Assembly: GCA_937132065.1 (NCBI GenBank)
Contig: CAKZNT010000013.1
Span: 1-64,000, forward strand
Direction of reading: 5' to 3'
DNA: 64,000 nt
Origin: an uncultured Loktanella sp.
GTDB lineage: Bacteria > Pseudomonadota > Alphaproteobacteria > Rhodobacterales > Rhodobacteraceae
The notes beneath the pieces are model-generated. The model was not told the origin of the DNA. It did not search any database and was given only the letters and a program-made list of their open reading frames with translations. Made by a program: the position numbers and the translations under genes. Below, piece by piece: positions 1 to 64,000 of the stretch. Numbering within the stretch: position 1 is the first letter of the stretch; each line of letters begins with the position of its first letter.

Positions 1-75
1 GCCAGTTCGAAGACGAAGACCGAATGTAACGTACCGTTCTTTGCCAGAAACACACCAAAAAGACAGGGCGACGCC

Positions 76-948
76 ATGGCCTACAAAAAGTCCACAGAAA
101 TTCCCAAACGATTAAAACCCAAGGACGCTGTAAGAAGAAAACTCTTTCTACTATCGGGCAACGAATGCGCCTTTCCTAACTGCAAGAATGTTTTGATCGA
201 TGCAAACGGTACAATGATTGGCGATGTCGCACACATATGTGCGGCTGAGCCAGATGGGCCACGTTTTAGTCAAAAAATGTCAAACGACGAGAGGCGATCA
301 TTCGATAACCTATTGTTGCTTTGTGTCTCTCATCATAGGCAAGTTGACGGCAAAAATTCTGATGTGACTGTCAAAGAGCTCAAGAAAATCAAAAAGAAGC
401 ACGAGGCCAGATTTGGTGCGGCTTCTGGTGCAATCGCTAAGAGATTTGAAGAACAGTTTGACGATCAAACTAGCGCAACGGTGCAGACCCTCCCTCGCGA
501 TCTTGCGCGATATGAAAAATGGTTGAATGACGAACTGAACTGTGAGCTACCAGACGATGCGGATCAGATCATCACCGACATTTCGAAATATGTTTCGTCA
601 CTCAAAGTTGTGCCACATGAGCATAGAAACTTTGTTCTCGCGTTGGTGGAACGATCCGATAGGCGAAAAGAATGGAGTGATGGATCAGTTCACCTATCGT
701 GTGACGATATTTGCTCTTCGCTTTCAATTGGTCATACAAAGCTAAAAAGACTTGTAGCCGGTTTGGAAGAGTATGGCTTGGGTGACTTTCACGAACTGAA
801 TGATCCCTATGGTCGAGAAATTCCTGCAGTTAGATTAAAAGATCCTGCGGACTCTATGACTTGGGGCGAAATCACGGATTTTTGCAAGGCCATCGATGTG
901 GAACTTGCAGACTTCATTTTGGATGTACAATTTGGTTTACTCGATTAG
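76..948 (+). CDS. HNH endonuclease-like protein with uncharacterised C-terminal region
   Basis: 290-aa ORF; N-terminal C-x4-C-type motif (NECAFPNCKN) plus HICAAEPDGPRF...ERRSFDNLLLLCVSHHRQVD, typical of HNH nuclease domains. Confidence 0.75.
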   Translation: MAYKKSTEIPKRLKPKDAVRRKLFLLSGNECAFPNCKNVLIDANGTMIGDVAHICAAEPDGPRFSQKMSNDERRSFDNLLLLCVSHHRQVDGKNSDVTVKELKKIKKKHEARFGAASGAIAKRFEEQFDDQTSATVQTLPRDLARYEKWLNDELNCELPDDADQIITDISKYVSSLKVVPHEHRNFVLALVERSDRRKEWSDGSVHLSCDDICSSLSIGHTKLKRLVAGLEEYGLGDFHELNDPYGREIPAVRLKDPADSMTWGEITDFCKAIDVELADFILDVQFGLLD

Positions 949-1068
949 CGACCACCCAATCGCACAAACCGAGAAAACCAGAAATTTTTACCAACATGAT
1001 CAAAACCTTACCATCGAATTATAACGATCCTAGCACCATGCACACGGCAAGAAGCGTTGCTACCGTGC

Positions 1069-1173
1069 TGTGCTAGAACTGTGCTAGGTGCACGGCGCTA
1101 TGCTCGTAGTACGTTGTGCTAGTTGATGAATTTCTAACTGTGCTAGGACTGTGCTAGCCGAAAATTGTGCTAA
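1069..1173. repeat. Cluster of direct repeats TGTGCTAG (5 exact, 1 with 7/8 match)
   Basis: Exact copies start at 1069, 1080, 1115, 1139 and 1150; TGTGCTAA at 1166; spacings 11, 35, 24, 11. Confidence 0.85.
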
Positions 1174-1229
1174 ACGAATAGACGAGTAAAACAGTAGATT
1201 ATTTAAACCATTGTTCTTGTTGATTTAAA

Positions 1230-1304
1230 TGGTGCCCGGGGGCGGATTTGAACCACCGACACGAGGATTTTCAATCCACTGCTCTACCCCTGAGCTACCC
1301 GGGC
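1230..1304 (-). tRNA. tRNA-Phe (GAA)
   Basis: Reverse complement GCCCGGGTAGCTCAG...GTGGATTGAAAATCCTC...GGTTCAAATCC...CCCGGGCACCA; full cloverleaf, encoded CCA. Confidence 0.97.
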
Positions 1305-1383
1305 ACCGGGATGACTAACGTCATCGGGTAGCGGCGTTTTAGGCGAGTGATGCGGGGGTGTCCATAGCCATTTTACGCTAATT

Positions 1384-1569
1384 TTAATGTGGCTTCTCTT
1401 CAGCGCGCATTAACTCTTCATAAAGCTCTTCTGCATCCTCGGGATCGGTCGATGGAATGGCGTATGAGCCAGACAGCCATTTCGCCAGATCCACGTCTGC
1501 GCAGCGTTTCGAACAGAACGGGCGCAGCTTGGGATCGGTCTCTTTTTCGCAGATCGGGCAAGCCATCAA
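1384..1569 (-). CDS. yacG: DNA gyrase inhibitor YacG-like zinc-binding protein
   Basis: CPICEKE...PFCSKRCADVDLAKWLSGSYAIP. Confidence 0.92.
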   Translation of the reverse strand: MMACPICEKETDPKLRPFCSKRCADVDLAKWLSGSYAIPSTDPEDAEELYEELMRAEEKPH

Positions 1570-2597
1570 AGCGCTCGCAAGATTTGCTTCAGGGGCAGGC
1601 GCTCGCGCTTTCGCTGCAATTCAAACAGTCCCATCGGGGTCCAGCCAACCAAGGATGTTTCAATCGGATCGTTGCGGAAGGAAGCGCGCAAGGATTGCTC
1701 GACTTGCTTACGGTGCGCCTTGGACATCGACACAAAATCAACCGAGACTTGACCGCCAAGCCCCCGCAAACGCAGCGCGCGCGGTAAGGCGCGGCAGGCA
1801 GCGAGATTCGCCTTCAGCGCGGCGCCCGGTGAGGTGTCGTTGCCAGTATTCACGTCGACCGCGACCAATGCGCGGGTTGGCTCGACATACATCGTGCCCT
1901 CGGCCAGCATGGTTTTGGCGCTTGCCAAGTGGTCAATCTGGTCGAGCACGCCGAGGTGCGAAAAGGATCCAGCTTCGGTTACCACATCGGCCGCCCCCGT
2001 CCATTCGCGCCAAGCCAGCCCATGTGGGCCGTCGCCATCGGTCAGGGCTTCTGGCTCACGCCCTTCTGCATCCCCCAGAACGGCATGTGCCATATCTTGC
2101 ATTGCAACGATATCGTCGGCGATATCTTCCTCATCTGCACCTGCACACGACGAGCGCAGGATAAGCCCAAATGTGTCATCGTAAACACCATGAGCAACAG
2201 CCAGTAGATTATCACGTTGGTCTTCGTCGTCGATTTGGCGCGAGATATTCAATCCCGGCTTGCCCGGCGTCACGATTGCATAGCGGCTTTTGAACAGCAC
2301 ACGGTCGGTGACCGGCACGGCCTTGCCATCTTCGGAATAGCCAGTGACTTGCACCAGCAACGCCTGACCAGGGCTAAGGCCTTTGCCTTGGCGCAAAAAG
2401 GCGGTTTCACCATCAGGCAGGCGCATCATCATACCGCCCTGCCCTTTGATCGGACGATCGCAGATCGCGCGAAATATCGCACCAGGACGCGGTGCATCGC
2501 TGTCGTCAATCAAGAGGTCGTCGAGAATGCCGTCCACAAGGTAGGCAGCGGCCTCTAGCCCGTTCACGTGATCCAGAACAATCGTGCGACCCTTCAT
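1566..2597 (-). CDS. Ribonuclease E/G family protein
   Basis: [13 protein letters not shown] start at 2597; [14 protein letters not shown] motifs; lies between maf and yacG. Confidence 0.85.
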
Positions 2598-3199
2598 GAT
2601 GCTTCTCCAAATAGGGGGTAACCCGCCGCGCCAAGCAGGGCTGCGGTTTCGGGGAGCGGCAATCCCATTACCGCATGAAATGAGCCATTGATCCACGGGC
2701 AGAATAGGCTGGCTGGACCTTGGATACCATAAGCACCTGCTTTGCCCTGCCAGTCACCCGTGCCCAGATACCAGTTGATTTCAACATCGCTAAGGCGCTT
2801 GAAAGCAACAGTCGTCTGCACATCGCGCAGCCAAATTCGTTCGCCGCGCTTGACTGAAACTGCGGTGATCACTTTGTGGCGACGCCCGGACAGTGCATGA
2901 AGGAATGTCGCGGCTTCTGCAACATCAGCAGGCTTGCCCATGATCCGCCGCCCGATCGCGACAGTGGTATCAGCGCATAACACAACCTCGTCGCTGCCGC
3001 AGGTAACCGCCGCTGCTTTTTCGGAGGCAATACGTTTGACGTAGTCACGTGGCAGCTCTGCGCGGCGGGGATCTTCGTCAATGTCAGGAGGGCGGACTGC
3101 GAATGGGGTGACCCCCATCTGCGCCAAAAGCTCCAACCGCCGAGGCGAGCCAGAGCCGAGGATGAGCTTGAGGCCCCCGTCAACCGGGAGACTTGTCAT
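2594..3199 (-). CDS. maf: Maf family nucleoside triphosphate pyrophosphatase
   Basis: [34 protein letters not shown]. Confidence 0.93.
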
Positions 3200-3414
3200 T
3201 TGAAACGATAGTTAATCCGACCCTTGGTCAGATCGTAGGGTGTCATTTCGACTTGCACCTTGTCGCCAGCCAGAACGCGGATGCGGTTCTTGCGCATCTT
3301 TCCTGCCGTATGTGCGATGATCGTGTGGCCGTTTTCAAGCTCGACCAGGAACGTCGCATTGGGCAGAAGTTCTTTCACGACACCTGGGAATTCGAGCAGT
3401 TCTTCCTTGGCCAT
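3196..3414 (-). CDS. infA: Translation initiation factor IF-1
   Basis: [53 protein letters not shown]; 72 aa. Confidence 0.97.
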
Positions 3415-3514
3415 GTGATCTCCTATTTTGATCCGTCCACCAATTGTCGTGGACGGGTGGTAAATGCGCCTGAATGCAACAGTTTTCAAGGGGTAAAGAG
3501 CATCAGCCCTGTAA

Positions 3515-3994
3515 TCAGTCGGTTTCGACCCTCGCAGGGCCAAATCGTTCTATGAGACGCTCGATAATCTGGTCTCGGGTTTGGCGGTAGCTGGCAAGAC
3601 GGGTTTCGCGCCCTTCGCCCAACCCGGTTGGATCAAGAATCGGCCAGTATTCGACGTCCAGATGATAAAACCGTGTCAGATCAAGCGCGCGCCGCTGGCT
3701 TGCAGGCGACAAGGCAAGCACCAAATCGAAAGAAGACAGGTCATCGCCCCATTCCTCCATCTCGTCAAAGCTTCGGGATCGGTGGCGACAGACTTCTACG
3801 CCCATCTCCATACAAACGGCGACTGCGAATCCGTCAATCTCAAGGTCATTCTTGACGCCTACGGACTGAATATAACATTCGGTTCCGTAGAGTTTCTTCA
3901 TGATGCCTTCGGCCATTGGCGAGCGCACCGCGTTATGATCGCAACAGAACAGGACGGACTGCGGTAGTTTGGAAAAGGTTTGCGGCTCTCCCAT
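3515..3994 (-). CDS. Low-molecular-weight phosphotyrosine phosphatase-like protein
   Basis: [18 protein letters not shown]-loop. Confidence 0.88.
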
Positions 3995-3997
3995 CCC

Positions 3998-4477
3998 CTA
4001 CCCTCCGAAATGCAAAACGCAAATCAGAGTGAACAAGCGGCGAGAGGTGTCGGTATCGACATCCGCCTTCCCTTCCAGACGCTCTTGCAGCACGCGCGCC
4101 CCTTCGTTGTGAATGCCACGCCGCGCCATATCAATCGTTTCGATCTGGCTTGGCGGCATATTCTTGACCGCGTCGAAATAGCTTTCGCAAATCTGGAAAT
4201 AGTCTTTTACGACTTGGCGAAACGGCCCCAAAGACAGGTGAAATTCACCCGCAGGGGTTTCGTCCTCTGATTGCAGGTCAAACACAAGGCGGCGTTCCTT
4301 GATCGAAAGACCAAGGCGAAACGGGCCAGCAGGCACATCGCGATCCTCGCGCGCGGGCAATGAAAAACTGTTGTCCTCCAACAGGTCAAACATCGCAACT
4401 TTGCGCTCTTGCTCGATCTCTGCAGTCGGCACAGGCAGCCCGCTATCATCAAGGTCAATGTGAATAATGCGGCTCAT
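3998..4477 (-). CDS. UPF0262 family protein
   Basis: MSRIIHIDLDDSGLPVPTAEIEQERKVAMFDLLEDNSF; conserved position between LMW-PTP and hisD. Confidence 0.85.
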   Translation of the reverse strand: MSRIIHIDLDDSGLPVPTAEIEQERKVAMFDLLEDNSFSLPAREDRDVPAGPFRLGLSIKERRLVFDLQSEDETPAGEFHLSLGPFRQVVKDYFQICESYFDAVKNMPPSQIETIDMARRGIHNEGARVLQERLEGKADVDTDTSRRLFTLICVLHFGG

Positions 4478-5778
4478 GGCTGGTTAATCCGATCCAAACG
4501 GGCGCGCACTGACAATCCGTGCGCTTCTAGGCTTTCTGACTGCGCCAAGCGCTCTGCGGCGGGGCCAATTGCGGCAAGTGCCTCGGGCGTCATACGCGCC
4601 AATGTCGTTCGCTTGATGAAGTCCATGACAGAAAGTCCACTTGAGAAACGGGCCGAACGCGCAGTCGGCAGTACGTGATTTGGTCCGCCGATGTAATCAC
4701 CGATGGCTTCGGGCGTCCAGCTACCTATGAAGATCGCACCCGCGTGGGTCACTTTTCCAGCCAGCGCATCGGCATCTGCCACGCAAAGTTCTAGGTGCTC
4801 GGGCGCAATGCGATCTGACAGGGCCGCAGCCTCGTTCATGTCTTTTACGGTGATAATCGCGCCAAAATCCTGCCAGCTTTTGCTTGCGATAGCACGGCGA
4901 TCCAATGCCTCCAGCCGTTTTGCGACGGCTTGCGCAACCTCCTGTCCGAAGGCTGCATCGTCTGTGATCAAGAGCGATTGCGCGCTTTCATCATGCTCCG
5001 CTTGCGAAAGAAGATCGAGGGCAATCCAATCGGGATCATTATCGCGGTCGGCGATAACCAAAATTTCGGACGGGCCAGCGATCATATCAATGCCGACCTT
5101 TCCAAACACACGCCGCTTGGCGGCCGCCACAAATGCGTTGCCAGGGCCAGTGATTTTATCGACGGCAGGGATGGTTTCGGTTCCGTATGCCAAAGCCGCA
5201 ATCGCTTGTGCGCCTCCAATGCGGTAAATCTCGTCAACGCCCGCGATCCGCGCAGCCATAACAACCAGCGGGTTGCTGATGCCGTCCGGTGTGGGCACGA
5301 CGATTGCCAAACGGCTCACGCCTGCGACTTTTGCGGGAATTGCGTTCATCAACACCGAACTCGGGTAGGACGCCAGCCCACCGGGCACATAAAGCCCCGC
5401 AGCGGAAACCGCGGACCAGCGCCAGCCGAGCGTTGCGCCCGCATCATCGGTCCACATCTCGTCGACGGGCATCTGGCGCGCATGATAGGCGCGAATGCGC
5501 GTGGCAGCCAATTCTAATGCAGCGCGGTCTTCGTCACTGACAAGCGCACATTCGGCCTCAATTTCCGCGTGCGTGAAACGCATGCTGGCGGCGGTCAACT
5601 CAAGTCGGTCGAACTTGCGGGTCAGATCAATCACGGCAGCATCACCGCGCGCACGCACATCCGCGATGATATCGGCAACCACGGCATCCACATCAGGGCT
5701 GTCTTCGCGTTTCGCCCCCAAAAGCGCCGTAAACCGCGCCTCAAAATCAGCATCGCTTGTATTCAAAAATTGCGGCAT
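4474..5778 (-). CDS. hisD: Histidinol dehydrogenase
   Basis: AGLYVPGGLASYPSSVLMNAIPAKVAGV...GPGNAFVAAAKR...GPSEILVIAD. Confidence 0.97.
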   Translation of the reverse strand: MPQFLNTSDADFEARFTALLGAKREDSPDVDAVVADIIADVRARGDAAVIDLTRKFDRLELTAASMRFTHAEIEAECALVSDEDRAALELAATRIRAYHARQMPVDEMWTDDAGATLGWRWSAVSAAGLYVPGGLASYPSSVLMNAIPAKVAGVSRLAIVVPTPDGISNPLVVMAARIAGVDEIYRIGGAQAIAALAYGTETIPAVDKITGPGNAFVAAAKRRVFGKVGIDMIAGPSEILVIADRDNDPDWIALDLLSQAEHDESAQSLLITDDAAFGQEVAQAVAKRLEALDRRAIASKSWQDFGAIITVKDMNEAAALSDRIAPEHLELCVADADALAGKVTHAGAIFIGSWTPEAIGDYIGGPNHVLPTARSARFSSGLSVMDFIKRTTLARMTPEALAAIGPAAERLAQSESLEAHGLSVRARLDRINQP

Positions 5779-5796
5779 ATAGGCGTCCTTGGCAGG

Positions 5797-6270
5797 TTAG
5801 TCGTGCTGCGGCACTTTACGAGACGGGGCGATGTAAGGACGGGTGACATCGCGTAACACGACCTCGAGCGCCTCAACGTCAACGCCAATTGCGCCATCAC
5901 CCGAAAGTGTCAGAACAACACGACCGGTTCCGTCTTCGCCTGCTTCAAAAGCCACAGACAGAAGCGCGTGAACAGTGTCAGGATCCAAAGGTTGAACGCC
6001 CTGCGTCTGCACATTCACAACGTCTTCAATTGCAAGAACGGACTGAACACGCTCGACCTGACGGCGCGCGCCCTTCACATTTGCATCATCCTCCCAACGG
6101 AACCGATTGAGAAGGAGCGCAAAGCGGCGTGCCTTGCGGTCCCATTTCATTTCGGTTGCAGGAAACACTGCGTCTTGCGTCAAGGATGAAAGCACCGACA
6201 AATCGTCGGCGTCCAATGCCTTCAGTCGCAGCGGCTTGTCGCCGCCGTCTTCAAACCGTGCATCACTCAC
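5797..6270 (-). CDS. DUF2948 family protein
   Basis: [46 protein letters not shown]; between hisD and murA. Confidence 0.8.
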
Positions 6271-7538
6271 TTGCCTGTAATCCGTTCAATCTGCGCTCCA
6301 ACGGCGCCCAGTTTTTCTTCCACGTGCTCATAACCCCGATCAAGGTGATAAACGCGGTTCACGATCGTTTCACCCTCGGAGGCTAGCCCTGCCAAAATCA
6401 AGGACACCGATGCCCGCAGGTCTGTCGCCATCACAGGCGCGCCCTTCATCTTGTCGACCCCTGTGACCGTCGCGGTATTGCCGTGCACTTCAATGTCAGC
6501 GCCCATGCGGATCAGCTCTGGCGCATGCATAAAGCGGTTCTCAAAGATCGTTTCAGTCAAAACAGACTTACCATCAGCAATACAGAGCATCGCCATCATT
6601 TGCGCCTGCAAATCGGTAGGGAAACCCGGAAATGGTTCTGTGGTGACGTCTACCGCGCGCGGGCGATCACCGCGCCGCTTGACCTTGAGGCCCAACTTGG
6701 TTTCGGTCACGTCAACACCTGCGGCATCGAGCTTTTCAACGAAGCTTTCAACGAGATGCATGCGGCCACCGATGCATTCGATTTCGCCGCCAGTGAACAC
6801 CGGGGCCAGCATATATGTGCCGAGTTCAATACGGTCGGTGACGACAGGATGGGTCGCGCCACCAAGTCGATCAACGCCCTGAATTTCGATGCGGGACGTG
6901 CCGTCACCTTCGATTTGAGCGCCCATTGCACGCAAGCAAGTTGCCAAATCAACAATTTCAGGCTCGCGCGCTGCGTTGTTGATGACTGTTGTGCCCTTAG
7001 CCAAGGTTGCGGCCATCATCAGGTTTTCAGTTGCGCCAACGGAGGCGAATGGAAAGTCGATGACTGCGCCCTTTAGTTTGCCACCCGCTGCCTTCGCATG
7101 CAAATATCCGTCCTTCAGCTCAATAGATGCGCCCATTTTCTCGAGGCCATCGGTGTGAATATCCATTGGGCGCGCACCAATCGCACAGCCACCCGGCAGC
7201 GAAACAATCGCATGCCCTTCACGCGCCAGAAGAGGACCAAGCACAAGATTTGAGGCGCGCATTTTGCGCACGATATCGTAGTCGGCGGTAGTATTGATCG
7301 CGCCGTGCGTCGACATCACTTGCACCTTACCGTCCTGTAGCGCTGTGATTTCCGCACCAAGCGAGCGCAAAAGCTCTGCCATTGTCTTCATGTCCGACAA
7401 GCGCGGCGCATTCGTGAGCGTCAGCGGCTCTTCTGACAGCAGTGTCGCAGGCATCAAAGCCAATGCCGCGTTCTTCGCACCGGCGATATGGATTTGACCG
7501 TTCAATTCGCGGCCACCCTTTACAACGATAGAATCCAT
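6267..7538 (-). CDS. murA: UDP-N-acetylglucosamine 1-carboxyvinyltransferase
   Basis: [34 protein letters not shown]...[15 protein letters not shown]. Confidence 0.97.
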
Positions 7539-7544
7539 ACCTGC

Positions 7545-7694
7545 CTACTCTTTCTCTTTTGTCTTTGTATCGGCAGCCCGTGCACGGGTCTGCGCCTTGC
7601 GTTTGGCCATATTGGCCTTCAACGCGGCTTTCAGGCGATCCTCTCGGATTTCCGCCTCTGTCCGCTGTTTTTTGATGGTGCTCTTATGATCCAT
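7545..7694 (-). CDS. Small conserved basic protein, 49 aa
   Basis: Translated by hand: MDHKSTIKKQRTEAEIREDRLKAALKANMAKRKAQTRARAADTKTKEKE*; directly upstream of murA; below the ORF-track size cut-off. Confidence 0.6.
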   Translation of the reverse strand: MDHKSTIKKQRTEAEIREDRLKAALKANMAKRKAQTRARAADTKTKEKE

Positions 7695-7779
7695 AATACC
7701 CCTGTTACCAAGGTGCATAAAAACCGTCCAGTGAGGGCTTGCACCAATTGTCGATTGCGGCTAATTCCACCCTCAGTAT

Positions 7780-7854
7780 GCTGCGGTAGCTCAGTGGTAG
7801 AGCGCGTCATTGGTAATGACGAGGTCGGGAGTTCAATTCTCCCTCGCAGCACCA
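7780..7854 (+). tRNA. tRNA-Thr (GGT)
   Basis: GCTGCGGTAGCTCAGTGGTAGAGC...CGTCATTGGTAATGACG...GTTCAATTC...CGCAGCACCA. Confidence 0.96.
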
Positions 7855-7865
7855 TCCCACATCAC

Positions 7866-8540
7866 TTATTTGCGAAATGCTGCCGTGATGGCCGCGCTGT
7901 CGTAATACGTGGAGAGCCATGTGCGCAAAGACATCGGCCCCAATCCTTTCAAATCCTGCTCATATGCATCCAGAATGTCATCCAGGATACCGGTCTTCAG
8001 CCAGCGAAGATGCACATAACGCAGCGCTAACTGCTTACGGGCGACTGCAAGCGGCTGGTTTTCGACATGCAACAGATAGAAAACTGAGGCAAGGCCTGTG
8101 CGGTCTGCACCCGACTTGCAATGAACCACAAATGGTCGCTCGATCGAATCAAAAATGTCGAGCAACGTGAGGTAAAGCTCTTTGGGTGCTGCCTTTTTCG
8201 CGCTTAGCGCAATGCTGACAAGCTCGATACCCTGTGCTTCACAGGCTTCCTTTTCCAGCAGATAATGACTGCGGTTTGCCGTGCCGCGCAAGTTTAGCAC
8301 CGCCTTGATGCCCATATCCTTGTAGGTCGCGATGCGGTCCGGGTCTGGTTGATTGGATCGCCAGACCCCAGCGGCGATTTCCTCCGTATTCGCCCAGAGC
8401 CCGCGCAAAATGCCATGATCATGGTAGTGAAAATGCGCATGGGCCAGTGCGCGATCCTGCTTTGTGATCAATGCGGGGCCGAATTCCGGCCGCCGACTTG
8501 CACGGATCAACGCGAAGGTCTCGGCGAATTTCTTGAACAT
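7866..8540 (-). CDS. PTP/DSP-fold phosphatase (copy 1)
   Basis: VLNLRG...HCKSGADRTGL (CX5R active site); paralogous to 9931..10665. Confidence 0.85.
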   Translation of the reverse strand: MFKKFAETFALIRASRRPEFGPALITKQDRALAHAHFHYHDHGILRGLWANTEEIAAGVWRSNQPDPDRIATYKDMGIKAVLNLRGTANRSHYLLEKEACEAQGIELVSIALSAKKAAPKELYLTLLDIFDSIERPFVVHCKSGADRTGLASVFYLLHVENQPLAVARKQLALRYVHLRWLKTGILDDILDAYEQDLKGLGPMSLRTWLSTYYDSAAITAAFRK

Positions 8541-8668
8541 TCACTTGGCTCTCGTTTAGGCTCTTACGATCTTGCTGCACTTCACTTAAGGGGGCTTTCC
8601 CCATATTGCTATCGGAAAGTCAGTCGAGATGACAACCAAGCACTGCCACGCTACGGTTTACGTCAACA

Positions 8669-9934
8669 ATGAGAAATGAACCACAAATGCCCTTAGTGAT
8701 TCGAGCTTGGCTGTTTCTCAGCACAATCCTAGCCCCCCTTATCCACTTTTGTGCCAAATGGATGCACCTGCGACAGGGCATTGCCCCGCTCCGTTTTCAG
8801 GAACGCATGGGCCAAGCAACTGCTGATCGAGGCGACGGGCGGTGGGTTTGGGTGCACGCGGCGAGCCTTGGCGAGGTCAGCCAGACACGTGACCTCATCA
8901 ATTCCCTCATTGAAGAGCATGGGTTCAATGTGCTTGTCACCACGTTTAGCGGCAGTGGCGCCGTTTGGGTCGCCCGAGAACTTCCCAAGGCTGTGCACCA
9001 ATTTGTGCCCCTGGATACGCCTGTTGCGGTAGATCGTTTCCTCAAGACTTGGCGGCCCGAACTTGGTGTTTTCATCGAAGGCGATATTTGGCCCCGACTT
9101 GTCCTGACTGCGGCGCGGCATAATGTGCCGCTTGCCCTGCTCAATGCCCGCCCATCGAAATCGCGCGACAAGCGCCCTGCCGTTTTCGCTGCACTCTTAT
9201 CGCAGTTTCGCGCCATCACCTGCAAATCAGAACAGGTCGCCGCGGACATTGCCCGCCTTGGTATCGCTCAACAGCAGGTGCATGTGTTCGGGGATCTACG
9301 GGCCTGCGCGCTCCCGCCAAGCGTGGACAGCGAGGCAGTCAGCACCCTGTCAGATCAGATTGCGAACCGCCCCGTTTGGATTGCCGCCTCGACGCATGCC
9401 GATGACGAAGAAGCAGTGGCACAAGCCTGCAAAATAGTGTTTGCCGCCGTTCCCGAGTGCCTCCTGATCTGGGCGCCGCGCCATCCCGATCGCGCGCCCG
9501 CAATTCTTGAGCGACTGGACGGCCTAGCCACGCGGCAACGCAGCAACTCCGAAGCCATAACGCCAGAAACACAAGTCTACCTCGCGGACACACTCGGCGA
9601 ACTTGGCAGCATCTATTCTTGTAGCAAGGTCGTGTTCCTTGGCGGGTCATTTGGCGATGAAGGCGGTCACAATCCCTATGAGCCTGCATGTTTCGGCTGC
9701 TTCTTGCTAACGGGACCGAAGGTGCGCAACCACGTTGACGGATTCAACGCCTTGGCGGCGGCGGGCGCAAGCGCGGAGGTTGCAGATGGCACAGCACTCG
9801 CGGCATTGGTCATCGATCTGCTCAACACCAACGACGCAGGCTCGCGGGGTGAGAAAGGACGCGCCCTTGTTGCTGCGTCAGGTGATGCCTCTGCAAAGAC
9901 GATAGTTCTGCTACGCGACCTCTTAAAGGCCTAG
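8669..9934 (+). CDS. waaA: 3-deoxy-D-manno-octulosonic acid (Kdo) transferase
   Basis: WVHAASLGEVSQTRDLINSL, EGDIWPRLVLTAARHNVPLALLNARPS, VFLGGSFGDEGGHNPYEPA. Confidence 0.9.
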   Translation: MRNEPQMPLVIRAWLFLSTILAPLIHFCAKWMHLRQGIAPLRFQERMGQATADRGDGRWVWVHAASLGEVSQTRDLINSLIEEHGFNVLVTTFSGSGAVWVARELPKAVHQFVPLDTPVAVDRFLKTWRPELGVFIEGDIWPRLVLTAARHNVPLALLNARPSKSRDKRPAVFAALLSQFRAITCKSEQVAADIARLGIAQQQVHVFGDLRACALPPSVDSEAVSTLSDQIANRPVWIAASTHADDEEAVAQACKIVFAAVPECLLIWAPRHPDRAPAILERLDGLATRQRSNSEAITPETQVYLADTLGELGSIYSCSKVVFLGGSFGDEGGHNPYEPACFGCFLLTGPKVRNHVDGFNALAAAGASAEVADGTALAALVIDLLNTNDAGSRGEKGRALVAASGDASAKTIVLLRDLLKA

Positions 9935-10665
9935 CCCGCCTTAAAACGCGCCGTCAAATCGGCGGCATCATAGTCCTGTGTTATCCAGTCTCGCAAAGAC
10001 TTCTGCCCTTCAATCTTTGCAAAATCATCGAGCATCATGTCAAGAATGCCAGAGGACGACCAACGGATATGAAGATAGCGGAACGAGAGGTGGCGACGGG
10101 CAGTGGCTAGGGTCTCTCCGCATTTGTCGATCAGATAAAACGCACTGATCAGGCCCGTGCGATCTGCGCCTGATTTGCAGTGAATCAATAGGCCACGTTC
10201 GGCATGATCGAAAACGTCAAATACCTCGAGCAGTGCATCACGATCAGGCGCACGGCGCGCCGACAGGTTGTTGACGGTATATAGGTTCAAGCCTGCCGCC
10301 GCACATCCTTGCTGTGTAAAGATGTAGAACGGTGTGCGACTTTCGCCGCGCAGATTTAAGACCGATCGAATGCCAAGTTTTTGATAGGTTGCAAAACGGG
10401 CAGCATCTGGTTGATTGGAGCGATAAACCCCTTGTGCAACCTCTTCGAAGTTATGCCACCAAAGGCGCAGCACATGATGATCGATCCAGTAAAACCAGCG
10501 CTTAGCGCGCGCGCGCCCTTGCGGCGTCTCCAAATCAATCGGGGTCGGCGCGAATTGCGCATTGATCCATGAAATAGCAGTTTTCAAAAACATGCGGTCC
10601 CCTCTGCGTGCTGACCTAGTCTTATGCCAGACATGGCGCAGGTGAAACCCGTTCTTGCCACACAC
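9931..10665 (-). CDS. PTP/DSP-fold phosphatase (copy 2); true start may be about 10593
   Basis: SVLNLRGES...IHCKSGADRTGLISAFYL; paralogous to 7866..8540. Confidence 0.85.
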   Translation of the reverse strand: MCGKNGFHLRHVWHKTRSARRGDRMFLKTAISWINAQFAPTPIDLETPQGRARAKRWFYWIDHHVLRLWWHNFEEVAQGVYRSNQPDAARFATYQKLGIRSVLNLRGESRTPFYIFTQQGCAAAGLNLYTVNNLSARRAPDRDALLEVFDVFDHAERGLLIHCKSGADRTGLISAFYLIDKCGETLATARRHLSFRYLHIRWSSSGILDMMLDDFAKIEGQKSLRDWITQDYDAADLTARFKAG

Positions 10666-10703
10666 TTGTGCGCCCTGTCCCCATTGCCTAGACAGATAGG
10701 ATC

Positions 10704-11708
10704 ATGAGCAACACACTTACATCTGTCATCCTGAACGACACATCGACGCGGTATCATCACGGCTGTGCACGTGTTGTGCGCCTCCTGCGCGCGGGCCTTA
10801 AGGCCCAAGGCATTACAATCATCGCGACCTCACCCGCCCGACATGAATGGGAAAAGGACGCCGCATTCCTGGACGCAGTTAAGCAAGCTGACGTCATCGT
10901 CATCAATGGCGAAGGCACATTGCACCACGGCAAACCAGCTGGAGAAGCCCTGCTCCGGATTGCAACGCACCCTGCGCGCGGCTCAACGCCAGTTGCCTTG
11001 ATCAATGCGCTTTACCAAGACAATCCAAGTGAATGGGCGCAATACCTAAAAGCATGCGACCTTATTTCTGCGCGCGATAGCGAAAGCGCGGCCGCTCTGA
11101 CCCGCGCCAGTGAAAAGCCAGTTCGTTGGTTGCCTGACCTCTCTTTGACGGCCCCCGCGGACACGCCCGATCTGCCCCGCCACGGGATCATCATAGGCGA
11201 TAGCGTCAAGCTCGCAGCCCGCAAGGTATTAGCTCGGGCCGCAGGTCGTTTACCGCATGTGCGGTTCATTCCCACAAAAACGCTACGCGCGAAAATCTGG
11301 CAATCGCGGCTCGCGCGATCCGTGCTTTATCGCGTGTATAACGGCTTCTTTCCTGTCCGTATTCCGCCATTTCTGATGCCCCACGACGAAACAGGGTATT
11401 TGCGCGAACTAGCCTCAGCCGAGTTGCATATTACAGGGCGCTTTCATGCCGTTTGCCTTTCAATGCTTGTCGAGGCACCGTTTCTGGCACTGAGTTCGAA
11501 TGCGTCAAAAATCGAGCGGCTGCTAAAGGACGCAGGCATGGATTCATCGCGCATCATCGACCCACAAGCACTGCAAAACCCTCCGGCTTCAGCGCCATTT
11601 ACCGCGGACGAGATCAAGGCAATACGGGCATTTCGCCAGCTTGCCATTGCCCAAGCCGACGTTCTCTTTGCCGACATCGCCAAACTTGCGAAAGCTGGCC
11701 GCGCATGA
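10704..11708 (+). CDS. Polysaccharide pyruvyl transferase family protein
   Basis: ILNDTSTRYHHGCARVVRLLRAGL...DVIVINGEGTLHH...ELHITGRFHAVCLSMLVEAPFLALSSN. Confidence 0.85.
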   Translation: MSNTLTSVILNDTSTRYHHGCARVVRLLRAGLKAQGITIIATSPARHEWEKDAAFLDAVKQADVIVINGEGTLHHGKPAGEALLRIATHPARGSTPVALINALYQDNPSEWAQYLKACDLISARDSESAAALTRASEKPVRWLPDLSLTAPADTPDLPRHGIIIGDSVKLAARKVLARAAGRLPHVRFIPTKTLRAKIWQSRLARSVLYRVYNGFFPVRIPPFLMPHDETGYLRELASAELHITGRFHAVCLSMLVEAPFLALSSNASKIERLLKDAGMDSSRIIDPQALQNPPASAPFTADEIKAIRAFRQLAIAQADVLFADIAKLAKAGRA

Positions 11709-12322
11709 TCCGCTTTATCTGGGCGAAGCTGACCCGCAACGATGCACTCTTGCAGACCTACTCGCTTGCGACAACCGAGGTCATCGACCGCCTTGACGCA
11801 AAACGCGTTGCAATCGTTGGCAATGCGCGCGCGCTGGAAAACACTAACCAAGGGTCACTGATAGATGAAGCCGACATTGTGGTTCGCATCAATAGCGCGC
11901 CAATGCCGCGTGCCCCGTCGCACGGAGAGCGCACAGACTGGCTTGCGATTTCGACACCCATTGGGCACGACACCCTGACGGCACGCAATCCCTCATTGGT
12001 TTTGTGGATGACACGCAAGCGGCGGCGCTTATCTTGGGCATTGAGCAAGCAATGCTCGGTGTTCATCAATCCAGTCCAGAGATCGCAAGAATTATCCGCG
12101 CAACTGGGCACGCGCCCGACAACGGGTCTGATGATCATTGATTTGGTCAGCACGTCGAACGCCAAGGAAATCAATCTATTCGGCTTTGATTTCTTTGCGT
12201 CATTGTCGCTCTCTGGCGCACGCACACAAGCGCAAGTGCCGCACGATTTCCCGTCAGAACAGGCATTTGTTGAGGCTCTTATCGCGCGCGACCCACGCGT
12301 GCATCTTCATAAGATGACGTAA
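11705..12322 (+). CDS. GT29 (sialyltransferase-like) family glycosyltransferase
   Basis: Start ATG overlaps upstream stop (ATGA); RVAIVGNARALENTNQGSLIDEADIVVRINSAP resembles sialylmotif L; PTTGLMIIDLVSTSNAKEINLFGFDFF resembles motif S region. Confidence 0.75.
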   Translation: MIRFIWAKLTRNDALLQTYSLATTEVIDRLDAKRVAIVGNARALENTNQGSLIDEADIVVRINSAPMPRAPSHGERTDWLAISTPIGHDTLTARNPSLVLWMTRKRRRLSWALSKQCSVFINPVQRSQELSAQLGTRPTTGLMIIDLVSTSNAKEINLFGFDFFASLSLSGARTQAQVPHDFPSEQAFVEALIARDPRVHLHKMT

Positions 12323-12326
12323 AAAA

Positions 12327-12345
12327 GGGCAGCGCATGGCTGCCC
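12327..12345. terminator. Hairpin between convergent genes
   Basis: GGGCAGC...GCTGCCC with A-rich left and T-rich right flanks. Confidence 0.6.
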
Positions 12346-12360
12346 CATTTTCTGTTCGGT

Positions 12361-14265
12361 TTACGCGGCCCAATCCCAAGGCGCGGCGAAGGCTCCAAGT
12401 GCCTTGACCACATCACCGTCATCAACGTCAGCCGAGCGCGCGATATGTGCCACGAGACCGCGTTTCTTATCCTCGGAAACCGACGCGACTGTCGCCGAAA
12501 TTCCAGCGTCCGAGAGGGCACGATCATAGATCCGCGTGATCGCAAGTTTACGCAAATCTGGCTTGAAGATCTTGCCAACCGCTGTTTTTGGTAGCTCCGG
12601 TAGGATTTCCAAATATTTGGGATGCGCGGCGCGCTCGTGAATCCGCTCTTTCGCGTAGGCCAGCAGTTCTTTCTCGGTAATCGTCGCTCCGTCAACCAAT
12701 TCGACATAGGCGCACGGGATTTCACCAGCATGGGCATCGGGCTGACCAATCGCGCCAGCAAACGCTACGGCTTCGTGTCCCGCCAGCGCTTCTTCGATCT
12801 CTGCGGGGTCGATGTTGTGGCCACCGCGAATGATCAAATCCTTGGCACGTCCCGTAATCCAGAGATAGCCCTCAGGATCGATCCGACCAAGGTCACCAGT
12901 GCGCAAATACTGCGGCGCGCCCTTAAGCGGCGACCCCTCGCCTGGATAAAACAGATCGACGTTTTTCGCAGCCTCGGTATAGGTCTTGCCGTCATAGACA
13001 CCCGGGGAGGCTACGCAAATCTCGCCAATTTCGTCGGGGCCACAATCGAGCTGCGTCGCGACATTCACAATGCGCACGTCTGTGTATGGGAACGGGATAC
13101 CAATCGAGCCGATCCGCTTTTCGCCGTCAGGCGGGTTGATCGACACAAGGCAAGTTGCCTCCGTTAAGCCGTAACCCTCGCAAATCGTCACGCCTGCGGC
13201 TTCTTCAAAGCGGCGATAAAGCTCGAGTGGCAAAGGCGCTGAGCCGCAGAATACAAGCCGCAAAGAGGAGATATCAGCATCAACCTTGCGCTGCATCAAA
13301 GCAGACATCGCTGTCGGAACAGAGATGACAAACGTGGCCTTATGGCGTTCGATCAACTTCCAGAAATTGTCAAAGACGCCCTCACCGCGATAGCCTTGCG
13401 GCGTTGGCAGGACGATCTGCGCCCCGGACCCAAGCGAAGCGCCAAGCGACACAATTGCCGCAAAGACATGGAACATCGGCAGCGGACACATCTGCACATC
13501 ATTCTCGGTGAACAAAAGGCGCGCACCAAGCCAAGCGTTATAGACAATCCCCGAATACAAATGCTGGGCGACTTTAGGCATGCCTGTTGTTCCACCCGTG
13601 TGGAAATAGGCGGCGACACGGTCGGTCGTGCTATCGGCAAAGGCGAGCGTCGTGGGGCGGCGGCTCATCTCGGCATTAAAATCGAGCACCTTCGCATTAT
13701 GCGTCACAGGATTTTTAGGGCGGATCAGCGGCACGATGAACTTCTTGATGCCCGTCAGATAGCGATGCAAATCAACCTCAAGAACGGTCTCGACATTTGG
13801 CGCAAGCGCGACTGCCTCTGCGGCCTTCTGAGCAACATCCGTTTTCGGGAAGGCGCGCAGGGTCACGAGAACCTTGGCATTGGTTTCACGCAAAATCGCA
13901 GCGATCTGTTCGGCGTCCAAAAGCGGGTTGATCGGGTTTACGATCCCTGCAATCTGCCCGCCAAGATAGGTCAGCACAGTCTCGGTCGCATTTGGCAGCA
14001 GGTAGGCCACAACGTCGGTCTCACCCACACCCATTTCGCGCAACATATTGGCGACCTGTGTGGATTTCTCGTGTAGCTCCCGCCACGTTAAGGTCTCACA
14101 AAACGCCTTCGGATCCGAAAACATCTGATAGCTCAACGCCTTGCGGTCAGGGAATTTACCAGCAGTTTGCGACAACAACGCATACGTTGTGACAGGCAAA
14201 TCGCGATCTTCCCATGAAATTTCGTTCTCAATCGCATTGCGATCCGCGACAGACGCGTATGTCAT
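12361..14265 (-). CDS. AMP-binding acyl-CoA synthetase
   Basis: YFHTGGTTGMPKVAQH, GYGLTEATCLVSINP, TGDLGRIDPEGYLWITGRAKDLIIRGGHNI. Confidence 0.93.
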   Translation of the reverse strand: MTYASVADRNAIENEISWEDRDLPVTTYALLSQTAGKFPDRKALSYQMFSDPKAFCETLTWRELHEKSTQVANMLREMGVGETDVVAYLLPNATETVLTYLGGQIAGIVNPINPLLDAEQIAAILRETNAKVLVTLRAFPKTDVAQKAAEAVALAPNVETVLEVDLHRYLTGIKKFIVPLIRPKNPVTHNAKVLDFNAEMSRRPTTLAFADSTTDRVAAYFHTGGTTGMPKVAQHLYSGIVYNAWLGARLLFTENDVQMCPLPMFHVFAAIVSLGASLGSGAQIVLPTPQGYRGEGVFDNFWKLIERHKATFVISVPTAMSALMQRKVDADISSLRLVFCGSAPLPLELYRRFEEAAGVTICEGYGLTEATCLVSINPPDGEKRIGSIGIPFPYTDVRIVNVATQLDCGPDEIGEICVASPGVYDGKTYTEAAKNVDLFYPGEGSPLKGAPQYLRTGDLGRIDPEGYLWITGRAKDLIIRGGHNIDPAEIEEALAGHEAVAFAGAIGQPDAHAGEIPCAYVELVDGATITEKELLAYAKERIHERAAHPKYLEILPELPKTAVGKIFKPDLRKLAITRIYDRALSDAGISATVASVSEDKKRGLVAHIARSADVDDGDVVKALGAFAAPWDWAA

Positions 14266-14376
14266 GCCAATCTCCTCCCTATTCGTTTCCGCGTCATAAA
14301 CCGCGCGAGAAATCCTCTGGGAAAGAGACTGTGGAATTAAGCAAGATTACGCAAGTCTGACGCTGCGAAATTTGCG

Positions 14377-16170
14377 CTAATGATCGTCGAGGCCTGCGGT
14401 AAATTGCAGTTTCGCCAATCGCGCGTATAGCCCGCCTTGCGCCACTAGGTCGTCATGTGTGCCCGAGGCAATGATTTTGCCTGCATCAAAGACGACGATG
14501 CGATCCGCCTTTTTCACCGTTGCGAGGCGGTGTGCAACGATCAAGGTCGTGCGCGTGCGGGCCAGATCATCAACGGCCAGCTGAACAAGACGTTCGCTTT
14601 CGGCATCAAGCGCACTTGTCGCCTCGTCAAGCAACAGGATCGGTGCGTCGCGTAAAATGGCACGTGCAATCGCGATCCGCTGTTTTTGCCCGCCAGACAA
14701 CATAACGCCACGTTCGCCGACATCACTGTCATAGCCATCAGGAAGGGCGCTCAAAAAGTCATGCGCAGCAGCGGCCTTTGCGGCGGCCTCTACCTCGGCG
14801 TCAGTCGCGTCAGGGCGCCCAAAGCGGATATTCTCACGCGCAGAATCGGCAAAGATCACGGGGTCTTGCGGAACAAGGGCGACGTGTTTGCGGAAATCTG
14901 ATCGCGCCATGTCGCGCAGATCAATGCCATCAATCTTGATCGCCCCATTTTGTGGATCATAGAATCGCTGCAACAGCTGGATCACCGTAGATTTACCCGC
15001 ACCGGACGGGCCAACAAGGGCAACGCTCTCGCCTGGCTTCACGCTCAGCGACACGTTATCCAAGGCCGAAATGCTTGGCCGCCCCGGATAGGCAAATGTC
15101 ACATTCTCAAACGTGATTTCCGCTGCTTGAGTGTCAGGCACGGCAACCGGCTCAACAGGATCCTTCACGGCGTCATCGGCATGCAGGAGTTCGACGAGCC
15201 GTTCTGTGGCCCCAGCTGCGCGTTGGAGTTCACCCCAAATCTCGGTCAACGCGCCAAGCGCGCCAGCGACCATGATCGTGTAGATCATAAACTGCACGAG
15301 TTCCCCGACGCTTAGCGTGCCCGCACGCACGTCCGATGCCCCCATCCACAGGAAGCCGACAACCGCAGAGAACGCGATAAAGATCACGATTGCGGTCATG
15401 ACCGCGCGGGTTTCAATCCGCCGCTTGGCCGCGACAAAGCTTTTTTCGGTCACGGTATGGAATTTCTGGCGAGACAGGTCTTCGTGTGTGAACGCCTGCA
15501 CGGTTTGCGCCGATAACAACTGTTCCGATGCATCTCCTGAAGAGGCCGCAATCCAGTCCTGATTCTCGCGGCTGAGGGTGCGCACGCGCCGCCCCAAGAC
15601 GACAATCGGAATCAGAATCACTGGAATTGGCCACAAAACGAGGCCCGTCATTTTGACCGAGGTCCATAACATCAGGCCAATGCCGCCAAACAGGATCAGG
15701 ACGTTGCGCAATGCCACCGAAACCGACGATCCGATCACCGACAGGATCAATGTCGTGTCAGTCGTAATGCGGCTCAAGACTTCGCCCGTCATCACCTTCT
15801 CAAAAAACGCTGGCGACATACCGATCATGCGATCAAAAACCGCCACGCGGATGTCTGCGACGATCCGCTCGCCCAAACGCGTCACCAAGTAATAACGTAA
15901 CGCCGTTCCAACCGCCAAAAGCGCGGCAACAACAAAAGCAAACCCGAAGTATCCATCTAGGACGTTACCGTCAGATACATCAAAATTATCAACGACTTGG
16001 CGCACAGCGAGTGGCATCACGAGCGAAATCATCGCCGTAAATGTCAGCGCGATCAATGCAAGCGCAACCATCCATTTATAGGGGGCAACAAACGGTAAAA
16101 GCTGGGCCATTGCCCCGATTTTCTTTGAGGTTCCACGTTCGTCCGACGATGAAAGGGGGGTGTCCGCCAT
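14377..16170 (-). CDS. ABC transporter, fused permease/ATP-binding (multidrug/lipid export type)
   Basis: TM region then VALVGPSGAGKSTVIQLLQRFYDP, LSGGQKQRIAIARAILRDAPILLLDEATSALD; start trimmed because the ORF extension crosses tRNA-Gly. Confidence 0.92.
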   Translation of the reverse strand: MADTPLSSSDERGTSKKIGAMAQLLPFVAPYKWMVALALIALTFTAMISLVMPLAVRQVVDNFDVSDGNVLDGYFGFAFVVAALLAVGTALRYYLVTRLGERIVADIRVAVFDRMIGMSPAFFEKVMTGEVLSRITTDTTLILSVIGSSVSVALRNVLILFGGIGLMLWTSVKMTGLVLWPIPVILIPIVVLGRRVRTLSRENQDWIAASSGDASEQLLSAQTVQAFTHEDLSRQKFHTVTEKSFVAAKRRIETRAVMTAIVIFIAFSAVVGFLWMGASDVRAGTLSVGELVQFMIYTIMVAGALGALTEIWGELQRAAGATERLVELLHADDAVKDPVEPVAVPDTQAAEITFENVTFAYPGRPSISALDNVSLSVKPGESVALVGPSGAGKSTVIQLLQRFYDPQNGAIKIDGIDLRDMARSDFRKHVALVPQDPVIFADSARENIRFGRPDATDAEVEAAAKAAAAHDFLSALPDGYDSDVGERGVMLSGGQKQRIAIARAILRDAPILLLDEATSALDAESERLVQLAVDDLARTRTTLIVAHRLATVKKADRIVVFDAGKIIASGTHDDLVAQGGLYARLAKLQFTAGLDDH

Positions 16171-16238
16171 AAGCTGCGTCCTTGCCATTTTGCGCCCCGA
16201 AATGGCGTCAATGGCGCAAGAGATCAGGTCAAGTGGAA

Positions 16239-16312
16239 TGGAGCGGGCGACGGGAATCGAACCCGTGTCTTCAGTTTGGAAAACTGAGGTCTTACCATTA
16301 CACAACGCCCGC
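16239..16312 (-). tRNA. tRNA-Gly (TCC)
   Basis: GCGGGCGTTGTGTAATGGTAAGACCTCAGTTTTCCAAACTGAAGACACGGGTTCGATTCCCGTCGCCCGCTCCA. Confidence 0.96.
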
Positions 16313-16453
16313 GTAATGTCCTTTCTATATGGCGGTGCATACGGGCTTTGCAAGGGGCTTTTGCCATAACCTAACACCCTTTTTGTCACAGCAATGCCCT
16401 AATTGGGGGTTAACACGATCGTGACGAATTCCGATTTGGATAGGACAAAGCTC

Positions 16454-16867
16454 ATGAAACGTATGCTTACTCTCACCTTGGCCGCGACGCTTGCGATGGC
16501 GGGAACCGTGGCATCAGCCGTCGAGCACATCGTGCGTATCGAGGGGCCCGGCTACTTTCCCAACAAACTCTATGTAATCGCTGGCGACACCGTAAGGTTT
16601 GAAAATCACGGGCCATACGTCGCACGTTTGAAAAAAACAAACGGCAGCTGGCTAACGAACACCATTAGCTTGAATGGCAGCACAACGATTTCCATTACCA
16701 ACAACAATACGATCGATCTTTATGGGCCGTATTTTGTGACAGGTGGTGGCGGCTATTGGGGTGGCACATCCTATACCCAATACGGTAACAACTACCGTTT
16801 GAAAATTCTGAACGCGATCAACAATCCTGTGCCTTTGAGCTGCCCGAACCCGAACGCGATCTGCTAG
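16454..16867 (+). CDS. Secreted protein with possible cupredoxin-like fold
   Basis: Signal peptide MKRMLTLTLAATLAMAGTVASA; HIVRIEGPGYFPNKLYVIAGDTVRFENHGP. Confidence 0.6.
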   Translation: MKRMLTLTLAATLAMAGTVASAVEHIVRIEGPGYFPNKLYVIAGDTVRFENHGPYVARLKKTNGSWLTNTISLNGSTTISITNNNTIDLYGPYFVTGGGGYWGGTSYTQYGNNYRLKILNAINNPVPLSCPNPNAIC

Positions 16868-16897
16868 TAGCAGGGCAAAACCTCTTTCAAAACGATA

Positions 16898-16927
16898 AGC
16901 CCCCGCTGCATCGCTGCAACGGGGGCT
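16898..16927. terminator. Bidirectional rho-independent terminator
   Basis: AGCCCCCG...CGGGGGCT stem followed by TTTTTG on + strand and preceded by A-rich sequence, between convergent genes. Confidence 0.8.
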
Positions 16928-16949
16928 TTTTGTTTGTTAGCCGATCGGC

Positions 16950-18509
16950 TTACTTCACTGTGATGCGACCATCAGTGTAAGGAGAATAGTCGCCCTGCGC
17001 CGCCATGTATTCAGCGGTCACATCCGCAAGGTCAGGACCAAAATCATAGGCATTTGCAGCGTCGCGGAACATCTTGTAGCCGTCCCCGCCGTTGCGCACG
17101 TAGTTGTTAGACACAACGCCATAGGTCGCCGCCAGATCAATTGCAGCGCCACCGACCATCACATCCGAGATACGGCTGCCGACTTCTGCTGCGGGATCAA
17201 CCGTAAAGGTCATGCCTGCAACCTGCGGGAAACGACCCGCAACTTCTGCGATCTCGGAAACGCCGTTTTCTAGCGCCGCAACCATAACTTCGCCTGTGAC
17301 CTCGAATGTCGAAAGCGTGTTCTGGAATGGCAGCACAGTCAGCACTTCGCCCATCGTTACGTCACCCGCGTCAATCGACGCACGGATGCCGCCAGAGTTG
17401 GCAATCGCAATTGTCACGCCTTGGTCCGCGACACGGTCAAGCATCGCGTCAGCAATCAGGTTGCCCATCTCGCATTCCATCACGCGACACACATCGCGGT
17501 TGCCTTCGATTGCGGCGCTAGAGTTGGCTACAACGTTGTTGCGGATTTCATCAAGCGGTGTCGCAAGGTCGGCGATCCGTGCGACTGTATCCGCGTCTTC
17601 GGCAACTTCGCCATTGATCAGGATCGGCTCACCTGCGGCCTCAGTGATGTTGCCAGCGTCATCGAACGTCACATTCAATTCACCAAGGAATTTCCCGTAG
17701 GCATAGGCCTGAACAATCGCCGTGTCGCCAACCATTGTTGGATATGCGCCAATCGCATCCTCGTCAGAGCTCGACAGATATGTGTTCGAGTGGCCACCGA
17801 CGATCACGTCAACGCCAGTTGTGTTTGCCGCGACCTCTTGGTCAACAACATAGCCAGAGTGCGAGAGCACGATAATCTTGTTCACGCCCATTTCGGTCAG
17901 CGCGTCAACTTCGCCCTGCACCGCGTCAGATGGATCGGTGAAGATCACATTTTCACCAGGGCTTGCCAGTTCGTCGGTGTTTTGTGGCGTCAGGCCGATA
18001 AGGCCAATCTTTTCGCCGCCACGTTCGATCACAGTGGATTTCGCAAGCTTGCCTGCAAGGAGCGGTTCACCTGACACATCCGCGTTGGACATCAGGATCG
18101 GAAAGTTGATCGTATCCATGAAGCCCGCAAGAACCTCGGGGCCATCATCAAATTCATGGTTGCCCACGGTCATGCCGTCATAGCCCAGTTTGTTCATGAA
18201 CTCGGCCGCCATCGCGCCCTTGTAATAGGTATAGAACAACGTGCCTTGGAACTGGTCACCGCCATCCACAAGAATGGAGTTGTTGGAACGCGCGCGTGCT
18301 TCGGCAACAGCCGTGACAAGACGCGCAGTGCCGCCAAAGCACTTACCTTCGGTGTTGTCTTCCGCTGAACACGGAGAATCGTATTTGCTGATTGGCTCGA
18401 AACGCGCGTGGAAGTCATTGGTGTGCAGGATCGTCAACGTGTAGTCGGCGGATGCCGCAGTTGCCGTCAGCGCAAGTGCACAGGTTGAAGTCAGGATTCG
18501 TGAAAGCAT
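16950..18509 (-). CDS. UshA/5'-nucleotidase-type bifunctional metallophosphatase, secreted
   Basis: TILHTNDFHARFEPI, DGGDQFQGTLFYTYYKG, VGNHEFDDG, NSGGIRASIDAG, YVRNGGDGY. Confidence 0.93.
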   Translation of the reverse strand: MLSRILTSTCALALTATAASADYTLTILHTNDFHARFEPISKYDSPCSAEDNTEGKCFGGTARLVTAVAEARARSNNSILVDGGDQFQGTLFYTYYKGAMAAEFMNKLGYDGMTVGNHEFDDGPEVLAGFMDTINFPILMSNADVSGEPLLAGKLAKSTVIERGGEKIGLIGLTPQNTDELASPGENVIFTDPSDAVQGEVDALTEMGVNKIIVLSHSGYVVDQEVAANTTGVDVIVGGHSNTYLSSSDEDAIGAYPTMVGDTAIVQAYAYGKFLGELNVTFDDAGNITEAAGEPILINGEVAEDADTVARIADLATPLDEIRNNVVANSSAAIEGNRDVCRVMECEMGNLIADAMLDRVADQGVTIAIANSGGIRASIDAGDVTMGEVLTVLPFQNTLSTFEVTGEVMVAALENGVSEIAEVAGRFPQVAGMTFTVDPAAEVGSRISDVMVGGAAIDLAATYGVVSNNYVRNGGDGYKMFRDAANAYDFGPDLADVTAEYMAAQGDYSPYTDGRITVK

Positions 18510-18663
18510 AGGAATAGTCCCCCTAGGTTAGATTGCCCGCAGCTTGGCGATGCCGTGTTGCGGAGTCAAATGCCGATCTGGAATTGCTCTATCCTTCCGT
18601 TACGACAGGTTTGTGACACAGGGTCATCTTGACGTTACTTTATGCACGCGCCATGAACCGCCC

Positions 18664-18996
18664 ATGTTGATTTACAAAATATTTCGCGACGCCGAATGGG
18701 CGCACCTTGCCGACGCGGGCGTCACAAAAGGCGCGCCCATTGATCTGGCTGACGGCTATATCCATTTTTCGTCGGCCCAAACCGTTGAAAAGACTGCTGC
18801 ACTTTACTTTGCGGACATCAAAGACCTCGTTTTGGTCGCCGTCGAAGCCGACAATTTGGACGCCCTCAAATGGGAGCCCTCGCGTGGCGGGGAATTATTC
18901 CCGCATTTGTTCCGTGACCTGACCCTTGCGGATGTCGTTTGGTCGCGACCATTACCCATTGTGAATGGCGTTCATCAGTTTGGAGACCTTGCGTGA
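18664..18996 (+). CDS. DUF952 family protein
   Basis: [49 protein letters not shown]. Confidence 0.85.
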
Positions 18997-20042
18997 GACT
19001 ACTTGAGAAAATCGGCGTGGCGGCAATGCGCCAACTTGATCCGGAACTTGCGCATGGCCTCGCCATACAAGCGCTCAACGCAGGGCTTGGCCCCAAAGCG
19101 GGTCCGCACACGTCAGAGCGGTTGCGCACGCAGGTGGCTGGGCTGGATCTCGCGAACCCTGTCGGGCTTGGAGCTGGTTTTGACAAAAACGCGACCGCCC
19201 TTCATGCGCTCAAAGGATGTGGTTTTGGGTTTCTCGAGGTCGGCGCGGCCACTCCGCGGCCCCAAGACGGCAATCCAAAACCCCGCCTGTTTCGCCTGAA
19301 AGAAGATCAGGCCGCGATCAATCGCTTTGGTTTCAACAATCAGGGCATGGACGTCATCGCCGCCCGCCTGTCGGCCCGCCCCAAAGGCGTCATCGGCCTG
19401 AACCTTGGCGCGAACAAAGATAGCGACGACCGCGCAGCCGACTTTGCCAAAGTGCTGACATCCTGTGGCGCGTATTTGGACTTTGCGACAGTGAATGTCT
19501 CATCACCCAACACCGAGAAATTGCGCGATCTACAAGGCAAGGATGCTCTTGCGGCCCTGCTCAACGGCGTAATGACGGCCAATGCCGCGCTTGAAAAACC
19601 CGTAAAGGTGTTCTTGAAAATTGCGCCCGACCTCGACGAGGCCGCACTTGATGACGTGGCCGAAGTCGCAGATGCATCGGGCATCGCCGCCATCATTGCC
19701 ACCAACACGACATTGGACCGCATCGGCCTGCACGGCCCACACGCGGCAGAAACTGGCGGGCTGTCGGGGCAGCCCCTGTTTGAAAAATCGACCCGTGTTT
19801 TGGCGCAATTGTCCACGCGCACCGCATTACCGATTATCGGGGTTGGCGGAGTTGGGTCAGCCGCACAGGCCTACGCCAAGATCAGGGCTGGTGCTAGCGC
19901 CGTGCAGCTATACACAGCGCTCGTTTACGGCGGCATTTCACTGGCCGACGATATCGTGCGGGGCTTGGAAGACCTTCTCGCCAAGGATGGGTTTGCCACG
20001 GTGGCAGACGCGGTTGGCACAGGTCGGAGCGACTACTTATGA
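18993..20042 (+). CDS. pyrD: Dihydroorotate dehydrogenase (quinone), GTG start
   Basis: [53 protein letters not shown] start overlapping the DUF952 stop. Confidence 0.93.
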
Positions 20043-20365
20043 TCGAAATCTGGCATAACCCGCGCTGCTCCAAATCGCGCCAAACCCTCGCCCTGCTGCA
20101 AGACAGCGGTGTGGCCCATCATGTGCGCTTGTATCTCAAGGAACCACCTACAGATGTGGAACTCAAGGCGGCGCTAAAGGCGCTCGACGTGACTGCCGCA
20201 GATATTGTGCGTCGCTCCGAGGATTGTTTTGTCGATGGGGACGAGGACGCGTTGATTGCGCTCATGGTTGCCAACCCGATCCTGATCGAGCGCCCCATTG
20301 TCATTGCAGGCAGCCGCGCCGCAATCGGTCGCCCGCCCGAGGCCGTTTTGCCGCTCTTGGATTAA
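20039..20365 (+). CDS. arsC: Arsenate reductase (glutaredoxin-type)
   Basis: [22 protein letters not shown]...[23 protein letters not shown]. Confidence 0.9.
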
Positions 20366-21669
20366 CGTGCTTCGGCCTCAAGTCCGGGATATTTAAGAGC
20401 AAGGGTGATCCCGCGCACGATAAAGCTGATCAGCAGCCCCATCCAAAGCCCGTGATTGCCAAACAGCGCCATGAGCGGAATGACGGCAGCAAAGTAAACG
20501 ACTGCCGAGATCACCATCATATTGCGCATGTCGCGGGTGCGTGTGGCGCCAATGAAAATTCCGTCAAACATCCATGACGCGACCCCGACAACCGGCGCGG
20601 CAATCATATAAGGCAAGTAATTTCGCGCGACCTCACGCACCTCGGGCGCTGTGGTCATAATGTCGATTATGCTTGAGCCAAACAGCGCGAACGCCGCCGC
20701 CAACCCCACACAGATCGCGAGCCCCCAGCCGCTTGTCAAAATCGCGCCGCGTCGCAAGCGCGCGATGTTCTTGGCGCCCAGCGCCTGCCCGACAAGGCTC
20801 TCCGCAGCCGCAGCAAACCCGTCCAGCGCATAGGCTGTCACATGCAGAAATTGCAGCAAGATTTGGTTTGCCGCAAGTTGCACATCTCCAAAATCTGCGC
20901 CCCAAAACAAAAAGCTGACGAAAATCGCCTGCAACAGGACCGAGCGCACAAGGATATCAGTGTTCACCACAGCCATCCGCGTTAGTCGCGCGCGATCGAA
21001 TACGCGCACCTTGTCGCGCCAAGCCGAGCCTGCGAATGCATCACGACAAAGCCATAGGCCAAGCGCAAGGCCACTCCATTCCGCAAGAAATGTAGCCCAT
21101 CCAACACCAGCCACGCCAAAGTCAAAGTGCAGCACAAATAGAATGTCCAGCCCGATGTTCGTGCCGTTCATGAGCACCTGCACTGCAAAGACGGCACGCG
21201 TGCGTTCTTGCGCGATAAGCCAGCCGATGATGCCGTAAAGGCCAATGGTTGCGGGGGCCGACCAGACACGGATGCCCATATAGCTGCGGGCGAGCGCCTC
21301 GACCTCTGCGCTGGCGGGGGATACCTTGAACGCCAGCCAGAACAGGGGTATTTGCCCCAAGATCATCAGCGCGCCAGCGGCAAACCCGATCAAGAGCGAG
21401 CGCGAGAGCAAAGCCGCGACCTCGTCTTGATCATTTGCACCTGTCGCCTGCGCGGTTAGCCCGGCCGTGCCCATGCGCAGGAACCCGAAAATCCAGTAAA
21501 ACGCAGTCAGAATAATCGCACCGATCCCGACAGCGCCAATCGGGGCCGCTTCGCCTAACTGGCCGACGACGCCTGTATCAACAACACCAAGGATCGGAAC
21601 CGTGGCATTGGACAGCACAATCGGGAGCGCAATCTGCAAGACCCGCTTGTGCGTCAGCGCATTAGCCAT
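20362..21669 (-). CDS. MATE family efflux transporter
   Basis: 12-TM protein; LPIVLSNATVPILGVVDTGVVGQLGEAAPIGAVGIG. Confidence 0.9.
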   Translation of the reverse strand: MANALTHKRVLQIALPIVLSNATVPILGVVDTGVVGQLGEAAPIGAVGIGAIILTAFYWIFGFLRMGTAGLTAQATGANDQDEVAALLSRSLLIGFAAGALMILGQIPLFWLAFKVSPASAEVEALARSYMGIRVWSAPATIGLYGIIGWLIAQERTRAVFAVQVLMNGTNIGLDILFVLHFDFGVAGVGWATFLAEWSGLALGLWLCRDAFAGSAWRDKVRVFDRARLTRMAVVNTDILVRSVLLQAIFVSFLFWGADFGDVQLAANQILLQFLHVTAYALDGFAAAAESLVGQALGAKNIARLRRGAILTSGWGLAICVGLAAAFALFGSSIIDIMTTAPEVREVARNYLPYMIAAPVVGVASWMFDGIFIGATRTRDMRNMMVISAVVYFAAVIPLMALFGNHGLWMGLLISFIVRGITLALKYPGLEAEAR

Positions 21670-22156
21670 CGCGTGACGGCATTAGAAAATGTCCCGTTGC
21701 TTGTGCAAACATGCGGGAACGATTGTCTTGCCAACCTTCGACATGCACCGAGGCATAGCGACGACCTGATCTGTTCACCCGCGCGCGCGCATATGCGTCA
21801 CGCGGCAGGCCAGAGCGCAGGTAATCAACAGTAAAGTCGATGGTCTTGGGAAGCAAAATTGCATTGCTATCATCAATGATCTTGCCCGCCTCCATGTCCT
21901 CCCAAGTCATCGCCCACGACAATTCAATGATTGCGGCGACCTCAAGGAAGGCTGCCGTGGCGCCCCCATGCAACGCTGGCAGCATCGGGTTTCCAATATT
22001 GCGCTCGGCATAGGGCATAACGGCAGTTAATTCGTCGCCGTGGCGTTCGAACACGATCCCGAGAAAACCGATATAGGGCACGCGCGACACCAGATTTTGC
22101 AAGGCCGCATCACGGCGTTGCTTGACGATCTGAACGGGTTCCGGACGCTTGGCCAT
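21662..22156 (-). CDS. PaaI-like hotdog thioesterase (copy 1)
   Basis: GNPMLPALHGGATAAFLEVAAIIEL...DFTVDYLRSGLPRDAYARARV. Confidence 0.85.
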   Translation of the reverse strand: MAKRPEPVQIVKQRRDAALQNLVSRVPYIGFLGIVFERHGDELTAVMPYAERNIGNPMLPALHGGATAAFLEVAAIIELSWAMTWEDMEAGKIIDDSNAILLPKTIDFTVDYLRSGLPRDAYARARVNRSGRRYASVHVEGWQDNRSRMFAQATGHFLMPSRDG

Positions 22157-22599
22157 TATTGCGACCCTCCCTTGCTGATCGTGAATGCGCCGGTTGCGGT
22201 TGCGACCGGCCGGTCGGTGTCTTCGTCGGTCGCGGTTGCCCGTATAAACGCAACAGAGCGGGTCACATGATAACACTCCGCAGTCGCGGTGATCGTCTGT
22301 CCCGGCTTTGCAGAGCGCATGTAGTCGATGCGCAGATCAATCGTTGCTGTGCCCATCGGACCGCTTGGATGCGCCATCACAGCAGCACCCGAACATGTAT
22401 CCATCAAGGCCGATACGGCCCCACCATGAATCACCCCAGTTTCAGGGTCACCAATCAGCCGTTCATCATAGCCCATCGTGATAGTCGCACGCCCGTCACC
22501 GATTTGGGTCACCTGCATACCAAGCTCGCGCGCATGTGGAATAGCCTCGATAAACTTGCGTGCAATTAGCTCTTGGCGGGCCTTGGTTTCGTCAGACAT
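22156..22599 (-). CDS. PaaI-like hotdog thioesterase (copy 2)
   Basis: [27 protein letters not shown]...[27 protein letters not shown]. Confidence 0.88.
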
Positions 22600-22666
22600 A
22601 GATTGCTCCAAATATTTGGGCCAACTTGCCACTTGCCCCGCGAACTGCAAGTGCTATATCTGCAAT

Positions 22667-22681
22667 TGAGAATTATTCGCA
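22667..22681. promoter_or_regulatory. Fur-family-like operator, 7-1-7 inverted repeat
   Basis: TGAGAAT-T-ATTCGCA, 6 of 7 arm positions symmetric, 17 bp upstream of the start of 22698..23837. Confidence 0.5.
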
Positions 22682-22697
22682 TTAAGGCAGTATCACC

Positions 22698-23837
22698 ATG
22701 GACGCGTCCACAAACATGACATCCGACAGCCCTATCAGGCGGCTCGGCCCTTTCCGGCCAAAGCGGTTGTTTATCGCATTGATCGTGCTTGCGCTTGCAA
22801 TTGCGCCAGGGACTTTGGGTGCGTTGACCCGCAGCCTGATGATCGACGCTTACACACAGGTATCTGTCTTTGTGGCTGCAACGTTCCTGTTGTTTTACGG
22901 CGCGGAACGGGTGTTCAAGTTTGATATCGGAGACGCGCTGCGCAATGCAAAAGGCTGGCAAGTGCCCCTCGCCTCCCTTCTAGGCGCAACGCCTGGATGT
23001 GGGGGCGCGGTGATCGTTGTCGCGGCTTACTCCTCTGGCAATGTCGGATTTGGCGCGGTTGTGGCGGCGCTCACGGCGACAATGGGCGATGCGGCCTTCT
23101 TGTTGATCGCGACCCGCCCCGATGCAGCCCTTGTTGTGTTGCCCCTCTCGCTCGCCGTTGGGGTGCTGTCAGGCTATATCGTCGACAGGTTCTCGAAGGC
23201 TGACTTTCAATCGGATGCAAAGGGCGACTGCGAACTTGCCCCGCTCGTCGGGCGCACCCGCAAGCGCGACCTGCTCGCACTTGCAATCGCGATTCCAGGC
23301 TTGGTGATTGGTATCACCCAGCTTACGGGCGCGGATGTCTACGAGGTCTGGGGGCAATTGCCGATCTATGTCGGGATTTCTGGCGTTGCGGTCAGCCTTA
23401 CCATTTGGTCCGTGTCCACGGTGCAAGCGATGACCAACACCAAAGACAGCCCCGTAACACGCATGGCCGAAGAAACCGCGTTCATCACAATCTGGGTGCT
23501 CGGTGCTTATTTGGGCTATGACTACATTGTAGAGTTTGGCGGATTTGACCTCGAGTCCCTGTTCAAAACCTATGGGCCAATCCTCCCGTTGATGGGTGTG
23601 TTGATTGGCCTGATCCCGGGGTGCGGACCGCAGGTCTTGGTGACAACGCTCTACATTAACGGACTTGTGCCCTTCGCTGCCCTCATGGGGAATGCTGTTT
23701 CCAACGATGGTGACGCCCTCTTTCCGGCGATTGCGCTGAACCCGAAAGCCGCGGTCTGGGCCACGATCTATTCGACGGTTCCAGCGATCATTCTGGCTTA
23801 CGGGTTTTACCTGTTTGCACCGAACTTCATGAACTAA
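22698..23837 (+). CDS. Multi-TM putative manganese/heavy-metal exporter
   Basis: Polytopic protein with duplicated GATPGCGGAVIV...GLIPGCGPQVLVTTLYINGLVPFAALMGNAVSNDGDALFPAIAL motifs. Confidence 0.7.
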   Translation: MDASTNMTSDSPIRRLGPFRPKRLFIALIVLALAIAPGTLGALTRSLMIDAYTQVSVFVAATFLLFYGAERVFKFDIGDALRNAKGWQVPLASLLGATPGCGGAVIVVAAYSSGNVGFGAVVAALTATMGDAAFLLIATRPDAALVVLPLSLAVGVLSGYIVDRFSKADFQSDAKGDCELAPLVGRTRKRDLLALAIAIPGLVIGITQLTGADVYEVWGQLPIYVGISGVAVSLTIWSVSTVQAMTNTKDSPVTRMAEETAFITIWVLGAYLGYDYIVEFGGFDLESLFKTYGPILPLMGVLIGLIPGCGPQVLVTTLYINGLVPFAALMGNAVSNDGDALFPAIALNPKAAVWATIYSTVPAIILAYGFYLFAPNFMN

Positions 23838-23892
23838 TGCGCATTGCTCCTTGGCCCCTGCCACGCTAGGTTGAGAGGACGAGGAGCCCGCC

Positions 23893-24267
23893 ATGACCGA
23901 TATCCGCCTGTCATTCAAAGAGATGTGCGCCAAATTTGACGTCACACCGCGCACGCTGCGCTACTATGAATACATCGAGTTGCTTCATCCCGAAAAAGAA
24001 GGACGGTCGCGGTTTTATGGCTCGCGCGAGCTTGCGCGGATGACACTGATCTTGCGAGGGCGTCGGTTCGGATTCTCACTTGAAGACATTCGACAATGGC
24101 TTTTGATCTACGAAAACGAGGGAAATGAAGCCCAGATGACGCAATGGGTCACCCTTGCTGACAAACAAATTGTCGAATTGGTCGAGCAGCAAAAGCAATT
24201 GCAAGAGACTCTGGCAGAGCTAACCGCATTGCGCGACCTGACAACAAAGCAACTTAACGAAAACTAA
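23893..24267 (+). CDS. MerR family transcriptional regulator (copy 1)
   Basis: MCAKFDVTPRTLRYYEYIELLHPEKEGRSRFYGSRELARMTLILRGRRFGFSLEDI. Confidence 0.92.
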   Translation: MTDIRLSFKEMCAKFDVTPRTLRYYEYIELLHPEKEGRSRFYGSRELARMTLILRGRRFGFSLEDIRQWLLIYENEGNEAQMTQWVTLADKQIVELVEQQKQLQETLAELTALRDLTTKQLNEN

Positions 24268-24408
24268 AATCTCCCCAAAACCCTTATTTTACGGGGAAAA
24301 ACGGGAAAAACTTGTCATATTTGGGCAAGCGTAATTTTGCGAACATTGCGTATGACCCTGCGTCACCTTTGCTTACCTTTCGTCAGCCAAAAAATGACGC
24401 CACGTATC

Positions 24409-24424
24409 ATTACGTTAACGTCAA
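24409..24424. promoter_or_regulatory. LiuR-like MerR operator
   Basis: ATTACGTTAACGTCAA with perfect 10-bp palindrome ACGTTAACGT, upstream of MerR copy 2. Confidence 0.5.
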
Positions 24425-24495
24425 TTTGTCTTGTATGGTGATAACTGAACTCGCAAGTGCTTGGGATCACGCCACGCATGAATGGGAAACAAGTT

Positions 24496-24882
24496 ATGAC
24501 GACTGAAACAATGAACATCCGCGATATGTGCGCCGCATTTGATGTGACGCCACGCACGCTGCGCTTTTACGAGGCCAAGGAATTGCTATTTCCGGTGCGT
24601 GAAGGACAGCGCCGCCTGTTCACCAAGCGCGACCGCGCACGACTGAAGCTGATCCTGCGCGGCAAGCGCTTCGGGTTCAGCTTGGAAGAAATCCGCCAGC
24701 TGCTCGACCTTTATCACATGGACGACAGCCAGCTGACCCAGCTCTCCAAGACCCTCACTCTTGCCGAGCGTCACCTTGCCGATATGGAAGCCCAGAAAGT
24801 TGAACTGGACGAAGCTATTGGCGAGTTAAAAGGCCAAATGAAATGGGCGACCGACAAGCTCGCCTCACTTGAGGCCCGCTAG
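24496..24882 (+). CDS. MerR family transcriptional regulator (copy 2)
   Basis: MNIRDMCAAFDVTPRTLRFYEAKELLFPVREGQRRLFTKRDRARLKLILRGKRFGFSLEEI; start could be 24457. Confidence 0.9.
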   Translation: MTTETMNIRDMCAAFDVTPRTLRFYEAKELLFPVREGQRRLFTKRDRARLKLILRGKRFGFSLEEIRQLLDLYHMDDSQLTQLSKTLTLAERHLADMEAQKVELDEAIGELKGQMKWATDKLASLEAR

Positions 24883-24927
24883 CCCCCTCGCCCACCGTTA
24901 ACCAATCTCACAAGAAAGAGCCAACGC

Positions 24928-26706
24928 ATGCCGATCTACAACGCCCCCGCAAAAGACCTGCAATTTGTTCTGCACAATCTTCTGAAAGTATCCGAGCAAG
25001 ATATCGAGGGATACGCCGACCTTGAAGCTGACTTTACCGGTGCGGTCATCGAGGAAGCAGGCAAGATCGCAACAAACGTTTTGGCCCCGCTCAATGCCGT
25101 TGGCGACAAAGAGGGCTGCGTGCTTGAGAACGGTGTCGTGCGCACGCCAAAGGGTTTTCAAGAAGCTTTCGACCAGATGCGCGATGGCGGATGGACTGCG
25201 CTTGACTGTGATCCGGCTTACGGCGGCCAAGGCTTGCCCTATGTGATGAACACTGCGGCGCAGGAACCGTTTGTGTCCTCCAACATGGCGTTCAACATGT
25301 ATCAAGGGCTAACCCATGGCGCATACTCCGCGATTAACGTGCACGGCTCCGACGAGCTAAAGGAAAAGTTTCTGCCCAAGATGGTCACATGTGAATGGAC
25401 CGGCACGATGAACCTGACCGAGCCGCACTGTGGCACGGATCTGGGCTTGATGCGCACGAAGGCCGTGCCGCAAGAGAACGGCACATACAAGATTTCTGGC
25501 CAGAAGATTTTCATCTCGGCTGGTGATCACGACATGGCTGACAACATCATCCACCTCGTTCTGGCCAAAATTCCAGGTGGGCCTGACGGGATCAAAGGGG
25601 TGTCTCTCTTTATCGTGCCAAAGTTCATCGTCAATGAGGACGGCTCGCTTGGGGACCGCAACGGCGTTTCGGTTGGCAAAATCGAAGAAAAGATGGGCAT
25701 CCACGGCAATTCGACCTGTGTGATGGATTACGACGATGCTGAAGGTTACCTTTTGGGCACAGAGCACAAAGGTATGCGCGCCATGTTCGTTATGATGAAC
25801 GAAGCGCGCCTTGGCGTCGGACTGCAAGGCTACGCACAGGCGGAAGCGGCTTACCAAAACGCGGTTGCCTATGCCAACGACCGACTGCAAGGGCGCGCTG
25901 TTACGGGTGTCGAAAATCCCGATGGGCCTGCCGATCCACTGATCGTTCACCCAGACATCCGCCGCAACCTGATGGAACAAAAGTCGTTCATTGAAGGGGC
26001 GCGTGCGCTGACACTTTGGGGTGCGAACCTGATTGACCGCGCGCACCGTAACAAGGACGCGGACGCCGATGGCCTCGTGTCTCTGCTAACGCCTGTCATC
26101 AAGGGTTTTCAAACCGACAAAGGCTTTGAATATGCCGTTGCAGCCCAGCAAGTGTTCGGTGGCCACGGTTATATCGAAGAAACAGGCGTGTCCCAATTCG
26201 CGCGCGATGCGCGGATCGCGATGATCTATGAGGGCGCGAATGGCGTGCAGGCGCTTGACCTCGTGGGGCGCAAGCTGGCGCAGGACGGCGGCAAGCACGT
26301 CATGGCGTTCTTTGAAATGATCAAGACATTCATCAAAGAAAATGAAGGCAATGAGGCGCTCAAGGCCGACTTCCTTGACCCGCTGAAAGCAGCATCAAAG
26401 GATCTGCAGGCCGCGGGTATGTATTTCATGCAAAACGGCATGACGAACCCGAACAATGCGCTGTCAGGGTCTTATGACTTCATGCACATGATGGGGCATG
26501 TTTGCCTTGGCTTGATGTGGGCAAAAATGGGCAAAGCCGCGATGGAAGCTCTTGAGGCTGGCGCCGACGACAAGGCATTTTATGAAACCAAGATTGCCAC
26601 AGGCCGTTATTACATGGCGCGCCAATTGCCAACAACGGCGATGCATCTGGCGCGGATCAATACGGGCGCGGATACGGTGATGGCCCTCGACGCTGATCAG
26701 TTCTAA
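24928..26706 (+). CDS. Acyl-CoA dehydrogenase with C-terminal extension
   Basis: [42 protein letters not shown]...[23 protein letters not shown]. Confidence 0.95.
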
Positions 26707-26713
26707 GCCCATG

Positions 26714-26734
26714 ATGGGTTAAAACCCATCCTAC
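26714..26734. repeat. 21-bp palindromic dispersed repeat, copy A
   Basis: ATGGGTTAAAACCCATCCTAC; identical 21-mer at 49503..49523. Confidence 0.85.
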
Positions 26735-26752
26735 AAAGTTGAGGACGACAAC

Positions 26753-26965
26753 ATGCCAAAGCGCCTGCGATTAACCCGCCGTTTCCCCGTTGCTATGACG
26801 GAGGACGGGTATCGCAGGCTCAAGCGCTTTGCTGCTGAAAGCCAGTTGGACGAAGGGGAGGCTTTGTCGTTCTTGTTTGAAAACTTCAATTCGGTGATTA
26901 ACGAGGACACGTTCGGGCAAAGACTGCGCATGTTCCAAAATGAACTGGAGGCCCGCAAGCGGTAA
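26753..26965 (+). CDS. Small conserved protein, RHH-like, 70 aa
   Basis: MPKRLRLTRRFPVAMTEDGYRRLKRFAAESQLDEGEALSFLFENFNSV. Confidence 0.6.
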   Translation: MPKRLRLTRRFPVAMTEDGYRRLKRFAAESQLDEGEALSFLFENFNSVINEDTFGQRLRMFQNELEARKR

Positions 26966-27138
26966 CGATGTGGAAGCAATGCCTTGGGCGTCAATGACGC
27001 GTCAGCCCACAGCGCACTGTTCGTTTGCCACTTCGTGCCTATGTAAAAGGTAATCGCGCGGGCAATTGCCTCGCTTTGTTAGAACAACGCAAAACCAATG
27101 CCTGCACCACAGGTATTTCATCTGGGAGGATGTCCGAT

Positions 27139-27774
27139 ATGACCATGAAGCTGCATTGCTTTGGCGAAAGCGGAAACGCCTATAAGGCCGCCTTAACGCT
27201 GGCCCTTGCTGACCAGAGCTGGGAGCCTGTGTTTGTGGACTTCTTTCAGGGTGCGACCCGCTCTGCCGAATTTCGTGACCTGAACATCATGGGGGAAGTG
27301 CCCGTCTTGGAAGACGGTGACCTGATCCTGACGCAATCGGGGGTCATACAGGACTATATCAGCTCCAAGTCGGGCAAGCTCGGCGGCAAATCCGCCGCAG
27401 AGCGCCGCGAGGTCTTGCGCTGGATGTTCTTTGACAACCACAAAGTCAGCGGCGTTGCGGGGATGTTGCGGTTCCAGATGAACTTCTTGCCCGAGGCCAA
27501 GCGTAATGCTGATGTGATCGGCTTCTTGTCGATGCGCCTCGCGAGTGCGCTCAAGACGATTGACGCTCAACTTGGTCAAACCCCGTTTCTTGCAGGTGAC
27601 AGCCTCACAATCGCTGACATCGCATGCGCGGGCTACCTTTATTACCCCGAGCCGTTCACATTTGATCGCGCCGATTACCCTCATATCAACCGCTGGCTTG
27701 ATGCGATTGCCCAGACCCCCGGTTGGAAACACCCCTACGACCTCATGCCCGGCTCTCCAGCCGATCGCGCCTAA
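27139..27774 (+). CDS. Glutathione S-transferase family protein
   Basis: KLHCFGESGNAYKAALTLALADQSWEPVFVDF...GEVPVLEDGDLILTQSGVIQDYI. Confidence 0.88.
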   Translation: MTMKLHCFGESGNAYKAALTLALADQSWEPVFVDFFQGATRSAEFRDLNIMGEVPVLEDGDLILTQSGVIQDYISSKSGKLGGKSAAERREVLRWMFFDNHKVSGVAGMLRFQMNFLPEAKRNADVIGFLSMRLASALKTIDAQLGQTPFLAGDSLTIADIACAGYLYYPEPFTFDRADYPHINRWLDAIAQTPGWKHPYDLMPGSPADRA

Positions 27775-27785
27775 AGGAGACTACA

Positions 27786-28997
27786 ATGACTGACGCTTAT
27801 ATCTACGACACCGTGCGCACGCCGCGCGGCAAGGGCCGCAAGGACGGATCACTGCATGAAGTGACCTCGGCAAGACTGTCCGCTGGGATCATGAACGCCC
27901 TGAAGGCGCGTAATAACCTTGAAGGGCACGCCGTCGAGGACGTAATCTGGGGCAACGTGACCCAAGTTGGCGAACAAGGCGGCTGCCTTGCACGGACTGC
28001 GGTTCTCGCCTCCGACCTTGACCAATCCATTCCCGGACTCGCAATCAACCGGTTTTGTGCGTCGGGCATGGAGGCTGTGAACCTTGCTGCAAACCAGGTA
28101 AAGGGCGGCGCAGGCGGCGCCTATATCGCAGGCGGCGTCGAGATGATGGGCCGTGTGCCAATGGGGTCTGACGGGGCCGCCATTGCGGTTGACCCAAGCA
28201 TCGCAATGGACACCTACTTTGTCCCGCAGGGTATTTCTGCCGACATTATCGCCACCGAATACGGGTTTAGCCGCGACGACGCCGACAAACTGGCCGTCGA
28301 AAGCCAAAAGCGCGCAGCAGCCGCATGGGCCGACAACCGCTTTGACAAATCTATCGTGCCTGTTCTCGACATTAACGGCCTGCCAATTCTGGACCGGGAC
28401 GAATACATGCGTCCATCGACAGACATGCAATCGCTTGGGGCGCTGAACCCTGCGTTCCAGATGATGGGCGAGGTCATGCCGGGCTTTGATAAAGTCGCGC
28501 TGATGAAATATCCGCACCTCGAAAAGATTAACCACATTCACCACGCGGGCAACTCATCGGGCATCGTCGACGGTGCTGCGGGTATCTTGATTGGCTCCAA
28601 AGAATGGGGCGAGGCAATGGGCCTCAAGCCACGCGCCGTGATCCGCGCAACCGCCAAAATCGGAACCGATCCCACGATCATGCTGACTGGCCCAGTGCCC
28701 GTGACCGAAAAGATCATGGCAGACAGCGGCATGTCGATTTCCGACATCGACCTGTTTGAGGTCAACGAGGCATTTGCCTCCGTTGTGCTGCGGTTCATGC
28801 AGGCCTTTAATGTTGATGCAGACAAGGTGAACGTGAACGGCGGCTCCATCGCGATGGGCCACCCGCTTGGCGCGACCGGGGCGATCATTATCGGCACATT
28901 GCTCGACGAACTCGAGCGCACAGGCAAAGGCACGGGTCTTGCGACCTTGTGCATCGCGTCTGGCATGGGTGCTGCGACAATTATCGAGCGGATCTAA
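27786..28997 (+). CDS. Acetyl-CoA C-acyltransferase (thiolase)
   Basis: YDTVRTPRGKGRKDGSLHEV, NRFCASGMEAVNLAANQV, VNVNGGSIAMGHPLGATGA, CIASGMG. Confidence 0.95.
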   Translation: MTDAYIYDTVRTPRGKGRKDGSLHEVTSARLSAGIMNALKARNNLEGHAVEDVIWGNVTQVGEQGGCLARTAVLASDLDQSIPGLAINRFCASGMEAVNLAANQVKGGAGGAYIAGGVEMMGRVPMGSDGAAIAVDPSIAMDTYFVPQGISADIIATEYGFSRDDADKLAVESQKRAAAAWADNRFDKSIVPVLDINGLPILDRDEYMRPSTDMQSLGALNPAFQMMGEVMPGFDKVALMKYPHLEKINHIHHAGNSSGIVDGAAGILIGSKEWGEAMGLKPRAVIRATAKIGTDPTIMLTGPVPVTEKIMADSGMSISDIDLFEVNEAFASVVLRFMQAFNVDADKVNVNGGSIAMGHPLGATGAIIIGTLLDELERTGKGTGLATLCIASGMGAATIIERI

Positions 28998-29425
28998 TGA
29001 CAGAGGACGAGTTCCAGTCTTTTCTCGACGACATCTCGGAGTGTTTTATCGCTGCGGACTTCCAGCAATGGGCGGACCGCATTGAACTGCCCTTCTCGAT
29101 TGTCACAAAGACCGGGCCCGTCATCTCGTATACGCTTGAAGAATTGCGCGCCGACTTTGATCTCTATTTGCAGGCTTGCGAGAACATGGGTCTGGACACC
29201 GTGTTCCGCACTCCGCTGACCTGCGAAATCTGCGACGATGGATCGGTAATCGCCACCTACCGCACCGAACTTTTGAGCCGCGGCCATCGTATGACCGAAG
29301 CTTTTACATCATCCGCCCTCTTGTCGTCGCGTGACGGTATCTGGCGGATGACAGCAATCTTAAACGCCCGCGGCCACCAATCGTGGACAGGGCATCATCC
29401 CCACAAATCCGGGAGACCGACATGA
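28997..29425 (+). CDS. Conserved hypothetical protein, possibly NTF2/SnoaL-like
   Basis: 142-aa ORF overlapping the thiolase stop (TAATG). Confidence 0.6.
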   Translation: MTEDEFQSFLDDISECFIAADFQQWADRIELPFSIVTKTGPVISYTLEELRADFDLYLQACENMGLDTVFRTPLTCEICDDGSVIATYRTELLSRGHRMTEAFTSSALLSSRDGIWRMTAILNARGHQSWTGHHPHKSGRPT

Positions 29426-31620
29426 CCGACTTTACAATGAAGACCGACGCAGACGGCGTTGCAACGATCACATGGGGTACCGTTGGCAAATCCATGAACG
29501 TGATGAACCAACAAGGGTTTGTCGACCTCGACGCGCTGGTTGATCAGGCACTTGGCGACGACTCCATCAAAGGTGTGATTATTACCTCTGGCAAAGAAGG
29601 CACATTTGCTGGCGGCATGGACCTCAACATCATCGCCAAGATGAAAGAAAGCGCGGGCGATAACCCCGCGCAGGGGCTCATGGAAGGGCTGATGGCCTCG
29701 CACGCGATCCTGCGCAAGATCGAACGCGCTGGCATGGATCCCAAAACCAACAAGGGCGGCAAGCCGATTGCTTGCGCCATGCAGGGCACGGGGCTTGGCA
29801 TCGGATTCGAGATCCCGCTGTCTTGTCACCGCATCTTTGTTGCGGACAATCCCAAGGCCAAAATCGGCCTGCCCGAGATCATGGTCGGCATCTTCCCGGG
29901 CATGGGCGGAACAACGCGGCTTGTGCGCAAAATGGGCGCGATGGCCGCCTCTCCCTTCCTGCTCGAAGGCAAGCTGTCTGATCCAAAGAAGGCCAAGGCC
30001 GCTGGCTTGGTCGACGAGGTTGTGCCCGCAGACGAGTTGCTCTCTGCCGCGAAGGCATGGGTGCTCTCCGAGCCAACAATCGTGAAGCCTTGGGATGAAA
30101 AGGGTTATAAAATGCCTGGCGGCACGCCATATCACCCTGCTGGCTTTATGACATTCGTCGGTGCGTCCGCGATGGTTAACGGCAAAACACAAGGCGCATT
30201 TCCAGCTGCAAAAGCCCTGTTGTCTGCGGTCTACGAGGGCGCAATGGTCCCCTTCGACACCGCAATCAAGATCGAGGCGCGCTGGTTCACCAATGTTTTG
30301 ATGAATCCATCCTCCGAGGCGATGATCCGTTCATTGTTCATTAACAAGGAAGCGCTAGAAAAAGGTGCAAACCGCCCCGCTGTGCCTGACCAGAAGGTCA
30401 GCAAAGTAGGGGTTATTGGTGCGGGCATGATGGGCGCAGGCATTGCGCTGGTGTCCGCATTGGCTGGCATCGAGGTTGTATTGATCGATGCCAAACAAGA
30501 AGCGGCAGATAAGGGAAAATCTTATACTGCCGATTATATGGACAAAGGGATTTCGCGCAAAAAGGCGACCCCTGAAAAGAAAGAGGCCGTTCTTGGCCTC
30601 ATCAACGCCACGACAGACTATAGCGCCCTTGCGGGTTGTGATCTGGTAGTCGAGGCTGTGTTCGAAGATGTAGGCGTCAAGGCAGACGTGACCGCAAAGG
30701 TGCAGGCCGTCACTGGCCCTGACTGCATTTTCGCCACCAACACATCAACCTTGCCAATCACCGAATTGGCCAAGGCGGCGCAAGATGCTGAAAAGTTCAT
30801 CGGCATCCACTTCTTTAGCCCCGTTGATAAGATGCTTTTGGTCGAGATCATCAAAGGTAAGCAGACTGGCGATGTCGCTGTCGCCAAGGCGCTCGATTTC
30901 GTGCGTCAGATCAAGAAAACACCGATTGTCGTGAATGACGAGCGGTTCTTCTATGCCAACCGTTGCATCATTCCTTACATCAACGAAGGCATTCGGATGG
31001 TGAAGGAAGGTGTCGCACCTGCCTTGATCGAGAACGCGGCAAAGCAGCTTGGTTTCCCACTCGGCCCGTTGCAACTCGTTGACGAAACCTCAGTTGATCT
31101 GGGCGTAAAGATCGCCAAGGCAACACGCGCCGCGATGGGTGATGCATATCCCGACGGCGAAGTTGATGAGGTTCTATTCTGGATGTTCGACGAGGGGCGC
31201 CTTGGCCGCAAGTCCAACTCTGGTTTCTACGCCTACGACGAAAAAGGAAAGCGGCAGGACCTATGGGAAGGGCTGGAAGCCAAGTATCCCAATGCGGCCG
31301 AGCAGCCGGACCTGATTATGGTGCAGCATCGCTTGATGTTCGCGCAGGTCTTGGAAGCTGTGCGCGCGCTAGAGGAAAACGTGCTCGAGGACATCCGCGA
31401 AGGTGACGTGGGTGCGATCCTTGGCTGGGGCTTTGCGCCTTGGTCTGGCGGCCCGTTTAGCTGGCTCGATATCATCGGCACACCATACGCCGCCGAGCGG
31501 TGCGACCAGTTGGCTGAAAAGTTCGGCGATCGCTTCGCAACGCCAGCACTCCTGCGTGAGATGGGTGACAAGGGGCAGTCGTTTTATGGCCGCTTCACTC
31601 AGCCAGCCAAGGCCGCATAA
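29422..31620 (+). CDS. 3-hydroxyacyl-CoA dehydrogenase/enoyl-CoA hydratase (FadB/FadJ type)
   Basis: GMDLNIIAKM..., GIFPGMGGTTRLVRKMG, VGVIGAGMMGAGIALVSALAGIEVVLID. Confidence 0.95.
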   Translation: MTDFTMKTDADGVATITWGTVGKSMNVMNQQGFVDLDALVDQALGDDSIKGVIITSGKEGTFAGGMDLNIIAKMKESAGDNPAQGLMEGLMASHAILRKIERAGMDPKTNKGGKPIACAMQGTGLGIGFEIPLSCHRIFVADNPKAKIGLPEIMVGIFPGMGGTTRLVRKMGAMAASPFLLEGKLSDPKKAKAAGLVDEVVPADELLSAAKAWVLSEPTIVKPWDEKGYKMPGGTPYHPAGFMTFVGASAMVNGKTQGAFPAAKALLSAVYEGAMVPFDTAIKIEARWFTNVLMNPSSEAMIRSLFINKEALEKGANRPAVPDQKVSKVGVIGAGMMGAGIALVSALAGIEVVLIDAKQEAADKGKSYTADYMDKGISRKKATPEKKEAVLGLINATTDYSALAGCDLVVEAVFEDVGVKADVTAKVQAVTGPDCIFATNTSTLPITELAKAAQDAEKFIGIHFFSPVDKMLLVEIIKGKQTGDVAVAKALDFVRQIKKTPIVVNDERFFYANRCIIPYINEGIRMVKEGVAPALIENAAKQLGFPLGPLQLVDETSVDLGVKIAKATRAAMGDAYPDGEVDEVLFWMFDEGRLGRKSNSGFYAYDEKGKRQDLWEGLEAKYPNAAEQPDLIMVQHRLMFAQVLEAVRALEENVLEDIREGDVGAILGWGFAPWSGGPFSWLDIIGTPYAAERCDQLAEKFGDRFATPALLREMGDKGQSFYGRFTQPAKAA

Positions 31621-31641
31621 GCGATCATAACCCCTAAAATC

Positions 31642-31672
31642 AGGCGCGGGCAGCGATGCTTGCGCCTTTTTT
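31642..31672. terminator. Rho-independent terminator
   Basis: AGGCGC...GCGCCT followed by TTTTT. Confidence 0.65.
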
Positions 31673-32306
31673 ATGCGCTATGATCGGGGTCAAACCGATA
31701 CCCTGACCGCGCGATATCTTCTTTACAAAGTGCGCCAACAAGCGCCGCATCGTCGGCCGTGTAATAGGGCCGCCAGTCGCGATTGCGCATAGACCTATTG
31801 ACCATTGGAATAGTTAGCTCAAACCCTAAGTGATCCCAAAGCGGCGCAAGATCAGCTTCCAGATGCTCAAGCCGAAAGAAATGCGCCCCGTCATTCACAT
31901 AGGATTTATAGGGGCTCAGGCGCACCGCCCGCTGGAGCGCAGGCGTATTGATAAACCCGCTAAAGTCCACTGTCTTGGCCAGTCCCACGGCAGGATGATC
32001 AAACGTCTGGTCTTGCAGCCAAGTGTAGTAGCTGACCAACCGGTCCCACGGATTGCGCACCAGCGTGAACACAAACATGCCCCGCGTGTCTACCGCACCT
32101 GCCATGTCGCCAACCGTGCTGTGCTTCCACACCCGCCCTGCCGCGTTCAATCCGGCCAGCTTCCCCTTGCGCTTGATCGCCTTTGGCGTGTCCCCGATAA
32201 GAATATCATCCTTCATCGCACGCGCCTCAAGCGCCGTCGCAAGGGCCGTGCCACCCGTTTTGGGGATGTGGGCAAAGATATAGTTGCGGCCCGTCGATAT
32301 GATCAT
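31671..32306 (-). CDS. Sulfotransferase family protein
   Basis: FAHIPKTGGTALATALE, FTLVRNPWDRLVSYYTWLQ. Confidence 0.88.
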   Translation of the reverse strand: MIISTGRNYIFAHIPKTGGTALATALEARAMKDDILIGDTPKAIKRKGKLAGLNAAGRVWKHSTVGDMAGAVDTRGMFVFTLVRNPWDRLVSYYTWLQDQTFDHPAVGLAKTVDFSGFINTPALQRAVRLSPYKSYVNDGAHFFRLEHLEADLAPLWDHLGFELTIPMVNRSMRNRDWRPYYTADDAALVGALCKEDIARSGYRFDPDHSA

Positions 32307-32401
32307 TCCAGCAGTCCTAGCTTCGCACAATTGCCCATTGCTTTAAATGTAAGACATATCCTAGGGTCAACAGACAAGGCAATGGTGAGGGGGGCTTTCC
32401 G

Positions 32402-34027
32402 ATGGGGTGGATGCAGGACGAGGCAGGGCTAGAGAAATGTGCCGCGAATTATGTGCCGCTTACGCCGCTGTCGCACTTGAACCGGGCCCGCACGGTTTTT
32501 GCTGATCGCACCGCCGTTATCTATGGTGATACACGCCGCACCTATGCGCAGTATCATGCCCGCGCTTCACAACTTGCCTCCGCATTACAGGTAGCGGGCA
32601 TCACCAATGGCGATGTGGTTGCAACTGTCCTCCCCAACATTCCGGCGCAGTCCGAAGCGGCCTTTGGTGTGCCTGCTTGCGGTGCTGTCCTCAATACGAT
32701 CAACACCCGCCTCGACGTCGATACAGTGGCCTATATTTTTGACCACGGCGGCGGCAAAGCGGTGCTTGTTGACAGCCAGTTCCTACCTGTCGTTGAGGCG
32801 GCGATAACCGCCATGGACGGCCCTGCCCCGCTCATCATCGAAGTGCCAGACCCGGTCGCGGGAATAGCGGCGAGCGGCAATCATGCGGTGTATGAGGATT
32901 TTCTCGCCAAGGGTGATCCCGCATTCGCATGGGCCTTGCCGCAAGACGAATGGGAAAGCCTCGCGCTCAACTATACATCAGGCACAACAGGGCGGCCCAA
33001 GGGGGTCGTCTATAGTCACCGCGGCGCTTACCTGATGACGATGGGCACGCCGATATCGTGGCAGTTGTCCCTGTTTCCAATCTATCTGCAAATCGTGCCG
33101 CTGTTTCATTGCAACGGCTGGAACCACACATGGATGATCCCTGCGCTCGGTGGCACTGTGGTTTGCTGCCGCGATATTACCGCTGGCGCAATCTACGACG
33201 CGATTGCCGATCACGGGGTCACGCATTTTGGCGGCGCTCCGATTGTGCTCAACATGATTGTCAACGCCAAGCCAGACGCGCGGCGCATCTTTAAGCACAC
33301 CGTGGATGTCTTTACCGCAGGCGCGCCCCCCGCCCCTGCCACGCTATCTGCGATTGGGGATCTCGGGTTTCATGTGACACAAGTCTACGGGCTGACCGAA
33401 ACCTACGGACATGTCACCGAATGTATCTGGGACCAAGCTTGGGCAGAACTTCCCACTGATGCACAAGCCAGCATCAAGGCGCACCAAGGGGTCGCCTTCC
33501 CCATTCTCGAAGACGCCACGGTCATGGACACGGCAATGCAACAGGTGGCCAAAGACGGGGCAACGCAAGGCGAAATCGTCATGCGGGGCAACACGGTGAT
33601 GAAGGGTTATTACCGCAACGCCGCCGCCACCAGTAAGGCGTTTTCTGGTGGCTACTTTCACTCAGAAGACCTCGCCGTGCAGCATCCAAATAGCTACATG
33701 CAGATTTCTGATCGGGCCAAAGATATCATTATTTCGGGTGGCGAAAACATCAGTTCCGTCGAAGTCGAAGGCGCCCTGATGCACCATCAAAGCATAAACC
33801 TGTGCGCCGTCGTCGCAAAGCCTGATGATAAATGGGGCGAAGTTCCCTGTGCGTTTGTCGAGCTCAAAGAAGGGCAAACTGGAGACGAGGCCGAGATAAT
33901 CGCCTTTGTGCGCACGCGCCTTGCAGGTTTTAAATGCCCCAAGCGGGTCGTCTTCCAAGAGCTACCCAAAACATCGACAGGCAAAATCCAGAAATTCGAA
34001 CTGCGTGTGATCGCAAAGGCGCTCTAA
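32402..34027 (+). CDS. AMP-binding acyl-CoA synthetase (medium-chain type)
   Basis: LNYTSGTTGRPKGVVYSHRGAYL, QVYGLTETYGHVTEC, SDRAKDIIISGGENISSVEVE. Confidence 0.94.
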   Translation: MGWMQDEAGLEKCAANYVPLTPLSHLNRARTVFADRTAVIYGDTRRTYAQYHARASQLASALQVAGITNGDVVATVLPNIPAQSEAAFGVPACGAVLNTINTRLDVDTVAYIFDHGGGKAVLVDSQFLPVVEAAITAMDGPAPLIIEVPDPVAGIAASGNHAVYEDFLAKGDPAFAWALPQDEWESLALNYTSGTTGRPKGVVYSHRGAYLMTMGTPISWQLSLFPIYLQIVPLFHCNGWNHTWMIPALGGTVVCCRDITAGAIYDAIADHGVTHFGGAPIVLNMIVNAKPDARRIFKHTVDVFTAGAPPAPATLSAIGDLGFHVTQVYGLTETYGHVTECIWDQAWAELPTDAQASIKAHQGVAFPILEDATVMDTAMQQVAKDGATQGEIVMRGNTVMKGYYRNAAATSKAFSGGYFHSEDLAVQHPNSYMQISDRAKDIIISGGENISSVEVEGALMHHQSINLCAVVAKPDDKWGEVPCAFVELKEGQTGDEAEIIAFVRTRLAGFKCPKRVVFQELPKTSTGKIQKFELRVIAKAL

Positions 34028-34087
34028 GGCATCTACACAAAGTCGCAATTGGGCGCTACACTGCTGGAAACAAACAAAAGCAGGCAC

Positions 34088-35107
34088 ATGACGGCACTCC
34101 GTGAATATGAACGGTTAGAATGCAGCGGGCTTTGGCGCGCCAATGCCGATGCCCAAAGGCGTGATGTGTTGGTGAACTTTGGCAACGCAACACTCGTCAT
34201 TTCCGATAGCGCAGGACGGCCCCTGACCCATTGGTCACTGCCCGCCGTGATCCGCCAGAACGCGGGAAAATTACCTGCCATTTTCACGCCGGGCGCGGAC
34301 GCAGACGAAACCATCGAAATAGATGACGAGACTATGATTGATGCGATCGAAAAGGTGCTGAAGTCAGTCGCAAAATCCCGTCCGACACCTGGAAAACTGC
34401 GGCACGCCATGACAATCGGGCTGCTTGCGACCACAGCGCTGCTTGCGGTGTTCTGGCTGCCAAACGCGCTGACGCGACAAACCATGTCAGTTGTGCCAAT
34501 CAGCAAACGTGCAGAAATCGGGGCTGTGGTTCTGGGACACGTGCAGCGGCTCACAGGGCCACGCTGCCGCAATCAAGACGGCACTGCCGCGCTCGAAACT
34601 TTGCGAAAGCGGCTCTTTGGGGCAAACGCTGACGGGCAGATCATTGTGCTTCCCCAGCTTGCGCAGGGCGCCGTTGCCCTGCCTGGCGGCATCATCCTCC
34701 TTGACCGTCGCGTCATCGAGAATGCAGATGATCCGGCCGTGCCTGCGGGCTACATGGTTGCCGCCGCGAAAGATCGGGAATTGACCGATCCTCTCGCCGC
34801 AATTCTCAAATCTGTCGGGCTACGTCAGACCCTTGGGTTGCTCACCACTGGTGACCTCCCCGCAGCGGCATTGCAAGAATATGCGCGCACAGTGACCGAG
34901 GCCGACCCTGCCTTTCCAAGCGATGCGGATCTTATTGATGCGTTTGATGGCGCACAAATTCCGACAGGCCCGTTTGCCTATGCACGCGATGCCAGCGGGC
35001 AACGCACGCGCGTTCTCATTGCAAACGATCCATTTGCTGAACGCGACGAACCCGAAATTCTAGATGATGCAAATTGGGTGCGCTTGCAAGGGATCTGCAT
35101 CAGCTAA
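34088..35107 (+). CDS. Membrane-anchored M48-peptidase-like protein lacking HExxH
   Basis: TM helix near residue 100; VALPGGIILLDRRVIE resembles M48 ALPGG motif but no HExxH follows. Confidence 0.55.
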   Translation: MTALREYERLECSGLWRANADAQRRDVLVNFGNATLVISDSAGRPLTHWSLPAVIRQNAGKLPAIFTPGADADETIEIDDETMIDAIEKVLKSVAKSRPTPGKLRHAMTIGLLATTALLAVFWLPNALTRQTMSVVPISKRAEIGAVVLGHVQRLTGPRCRNQDGTAALETLRKRLFGANADGQIIVLPQLAQGAVALPGGIILLDRRVIENADDPAVPAGYMVAAAKDRELTDPLAAILKSVGLRQTLGLLTTGDLPAAALQEYARTVTEADPAFPSDADLIDAFDGAQIPTGPFAYARDASGQRTRVLIANDPFAERDEPEILDDANWVRLQGICIS

Positions 35108-35172
35108 CCGTTGGTATGAGAACAAGAAAAGACCCCGCCAATCGCTAGCAGGGCCTTTTCCCGGGAGACAGT

Positions 35173-36741
35173 TTAGTTCCGTGTGTATGCGCTAGAATAA
35201 CCCGCGCTACGTGCGGCGCGAAGCCCACGGTTCAATTCATTTGCGCTGCCAAACGGCCCCAGCATAACAACTTTATAGATCGCGCCACCTTGGGATTTAT
35301 TCGCCATGCCTACGGGCAGGCCCATCGCCATAAAGCGCTGACCGACCTGCTGCGCACCGTTCACATCCACAAACGTGCCGACCTGCACAAAGCGATGGTT
35401 TGGGGCAGCGGTGACTTTTGGCGTGACAGAGCGGGACGACACGCGTGCTTGCAAGGCTGGCGCGGCCTGACGGGTGTTAATGGAGGCTTGCGGGATGCCA
35501 CGGTTCGGGTTGTGGCGCCCGTCGTTCCAAACGCGGGTGTAGCCTTTGGGCGGCGCCACAACTTCACGCTGCGAGCGGCCAACTGGATTGGAAGCAGGCA
35601 CAGGCTTGGCCTGCAAGAACCCGAGCAAAGGCGCGCTTGCGGCGTTGTTTGTGCTGCGCGCAACAAGGCTTGATGTTGAAACCGGCTGTGTTTGCGGACC
35701 ACACCGAACGGCCTGACCATCAACAGTCAGCATGCGCGCAGGGCAGTTGGCTTGCGCAATCGCGCGCGGCGTCACAGAAGGCGCAGACGGCACGCTAGGG
35801 CCAGACGGAACAGCAGACCGCGCGATTTGTGTCGTTGAAACAGGTTGCGTTTGTGGGCCACAGCGCACAGGCAAACCAGTCACGGCATTTACGTAGTTGC
35901 GTCCCGTAGCGCTAATATCCGCACAGACCTGCGCCATTGTCATGCGCGGCGTTGTCGCCGCAGCAACTCTTGGCGCAGGAGCAACGCCACCACAGTCGAT
36001 GACCCGTCCGGTTGTGCTGCTCACAAAACCTGGTTGCGGGCCGGTGCGACCGACACAAAAGGACCCCTTGGTCTGACGAGCTGGTGCAGCTGACGCCACT
36101 ACAGGCGCTGTCACACGGGCGATCTGTGCAGCAGGTGCAGGCGCACCACCGCAATCAATGACACGCCCCGTGCGGTTACTCACAAATCCGGGCTGCGGAC
36201 CTGTGCGACCGACACAAAATGCTGCGCGTTTCTGCAATGGGGCCGCCACTGGCTCTGGCGCGGCAACCGGGGCAACAGGTGCGACTGGCGCAGGGGCAAC
36301 GGCCGCTTGCGTCACAACACGCGGCGAACGGGCAGTGGCTGTATTGGCATTCGGGATTTGCACGATGCTAGGGCGGGTCGTCACCGAGGCCACCGTGCGG
36401 ATCGGCGCGCCCACGTTGCGCACACGCGGTGCGGCAGGCGCAGCAGCAATCACAGGCGCAGGGGGCGGCGCAACCACTGGCGCAGGTTCAGGGGCCGCAC
36501 GCGCAACCGTTGGCTGAAAGCTGCAAAGCTGGTTGCGACGGCGGTCCACACGCGGAACCCACGTCACCGCACCACCAATCCCGGCACGGACAAAAGCACA
36601 GCCCTCGCTATCAACATACTGGTTAGCCGAATAAGAAAGCGGCGGAATTTCTGCTGGAATAGCACTTGCTTGGGCGAAAACTGATTGACCACTGATGCCC
36701 AACATCAAGACTGCTGCGCTTACAATTTCACGATACGACAT
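35173..36741 (-). CDS. SPOR-domain secreted protein with Cys-containing internal repeats
   Basis: Signal peptide; [25 protein letters not shown] x2, [12 protein letters not shown] x2; C-terminal [31 protein letters not shown]-like. Confidence 0.75.
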
Positions 36742-36828
36742 TTTCGCCCCCACTAGATATTGTGGGAAGATGGCGAACAATCCCATTTTTGTAAAGAGAT
36801 TGTTCGCAATACTAGCGTTTTAACGGGT

Positions 36829-37461
36829 CTATTTAGTGCCAAACATCCGGTCACCCGCATCCCCTAGCCCAGGGACAATATATCCATGGTCATTGAGGCG
36901 GGTATCAACTGCTGCGGTCACAATTGGCACATCTGGATGGGCTTCTTTCATGCGGGCAATGCCTTCGGGGGACGCCAGTAGACACATAAACCGAATATTC
37001 TTCGCGCCCGCCTTTTTCAAAAGATCAATTGCCGCGACAGAGGAATTGCCAGTCGCAAGCATCGGGTCTACAGCGATGACCAACCGGTCCTCCAGCTCCG
37101 TGGGAACCTTGAAATAATATTGCACGGGTTGCAGGGTTTCCTCATCACGATATAGCCCGACAAAACCGACGCGCGCCGAGGGGATCAGCTCCAAAATCCC
37201 GTCCAGCAGGCCATTGCCCGCGCGCAAAATAGAGATGAGCGCCAACTTTTTCCCATCAATAACAGGGGCATCCATTTCCTGCATCGGGGTGTCGATCTTG
37301 CGGGTTGTCATCGGAAGGCCACGCGTGACCTCATAGGCAAGCAACTGGCTAATCTCGCGAAGCAACTGGCGAAACTGCGCCGTTGAGGTCTCTTTGTCAC
37401 GCATAATCGTCAACTTATGCTGCACAAGCGGATGGGTTACATGGGTCAGGTATTCAGTCAT
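36829..37461 (-). CDS. upp: Uracil phosphoribosyltransferase
   Basis: [42 protein letters not shown]. Confidence 0.97.
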
Positions 37462-38447
37462 TTGGCAGGCTCCAGTTTCTTTGCAATTTTGGCACGGGTT
37501 GCATCATTGCAATAAGCAGCCGCAAGCGCAGTTTGATGTATTTCAGCAAAATCCGATTCATCCCAGCCAAATGTTTTGGCAAGCATTTCGTATTCATAGG
37601 TCATTGTCGTGTGGAAAAACGGCGGGTCATCAGTCGAAACCGTGACCGCAACACCCGCATCGCGCAATTTCTGGATCGGATGGGACGCCCAGTCGCTTAC
37701 CGCGCCTAGCACAACATTCGAGCCGGGGCAGACCTCAAGGACAATCCCCTTTTCAACGATTTCAGCGAGCAGGTTTTGATCTGCCACCGCGTTAATGCCA
37801 TGCCCGATACGGTTCACACCCAGATCGCGGATCGTGTCGGCAACCATATCAGGGCCGCCCCATTCGCCCGCATGACAAGTAAGCGGCAGCCCCGCCTCAC
37901 GCGCCATATCAAAGCTATAGGCAAAGTCCTTTGGCCGCCCTTCCATCTCGGCACCTGCCATTCCAAAACCAACAATAAAATCGCCGTTGGTTTCGGCGGC
38001 GCATTTTGCGGCGGTCTTGGCTTGCTCGGGGCCAAAATGACGGATCGCGGTCACAATCCCCTTTAACGTGATACCCATGTCACGCTCTGCCTCAGACGCC
38101 GCGCGGCTCATAGCGTCTAGATACTCGCGCCACGCACCAACATCCCCGCCGCCACAAAAGTCAGGCGAAACAAAGGTTTCCGCGTAAACAACGCCGTGCT
38201 TTGCAGTCTCCTCCAACACAGCAAGCGTCAGGCGATAAAAATCTTCGGGCGACGTCAACGGGGTGCAAGCGGCCTCGTATGTCTGCAAGAACGCGGCAAA
38301 TCCTTGGTAGGCATAATTGCCATCCCGGTCGAAAATTTTGGAAAGATCGATGTTCTTTTCACGGGCGAGCCCCGCAATGAACTTGGGTGGAGCTGCGCCC
38401 TCCAGATGAAGGTGCAATTCGACCTTCGGCATGTTTTGAAAACTCAT
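37458..38447 (-). CDS. add: Adenosine deaminase
   Basis: [48 protein letters not shown]. Confidence 0.95.
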
Positions 38448-39637
38448 AAGAAGCTGCGTCCTTCGCCGCTATAGGGAACATTGAGATGGGCCGCCACTGA
38501 CGCGCCCACATCCGTAAAGGCCAGCTGGCCCAGTTGCTTTGCGCCGATCCCATGCACCAACACAGGCACACGTTCGCGCGTGTGATCCGTGCCGATCCAT
38601 GTCGGATCATTGCCGTGATCTGCGGTCACGATGAGCAAATCGTTCTCACCCAAACGCGGTAAAATCTTTGCAAGGGCGGCATCAAACCACTCCAGATGTT
38701 TTGCATAACCTACAACATCGCGGCGATGACCATATTCGCTGTCAAACTCGACAAAATTGGCAAAGACAAACGCGCCACCCTCTGCCGTATCAACAAGATC
38801 GTTCAAATGCCCCATCAGCGCGTGATCGCGCCCCTTGCGCACATCATCAATGCCGCGCATCGAGAAAATATCACCAATCTTTCCAATGGCATGCACGGGC
38901 TTACCTGCGGCATGAACGGCATCGCAAATTGTTGGCGCTGGTGGCGCAATCGCAAAATCGCGGCGGTATTGGGTGCGGCTAAACCCGCCTTCGGGCGTGC
39001 CAACAAACGGGCGTGCAATTACGCGCCCCACCTTCATTGCATGTAACGCAGGCGCAATATCCGCGCATAGCTTCAACAGCCGATCCCGTCCAAATACCTC
39101 TTCATGCGCCGCAATCTGCAACACTGAATCAACCGAGGTATAACAGATCGGCCAGCCGTTTTGCATATGGGCAGGCCCCTCCGCATCAATCACGGCAGTC
39201 CCCGAGGCATGCCTGTTCGCCAAAATCCCCGCCGTTCCCGCCGCTTCGCAAATCAGTGCTGACACTTCGGCAGGAAACGCGGGCTCTGTCTTGGGAAACG
39301 TATGCCACTCCCACGGCACAGGAACCCCCGCCAACTCCCAATGACCAGAGGGGGTGTCTTTCCCGTTCGACACTTCCGTCGCCGCACCCCAAGCACCATT
39401 TGGCGCCGCCGTCAGGCCGTCAGGCTGCATGCCAGAGGCAAGCTGAACCGCCGCCCCCAAGCCCAAACTGTCCAGCGTTTTCACAGCCAACGGGTGACCA
39501 GCAGCGGCACGGCTCTGCGCAATATGGCCTAAGGTGTTCGCACCCGTATCAGGGATTTCACCATTGAAAAACCGATCCGCATCAGGCGCGCCACCAATGC
39601 CGACACTGTCGATCACAATCAAAAACGCACGCGCCAT
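38444..39637 (-). CDS. deoB: Phosphopentomutase
   Basis: FLIVIDSVGIGGAPDADRF, SGHWELAGVPV, VTADHGNDPTWIGTDHTRERVPVL. Confidence 0.97.
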   Translation of the reverse strand: MARAFLIVIDSVGIGGAPDADRFFNGEIPDTGANTLGHIAQSRAAAGHPLAVKTLDSLGLGAAVQLASGMQPDGLTAAPNGAWGAATEVSNGKDTPSGHWELAGVPVPWEWHTFPKTEPAFPAEVSALICEAAGTAGILANRHASGTAVIDAEGPAHMQNGWPICYTSVDSVLQIAAHEEVFGRDRLLKLCADIAPALHAMKVGRVIARPFVGTPEGGFSRTQYRRDFAIAPPAPTICDAVHAAGKPVHAIGKIGDIFSMRGIDDVRKGRDHALMGHLNDLVDTAEGGAFVFANFVEFDSEYGHRRDVVGYAKHLEWFDAALAKILPRLGENDLLIVTADHGNDPTWIGTDHTRERVPVLVHGIGAKQLGQLAFTDVGASVAAHLNVPYSGEGRSFL

Positions 39638-39639
39638 CG

Positions 39640-40941
39640 CTAAGAAATCCTCTCAATCACCAAAGGCTTAAGGGGCGGTTTTTCACCAATCACAATCGCC
39701 TTCAAAACGGCTTGCGCCGCCGCTTCTGCATCACCCTCATTGGCGGCATGGATCGTGCAAAGCGGCTGGTTTTGCACGACGTTCGCGCCAAGCGGCACAA
39801 CATCCGACAGGCCAACCGCGGGGTTGATACGGTCGGTTTCAACGCGACGGCCACCGCCCAGATCGACCACCGCAAGCCCCAAGGCCTCACCGTCGATTGC
39901 CGACACATACCCGGCTTGCGGCGCGGTTACGTCACCAACGACACGTGCCTTTGGCAGATGGGTGCGCCAGTCGTCAGCCATATCAGGCGGACCTCCCATC
40001 ATCGCGATCATTTGGCTAAAGCGGGCCATTGCGCGACCCGACGAAATGGCGTCCCGCAGTTTGCGCTCTGCTGCGCCCTCATCCTCGCCGTGCAACGCCA
40101 AAACGCGCGCACCTAGGGCAACCGTGAGGTCATGCAAACGCGGCGCGGCGGCCTTGTTGCCCGCGAGAACTTCCATGCAAACGGCAACCTCCAGCGCATT
40201 GCCCAGCGCAGGCGCCAGAGGCTCATCCATGTTCGTGATCAAGGCAGCTGTCGGGCAACCTGCCCCATTGGCCACATCAACCAGCGCGCGTGCCAGTGCC
40301 TCGGCGTCAGCCTGCGACTTCATAAACGCACCCGTGCCAACCTTTACGTCAAGCACAAGCCCCTCTAGGCCAGCCGCCAGCTTTTTGGCCAAAATCGACG
40401 CCGTGATCAGATCAACACTATCGACCGTGCCAGTCACATCGCGGATCGCATAAAGGCGCTTGTCGGCGGGCGCGACCGCACCAGTCGCCCCGACAATCGC
40501 ACAGCCTGTTTTACGTAAAATCTGGCGGAACTTGGCTGCCGTCACATCCGTCGAAACACCCGGAATGGCTTCCAGTTTGTCAAGCGTGCCGCCCGTATGA
40601 CCAAGGCCACGGCCAGAAATCATCGGCACGATCACACCGCAAGCCGCAAGCGCAGGGGCGAGCAATAGCGACACAGGGTCACCAACGCCGCCCGTCGAAT
40701 GCTTGTCCAGAACAGGGCCGTCTACGTCCCATTTCAAGACCTTGCCGCTATCGCGCATGCCAGTCGTCAGGGCAATGCGACCTGCATCCGACAATCCGTT
40801 CAGACAGACCGCCATCGCAAACGCACCCGCTTGCGCATCCGACACTGCACCTGTCGCCAACCCCTTGGTAAACCAAGATAGTTCCGCGTCATCAGGGGTT
40901 TGCTTGCGGCGGACCTTGGCAATAATTGCGCGTGCATCCAT
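39640..40941 (-). CDS. deoA: Thymidine phosphorylase
   Basis: DKHSTGGVGDPVSLLLAP, SGRGLGHTGGTLDKLEAIPG. Confidence 0.97.
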   Translation of the reverse strand: MDARAIIAKVRRKQTPDDAELSWFTKGLATGAVSDAQAGAFAMAVCLNGLSDAGRIALTTGMRDSGKVLKWDVDGPVLDKHSTGGVGDPVSLLLAPALAACGVIVPMISGRGLGHTGGTLDKLEAIPGVSTDVTAAKFRQILRKTGCAIVGATGAVAPADKRLYAIRDVTGTVDSVDLITASILAKKLAAGLEGLVLDVKVGTGAFMKSQADAEALARALVDVANGAGCPTAALITNMDEPLAPALGNALEVAVCMEVLAGNKAAAPRLHDLTVALGARVLALHGEDEGAAERKLRDAISSGRAMARFSQMIAMMGGPPDMADDWRTHLPKARVVGDVTAPQAGYVSAIDGEALGLAVVDLGGGRRVETDRINPAVGLSDVVPLGANVVQNQPLCTIHAANEGDAEAAAQAVLKAIVIGEKPPLKPLVIERIS

Positions 40942-40944
40942 CGG

Positions 40945-41337
40945 TTAAACGCGGCTCATATAATCGACGTCAAAACTACCGGGAAGCAGGGCAGAGACAG
41001 TCGTCTGCATGATTGCGCCATCGGTTGTGTGCAACGTGACCGTCACATCACCCGCCGCAAATTCCGCGATCTTCTGGCGACAGCCACCGCAGGGGCTGAC
41101 GGGCTGCGGGCTATCTGCAATGACGGCGATTTCGGCAATCGTGGTGTCACCGCCGGCCACCATCGCGGCAATCGCGCCCGCTTCGGCGCAAGTGCCCTCG
41201 GGGTAGGCCACATTCTCCACATTGCAGCCGGCATAAATCTTGCCCGAAGCGGCACGCAGCGCGGCGCCGACCTTGAATTTGGAATAAGGGGCATGGGCAT
41301 TTTCACGCACGGCGCTTGCAGTTTCGAGTAGGGTCAT
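40945..41337 (-). CDS. cdd: Cytidine deaminase
   Basis: HAPYSKFKVGAALRAASGKIYAGCNVENVAYPEGTCAEAGAI, PCGGCRQKI. Confidence 0.96.
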   Translation of the reverse strand: MTLLETASAVRENAHAPYSKFKVGAALRAASGKIYAGCNVENVAYPEGTCAEAGAIAAMVAGGDTTIAEIAVIADSPQPVSPCGGCRQKIAEFAAGDVTVTLHTTDGAIMQTTVSALLPGSFDVDYMSRV

Positions 41338-41390
41338 TTGTGGCTCCTGAGTTCAGTGCAAGTTTGACCGTTTGGTCAACGGTTTGCAAG

Positions 41391-42479
41391 TCAGGAGACC
41401 GTTTCAAACAGACCGGGCAACGAGACCTCAAGCAGCTCAATATCATCACTAGGATCACTATAGCGGGTCAGCATGTGCGGGGGGACCACGAATGCATCAC
41501 CAGCACTTAGCCGATACGGCTCCTTGCCCTCCCCCTCCAAGGTCATCGAGCCCTCAAGCACAAACGTGAAATGAATGTCCGCGTCATGCTTTGACCAAAT
41601 AGGGTCGCCCGTGCCACGGCGCACGACCTGCACGCCCGCGACCGCCTTGGTGTTGTTGGAAATCGTTGTGTCACGCGCCTTAAAACCAGCCAGACGGAAC
41701 GGCGACCAATCCGCCTCAGCGCCGACATTATGCACAAACTTCTGCCCCTGCCATTCCCGCTCGGGGCGCAGGTGTGGCGTTGGCAATGTCATCACATGGT
41801 CAATCTCGGTGATATGTTCGGCAGGCACACCGACTTCGATCACCTCGATTCCGTCAGACGCTTCAAGAACGCGGTGCCTGATCTCGGGGGGCTGGATAAA
41901 ACAGTCACCAGCCGTCAGGCGGATCGGGTCGCCCTGATCCTCGTAAACAACATCCACCCAGCCGCGATAACAATAGATTAGCTGAAATCCGACACGATGA
42001 AAGTGCACCATGTCGGGCACGGGACCACCATCAGGAATGCGAATGTGGCTCGCAATAATTGATCCACCAAGGCGCGAGGGAATCAAATCGCGGTAATGCA
42101 TGCCCGCGCGGCCAATCACCCAAGGCGCCTGATCGGCAAGCCTGCGCACAACAAACGCATGATCGGTCTGCGGCATCACAAGCGGCGGGTTCAGGGGGGC
42201 AACATCAACATGCGTGCCACCAGGTGAAACGAGCGGTGTCGCACCCTGCGCAAACGCAGGATCATCCGTCAATATCCGCAGGTGCGCGGCCCCTTTTGGC
42301 GCGTCAGCATCCAGACGCACACAAATCCCGTGCCCTGAAAAAACGGCCACCGTTGGATCGTCGGCGGGATAAATCATATCCATCCGCATGCCCAAGGTTT
42401 TGCTGAAAAAACCTAGGTCACCACGCAGATCGGTTGTGGCCAGCTGCATCTCGGCGCGAATTTCATGCGTTTGGGTCAT
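41391..42479 (-). CDS. Fused VOC (glyoxalase-like) plus two cupin domains
   Basis: N-terminal LATTDLRGDLGFFSKTLGMRMDM; two cupin motifs HRVGFQLIYCYRGWVDVVYEDQGDPIRLTAGDCFIQPPEIRH and HDADIHFTFVLEGSMTLEGEGKEPYRLSAGDAFVVPP. Confidence 0.75.
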   Translation of the reverse strand: MTQTHEIRAEMQLATTDLRGDLGFFSKTLGMRMDMIYPADDPTVAVFSGHGICVRLDADAPKGAAHLRILTDDPAFAQGATPLVSPGGTHVDVAPLNPPLVMPQTDHAFVVRRLADQAPWVIGRAGMHYRDLIPSRLGGSIIASHIRIPDGGPVPDMVHFHRVGFQLIYCYRGWVDVVYEDQGDPIRLTAGDCFIQPPEIRHRVLEASDGIEVIEVGVPAEHITEIDHVMTLPTPHLRPEREWQGQKFVHNVGAEADWSPFRLAGFKARDTTISNNTKAVAGVQVVRRGTGDPIWSKHDADIHFTFVLEGSMTLEGEGKEPYRLSAGDAFVVPPHMLTRYSDPSDDIELLEVSLPGLFETVS

Positions 42480-42569
42480 GGCACGCAGGGTGTGACGATG
42501 TGGTAAGATTTGCAAGAGGCCGTGATACATGCTTAATCATTGGCAGGACTTGCCCTTAAGGCAATAAAG

Positions 42570-42587
42570 TAGTTTAGCATTAAACTA
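42570..42587. promoter_or_regulatory. Inverted repeat in the cupin/maeB divergent promoter region
   Basis: TAGTTTA-GCAT-TAAACTA, 7-bp perfect arms. Confidence 0.45.
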
Positions 42588-42603
42588 TATTCGATTTCGG
42601 GAG

Positions 42604-44889
42604 ATGAAAATGGCTGATGAATCAAAAGACCGCGCGCGACAGGCTGCACTCGACTACCACCAATTCCCCAAACCGGGTAAACTCGAAATTCGGGCAACAA
42701 AGCCACTGGCAAACGGACGTGATCTGTCGCGCGCCTATTCACCCGGTGTTGCAGAGGCCTGCCTCGAGATCAAAGCCGACCCCTCAACCGCACGCGACTA
42801 CACAACGCGCGGCAACCTTGTGGGCGTTGTGACCAACGGCACGGCTGTGCTCGGGCTTGGCAACATCGGCAGCCTCGCATCCAAACCCGTGATGGAGGGC
42901 AAGGCCGTCCTGTTCAAAAAGTTCGCCAACATCGACTGTTTTGACATCGAGCTTGACGAAAGCGACCCCGAAAAGCTTGCCGAAATCGTCTGTAGTCTCG
43001 AGCCGACATTCGGCGCAATCAACCTCGAAGACATCAAAGCGCCCGACTGCTTTATCGTCGAAAAGATCTGCCGCGAGCGGATGAACATCCCCGTCTTCCA
43101 TGATGATCAACACGGCACGGCCATTGTCGTGGGCGCGGCGGCAACCAACGCTTTGCGGGTCGCTGGCAAAAAGTTCGAAGATATTAAAATCGTCTCGACC
43201 GGCGGTGGCGCCGCGGGCATCGCTTGTCTCAATATGTTGCTTAAACTCGGCGTTAAGCGCGAAAACGTGTGGCTATGTGATATCGAGGGTCTTGTTTACG
43301 AGGGCCGCGAAAAGGACATGACCCCGCAAAAGGCGGAGTATGCGCAGGGTAAAACACCTGCGACACTCGGTGACGTGATCAAAGGCGCAGACATGTTCCT
43401 TGGCCTGTCAGGCCCCGGTGTGCTCAAGCCCGAAATGGTCGCACAGATGACCAGTGCGCCGATCATTTTTGCCCTCGCCAACCCGAACCCCGAGATTGAT
43501 CCGGATGCCGCGCGCGCCGTTGCCCCCGACGCCATCATCGCGACGGGTCGGTCGGATTTCCCAAACCAAGTGAACAACGTGCTGTGCTTCCCGTTCATCT
43601 TTCGCGGCGCGCTCGATGTTGGCGCGACCGACATCAACGACGAGATGAAAATCGCCTGCGTCGAAGGGATCGCCGAACTTGCGCGCATGACCACCAGCGC
43701 CGAAGCCGCCGCGGCCTATACGGGCGAAAAGCTGACATTTGGCCCCGATTATCTGATCCCGAAACCCTTTGATCCACGCTTGATGGGCGTGGTGGCTGGC
43801 GCGGTGGCGCGCGCAGCCATTGAAACCGGCGTAGCAACGCGCCCCATCGCGGATCTGGACGCCTATAAGAACGGGCTCGACGGCTCGGTCTTTAAATCGG
43901 CTATGATCATGCGGCCAGTGTTCGAGGCTGCAAAAACCGCCAAGCGCAGCATTGTCTTTGCCGAAGGTGAAGACGAACGGGTCTTGCGTGCCGCGCAAGC
44001 GATCATGGAAGAAACCGTTGATCAACCGATCCTTATTGGCCGCCCCGAGGTGATCGAGCGGCGGTGCGAACGCGCGGGTCTCAAAATCCGTCCGGGCGTC
44101 GACTTCCAGATCGTGAACCCCGAAAACGACCCGCGTTATTACGACTACTGGAACACCTACCACGACATCATGGCGCGCAAGGGCGTGACACCTGATCTGG
44201 CCAAGGCGATTATGCGCACCAACACCACGGCTATCGGGGCCGTGATGGTGCATCGTGGCGAGGCAGACAGCTTGATTTGTGGCACGTTCGGCCAGTTTCT
44301 ATGGCACTTGAACTATGTGTCGCAAATTTTGGGCACGCAAAAGCTGCACCCTGTTGCCGCTTTGTCCTTGATGATCCTCGAGGACGGGCCTCTGTTCATT
44401 GCCGATACGCAAGTGCACCCCGAACCATCGCCAGAACAAATCGCAGAAACCGTTATTGGTGCGGCCCGCCACGTGCGCCGCTTTGGCCTTGCGCCCAAGA
44501 TTGCGCTCTGTTCGCATAGCCAGTTCGGCAATCTTGATTGTGATACGGGCCGCCGCATGCGGGCCGCGATTGCGATCCTTGATAGCCAGCCGCGCGACTT
44601 TGATTACGAGGGCGAGATGCATGTTGATGCGGCGCTCGATGTCGAATTGCGCAATCGGGTCTTCCCGAACGCGCACCTGCCCGGCCCTGCAAACTGCCTC
44701 GTATTTGCAAATACAGATGCGGCATCAGGCGTGCGCAACATCCTCAAGATGAAAGGCGCAGGCCTTGAAGTCGGGCCGATCCTGATGGGGATGGGGAACC
44801 GCGCGCATATCGTCACATCGTCGATCACGGCGCGTGGGTTGCTTAACATGACCGCACTGGCGGGCACGCCCGTCGACCACTACGGCTAA
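42604..44889 (+). CDS. maeB: NADP-dependent malic enzyme with phosphotransacetylase-like C-terminal domain
   Basis: [37 protein letters not shown]-terminal [16 protein letters not shown]. Confidence 0.95.
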
Positions 44890-44896
44890 CAAGACA

Positions 44897-44927
44897 GGCG
44901 AGCGGGTTGCATTGCAATCGGCTCGCC
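44897..44927. terminator. Putative hairpin terminator after maeB
   Basis: GGCGAGC...GCTCGCC; weak T run. Confidence 0.4.
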
Positions 44928-45039
44928 ATTTGGCTTGTCAACAAATTGACTCTGATTTTCCGTTAGCGCCGCAACCACGCTTGCCCAGCATAAATCTCGT
45001 GCTTACACATTTCCCTATGATCATTTGGGAGGATGAACG

Positions 45040-46932
45040 ATGGGATATGCAGAAGTCTACAAAAGCTGGCAAGACGATCCAGAAGCATTCTGGATGGCGC
45101 AAGCCGATGCAATCTCGTGGGATACGCCCCCCTCAAAGGCACTGTCAGACGACAAAGCCCCGCTTTACGAATGGTTCAAAGATGCGCAAGTCAACGCTTG
45201 CTATAACGCCGTTGACCGCCACGTAGAGCAAGGGCGCGGTGATCAAACCGCGATCATCTACGACAGCCCGATCACGGGCACGAAAAGCAAAACCACCTTT
45301 GCAGAGCTTCAGACCCAAACCGCCGCCCTCGCAGGGGTGTTGCGCGACAAGGGGATCGTTGCTGGTGATCGCGTTATCATCTACATGCCGATGGTCACCG
45401 AAAGCCTCGTGGCCATGCTGGCCTGTGCGCGCATTGGCGCGGTGCACTCGGTGGTCTTTGGCGGTTTCGCTGCGCATGAATTGGCTGTGCGCATTGATGA
45501 TGCCACACCTAAAGCGATCATCGCCGCGTCCTGTGGCCTCGAGCCAAATCGCGTCGTTGCTTATAAACCGCTGCTTGACGGGGCCATTGACCAATCTACC
45601 CACAAACCCGACTTCACGATTGTTTTGCAGCGCGAGCAGTCGCCTTGCGACCTGATTGAAGGGCGGGATTTTGACTGGCATGAGGCGCAAAAGGGTGTTG
45701 CCCCCGCCGACTGCGTGTCTGTCTCGGGGGACCACCCCGCCTATATTCTCTATACCTCTGGCACGACAGGCGCGCCAAAGGGCGTTGTGCGTCCGACCGC
45801 TGGGCATCTCGTGGCGCTAAACTGGACGATGAGGGCGGTCTATAACGTCGATCAAGGCGATGTGTTCTGGGCCGCATCTGATGTGGGCTGGGTCGTGGGG
45901 CACTCCTATATCTGCTACGGTCCATTGATCGCGGGGATCACTACGGTTGTGTTCGAGGGCAAGCCCGTTGGCACACCTGACGCGGGCACGTTCTGGCGTG
46001 TGATCGCGGAACATAACGTGCGCTCCTTCTTCACCGCGCCAACCGCGTTTCGCGCGATCAAGCGTGAAGACCCGACAGGGATCGAGATCAAGAAATACGA
46101 CATCTCCTGCTTGCGCGCCCTTTACCTCGCTGGCGAGAGAGCCGACCCCGACACAATCGAGTGGGCGCAAAAGATCATGGGCGTGCCTGTCTATGACCAT
46201 TGGTGGCAAACCGAAACGGGCTACACAATTGCGGGCAATCCTACAGGAATCGAGGCGCTTCCCGTCAAGATCGGCTCGCCAACCGTGGCAATGCCCGGAT
46301 ACGACGTGCAAATCCTTGATGAGGCGGGGCATCCGGTGAAAGCTGGCGAACTCGGAGCAATCGCGATCAAGCTGCCCCTACCGCCCGGGACGTTGCCTAC
46401 GCTGTGGAACGCGAAAGACCGCTTTGTGAAATCCTACCTGACCACATTCCCCGGATACTATGAAACGGGTGATGCGGGGATGATCGACGAAGATGGCTAT
46501 CTCTATATCATGGCGCGCACCGATGACGTGATCAACGTAGCAGGGCACAGGCTCTCGACTGGCGCGATGGAAGAAGTGCTGGCAGGTCACCCCGACGTGG
46601 CCGAATGCGCCGTCATTGGCGTCACCGACACACTCAAAGGGCAACTGCCGATGGGCTTCCTTTGCACCAACAAGGGCACAACCAAAACCGACGACGAAAT
46701 CAAGGCCGAATGCGTCAAGCTCGTGCGTGACCAGATCGGGCCTGTCGCCGCGTTCAAACTGGTGACTGTTGTGGACCGCCTGCCAAAGACGCGCTCAGGC
46801 AAAATCCTGCGCGCAACAATGGTGAAAATCGCCGATAGCGCGGCCTTTAAAATGCCCGCAACAATCGACGACCCCGCGATCCTCGACGAGATCAAAGCCG
46901 CGCTGCAACCAATGGGTTACGCCAAGGACTAA
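45040..46932 (+). CDS. prpE: Propionate--CoA ligase
   Basis: MGYAEVYKSWQDDPEAFWMAQA, YTSGTTGAPKGVVRPTAGH, WWQTETGYTIAGNP. Confidence 0.92.
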   Translation: MGYAEVYKSWQDDPEAFWMAQADAISWDTPPSKALSDDKAPLYEWFKDAQVNACYNAVDRHVEQGRGDQTAIIYDSPITGTKSKTTFAELQTQTAALAGVLRDKGIVAGDRVIIYMPMVTESLVAMLACARIGAVHSVVFGGFAAHELAVRIDDATPKAIIAASCGLEPNRVVAYKPLLDGAIDQSTHKPDFTIVLQREQSPCDLIEGRDFDWHEAQKGVAPADCVSVSGDHPAYILYTSGTTGAPKGVVRPTAGHLVALNWTMRAVYNVDQGDVFWAASDVGWVVGHSYICYGPLIAGITTVVFEGKPVGTPDAGTFWRVIAEHNVRSFFTAPTAFRAIKREDPTGIEIKKYDISCLRALYLAGERADPDTIEWAQKIMGVPVYDHWWQTETGYTIAGNPTGIEALPVKIGSPTVAMPGYDVQILDEAGHPVKAGELGAIAIKLPLPPGTLPTLWNAKDRFVKSYLTTFPGYYETGDAGMIDEDGYLYIMARTDDVINVAGHRLSTGAMEEVLAGHPDVAECAVIGVTDTLKGQLPMGFLCTNKGTTKTDDEIKAECVKLVRDQIGPVAAFKLVTVVDRLPKTRSGKILRATMVKIADSAAFKMPATIDDPAILDEIKAALQPMGYAKD

Positions 46933-46934
46933 AC

Positions 46935-47255
46935 ATGGAAAACGCAAAAGACATCATCGACGCCGTCAAAAGCACCGTGCAAGAGGTCAGCGCGACTGTC
47001 CGCTTCGTCGGGAAATACGGCGGTGAGGTCTTTTGCACCGATCCCGACAGTGACAAGATTTTCGTCGGCGGGGTCTTTGAAAACAAGGCGCATGTTTCGC
47101 TGGAATTTTCCGAAGGCGCGTCTTTTGACGATCCAGCGGGGCATCTCGAAGGACAAGGCAAAAATCGGCGGCACTTGAAACTGACGTCGCTCAACGATGT
47201 GACATCCAAGGATGCAAAAGCGTTCTTGGAACAGGCCTTTGCCAATCGACCTTAA
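46935..47255 (+). CDS. DUF1801-like protein
   Basis: FCTDPDSDKIFVGGVFENKAHVSLEFSEGASFDDPAGHLEGQGKNRRHLKL. Confidence 0.65.
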   Translation: MENAKDIIDAVKSTVQEVSATVRFVGKYGGEVFCTDPDSDKIFVGGVFENKAHVSLEFSEGASFDDPAGHLEGQGKNRRHLKLTSLNDVTSKDAKAFLEQAFANRP

Positions 47256-48016
47256 GTAAACTGCTCGTTGATCAGCCGCTCTTCCAGCCCGTGACCCGGA
47301 TCAAACAGAATGCGGTGCGATACCGCAGGTTCCGAGCGGATCTCGACACTGGCGACATCGCGCACGGATTTACCATCCGCATCGGCCATGACAGGGCGTT
47401 TGGCGGGGTGGATCACATCAAAACGGACTATCGCGCTTTTGGGTAAAAGAGCGCCACGCCAGCGGCGGGGGCGAAACGCGGACATCGCAGTCAGGGCCAG
47501 AACATCCGATCCAATCGGCAGGATTGGACCATGGGCAGAATAGTTATAGGCGGTTGATCCCGCAGGGGTCGCGACAAGCGCGCCGTCACAGACCAGCTCT
47601 TTCATGCGCAACTTGCCATCAACAGTAATGCGCAGCTTGGCGGCCTGCGGACCTGCGCGCAATAGGCTCACCTCGTTGATCGCCAGCATCTCGTGCATCG
47701 TGCCATCCACACAAAGGGCGGTCATCGTTAGCGGGTTGATCACCTCCTCTTGGGCCTCCGCAAGGCGGTCAGGCAAATCATCCGCATGATATTCGTTCAT
47801 CAAGAAACCGACCGTGCCGCGGTTCATGCCATAGACAGGCGCAGTCAAATGTTGGGTCGCATGAAGGGTTTGAAGCATAAACCCGTCCCCCCCCAAGGCC
47901 ACAATCACGTCAGCCTCGATCAGCGGGACATCCCCATGTAACGCCGCCAGATCGCGGTGTGCCTCCATCGCCAAGGGCGCGGAACTGGCGGTAAATGCAA
48001 TCTTGGTGCGGCCCAT
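47252..48016 (-). CDS. nadK: NAD kinase
   Basis: DVIVALGGDGFMLQTLH, GMNRGTVGFLMNEY, DGALVATPAGSTAYNYSAHGPI. Confidence 0.95.
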   Translation of the reverse strand: MGRTKIAFTASSAPLAMEAHRDLAALHGDVPLIEADVIVALGGDGFMLQTLHATQHLTAPVYGMNRGTVGFLMNEYHADDLPDRLAEAQEEVINPLTMTALCVDGTMHEMLAINEVSLLRAGPQAAKLRITVDGKLRMKELVCDGALVATPAGSTAYNYSAHGPILPIGSDVLALTAMSAFRPRRWRGALLPKSAIVRFDVIHPAKRPVMADADGKSVRDVASVEIRSEPAVSHRILFDPGHGLEERLINEQFT

Positions 48017-48199
48017 TGGCAGTCATTCCTTTGTCAGTCAAACAACTGTCCCAAGATCGGGCAGGAAACGCAAGGCGTGCATCCGGAACACGCAATGACG
48101 GGCAAGGTGATCACGGGGTCGCTTTGTTGCTTTTTGCTCGGGCGGACATAGGCTATGAGGACGCAACTGATTGATCATGTGACCAAGGGGGACATCAAC

Positions 48200-49495
48200 A
48201 TGACTGCTTCTGAGCGCGACACTGGCTTTTTCACCGAAAAACTCGAAACACGCGATCCGGCGATCCATGCGGCAATGAAGGCCGAGTTAGGCCGTCAGCG
48301 CAATGAAATCGAGCTGATTGCCTCCGAAAACATCGTTTCTGCTGCCGTCATGGAAGCGCAGGGCGGCGTGATGACCAACAAATACGCCGAAGGGTATCCG
48401 GGGCGGCGCTATTACGGCGGCTGCGAACATGTTGATGTGGCCGAAAACCTTGCGATTGATCGGGCCAAAGAGCTGTTCGGCTGTGACTTTGCCAACGTGC
48501 AGCCCAACTCTGGCTCGCAGGCCAACCAAGGGGTGTTTCAGGCACTGTTGCAGCCCGGTGATACGATCCTTGGCATGTCTTTGGACGCAGGCGGCCACCT
48601 GACCCATGGCGCGCGGCCAAACCAGTCGGGCAAATGGTTTAATGCTGTGCAATACGGTGTGCGCAAGGAAGATAACCTGCTGGATTACGATGAGGTGCAA
48701 GCCCTCGCGACCGAACATCAGCCCAAGATGATCATTGCTGGCGGCTCTGCAATCCCGCGCATCATCGACTTTGGCAAGATGCGTGAAATCGCGGATTCCG
48801 TTGGTGCATTTCTGTTTGTTGATATGGCGCATTTTGCAGGTCTTGTTGCGGCAGGCCTCTATCCTTCACCGTTCCCGCATGCACATGTGGCAACCACGAC
48901 GACCCACAAGACCCTGCGCGGACCACGCGGCGGCATGATCGTGACCAATGACGAAGCCATCGCCAAAAAGGTGAACTCGGCAATCTTCCCGGGCATCCAA
49001 GGTGGCCCGTTGATGCATGTTATCGCAGGCAAGGCCGTGGCCTTTGGCGAGGCGCTACGCCCTGAATTCAAGGTATATCAACAGCAGGTTGTGAAGAACG
49101 CGCAAGCCTTGGCTGATCAGCTGATCAAGGGCGGCCTCGACATCGTTTCAGGGGGCACAGACACGCATTTGATGCTTGTTGACCTGCGCCCTAAAGGCGT
49201 GAAAGGCAACGAGACGGAAAAATCTCTGGGCCGTGCGCATATCACCTGCAACAAGAACGGTATTCCGTTTGACCCTGAAAAGCCGACAGTCACCTCGGGT
49301 ATCCGCCTTGGGTCACCTGCGGGCACAACGCGCGGGTTTGGCGAGGCCGAGTTCCGCCAGATCGCGGATTGGATTGTTCAAGTGACGGACGGCTTGGCCG
49401 CAAACGGCGAAGACGGGAACGCGGACGTCGAAGCAAGAGTGCGCGCCGAAGTCGAAGCCATGTGCGAAAAATTCCCGATGTATCCAAATCTCTAA
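48200..49495 (+). CDS. glyA: Serine hydroxymethyltransferase
   Basis: [59 protein letters not shown]. Confidence 0.98.
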
Positions 49496-49502
49496 CGGGT
49501 GC

Positions 49503-49523
49503 ATGGGTTAAAACCCATCCTAC
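49503..49523. repeat. 21-bp palindromic dispersed repeat, copy B
   Basis: ATGGGTTAAAACCCATCCTAC, identical to 26714..26734. Confidence 0.85.
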
Positions 49524-49532
49524 GCAAATGCG

Positions 49533-49563
49533 GGCCATCACAGGGAACTGTGGTGGCCTTTTT
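49533..49563 (+). terminator. Rho-independent terminator after glyA
   Basis: GGCCATCACAG-GGAA-CTGTGGTGGCC then TTTTT. Confidence 0.8.
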
Positions 49564-49565
49564 AG

Positions 49566-49937
49566 TTAGACGATCCCGCGTTGCACAAGCACCGTGACCA
49601 CGATGATGAAAACAACGATAAAGGCAAATGCGAGCGACCCGAGCCAAGCCAGAAACATGCCCTTGACGCGATCGGCAGGGTTCACGCCAGCAAGGTAAGA
49701 CGTCAGCCGACCGTGAGCCTTTGTGGCCTTGTCCGCATCAATCATGCGATTCAGTTTGGGATGATGCATCACCGTCGCCGCTTGCGCCAGATAGGTCGCG
49801 TCACGGCGCAGATTTCGCGGCAAGCGGCGGCCCGCCTTGCGGACCTGTAAATCAAGCGTTTTGCCACGCACCCGCAGACGGGTTTCCATCAGCTTGCGCA
49901 CTTCGGCCACTTGATTATCGAGCAAATCCCCAGTCAT
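49566..49937 (-). CDS. Conserved hypothetical protein with C-terminal TM helix
   Basis: 123 aa; C-terminal FLAWLGSLAFAFIVVFIIVVTVLVQRGIV. Confidence 0.65.
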   Translation of the reverse strand: MTGDLLDNQVAEVRKLMETRLRVRGKTLDLQVRKAGRRLPRNLRRDATYLAQAATVMHHPKLNRMIDADKATKAHGRLTSYLAGVNPADRVKGMFLAWLGSLAFAFIVVFIIVVTVLVQRGIV

Positions 49938-50015
49938 GAAACGACGTTAAACATGTGCACGCGCCGCTCTCAATGGCTCTGGCTTTTCTTGTCTGTGAAG
50001 GGTTAGATTAGATGC

Positions 50016-50759
50016 ATGTTAAACACGGTTTTATACGATGGGCCTGCGGGCGTTCCTTTGGTTATCGCGCACGGGCTTTTCGGCTCTGCGCGCAACTGGA
50101 ATGTTATCGCAAAGCGGCTATCACAATCGCGCCCCGTCATTGCGGTCGATATGCGAAACCACGGCGCAAGCCCTTGGTTTAACACGCAGTCTTATGCAGA
50201 TATGGCCACGGATCTGGCAGAAGTCATCAACGGCCAAGCCGATATTCTGGGTCATTCGATGGGCGGAAAGGCGGCGATGATGCTGGCGCTGCAACACCCT
50301 GAAAAGGTTCGCAAATTGATCGTCGCGGATATTGCGCCTGTTACTTATCAGCATTCCCAGATGGGGCCGATTGATGCGATGCGGGGCGTGGATTTGAGCG
50401 ATGTGAAAACCCGCTCGGATGTGGGGGCACAATTGAGTGGGTTGGAGGCTGGTGTCGATACGTTTCTGCTGCAATCCCTTGATTTAAAAGAGAAAAAATG
50501 GAAGCTGAACTTGGATGTTCTGGCCGATCAGATGCCTGAAATCATTGGATTCCCCGAGGTTTCCGCGCAATTTGATGGACCGAGCCTTTTCTTGTCGGGT
50601 GCGGCGTCAGATTACGTGAAAACAGAGCATCGCCCGCGGATCAAAGAGCTATTCCCGCAGGCAAAATTCGCGAAAATCCCGCAGGCGGGCCATTGGTTGC
50701 ACGCCGAGAAACCGCGCGAGTTTGAGGCGGCGGTTTCGACATTTCTAGCGATGAAATAG
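50016..50759 (+). CDS. Alpha/beta hydrolase (YbfF-like)
   Basis: GVPLVIAHGLFGSARNWNVIAKRL, ADILGHSMGGKAAMMLAL, GHWLHAEKP. Confidence 0.9.
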   Translation: MLNTVLYDGPAGVPLVIAHGLFGSARNWNVIAKRLSQSRPVIAVDMRNHGASPWFNTQSYADMATDLAEVINGQADILGHSMGGKAAMMLALQHPEKVRKLIVADIAPVTYQHSQMGPIDAMRGVDLSDVKTRSDVGAQLSGLEAGVDTFLLQSLDLKEKKWKLNLDVLADQMPEIIGFPEVSAQFDGPSLFLSGAASDYVKTEHRPRIKELFPQAKFAKIPQAGHWLHAEKPREFEAAVSTFLAMK

Positions 50760-50764
50760 CAGCG

Positions 50765-50950
50765 CTATCTATTTGAAAAGATTGCCTTTGCCACGAAATA
50801 CGACATTGGCAGCGCGATGATTGCGCCCGCAGCGGCGGCGATCAGGATCGGCTGCAAAGTGTCGTTACCAGTGGCCAATGCGGCCACGATGAAAATGCCG
50901 GCCACGCTTGTGCCGATGATCGAATAAAGCATTGCTGCGAACTGGAACAT
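50765..50950 (-). CDS. Small two-TM protein
   Basis: MFQFAAMLYSIIGTSVAGIFIVAALATGNDTLQPILIAAAAGAIIALPMSYFVAKAIFSNR. Confidence 0.65.
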   Translation of the reverse strand: MFQFAAMLYSIIGTSVAGIFIVAALATGNDTLQPILIAAAAGAIIALPMSYFVAKAIFSNR

Positions 50951-51034
50951 CTGTGTCTCCTCAGGTCTGTTTGAGGCTAATTTAGCCGCGTGCCCTGCCC
51001 CGTCCTTGATATGGGTCAAAACGGGGTGTGATTT

Positions 51035-51064
51035 GCGTGCACGCGGCGTGCACCATGCGTGCAC
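51035..51064. promoter_or_regulatory. Triple GCGTGCAC repeat with 11-bp period, candidate RHH operator
   Basis: GCGTGCAC at 51035, 51046 and 51057, about 70 bp upstream of the BrnA-like gene. Confidence 0.6.
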
Positions 51065-51135
51065 CGCGCGGTCGGGTGAGGGTTTGGCAGGGTTGGTGGA
51101 CCATAATGCCCTTGAACCTAAGACTGGAGCCACAA

Positions 51136-51546
51136 ATGCCCGCCAAGAAAATGACCCCGACGAACCATGCCCGCTACTCCGAACTTGTGCGGCAAATGTA
51201 TGAGACCCTCGCCGATTTTCGCCACCCCGCGTTGATGAAATCGATCCTGCCCGCCGAGTGGCGCGAGATATCGGGCGACCCCGTGCCCGAGCGCGTGCGG
51301 ATCACGCTGCGCGTCGATGCAGATGTGGCGAAGTTTTATCGCAAGCTGGGGCGCGAGTATCAGGCGACGATGAACCGCGTGCTGCGCGCATTTATGCTGG
51401 CGCGGCTCACCGAGATGCTAGGCCCGCCCGATCTGGTTGATATCGAGCAGGCGGATGAGTTGGGCGCGGCCACGTTCGAGATGGAAGTGATGCTGCGCGA
51501 TCAGTTGGAGGAGTTGCGGCGGGGGCGGTTAGGCGCGCGCGGTTAG
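51136..51546 (+). CDS. BrnA-like ribbon-helix-helix antitoxin-family protein
   Basis: PERVRITLRVDADVAKFYRKLGREYQATMNRVLRAFMLARL. Confidence 0.65.
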   Translation: MPAKKMTPTNHARYSELVRQMYETLADFRHPALMKSILPAEWREISGDPVPERVRITLRVDADVAKFYRKLGREYQATMNRVLRAFMLARLTEMLGPPDLVDIEQADELGAATFEMEVMLRDQLEELRRGRLGARG

Positions 51547-51558
51547 ACGTGACTTAGG

Positions 51559-51735
51559 GTTCGGCCCGTATAAGAAACTGTCGAGGACAGTTTCAGGCCG
51601 AACGCGCGAAGCGCAGGGGGAACGATAGATGCAAGCGGCCCGCTCAGTAATCAGCCCGCGCCCGAACCGAGGGGCTGGTGCGAAGCGCCCGCCCCGTGGG
51701 GGCGGTTCGGGCGCTGCCAAATTGGAAATTTGGCA
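51559..51735. repeat. Cluster of perfect inverted repeats (multi-hairpin element)
   Basis: GTTCGGCC/GGCCGAAC enclosing GAAACTGTC-GAG-GACAGTTTC; GCGC-GAA-GCGC; 12-bp stem GCGCCCGAACCG/CGGTTCGGGCGC with nested stems; TGCCAAATT-GGA-AATTTGGCA. Confidence 0.8.
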
Positions 51736-51764
51736 ATATCTTACAAAGGATGGTAATTCGCTTC

Positions 51765-52565
51765 TTATGGTGCGGTAATTATGAAGCTCGGATAATCTAG
51801 CGACAAAACCTGATCGCCAGCCGAGTCTCTACGTGGTTCTGTTATGAACTTTATAGAGCTGTAGGGGATAAAGACCGCCCCTACATCAAAGGAAAAGAAT
51901 TTCCTTTTTCGAAAAATAATACCGCCAGACACGCGATGGAGCGGATAACCATCAAGTCTCGTATCGTCCAGAAACACAACTTGTTTCCAACTATACTCTG
52001 GAACTGTTCCAGCCCTCACCTCGCCTAAAACATAGCTGAAACTCAAAAGAAAAACCAACAAAACACTGGTCAGCATTTCGGTTCCGACTTTCCCCCTCCA
52101 TCGAAGAACCGCAGCAAAAATTAGAGCCACTAAAGGGATAAAAAGAAAATAGGAAGAACTTGCGTATCCGAAGCTCCCCGACCAAAAAGAAAAATTCAAG
52201 TACTTGCCCAACGCGTAGTAGAGCGCGAGAATTCCAGCCGCCATGGGCATCCATTTTTGGTATTTTTGCGTGTATTCAAAAAGTCGTCCGACGGTCGAAA
52301 ATAGAAAAAAGTATAGAGTAAACGAAATTACTAAGCTTATTAAAAAATACAGAATATCAGCTAACAAGTCTGCCGTGACTTCGAGGCCGACAAATGGGCG
52401 CATTCCGATTCCCAATTTATGCACATATCCAAACACATGCATGGATAAAATCGTGGACGCAGCAAATCCAAATCTTGCCGCAAAGTACGCAATTGGGTAG
52501 TTTTCAGCAAAATCAGCGTGAGCTTTTTGAATTCGGCCAAACCATTCAAAGTCTATCATTCGCAC
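51765..52565 (-). CDS. AT-rich orphan integral membrane protein
   Basis: 266-aa ORF with several predicted TM segments; composition clearly more AT-rich than neighbours. Confidence 0.6.
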   Translation of the reverse strand: MRMIDFEWFGRIQKAHADFAENYPIAYFAARFGFAASTILSMHVFGYVHKLGIGMRPFVGLEVTADLLADILYFLISLVISFTLYFFLFSTVGRLFEYTQKYQKWMPMAAGILALYYALGKYLNFSFWSGSFGYASSSYFLFIPLVALIFAAVLRWRGKVGTEMLTSVLLVFLLSFSYVLGEVRAGTVPEYSWKQVVFLDDTRLDGYPLHRVSGGIIFRKRKFFSFDVGAVFIPYSSIKFITEPRRDSAGDQVLSLDYPSFIITAP

Positions 52566-52590
52566 TAACCCTCACCACTCCATCCTCACC

Positions 52591-52662
52591 GAGTGCGGCC
52601 GTGATTGGCTTCGCCATTCCCTTCCCCGCACGCGCTCAAAAAATGGCCAGCTTTTAGCTGTC
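52591..52662. repeat. 72-bp imperfect direct repeat, copy 1
   Basis: GAGTGCGGCCGTGATTGGCTTCGCC...ATGGCCAGCTTTTAGCTGTC; ungapped match to 52684..52755. Confidence 0.8.
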
Positions 52663-52683
52663 AGTCAACGCCAAACGCCAACG

Positions 52684-52755
52684 GAGTGCGGCCGCGATTG
52701 GCTGCGCCAATCTCTTTCCCGCACCGCCACTCAACATGGCCAGCCTTTAGCTGTC
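52684..52755. repeat. 72-bp imperfect direct repeat, copy 2, overlapping the lepA stop codon
   Basis: GAGTGCGGCCGCGATTGGCTGCGCCAATC...ATGGCCAGCCTTTAGCTGTC; about 59 of 72 positions identical to copy 1 by hand. Confidence 0.8.
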
Positions 52756-54546
52756 CATCTTGAGTGCTGAAATAAACGCTTCCTGCGGGATGTTCACTGA
52801 TCCGAACTGGCGCATTTTCTTCTTACCCGCCTTCTGCTTGTCCAGCAGTTTGCGTTTGCGTGTCGCGTCGCCGCCGTAGCATTTCGCCGTCACGTCTTTG
52901 CGCATCGCGGAGAGCGTTTCGCGGGCGATGACTTTGCCGCCGATGGCCGCTTGGATCGGGATTTTGAACATGTGGCGCGGAATCAGGTCCTTCAGCTTTT
53001 CGACCATCGCGCGGCCCCGCTGTTCGGCGCGGTCGCGGTGCACCATCATGGAGAGCGCATCGACGGGGTCGTCGTTCACTAGCACCGACATTTTCACAAG
53101 CTGGTCCTCGCGGTAGCCGGTCAGCACGTAATCAAAAGACGCGTAACCTTTTGTTACCGATTTCAGGCGATCATAGAAGTCGAACACAACTTCATTGAGC
53201 GGGAGGTCATAGACAACCATCGCGCGCGACCCTGCGTATGTCAGGTCCATCTGGATGCCGCGCCGATCCTGGCAGAGTTTCAGCACGTCACCGAGGTAGT
53301 CGTCGGGCACAAGGATCGTCGCCTTGATCCGCGGTTCCTCGATGTGGTCCACATGCGTCATGTCGGGCATGTCGGCGGGGTTGTGCAATTCCTGCATCGT
53401 CCCGTCCCGCATATGCACGTGATAGACCACAGAGGGCGCGGTGGTGATCAGGTTGATGTCATATTCGCGCTCGATCCGGTCGCGGATCACTTCGAGGTGC
53501 AGCAGCCCGAGGAAGCCACAGCGAAAGCCAAAGCCCAGCGCGGCGGATGTTTCCATCTCGTGCGAGAACGAGGCGTCGTTGAGGGCCAGTTTGTCGATGG
53601 CATCGCGCAGGTCTTCGAATTCGGCGCTATCCACGGGGAACAGCCCGCAGAACACAACGGGTTGCGCTGGCTTGAAGCCTGCTAGCGGCGTTTCGCAGCC
53701 CTTCTTTTCGGAGGTGATCGTGTCCCCGACGCGGGTGTCGCGCACTTGTTTGATCGAGGCGGTGATGAAGCCGATTTCACCCGGCCCAAGTGTCGCGACG
53801 TCTTCCATCTTCGGGCGGAACACGCCGATTTTGTCGATCTGGTGCACGGTCCCGTTGGACATGAATTTCACGCGGTCGTTTTTCTTCATGGAGCCATCGA
53901 TGATCCGCACAAGGACGATGACGCCGAGATAGCTGTCATACCAACTGTCGACCAGCATCGCCTTGAGGGGCGCGTCTGCATCGCCGCTGGGAGCGGGCAG
54001 TTTGTGCACGATTGCCTCGAGGGTCTCGACAATGCCGACCCCTGTTTTGGCCGACACGCGGATCGCTTCGGAGGCATCAAGCCCGATCACGTCTTCGATC
54101 TGCGCAGCAACGGCCTCGCAATCGGTGGCAGGCAAGTCGATCTTGTTGAGAACCGGCACGATCTCGTGGTCGGCGTCCAGCGCGTGATAGACATTGGCAA
54201 GGGTCTGCGCCTCGACGCCTTGGGTGCTATCAACAACCAGCAGCGAGCCTTCAACGGCGCGCATAGACCGCGACACCTCGTAGGCGAAGTCAACGTGACC
54301 GGGGGTGTCGATCAGATTGAGCGTATACATCTCGCCGTTCAGCGCCTTGTATTCGATCCGCACTGTGTTGGCCTTGATGGTGATGCCGCGCTCGCGCTCG
54401 ATATCCATGCTGTCGAGCATCTGCGCCTTCATATCGCGCAGCGCCACCGTGTTCGTCTCTTGGATGAGGCGATCAGCAAGCGTGGATTTACCGTGGTCAA
54501 TATGGGCCACAATCGAGAAATTGCGGATATGTGCGAGGTCAGTCAT
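52747..54546 (-). CDS. lepA: Elongation factor 4
   Basis: [31 protein letters not shown]...[18 protein letters not shown]...PVLNKIDLP. Confidence 0.98.
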
Positions 54547-54749
54547 GGAGTGCGCGCCTATGGTAATCGGGTTGCGTGTCAATGACGCGAGATTGCGGAT
54601 TTTGCAAGGGGAATGGTGGCAAACGAGGCGCTGGAGCACAGAGTCTTTCGCCAAGCCTGCGCGCCTTCAAGACTTCAGCCTCAGACATTTACGCAGGATG
54701 CATACTAACCTAAAGGTTGAATTTTATCGCCTTCAAATCGGGTACATTT

Positions 54750-55523
54750 ATGAGCGAAACATTTATTCCAGTATTCTTGTTGCTATTTGTCGTTATTATC
54801 ACCTCCGCAATCCTGAATTCGGCAGGAATGAAGGGGAAAAGGGGGGAAGCGCGTGTCAGGCGATGCCTTGAGCGATCCTTCGCTGCTGATGCAAATACGT
54901 TACTGAATGACGTAACACTCCCGACCTCTGACGGGTCGACGCAGATTGATCACATCCTCCTTAACAGATCCGGCATCTTTGTCATCGAAACAAAATTTAT
55001 GGCAGGTTGGATTTTTGGGACAGCCAAACAGTCAAACTGGACGCAATCAATCTACCGTCACAAAACGCGTTTCAAAAACCCGCTGCATCAAAACTACCGC
55101 CACATTAAGGAAATCCAATCACTGCTGAACCTTGACTTGCAGCACCTTCACAACATCGTTGTTTTCGCTGGTTCCGCGACCAAAAAAACCGCCATGCCCG
55201 CCAATGTCATTTGGAGAATGCGACACCTAGCCGCCTATATCAAAGGACATGACGACATTATTTTTAGCGATTCCGAGGTTCGGGAATATGCGCAAATTTT
55301 ACGTGAGACCGCCCTTGCTCCGGGCCGTCAGACCAATCGCACACATGTTAAAAACCTCAAAGCGCGCGAAAAAGCCAAAGCGCACGACCAGAGCGTTTGT
55401 CCGCGCTGTGCCTCGGCATTAGTCGAGCGCACAAACAAAAAAACCGGAGACCGCTTTTTGGGATGCACAAATTTTCCGAGTTGCCGCGGAACCCGCCGAC
55501 CGACCGAACCCACGCCCATTTGA
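54750..55523 (+). CDS. NERD (nuclease-related) domain protein with C-terminal topoisomerase-type zinc finger
   Basis: N-terminal TM; GKRGEARVRRCL...DGSTQIDHILLNRSGIFVIETKFMAGWIFG; CPRCASALVERTNKKTGDRFLGCTNFPSCRGTR. Confidence 0.85.
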   Translation: MSETFIPVFLLLFVVIITSAILNSAGMKGKRGEARVRRCLERSFAADANTLLNDVTLPTSDGSTQIDHILLNRSGIFVIETKFMAGWIFGTAKQSNWTQSIYRHKTRFKNPLHQNYRHIKEIQSLLNLDLQHLHNIVVFAGSATKKTAMPANVIWRMRHLAAYIKGHDDIIFSDSEVREYAQILRETALAPGRQTNRTHVKNLKAREKAKAHDQSVCPRCASALVERTNKKTGDRFLGCTNFPSCRGTRRPTEPTPI

Positions 55524-55615
55524 TTTGCGCCGCTGCCTGTGCCCTGCTATCTTTCACAAAAGCAGTTCACGCCAGACATCGCAAAAGCGGGGCGGCGGTA
55601 AAAATGGTGGCAGGC

Positions 55616-55921
55616 ATGACCAAGTATTTGATGATTTCGACCTTTGTATTTCTCGCGGCATGCGGGGGCGCGCGTGTGACTGGCCCGATCGGCAAGGCCT
55701 GCATCGCTGCGGATCGTCGCGCCGCGACTCCAGCCCTTTGTTCATGTGTGCAACAAGCCGCAAGCCGCACCCTGAGCACGTCAGACCAGCGCCGCGCCGC
55801 CGCCTTCTTTGACGATCCCCATTCCGCGCAAGAAACCCGCCAGTCCGACAACCGCTCTAGCGAGGCGTTCTGGTTGCGCTACAAGAAATTCAGTTCAACA
55901 GCCAAGCGGATGTGCGGTTAA
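55616..55921 (+). CDS. Small putative lipoprotein
   Basis: MTKYLMISTFVFLAACGGARVTGPIGKAC lipobox LAAC. Confidence 0.65.
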   Translation: MTKYLMISTFVFLAACGGARVTGPIGKACIAADRRAATPALCSCVQQAASRTLSTSDQRRAAAFFDDPHSAQETRQSDNRSSEAFWLRYKKFSSTAKRMCG

Positions 55922-56343
55922 CGCAGCACCCCGCGCCGCGTCATTGCGCGCGCATAGAGATAGAGCAAAACCCGCACCACAGCGATTGCCCCCGAGAACG
56001 CCAGCATCTCGGGTGGCGTCACCTCTAGCATGGACGGTTTTGCGATCGCGAACCTGTAAACAGACGCGGCAACCAGCCCGAGGAACGAAAACCCGAAGCA
56101 TGTGCGCGCCAGTCGCGATCTGAACAGCAAGAGCACAGAGCCAAGCACCGAGAACCAGACCCCGATCGCCCAAGCCGCCTCGAACCAGAGCGGGGCCGTG
56201 TCGATAAAGGCCTGATGGGGCGGCGGCAACATCGAGATGTAATCCGCGTTCTGGAACTGTAGCATGACGTAGTCGTATCCCCCGCCCGCGTTCCAAAGCA
56301 GGGACACTATCCCGACGATCCAAAGATGCACTGGTGTTTTCAC
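55918..56343 (-). CDS. Conserved four-TM membrane protein
   Basis: 141-aa hydrophobic ORF. Confidence 0.65.
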   Translation of the reverse strand: MKTPVHLWIVGIVSLLWNAGGGYDYVMLQFQNADYISMLPPPHQAFIDTAPLWFEAAWAIGVWFSVLGSVLLLFRSRLARTCFGFSFLGLVAASVYRFAIAKPSMLEVTPPEMLAFSGAIAVVRVLLYLYARAMTRRGVLR

Positions 56344-56453
56344 GGATGCCTCCCCCTTTGTTTGTTACAAAAAGCCTAGCATCGCCTTGGAAGTTCGCCA
56401 AGCTTTATGCGTTTGGATTGCGTGCGCGCCCTGCCCGTCCTAGAACTGGCGAT

Positions 56454-57434
56454 ATGACGTATCAGATCGACATCAACGCCCTTGCTGCGCAAGTTGCCGC
56501 AGGTGACCGCCGCGCCCTTGCCCGCGCCATCACCCTCGTCGAGAGTGGCCGCGCGGATCATCGTGCGCAGGCGCTGGCCCTGCTTGATACCCTTGGAACT
56601 GCCCGCCAAGCCTTGCGCATTGGTCTCTCGGGCACGCCAGGTGTCGGGAAATCCACGTTCATCGAGAGTTTTGGCATGATGCTCACGGGGCTCGGGAAGC
56701 GCGTTGCCGTTCTGGCCGTTGACCCCTCTTCGACCCGTTCTGGTGGCTCGATCCTTGGTGACAAGACCCGCATGGATATGCTGGCCCGTCATCCGCTGGC
56801 ATTTATCCGCCCGTCCCCCAGCCAGACCCAGCTGGGTGGTGTTGCGCGCCGCACCCGCGAGGCCGTTGCGCTCTGCGAGGCGGCGGGCTTTGACATTGTC
56901 CTGATTGAAACCGTGGGCGTTGGCCAATCCGAGACCGTTGTCGCCCAGATGGCCGATCTGTTCCTGCTGTTGCTTGCCCCTGCGGGCGGCGACGAATTGC
57001 AAGGCGTGAAACGCGGCATCATGGAAATCGCGGATATGATCCTTGTGAACAAGGCGGACGGCGACCTCAAGCCGCAAGCCATGCGCACCTGTGCCGATTA
57101 TGCTGGCGCTTTGCGGTTGCTGCGCAAACGCCCGCAAGACCCTGAAGGCTTCCCGAAGGCGCTGACTGTCTCCGCATTGGAAACAATAGGGATCGAGGCC
57201 GCATGGGCCGAAATGCAGACCCTCATGGCGTGGCGGCGTGATAGCAGCGTCTGGGAAACCACCCGCGCCAATCAGGCCCGCTATTGGTTTGCCGAGGAGG
57301 TTCGCTTGCAATTGCTGGCCCGTATTGCGGCTGATCCCGACCTTGGCGCACGCATGACCGCGCTTGAAAAAGAGGTGGCGGCAGGGCGCATGACCCCTGC
57401 TGCTGCCGCCGCCGAAGTTGTATCAAAGACATGA
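56454..57434 (+). CDS. meaB: MeaB/ArgK family GTPase
   Basis: IGLSGTPGVGKSTFIESFG, VLAVDPSSTRSGGSILGDKTRM, ETVGVGQSE. Confidence 0.95.
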   Translation: MTYQIDINALAAQVAAGDRRALARAITLVESGRADHRAQALALLDTLGTARQALRIGLSGTPGVGKSTFIESFGMMLTGLGKRVAVLAVDPSSTRSGGSILGDKTRMDMLARHPLAFIRPSPSQTQLGGVARRTREAVALCEAAGFDIVLIETVGVGQSETVVAQMADLFLLLLAPAGGDELQGVKRGIMEIADMILVNKADGDLKPQAMRTCADYAGALRLLRKRPQDPEGFPKALTVSALETIGIEAAWAEMQTLMAWRRDSSVWETTRANQARYWFAEEVRLQLLARIAADPDLGARMTALEKEVAAGRMTPAAAAAEVVSKT

Positions 57435-57449
57435 GTAGCGAGTGCACAA

Positions 57450-58193
57450 ATGAGTGAAACGGGTGATCTGGTTTTTAGCGGCGAGCATCTGCGTGCGACC
57501 CTGTTTAACGGTGACGCCGATCAGCTATTGGTGACGTTCAGCTACCGTGAAAAGGACCGCCGCGACTTTAACCCTGCGCATGCCAGCACCTCTGCGATGG
57601 CGCGTGGATTTGCCCAACTTTGCATCGCAACACGGCGCAATGACTGGTTCATCAATGACGATACTGCGGCCCTTGAAGCCGTGCTTAAGGCCTTGTCCCC
57701 ACACTATAAAACCGTGCACATGATGGGGTTTTCGATGGGTGGTTACGGCGCATTCCGCTTTGCGCGCGCCGCACGCGCCAATTTCGCGCTCGCCGTGTCG
57801 CCGCAGTTTTCGATCCATCCCGATGTTGTCCCGTTTGACGGACGGTTTCGCGCGGATGCGCAAGGGTTTGACGCGGTGCTTGGCGACCTTGTGACCTATG
57901 CCAAACCCGGGCTGCAAGGGGTGATTGTCGTCGATCCGTTCCGCGATCTTGACCGCATTAACGCGCAGATGATCACCGAGGTGTTTCCCCGCATCAAACT
58001 CGCGCGCCTTGGCTTTGGCGGTCACCCCGCCACGGGTCTTTTGCGCAGGGCGGGCAAGTCGGGCGTGGTGCAGCGCATGGCCCTTGAAACGCCGCCCCTC
58101 CCTGATCCGATCATTGCCGAACACCGTGACGCGCGGCTCGACGATGCCGACTATCTGCGCGACATGCTAGAGCGGTGGGAAGCGCGGCCCTGA
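57450..58193 (+). CDS. Alpha/beta hydrolase-like protein
   Basis: VHMMGFSMGGYGAFRFARAA nucleophile elbow. Confidence 0.7.
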   Translation: MSETGDLVFSGEHLRATLFNGDADQLLVTFSYREKDRRDFNPAHASTSAMARGFAQLCIATRRNDWFINDDTAALEAVLKALSPHYKTVHMMGFSMGGYGAFRFARAARANFALAVSPQFSIHPDVVPFDGRFRADAQGFDAVLGDLVTYAKPGLQGVIVVDPFRDLDRINAQMITEVFPRIKLARLGFGGHPATGLLRRAGKSGVVQRMALETPPLPDPIIAEHRDARLDDADYLRDMLERWEARP

Positions 58194-58247
58194 ACAAGGA
58201 TTAGCTCCGATTTGGAAACAATCCAAAGGGGCACTGCAATCCTTGTT
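58193..58247 (+). terminator. Nested hairpin directly after the hydrolase stop
   Basis: AACAAGGATT/AATCCTTGTT arms enclosing TTTGGA-AACAA-TCCAAA. Confidence 0.45.
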
Positions 58248-58300
58248 TCCCAAAATTCACCTGCTCTGTTAACCTCATCGTAACGAGAAGGAGATATTTC

Positions 58301-58684
58301 ATGGACCTCGGCGCATTCTCAATCAGCCTACCCGTCAAAGACCTTGCCGCATCTGCCGCCTTTTACCGCAAGCTCGGCTTTGTCGATTTTGGCGGCAACA
58401 TGGAGCACAACTACCTTATTCTTAAGAACGGTGATCATATCATCGGTCTGTTTGAGGGCATGTTCGACCGCCCCATGCTCACGTTTAATCCTGGATGGGA
58501 CCAAAACGCGCAAGAGCTCGACACATTCACCGATGTGCGCGATCTCAAGGCCACGCTCAAAGCGGCCGATGTGACCTTCGCCCCCGAAGATCAGACACTT
58601 AATACCGAATCCGAGAGCGGTCCTGCCAGCTTTGTTGTTGTGGACCCCGACGGGAATCCGATACTGATCGACCAACACCGCTAG
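58301..58684 (+). CDS. VOC (glyoxalase) family protein
   Basis: FSISLPVKDLAASAAFYRKLGFVDFGG...VVDPDGNPILIDQH. Confidence 0.88.
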   Translation: MDLGAFSISLPVKDLAASAAFYRKLGFVDFGGNMEHNYLILKNGDHIIGLFEGMFDRPMLTFNPGWDQNAQELDTFTDVRDLKATLKAADVTFAPEDQTLNTESESGPASFVVVDPDGNPILIDQHR

Positions 58685-58803
58685 CAGCCGTCCGATTTTG
58701 GCCGATCTGTTACCGATGCGGGTTGACGCGGGCCGGGAATCCTCCTAAATCGCGATGACCGAATTCATGACCCCGCTTTTGGCGTGGTCTAAGCCCGTGA
58801 AAA

Positions 58804-58834
58804 GGTGTGCAGGTGGCCGATCCACCAAAGCACC
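58804..58834 (+). promoter_or_regulatory. Nested stem-loop in the rpmB 5' leader
   Basis: GGTG-tgca-GGTGG-ccgat-CCACC-aaag-CACC, ending 21 nt before the start codon. Confidence 0.4.
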
Positions 58835-58855
58835 CGTTAAGACAAGGATTACAAC

Positions 58856-59140
58856 ATGTCGCGCCGTTGCGAATTTACTGGAAAAGGCCCGATGTCTGGC
58901 AACAACGTCAGCCACGCCAAAAACCGTACCCGCCGTCGGTTCCTGCCGAACCTGCAGGACGTGACACTGATGTCCGAGAGCCTCGGCCGTTCATTCAAGT
59001 TCAAAATCTCCAACGCTGCGCTTCGCACTGTTGACCACCGCGGTGGTTTGGACGCGTTCTTTGCGAAGTCCAAGGACGCCGAGCTTTCCGCTGATGCGTT
59101 GAAAGTGAAGAAAGAGATTGCAAAGGCAACTGCGGCTTAA
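58856..59140 (+). CDS. rpmB: 50S ribosomal protein L28
   Basis: [34 protein letters not shown]. Confidence 0.98.
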
Positions 59141-59166
59141 GCCACTTTTGTTTTTGAGAGATGAAG

Positions 59167-59196
59167 AACCCGATTGCGCAAGCGGTCGGGTTTTTT
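59167..59196 (+). terminator. Rho-independent terminator after rpmB
   Basis: AACCCGA...TCGGGTT then TTTT. Confidence 0.75.
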
Positions 59197-59221
59197 GGTG
59201 TTGGCCGTGGGGCGACGTCCG

Positions 59222-60103
59222 TCACATATCATGCGCGCTTGCTTGCGCCATGAACCACGCGATTACCGTATCAATGGCCGCGCTTTGCTTGGGTTTACGT
59301 AAGGCCAGCAGGTAGAAATCCTGTTTGCCAGAGAGCGATTCTGGCCTGATCTGCACCAGCCGGTTAGCCGCGATATCTGCGGCCACCAGAAAACGGCTTA
59401 CCAATGCGGCCCCCTGCCCAAAAAGCGCGGCGTCCATTGCAAGCGAGGTTTGACTAAGCCGTAAGCCATTGCTGCGCTCCGCCTTGATATCGCACATCGC
59501 AAGGAACGCGGGCCAAAGGTCATGGGTGTCGTGTAGCTTCGGAAGCGCCGCTACGTCATCGGCACTTAGCGGTAAGTCACGCCCGCCAATCAGTCGCGGC
59601 GCGGCCACTGCGATGACCTCTTGGCGAAACAAGAGGTGCGCTTGCAAGGCGGCCCCGAAAGGCGGCGTGCCCTGCCGCACCGCGAGGTCAATGCCGTCAC
59701 TATGAAAGCTCGAAACCTTTTCAGTGGCCAGAATACGCAAGTCGATGTCGGGATGTTTGGCCGCGAGGTCTGGCAAGTTCGGGATCAACCATTTCGCCGC
59801 GAATGATGGTGTCACGCTGACCGTAACCTTATCTGGCGTTGGCGTGAGCTGATCGGTTGCAGCGCCCAGCGCCTCGAACGCGGCTGCGACGGACAGGTGA
59901 TAGCTGCGCCCCGCCGCTGTGAACGCCAGCCCCTTTGGCAGTCGCTCGAACAATTGCACGCCCAACTGCGCCTCGAGCTGGCGCACGTGCTGGGCCACGG
60001 CCCCCTGCGTGACGCCCAGATCATCCGCCGCGGCGCGAAAGTTCAGGAACCGCCCTGCCACATCAAATGCGCGCAGACTGTTAAGAGGTGGGAGCTTGGT
60101 CAT
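59222..60103 (-). CDS. LysR family regulator (GcvA-like)
   Basis: LPPLNSLRAFDVAGRFLNFRAAADDLGVTQGAVAQHVRQLEAQLGVQLFERLPKGL. Confidence 0.93.
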   Translation of the reverse strand: MTKLPPLNSLRAFDVAGRFLNFRAAADDLGVTQGAVAQHVRQLEAQLGVQLFERLPKGLAFTAAGRSYHLSVAAAFEALGAATDQLTPTPDKVTVSVTPSFAAKWLIPNLPDLAAKHPDIDLRILATEKVSSFHSDGIDLAVRQGTPPFGAALQAHLLFRQEVIAVAAPRLIGGRDLPLSADDVAALPKLHDTHDLWPAFLAMCDIKAERSNGLRLSQTSLAMDAALFGQGAALVSRFLVAADIAANRLVQIRPESLSGKQDFYLLALRKPKQSAAIDTVIAWFMAQASAHDM

Positions 60104-60201
60104 ATGACAATAGTATTCCTACACTCAGAAAACATCAATTCTCCATCGCGATTGGGCCAATTTTGTCGCAAAATGGCGCAAATTAAACAATGGAGAATGA
60201 A

Positions 60202-60906
60202 ATGTCAGTAGAAAAAGTCGCGCTTATCACCGCAGGCGGAAGTGGCATGGGCGCAGACGGCGCACGCCAGTTGGCCGCTGACGGGTTCAAGGTTGGTATC
60301 TTGTCATCGTCGGGCAAAGGCGAGGCGCTTGGTGTGGAATTGGGCGGATTTGGCGTCACTGGGTCCAACACCGATCCCGACGCCCTTGCCGCCTTGGTTG
60401 ATGGCGCCGTCAAGCGGTGGGGCCGTGTGGATACGCTGGTGAATTCAGCAGGCCATGGCCCCAAGGGACCAGTGCTGGAGATTTCGGATGACGATTGGCA
60501 CATGGGCATGGAGGTGTATCTGATGAACGTCATTCGCCCCACGCGGCTGGTCACGCCGCTTATGCAGGCGCAGGGTGGCGGGTCGATCATCAACATCTCT
60601 ACATTCGCCGCCTTCGAGCCTGATCCGCTTTTCCCGACGTCTGGTGTGTTTCGCGCGGGGCTTGCTGCATTTACCAAGCTCTATTCCGACAAATATGCCG
60701 CCGATAATATCCGCATGAACAATGTCTTGCCCGGTTTTATCGACAGCCTGCCCGAGACCGAAGATCGCAGGGCGCGTATTCCGATGGGGCGCTACGGGCG
60801 CGCGCAAGAGGTCTCTGCGGTGATTTCCCTGCTTGCCTCGGAAGGTGGCGGCTACATGACAGGGCAAAACCTGCGCATTGACGGCGGTTTGACCCGTGCC
60901 GTCTGA
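60202..60906 (+). CDS. Short-chain dehydrogenase/reductase
   Basis: ALITAGGSGMGADGARQLAADG, LVNSAGHGP, GGYMTGQNLRIDGGLTR; divergent from the LysR gene. Confidence 0.9.
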   Translation: MSVEKVALITAGGSGMGADGARQLAADGFKVGILSSSGKGEALGVELGGFGVTGSNTDPDALAALVDGAVKRWGRVDTLVNSAGHGPKGPVLEISDDDWHMGMEVYLMNVIRPTRLVTPLMQAQGGGSIINISTFAAFEPDPLFPTSGVFRAGLAAFTKLYSDKYAADNIRMNNVLPGFIDSLPETEDRRARIPMGRYGRAQEVSAVISLLASEGGGYMTGQNLRIDGGLTRAV

Positions 60907-61156
60907 CGCAGCGGTGCAATCCCCGCGATTCGACCGCTGCGTCTTTGCGGTCAAATGGGGCGCGTCGATCATTCAGATCATGGGCTACACGGCCACGGGC
61001 TTCGGGTGGACCCCGTGGAACCTTTACCTGTTCCTGATCGGCGTTCTGGGCTGGTTTGCGGTGGGCGCAATGTGGAACGACAAGGCGTTGATGCTGGTGC
61101 ATCTTGTTGCACTTGGGGCAATGATTGCGGGGATGGTTAGCGGATCATCGTCGTAA
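60896..61156 (+). CDS. Small membrane protein (DUF6552-like), GTG start
   Basis: RFDRCVFAVKWGASIIQIMGYTATGFGWTPWNLYLFLIGVLGWFAVGAMWNDKALMLVHLVAL. Confidence 0.65.
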   Translation: MPSDAAVQSPRFDRCVFAVKWGASIIQIMGYTATGFGWTPWNLYLFLIGVLGWFAVGAMWNDKALMLVHLVALGAMIAGMVSGSSS

Positions 61157-61198
61157 CGCCCCTTGACCCCGCGCCCCCTTTGGCGTGACACCTGCCTT

Positions 61199-63610
61199 AT
61201 GACAGCCCTGCCCATTGATCCCATTCTGCCCGATCTCGTCGCCGCGTTGCGCACCCACGGTCGCGCCGTGCTGCAAGCCCCGCCGGGCGCGGGCAAGACG
61301 ACCCGTGTGCCGCTGGCCATGTTGGACGAGAACCTGACCACAGGGCGCATCATCATGCTCGAGCCACGCCGCCTTGCCACCCGCGCCGCCGCCGAGCGGC
61401 TGGCCGAGACGCTGGGCGAAAAGGTTGGCGAAACCATCGGCTACAGGATGCGCGGCGAAACAGCCGTCAGCAAGGCCACCCGCGTCGAGGTCGTCACCGA
61501 GGGCATCCTGACCCGCATGATCCAGTCTGACCCCGAACTGGCGGGCATCGGCGCGATTGTCTTTGACGAGTTTCACGAACGCTCGCTTAACGCTGATCTG
61601 GGCCTCGCCCTTGCGTGGGAAATCCGCGAGGCGCTGCGCCCCGATCTGTTGATCCTTGTCATGTCTGCCACGCTTGATGCGGGGCCAGTGGCCGAGATGC
61701 TGGACGGCGCGCCTGTGCTGACGTCAGAGGGGCGCGCCTTTCCAGTGAGCACCGTGCACCTGCCCAAGGCCACCCCCAAAACCACCCGCTTTGAGGCCGC
61801 AACCGCCGATCTGGTCGTGCAGGCCATCGGTGAGACTACGGGCGGTGTTCTGGTGTTTTTACCCGGAGAAGGCGAGATAAGACGGGTCGAGGCCGCCCTC
61901 AAGGGGCGGCTACCTGCCGATTGCACCCTGCGCCCTCTTTACGGCGCACTCCCATTTGCCGCGCAACGCGCCGCAATTGCCCCAAGCGCCACAGGTCGCA
62001 AAATCGTGCTCTCGACGTCAATCGCCGAGACATCGCTTACGATCGCAGACATCCGCGTTGTCGTGGATGCAGGGCGTGCGCGGCGCGCCCGTTTTGACCC
62101 CGCCTCCGGCATGTCGCGCCTTGTGACCGAACGCGTCAGCCGCGCCGAAGCAACCCAGCGCGCAGGTCGCGCCGGTCGTGTGGCCGAGGGGCACTGCTAC
62201 AAGCTCTGGACCAAGGGCGAAGATGGTGCTTTGCCCGCCTTCCCGCCCGCTGAAATCGAAGCGGCCGATCTGGCCCCGCTTGCGTTAGAGTTGGCCCAGT
62301 GGGGCAGCGACGATCTGGCCTTTCTCACGCCACCGCCCGAGGGCACGCTGGCCGAGGCCCGCCGCCTGCTCGTGTCGCTTGGTGCGCTCGATCAAGGGGC
62401 GCGTATCACCGCGCATGGCCGCGCGATTGCCGCCCTGCCGCTTCACCCCCGTTTGGCGCATATGCTTTTGATCGCAGGCGCGCAGGCCGCCCCGCTTGCC
62501 GCCCTTTTGGCCGCGCGTGATCCCTTGTGCGGCGCGCCTGTCGATCTGGCCTTGCGGATTGCGGCACTGAAAGGGCGTTATGACGGGCCTGGCCAAATCA
62601 ACCACGCCGCTGCCGCCCAGATCAAGGGCGAGATTTCCCGCCTTTCCAAAGGGTTGCCAAAGGTCGCCCCCCTGCCCTTGGCCGCGATGGCGGCACTTGC
62701 CTATCCCGATCGCGTTGGTTTGCGCCGCAAGGGAAGCGCGCCGCGCTATGTCTTGTCTGGCGGCAAAGGGGCCATTCTTGACGCCGCTGATCCGCTTGCG
62801 GGGCAACGGCTGATTGTGGCGACAGACCTTGACGGGGACACCCGCGAGGCCCGCATCCGGCAAGCCGCGCAAATCAGCGAGGCAGCCCTGCGCGATTTGT
62901 TTGCCGATCAGATCAGGTGGATCAATGTCTGTGCATGGTCGCGCCGTGACGGCAAGGTTCTGATGCGCCGTCAGGAACAATTCGGCGCGCTTGTGCTGGA
63001 GGATCGCCACTGGGCAGATGCGCCCGATGACGCCGTGGCGCGTGCGATGCTTGACGGGGTGCGTCAGTTGGGGCTCAAGCCCTCGCCAGCCGCCAACAGG
63101 TTTCGCGCCCGCGTGGCCTTGGCCCAAGAACTGCCTGCGATGGATGACGCGACATTGCTCGCCACGCTCGACGACTGGCTGCTGCCCCATTTGTCTGGCC
63201 TGACATCGACAGCCGACTGGAAGGCGTTTGACATTCTACCCGCCTTGCGCGCCTTGCTTGACTGGGACCAAACGCAGCGGCTCGACAAACTGGCCCCTGC
63301 CCATTTTACCACGCCGCTGGGGCGCAAAATCCCGATTGATTATGACGGTGAAGCCCCCGCGATCACGCTGCGCCTGCAAGAAATGTTCGGGCAAACGGTG
63401 CATCCGACCGTAGGCCAGACCCCGCTGCGCGTGACGCTCTTGTCGCCCGCCCAAAAGCCGGTGCAGGTCACGCAAGACATCGTCGGGTTCTGGGCCAGCT
63501 CCTATAGTGACGTGCGCCGCGACATGCGCGGGCGCTATCCACGCCATCCGTGGCCCGAAGATCCGACCCAAGCCGACCCCACTTTGCGCGCAAAACCGCG
63601 CGGAACCTGA
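61199..63610 (+). CDS. hrpB: ATP-dependent helicase HrpB
   Basis: LQAPPGAGKTTRVPLAML, FDEFHERSLNADLGLAL, ATQRAGRAGRVAEGHCYKLW. Confidence 0.96.
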   Translation: MTALPIDPILPDLVAALRTHGRAVLQAPPGAGKTTRVPLAMLDENLTTGRIIMLEPRRLATRAAAERLAETLGEKVGETIGYRMRGETAVSKATRVEVVTEGILTRMIQSDPELAGIGAIVFDEFHERSLNADLGLALAWEIREALRPDLLILVMSATLDAGPVAEMLDGAPVLTSEGRAFPVSTVHLPKATPKTTRFEAATADLVVQAIGETTGGVLVFLPGEGEIRRVEAALKGRLPADCTLRPLYGALPFAAQRAAIAPSATGRKIVLSTSIAETSLTIADIRVVVDAGRARRARFDPASGMSRLVTERVSRAEATQRAGRAGRVAEGHCYKLWTKGEDGALPAFPPAEIEAADLAPLALELAQWGSDDLAFLTPPPEGTLAEARRLLVSLGALDQGARITAHGRAIAALPLHPRLAHMLLIAGAQAAPLAALLAARDPLCGAPVDLALRIAALKGRYDGPGQINHAAAAQIKGEISRLSKGLPKVAPLPLAAMAALAYPDRVGLRRKGSAPRYVLSGGKGAILDAADPLAGQRLIVATDLDGDTREARIRQAAQISEAALRDLFADQIRWINVCAWSRRDGKVLMRRQEQFGALVLEDRHWADAPDDAVARAMLDGVRQLGLKPSPAANRFRARVALAQELPAMDDATLLATLDDWLLPHLSGLTSTADWKAFDILPALRALLDWDQTQRLDKLAPAHFTTPLGRKIPIDYDGEAPAITLRLQEMFGQTVHPTVGQTPLRVTLLSPAQKPVQVTQDIVGFWASSYSDVRRDMRGRYPRHPWPEDPTQADPTLRAKPRGT

Positions 63611-63691
63611 CCCGAGAGGGACCGTGATTTGCCATTCCAGAAACCTTATGTTAATAAAAGTGCAATAAAATAAGACTATTGGCAGGTTTAC

Positions 63692-64000
63692 ATGACTTCG
63701 ATGATCCGATCCTTCTGGTCGGGCGCGCTGCGTCCGATGTTTCAACGCCCTCCCGCGCTGCAGTTGGCCGCGCTTTGTCACCGCACCACGGAAGCGGGCA
63801 AAGAGGTGTTGCTGGTGACATCCTCCTCGGGGCGCTGGATCTTGCCAAAGGGCTGGCCAATCGACGGTATGACCGCCGCAGAAGCCGCCGCGCAAGAAGC
63901 TTGGGAAGAAGGTGGCGTTAAGGCGTCCAAGGTTGCCAAGTCCTCGCTTGGCTCGTTCTTTTCACGCAAAACATACACCAGTGGCCGCTCCGAACCCTGT
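63692..64000 (+). CDS. NUDIX hydrolase, truncated by the window end
   Basis: Translated by hand: MTSMIRSFWSGALRPMFQ...LLVTSSSGRWILPKGWPIDGMTAAEAAAQEAWEEGGVKA; NUDIX box; missing from the ORF track because it runs off the window. Confidence 0.85.
   Translation, partial: MTSMIRSFWSGALRPMFQRPPALQLAALCHRTTEAGKEVLLVTSSSGRWILPKGWPIDGMTAAEAAAQEAWEEGGVKASKVAKSSLGSFFSRKTYTSGRSEPC

Follow-up and report, generated by a model that had tools for sequence, protein, structure and literature searches.

The described systems closest to the sequence analysed here are dispersed repeats of bacterial genomes. The REP and BIME sequences of E. coli and Pseudomonas, which are linked with RAYT transposases, are dispersed, extragenic, palindromic and hairpin-forming; they often lie right after stop codons or within operons and are built into composite units. 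ERIC, Correia/NEMIS, SMAG and RPE are composite intergenic repeats or MITEs, which are restricted to particular families, do not code for proteins, form hairpins and lack a transposase of their own. The string of hairpins at positions 51559-51735 of the window (the whole 64,000-nucleotide stretch of Loktanella DNA that was analysed) probably represents a composite copy of an undescribed, dispersed, intergenic structured repeat of the Rhodobacteraceae, which is REP/MITE-like in character. As in REP/BIME families, the copies are multiple and extragenic and share a conserved imperfect palindrome that can fold into a hairpin, and the placement after stop codons, the presence in operons and the composite build are also shared. 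As in ERIC and the other repeats of that group, the element is a family-restricted, non-coding intergenic hairpin repeat without its own transposase. However, it is longer than REP/BIME units, with a core of approximately 80 nt and an additional module of 56-62 nt, and most of its carriers have no Y1/RAYT gene. In contrast to the composite repeats and MITEs, it is made of two separate structured modules, one of which has fixed points where the other inserts, its stem sequences are interchangeable with the pairing being retained, and no parent transposon was found, the search for one covering Y1_Tnp. Inspection of two alignments of copies (A1 and A4) revealed no conserved foot tetranucleotide of the GTAG/GGAG type. 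The element stands apart from other dispersed palindromic repeats by its length, its two nested covarying modules and its lack of a resident mover.

The original prediction, made from the sequence alone, described four hairpins in this non-coding gap and read them as either a structured non-coding RNA or a composite REP/MITE-like element. All the stems were found in the sequence, and the RNA fold of 51545-51745 reproduced exactly the same stems with an energy of −92.8 kcal/mol, compared to −75.9 ± 4.6 kcal/mol for dinucleotide shuffles (z = −3.7; 0 of 200 shuffles as stable). Read on the plus strand, the string comprises module B (51559-51614), an inter-module linker (51615-51657) and module A, which is made of hairpins c (51658-51714) and d (51715-51735). 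Module B contains a closing stem with the arms GTTCGGCC (51559-51566) and GGCCGAAC (51596-51603), hairpin a (51574-51594) and mini-hairpin b (51604-51614), while the linker is in part common to a second copy in the same genome (AGGGGG..CGA.AGATGCAA). The 12-bp stem of hairpin c, GCGCCCGAACCG/CGGTTCGGGCGC (51658-51669/51703-51714), encloses GGGG/CCCC and GGTGC-GAA-GCGCC, and its 3' half was the best-conserved part of the repeat family in the alignment of copies. An alternative hairpin, CGCCCC-GTG-GGGGCG (51690-51704, plus strand), which was absent from the original prediction, competes with stem c; its T/G and A/C positions switch jointly between two subtypes in the alignment. Hairpin d, TGCCAAATT-GGA-AATTTGGCA, has highly variable stem letters (GCCCGGC/GCCGGGC in many copies) with the pairing retained. 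The number of hairpins as such is ordinary: when perfect hairpins are restricted to arms of no fewer than 9 bp and loops of 3-8 nt, just two remain in the whole 64 kb, namely a and d, and approximately 2.5 are given by a dinucleotide-model sequence of that length. The unusual part is their clustering, with a and d spanning 162 nt end to end around the 12-bp stem. The GCGAAGC mini-hairpins to which the prediction had drawn attention are present, but they occur at chance level alone (10 sites versus 7.2 expected).

The string is borne out above all by its recurrence. A DNA search identified the second copy in the same genome at C65:12662-12838 (75% identity over 131 nt), carrying two GAAACTGTC-type hairpins, and gave matches in 45 of 57 genomes of the genus. 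A covariance model built on the c-d module (R1) detected module A in 44 of 56 genus genomes, with up to 19 hits in one genome, and in 58 of 150 sampled genera of the family Rhodobacteraceae. In the class-wide sample, only 5 of 290 genomes were positive and four of these belonged to the same family, so the element is almost absent from the rest of the class. A single match outside the family (G257:C5:58121-58206, E = 3.9e-5) could be due to chance or transfer. Plasmids carrying the element were found in Phaeobacter, Leisingera, Tritonibacter, Ruegeria and Sulfitobacter, and module B alone also matched Roseivivax and Leisingera. No copies were present in the phage records searched, and none of the Rfam 15 models matched the element, either at the gathering threshold or permissively up to E = 1. 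A search of open-access literature on Rhodobacteraceae/Roseobacter repeats gave no description of the element. The original prediction had proposed both the copy search and the covariance-model search, holding that a repeat family would be a likelier reading than an RNA gene if the single hairpins had many scattered copies, and scattered copies were indeed found.

The genus matches consisted mostly of c and d alone, and some of a and b alone, which indicates that the string is made of two modules. Module A (c + d) is the core and module B is an optional insertion. Across the family, module A has the layout GGGCAGCGCCCGGACCTCGGGGTGGGTGC-GAA-GCGCCCTCCCCATGGGGGAGGTCCGGGCGCTGCCC followed by hairpin d, and in copies starting with GGGCAG stem c can be extended outward to approximately 18 bp, in competition with d. 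Some copies carry an apical loop of approximately 60 nt in place of GAA. In these long forms (L158-L162, L298-L316), which are present in many genus genomes, the stems are very conserved and the loop has diverged; the idea that it is a guide-like cassette was dropped, as the loops appeared by eye to be alignable and just diverged. Module B is laid out as GTGAGnnCCGTCTnG, a hairpin of 9-10 bp and AGGnn..AACGSGCGRAGCSC, with hairpin sequences of the types GAAACTGTC, GAATTGATCC, GAAAAGGTCC, GAAACGATCC and others. Inside module A it is found at two fixed points, one in the apical region or loop and one in the 3' arm of stem c, and one copy at rimO (genome G016) has module B at both. As B is nested in A, the element is composite, which bears out this half of the original proposal; both modules also recur separately.

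Both modules showed covariation, whose absence the original prediction would have counted against itself. Among 89 distinct copies of module A, 95% of the cells were paired and 19 of 30 pairs were altered on both sides; all nine pairs of hairpin d were altered on both sides in the module A alignment. In the 28 aligned copies of module B, this was the case for 14 of 23 pairs. The covariation scores reached 0.315 for module A (0.142 shuffled, at most 0.079 with slid partners) and 0.420 for module B (0.134 shuffled, at most 0.087 with slid partners), values for which the shuffle controls overstate the significance, since the copies share descent, and for which alignment A3, being fitted to the model, is biased towards it, whereas the smaller A1 and the module B alignment were not fitted. 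Such strong covariation indicates that the folded form is constrained or is held palindromic by some process. The perfect pairing could be owed in part to the correction of quasi-palindromes by template switching instead of to selection. G.U cells outnumbered A.C cells (162 versus 40; 53 versus 17 by locus), which weakly suggests that the plus strand is the folded strand or is exposed to C-to-T change; the signal is weak because the distinct position/type classes of the two were nearly equal in number (17 and 15).

The copies occupy a characteristic position relative to genes. None of 110 copies was inside a gene called by our purpose-written codon-usage gene finder. When the copies were grouped into 58 locus clusters, 35 had a stop codon no more than 60 nt away, compared to 11 with a start codon (p = 8e-5), and in 26 of these 35 loci the end with hairpin d faced the stop codon (p = 0.006). 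The cues to the strand conflict, as the G.U excess points to the plus strand and the d-side stop preference to transcripts of the other strand. In at least one case the element is within an operon: Ruegeria TM1040 has a copy separating phnI from phnJ in its phn operon. The same two genes share 4 nt in Ruegeria SCSIO 43209, and the Tritonibacter phnI/phnJ site contains a diverged copy with altered arms that, judged by eye, still pair. In Phaeobacter, a copy between rfbB and rfbD is partly mis-annotated as a hypothetical protein, and in one outgroup genome a copy apparently lies between rpmD and rplO (gene names assigned by eye).

At 51559-51735 the string is flanked by convergent genes. The left neighbour (51136-51546, plus strand) encodes an RHH protein with the Pfam domain BrnA_antitoxin, beside which no BrnT toxin gene was seen; its homologues in three other genomes (G014, G036 and G035) also adjoin copies of the hairpin element. 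The right neighbour (51765-52559, minus strand) is an AT-rich orphan gene (GC 0.43) coding for 264 amino acids. The string could be a bidirectional terminator or insulator that ends the RHH (plus) and orphan (minus) transcripts and is kept beside newly acquired genes for this reason, a reading that we regard as unlikely. It would agree with the convergent neighbours, with the excess of stop over start codons among the loci and with hairpin d ending 29 nt from the orphan stop codon, many copies having a corresponding distance of −3 to 34 nt. However, no T-run follows any stem at 51559-51735 and the terminator scan made no call there. The copies between the co-directional phnI-phnJ, rfbB-rfbD and, apparently, rpmD-rplO genes argue in the same direction, since a strong terminator would be harmful at such sites.

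The means by which the copies moved was also considered, and no mover was identified. The original prediction had likened the string to REP elements; the likeness holds for the dispersed palindromic repeat, but not for a strict RAYT link. Y1_Tnp was found in 11 of 56 genus genomes, in some just as fragments, versus 44 of 56 for the element, and this RAYT-type gene was absent from the genome of the hairpin string. A RAYT as the mover was therefore unsupported, since most carriers have no resident Y1_Tnp. The flanks of occupied and element-free phnI/phnJ sites were too diverged to yield an insertion footprint or target duplication, and an element-free versus occupied comparison at the rpsA copy of G025 was confounded by variable genes, this site being another variable region.

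The variable genes beside the element recall further described systems. Minimal mobile elements in Neisseria consist of a conserved gene pair with differing accessory genes in between and no resident integrase (PMC3082526), and the defence islands of E. coli are hot spots for defence genes of a comparable kind (PMC10121019). Like these, the lepA slot consists of two conserved genes with a genome-specific gene between them and no apparent resident integrase. The slots described here differ from minimal mobile elements in that one edge bears a structured repeat family and in their sites, namely the 3' ends of lepA and rimO and the region upstream of rpsA; constant flanks with a varying gene were found at all three. 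The lepA slot extends from the lepA 3' end to the abhydrolase/small-membrane-protein/RHH side, and nearly every genus genome examined has a gene of its own there, usually an AT-rich one. The hairpin string marks an edge of this hot spot and the orphan gene is its cargo, so the placement between an RHH gene and an AT-rich orphan, which the original prediction had noted, proved informative. The orphan protein has several predicted membrane helices and a strand-rich C-terminal part, and structure prediction from the single sequence gave a pLDDT of 56. It belongs to no Pfam or PADLOC family, and none of the remaining genomes in the 56-genome genus set has a homologue. The far edge of the hot spot is formed by two tandem hairpin units that follow lepA (52588-52755; 75 nt, 81% alike), the second of which overlaps the last lepA codons. 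This overlap indicates that the lepA 3'-end/terminator region was duplicated at the hot-spot edge. Just past the lepA 5' end, a gene at 54717-55523 (plus strand) encodes a protein with a NERD nuclease-related domain and a topoisomerase-type zinc ribbon, and is possibly another accessory gene.

A second hot spot lies at the 3' end of rimO (L280, L281, L283, L284, L287, L288, L289, L291 and other loci). The sequence diverges immediately past TATGATTTGTGGGG, each cargo gene provides a new rimO C-terminus, and the cargo includes TIR-, T5orf172- and DUF3800-type genes. The third variable slot, upstream of rpsA, contains a different gene in each genome (L319-L325, L330). Among 33 cargo proteins, Pfam identified AbiU2 (3), DUF3800 (2), AbiJ, Abi_C, SEFIR, TIR, T5orf172 and others, and PADLOC models for bSEFIR, PDC, AbiZ, AbiJ and TIR were matched. 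PADLOC hits among 33 flank genes, used as a control, were fewer and mostly weaker, which is suggestive of an enrichment of defence genes among the cargo. By the company of the other slot genes, the orphan is a candidate phage-defence gene.

The orientation of the element at these slots bears on a second alternative, in which it is a recombination or attachment site, resembling attC at the end of a single-gene cassette, which would define the hot spots at lepA, rimO and rpsA. Integron cassettes likewise have a single variable gene with a folding element by its stop codon, which is a resemblance only. At lepA and at rimO, hairpin d is directed towards the cargo wherever the element is present, and the cargo has abrupt boundaries, formed by d on one side and by the 3' end of the core gene on the other. 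At rpsA, four genomes (G004, G005, G012 and G016) carry the element the other way round with respect to the core gene, with d again towards the cargo, G025 being an exception. However, inheritance within the genus accounts for much of this constant orientation. By independent locus, the d side was the AT-rich one at 12 low-GC loci and the other side at 5, and overall the AT-rich side coincided with hairpin d in 30 of 52 loci, which is not significant (p = 0.18); the stricter rule that d always faces the cargo was weakened by this locus-level test. Unlike attC, the element is found at fixed chromosomal sites (lepA, rimO, rpsA) and many of its copies are cargo-free. On inspection, GGCCGAAC/GTTCGGCC did not fit the attC core boxes RYYYAAC/GTTRRRY, and no recombinase was tied to the element. 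As cargo is also present at the lepA and rimO sites of genomes free of the element, the hot spots do not depend on it. We consider a recombination site quite improbable. Only a slim chance is given to the more specific proposal of an unrecognised Rhodobacteraceae system of single-gene cassettes that has the element as its recombination end; each cassette, with one AT-rich, often defence-like gene bounded by d on one side, would enter fixed sites at the lepA and rimO 3' ends and near rpsA by means of a trans-acting enzyme. A stand-alone structured small RNA gene, the other half of the original proposal, is very improbable, for in spite of the strong covariation of both modules, the wobble bias towards the plus strand and the very stable fold, the copies are many, scattered among diverse gene arrangements, nested in their modules and in places within operons, no plus-strand promoter-like site for the string was seen in the promoter scan, and Rfam gave no match.

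On the reading of the string as a dispersed REP/MITE-like repeat, copies would form part of transcripts, as a 3' or intercistronic segment, and fold into stable hairpins. By analogy with REP elements, these hairpins might then set the 3' end of the adjoining mRNAs or their stability and protection. Copies would spread, and modules be shuffled, via some process, and those at cargo edges might persist owing to their position after stop codons and to the common sequence that they offer for recombination. The element may also aid the exchange of cargo, as homology or as a site.

A covarying structured repeat that is absent from Rfam thus occurs in an abundant marine family, in over a third of its sampled genera. 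Its recognition is of use for annotation, as copies are mistaken for small hypothetical genes, e.g., on Phaeobacter plasmids, and also for studies of mRNA 3' ends in the Rhodobacteraceae and for tracing genome plasticity. The lepA, rimO and rpsA slots, with their single genes carrying abortive-infection, TIR, SEFIR and similar domains, provide a short list for new defence genes, including the orphan at 51765-52559.
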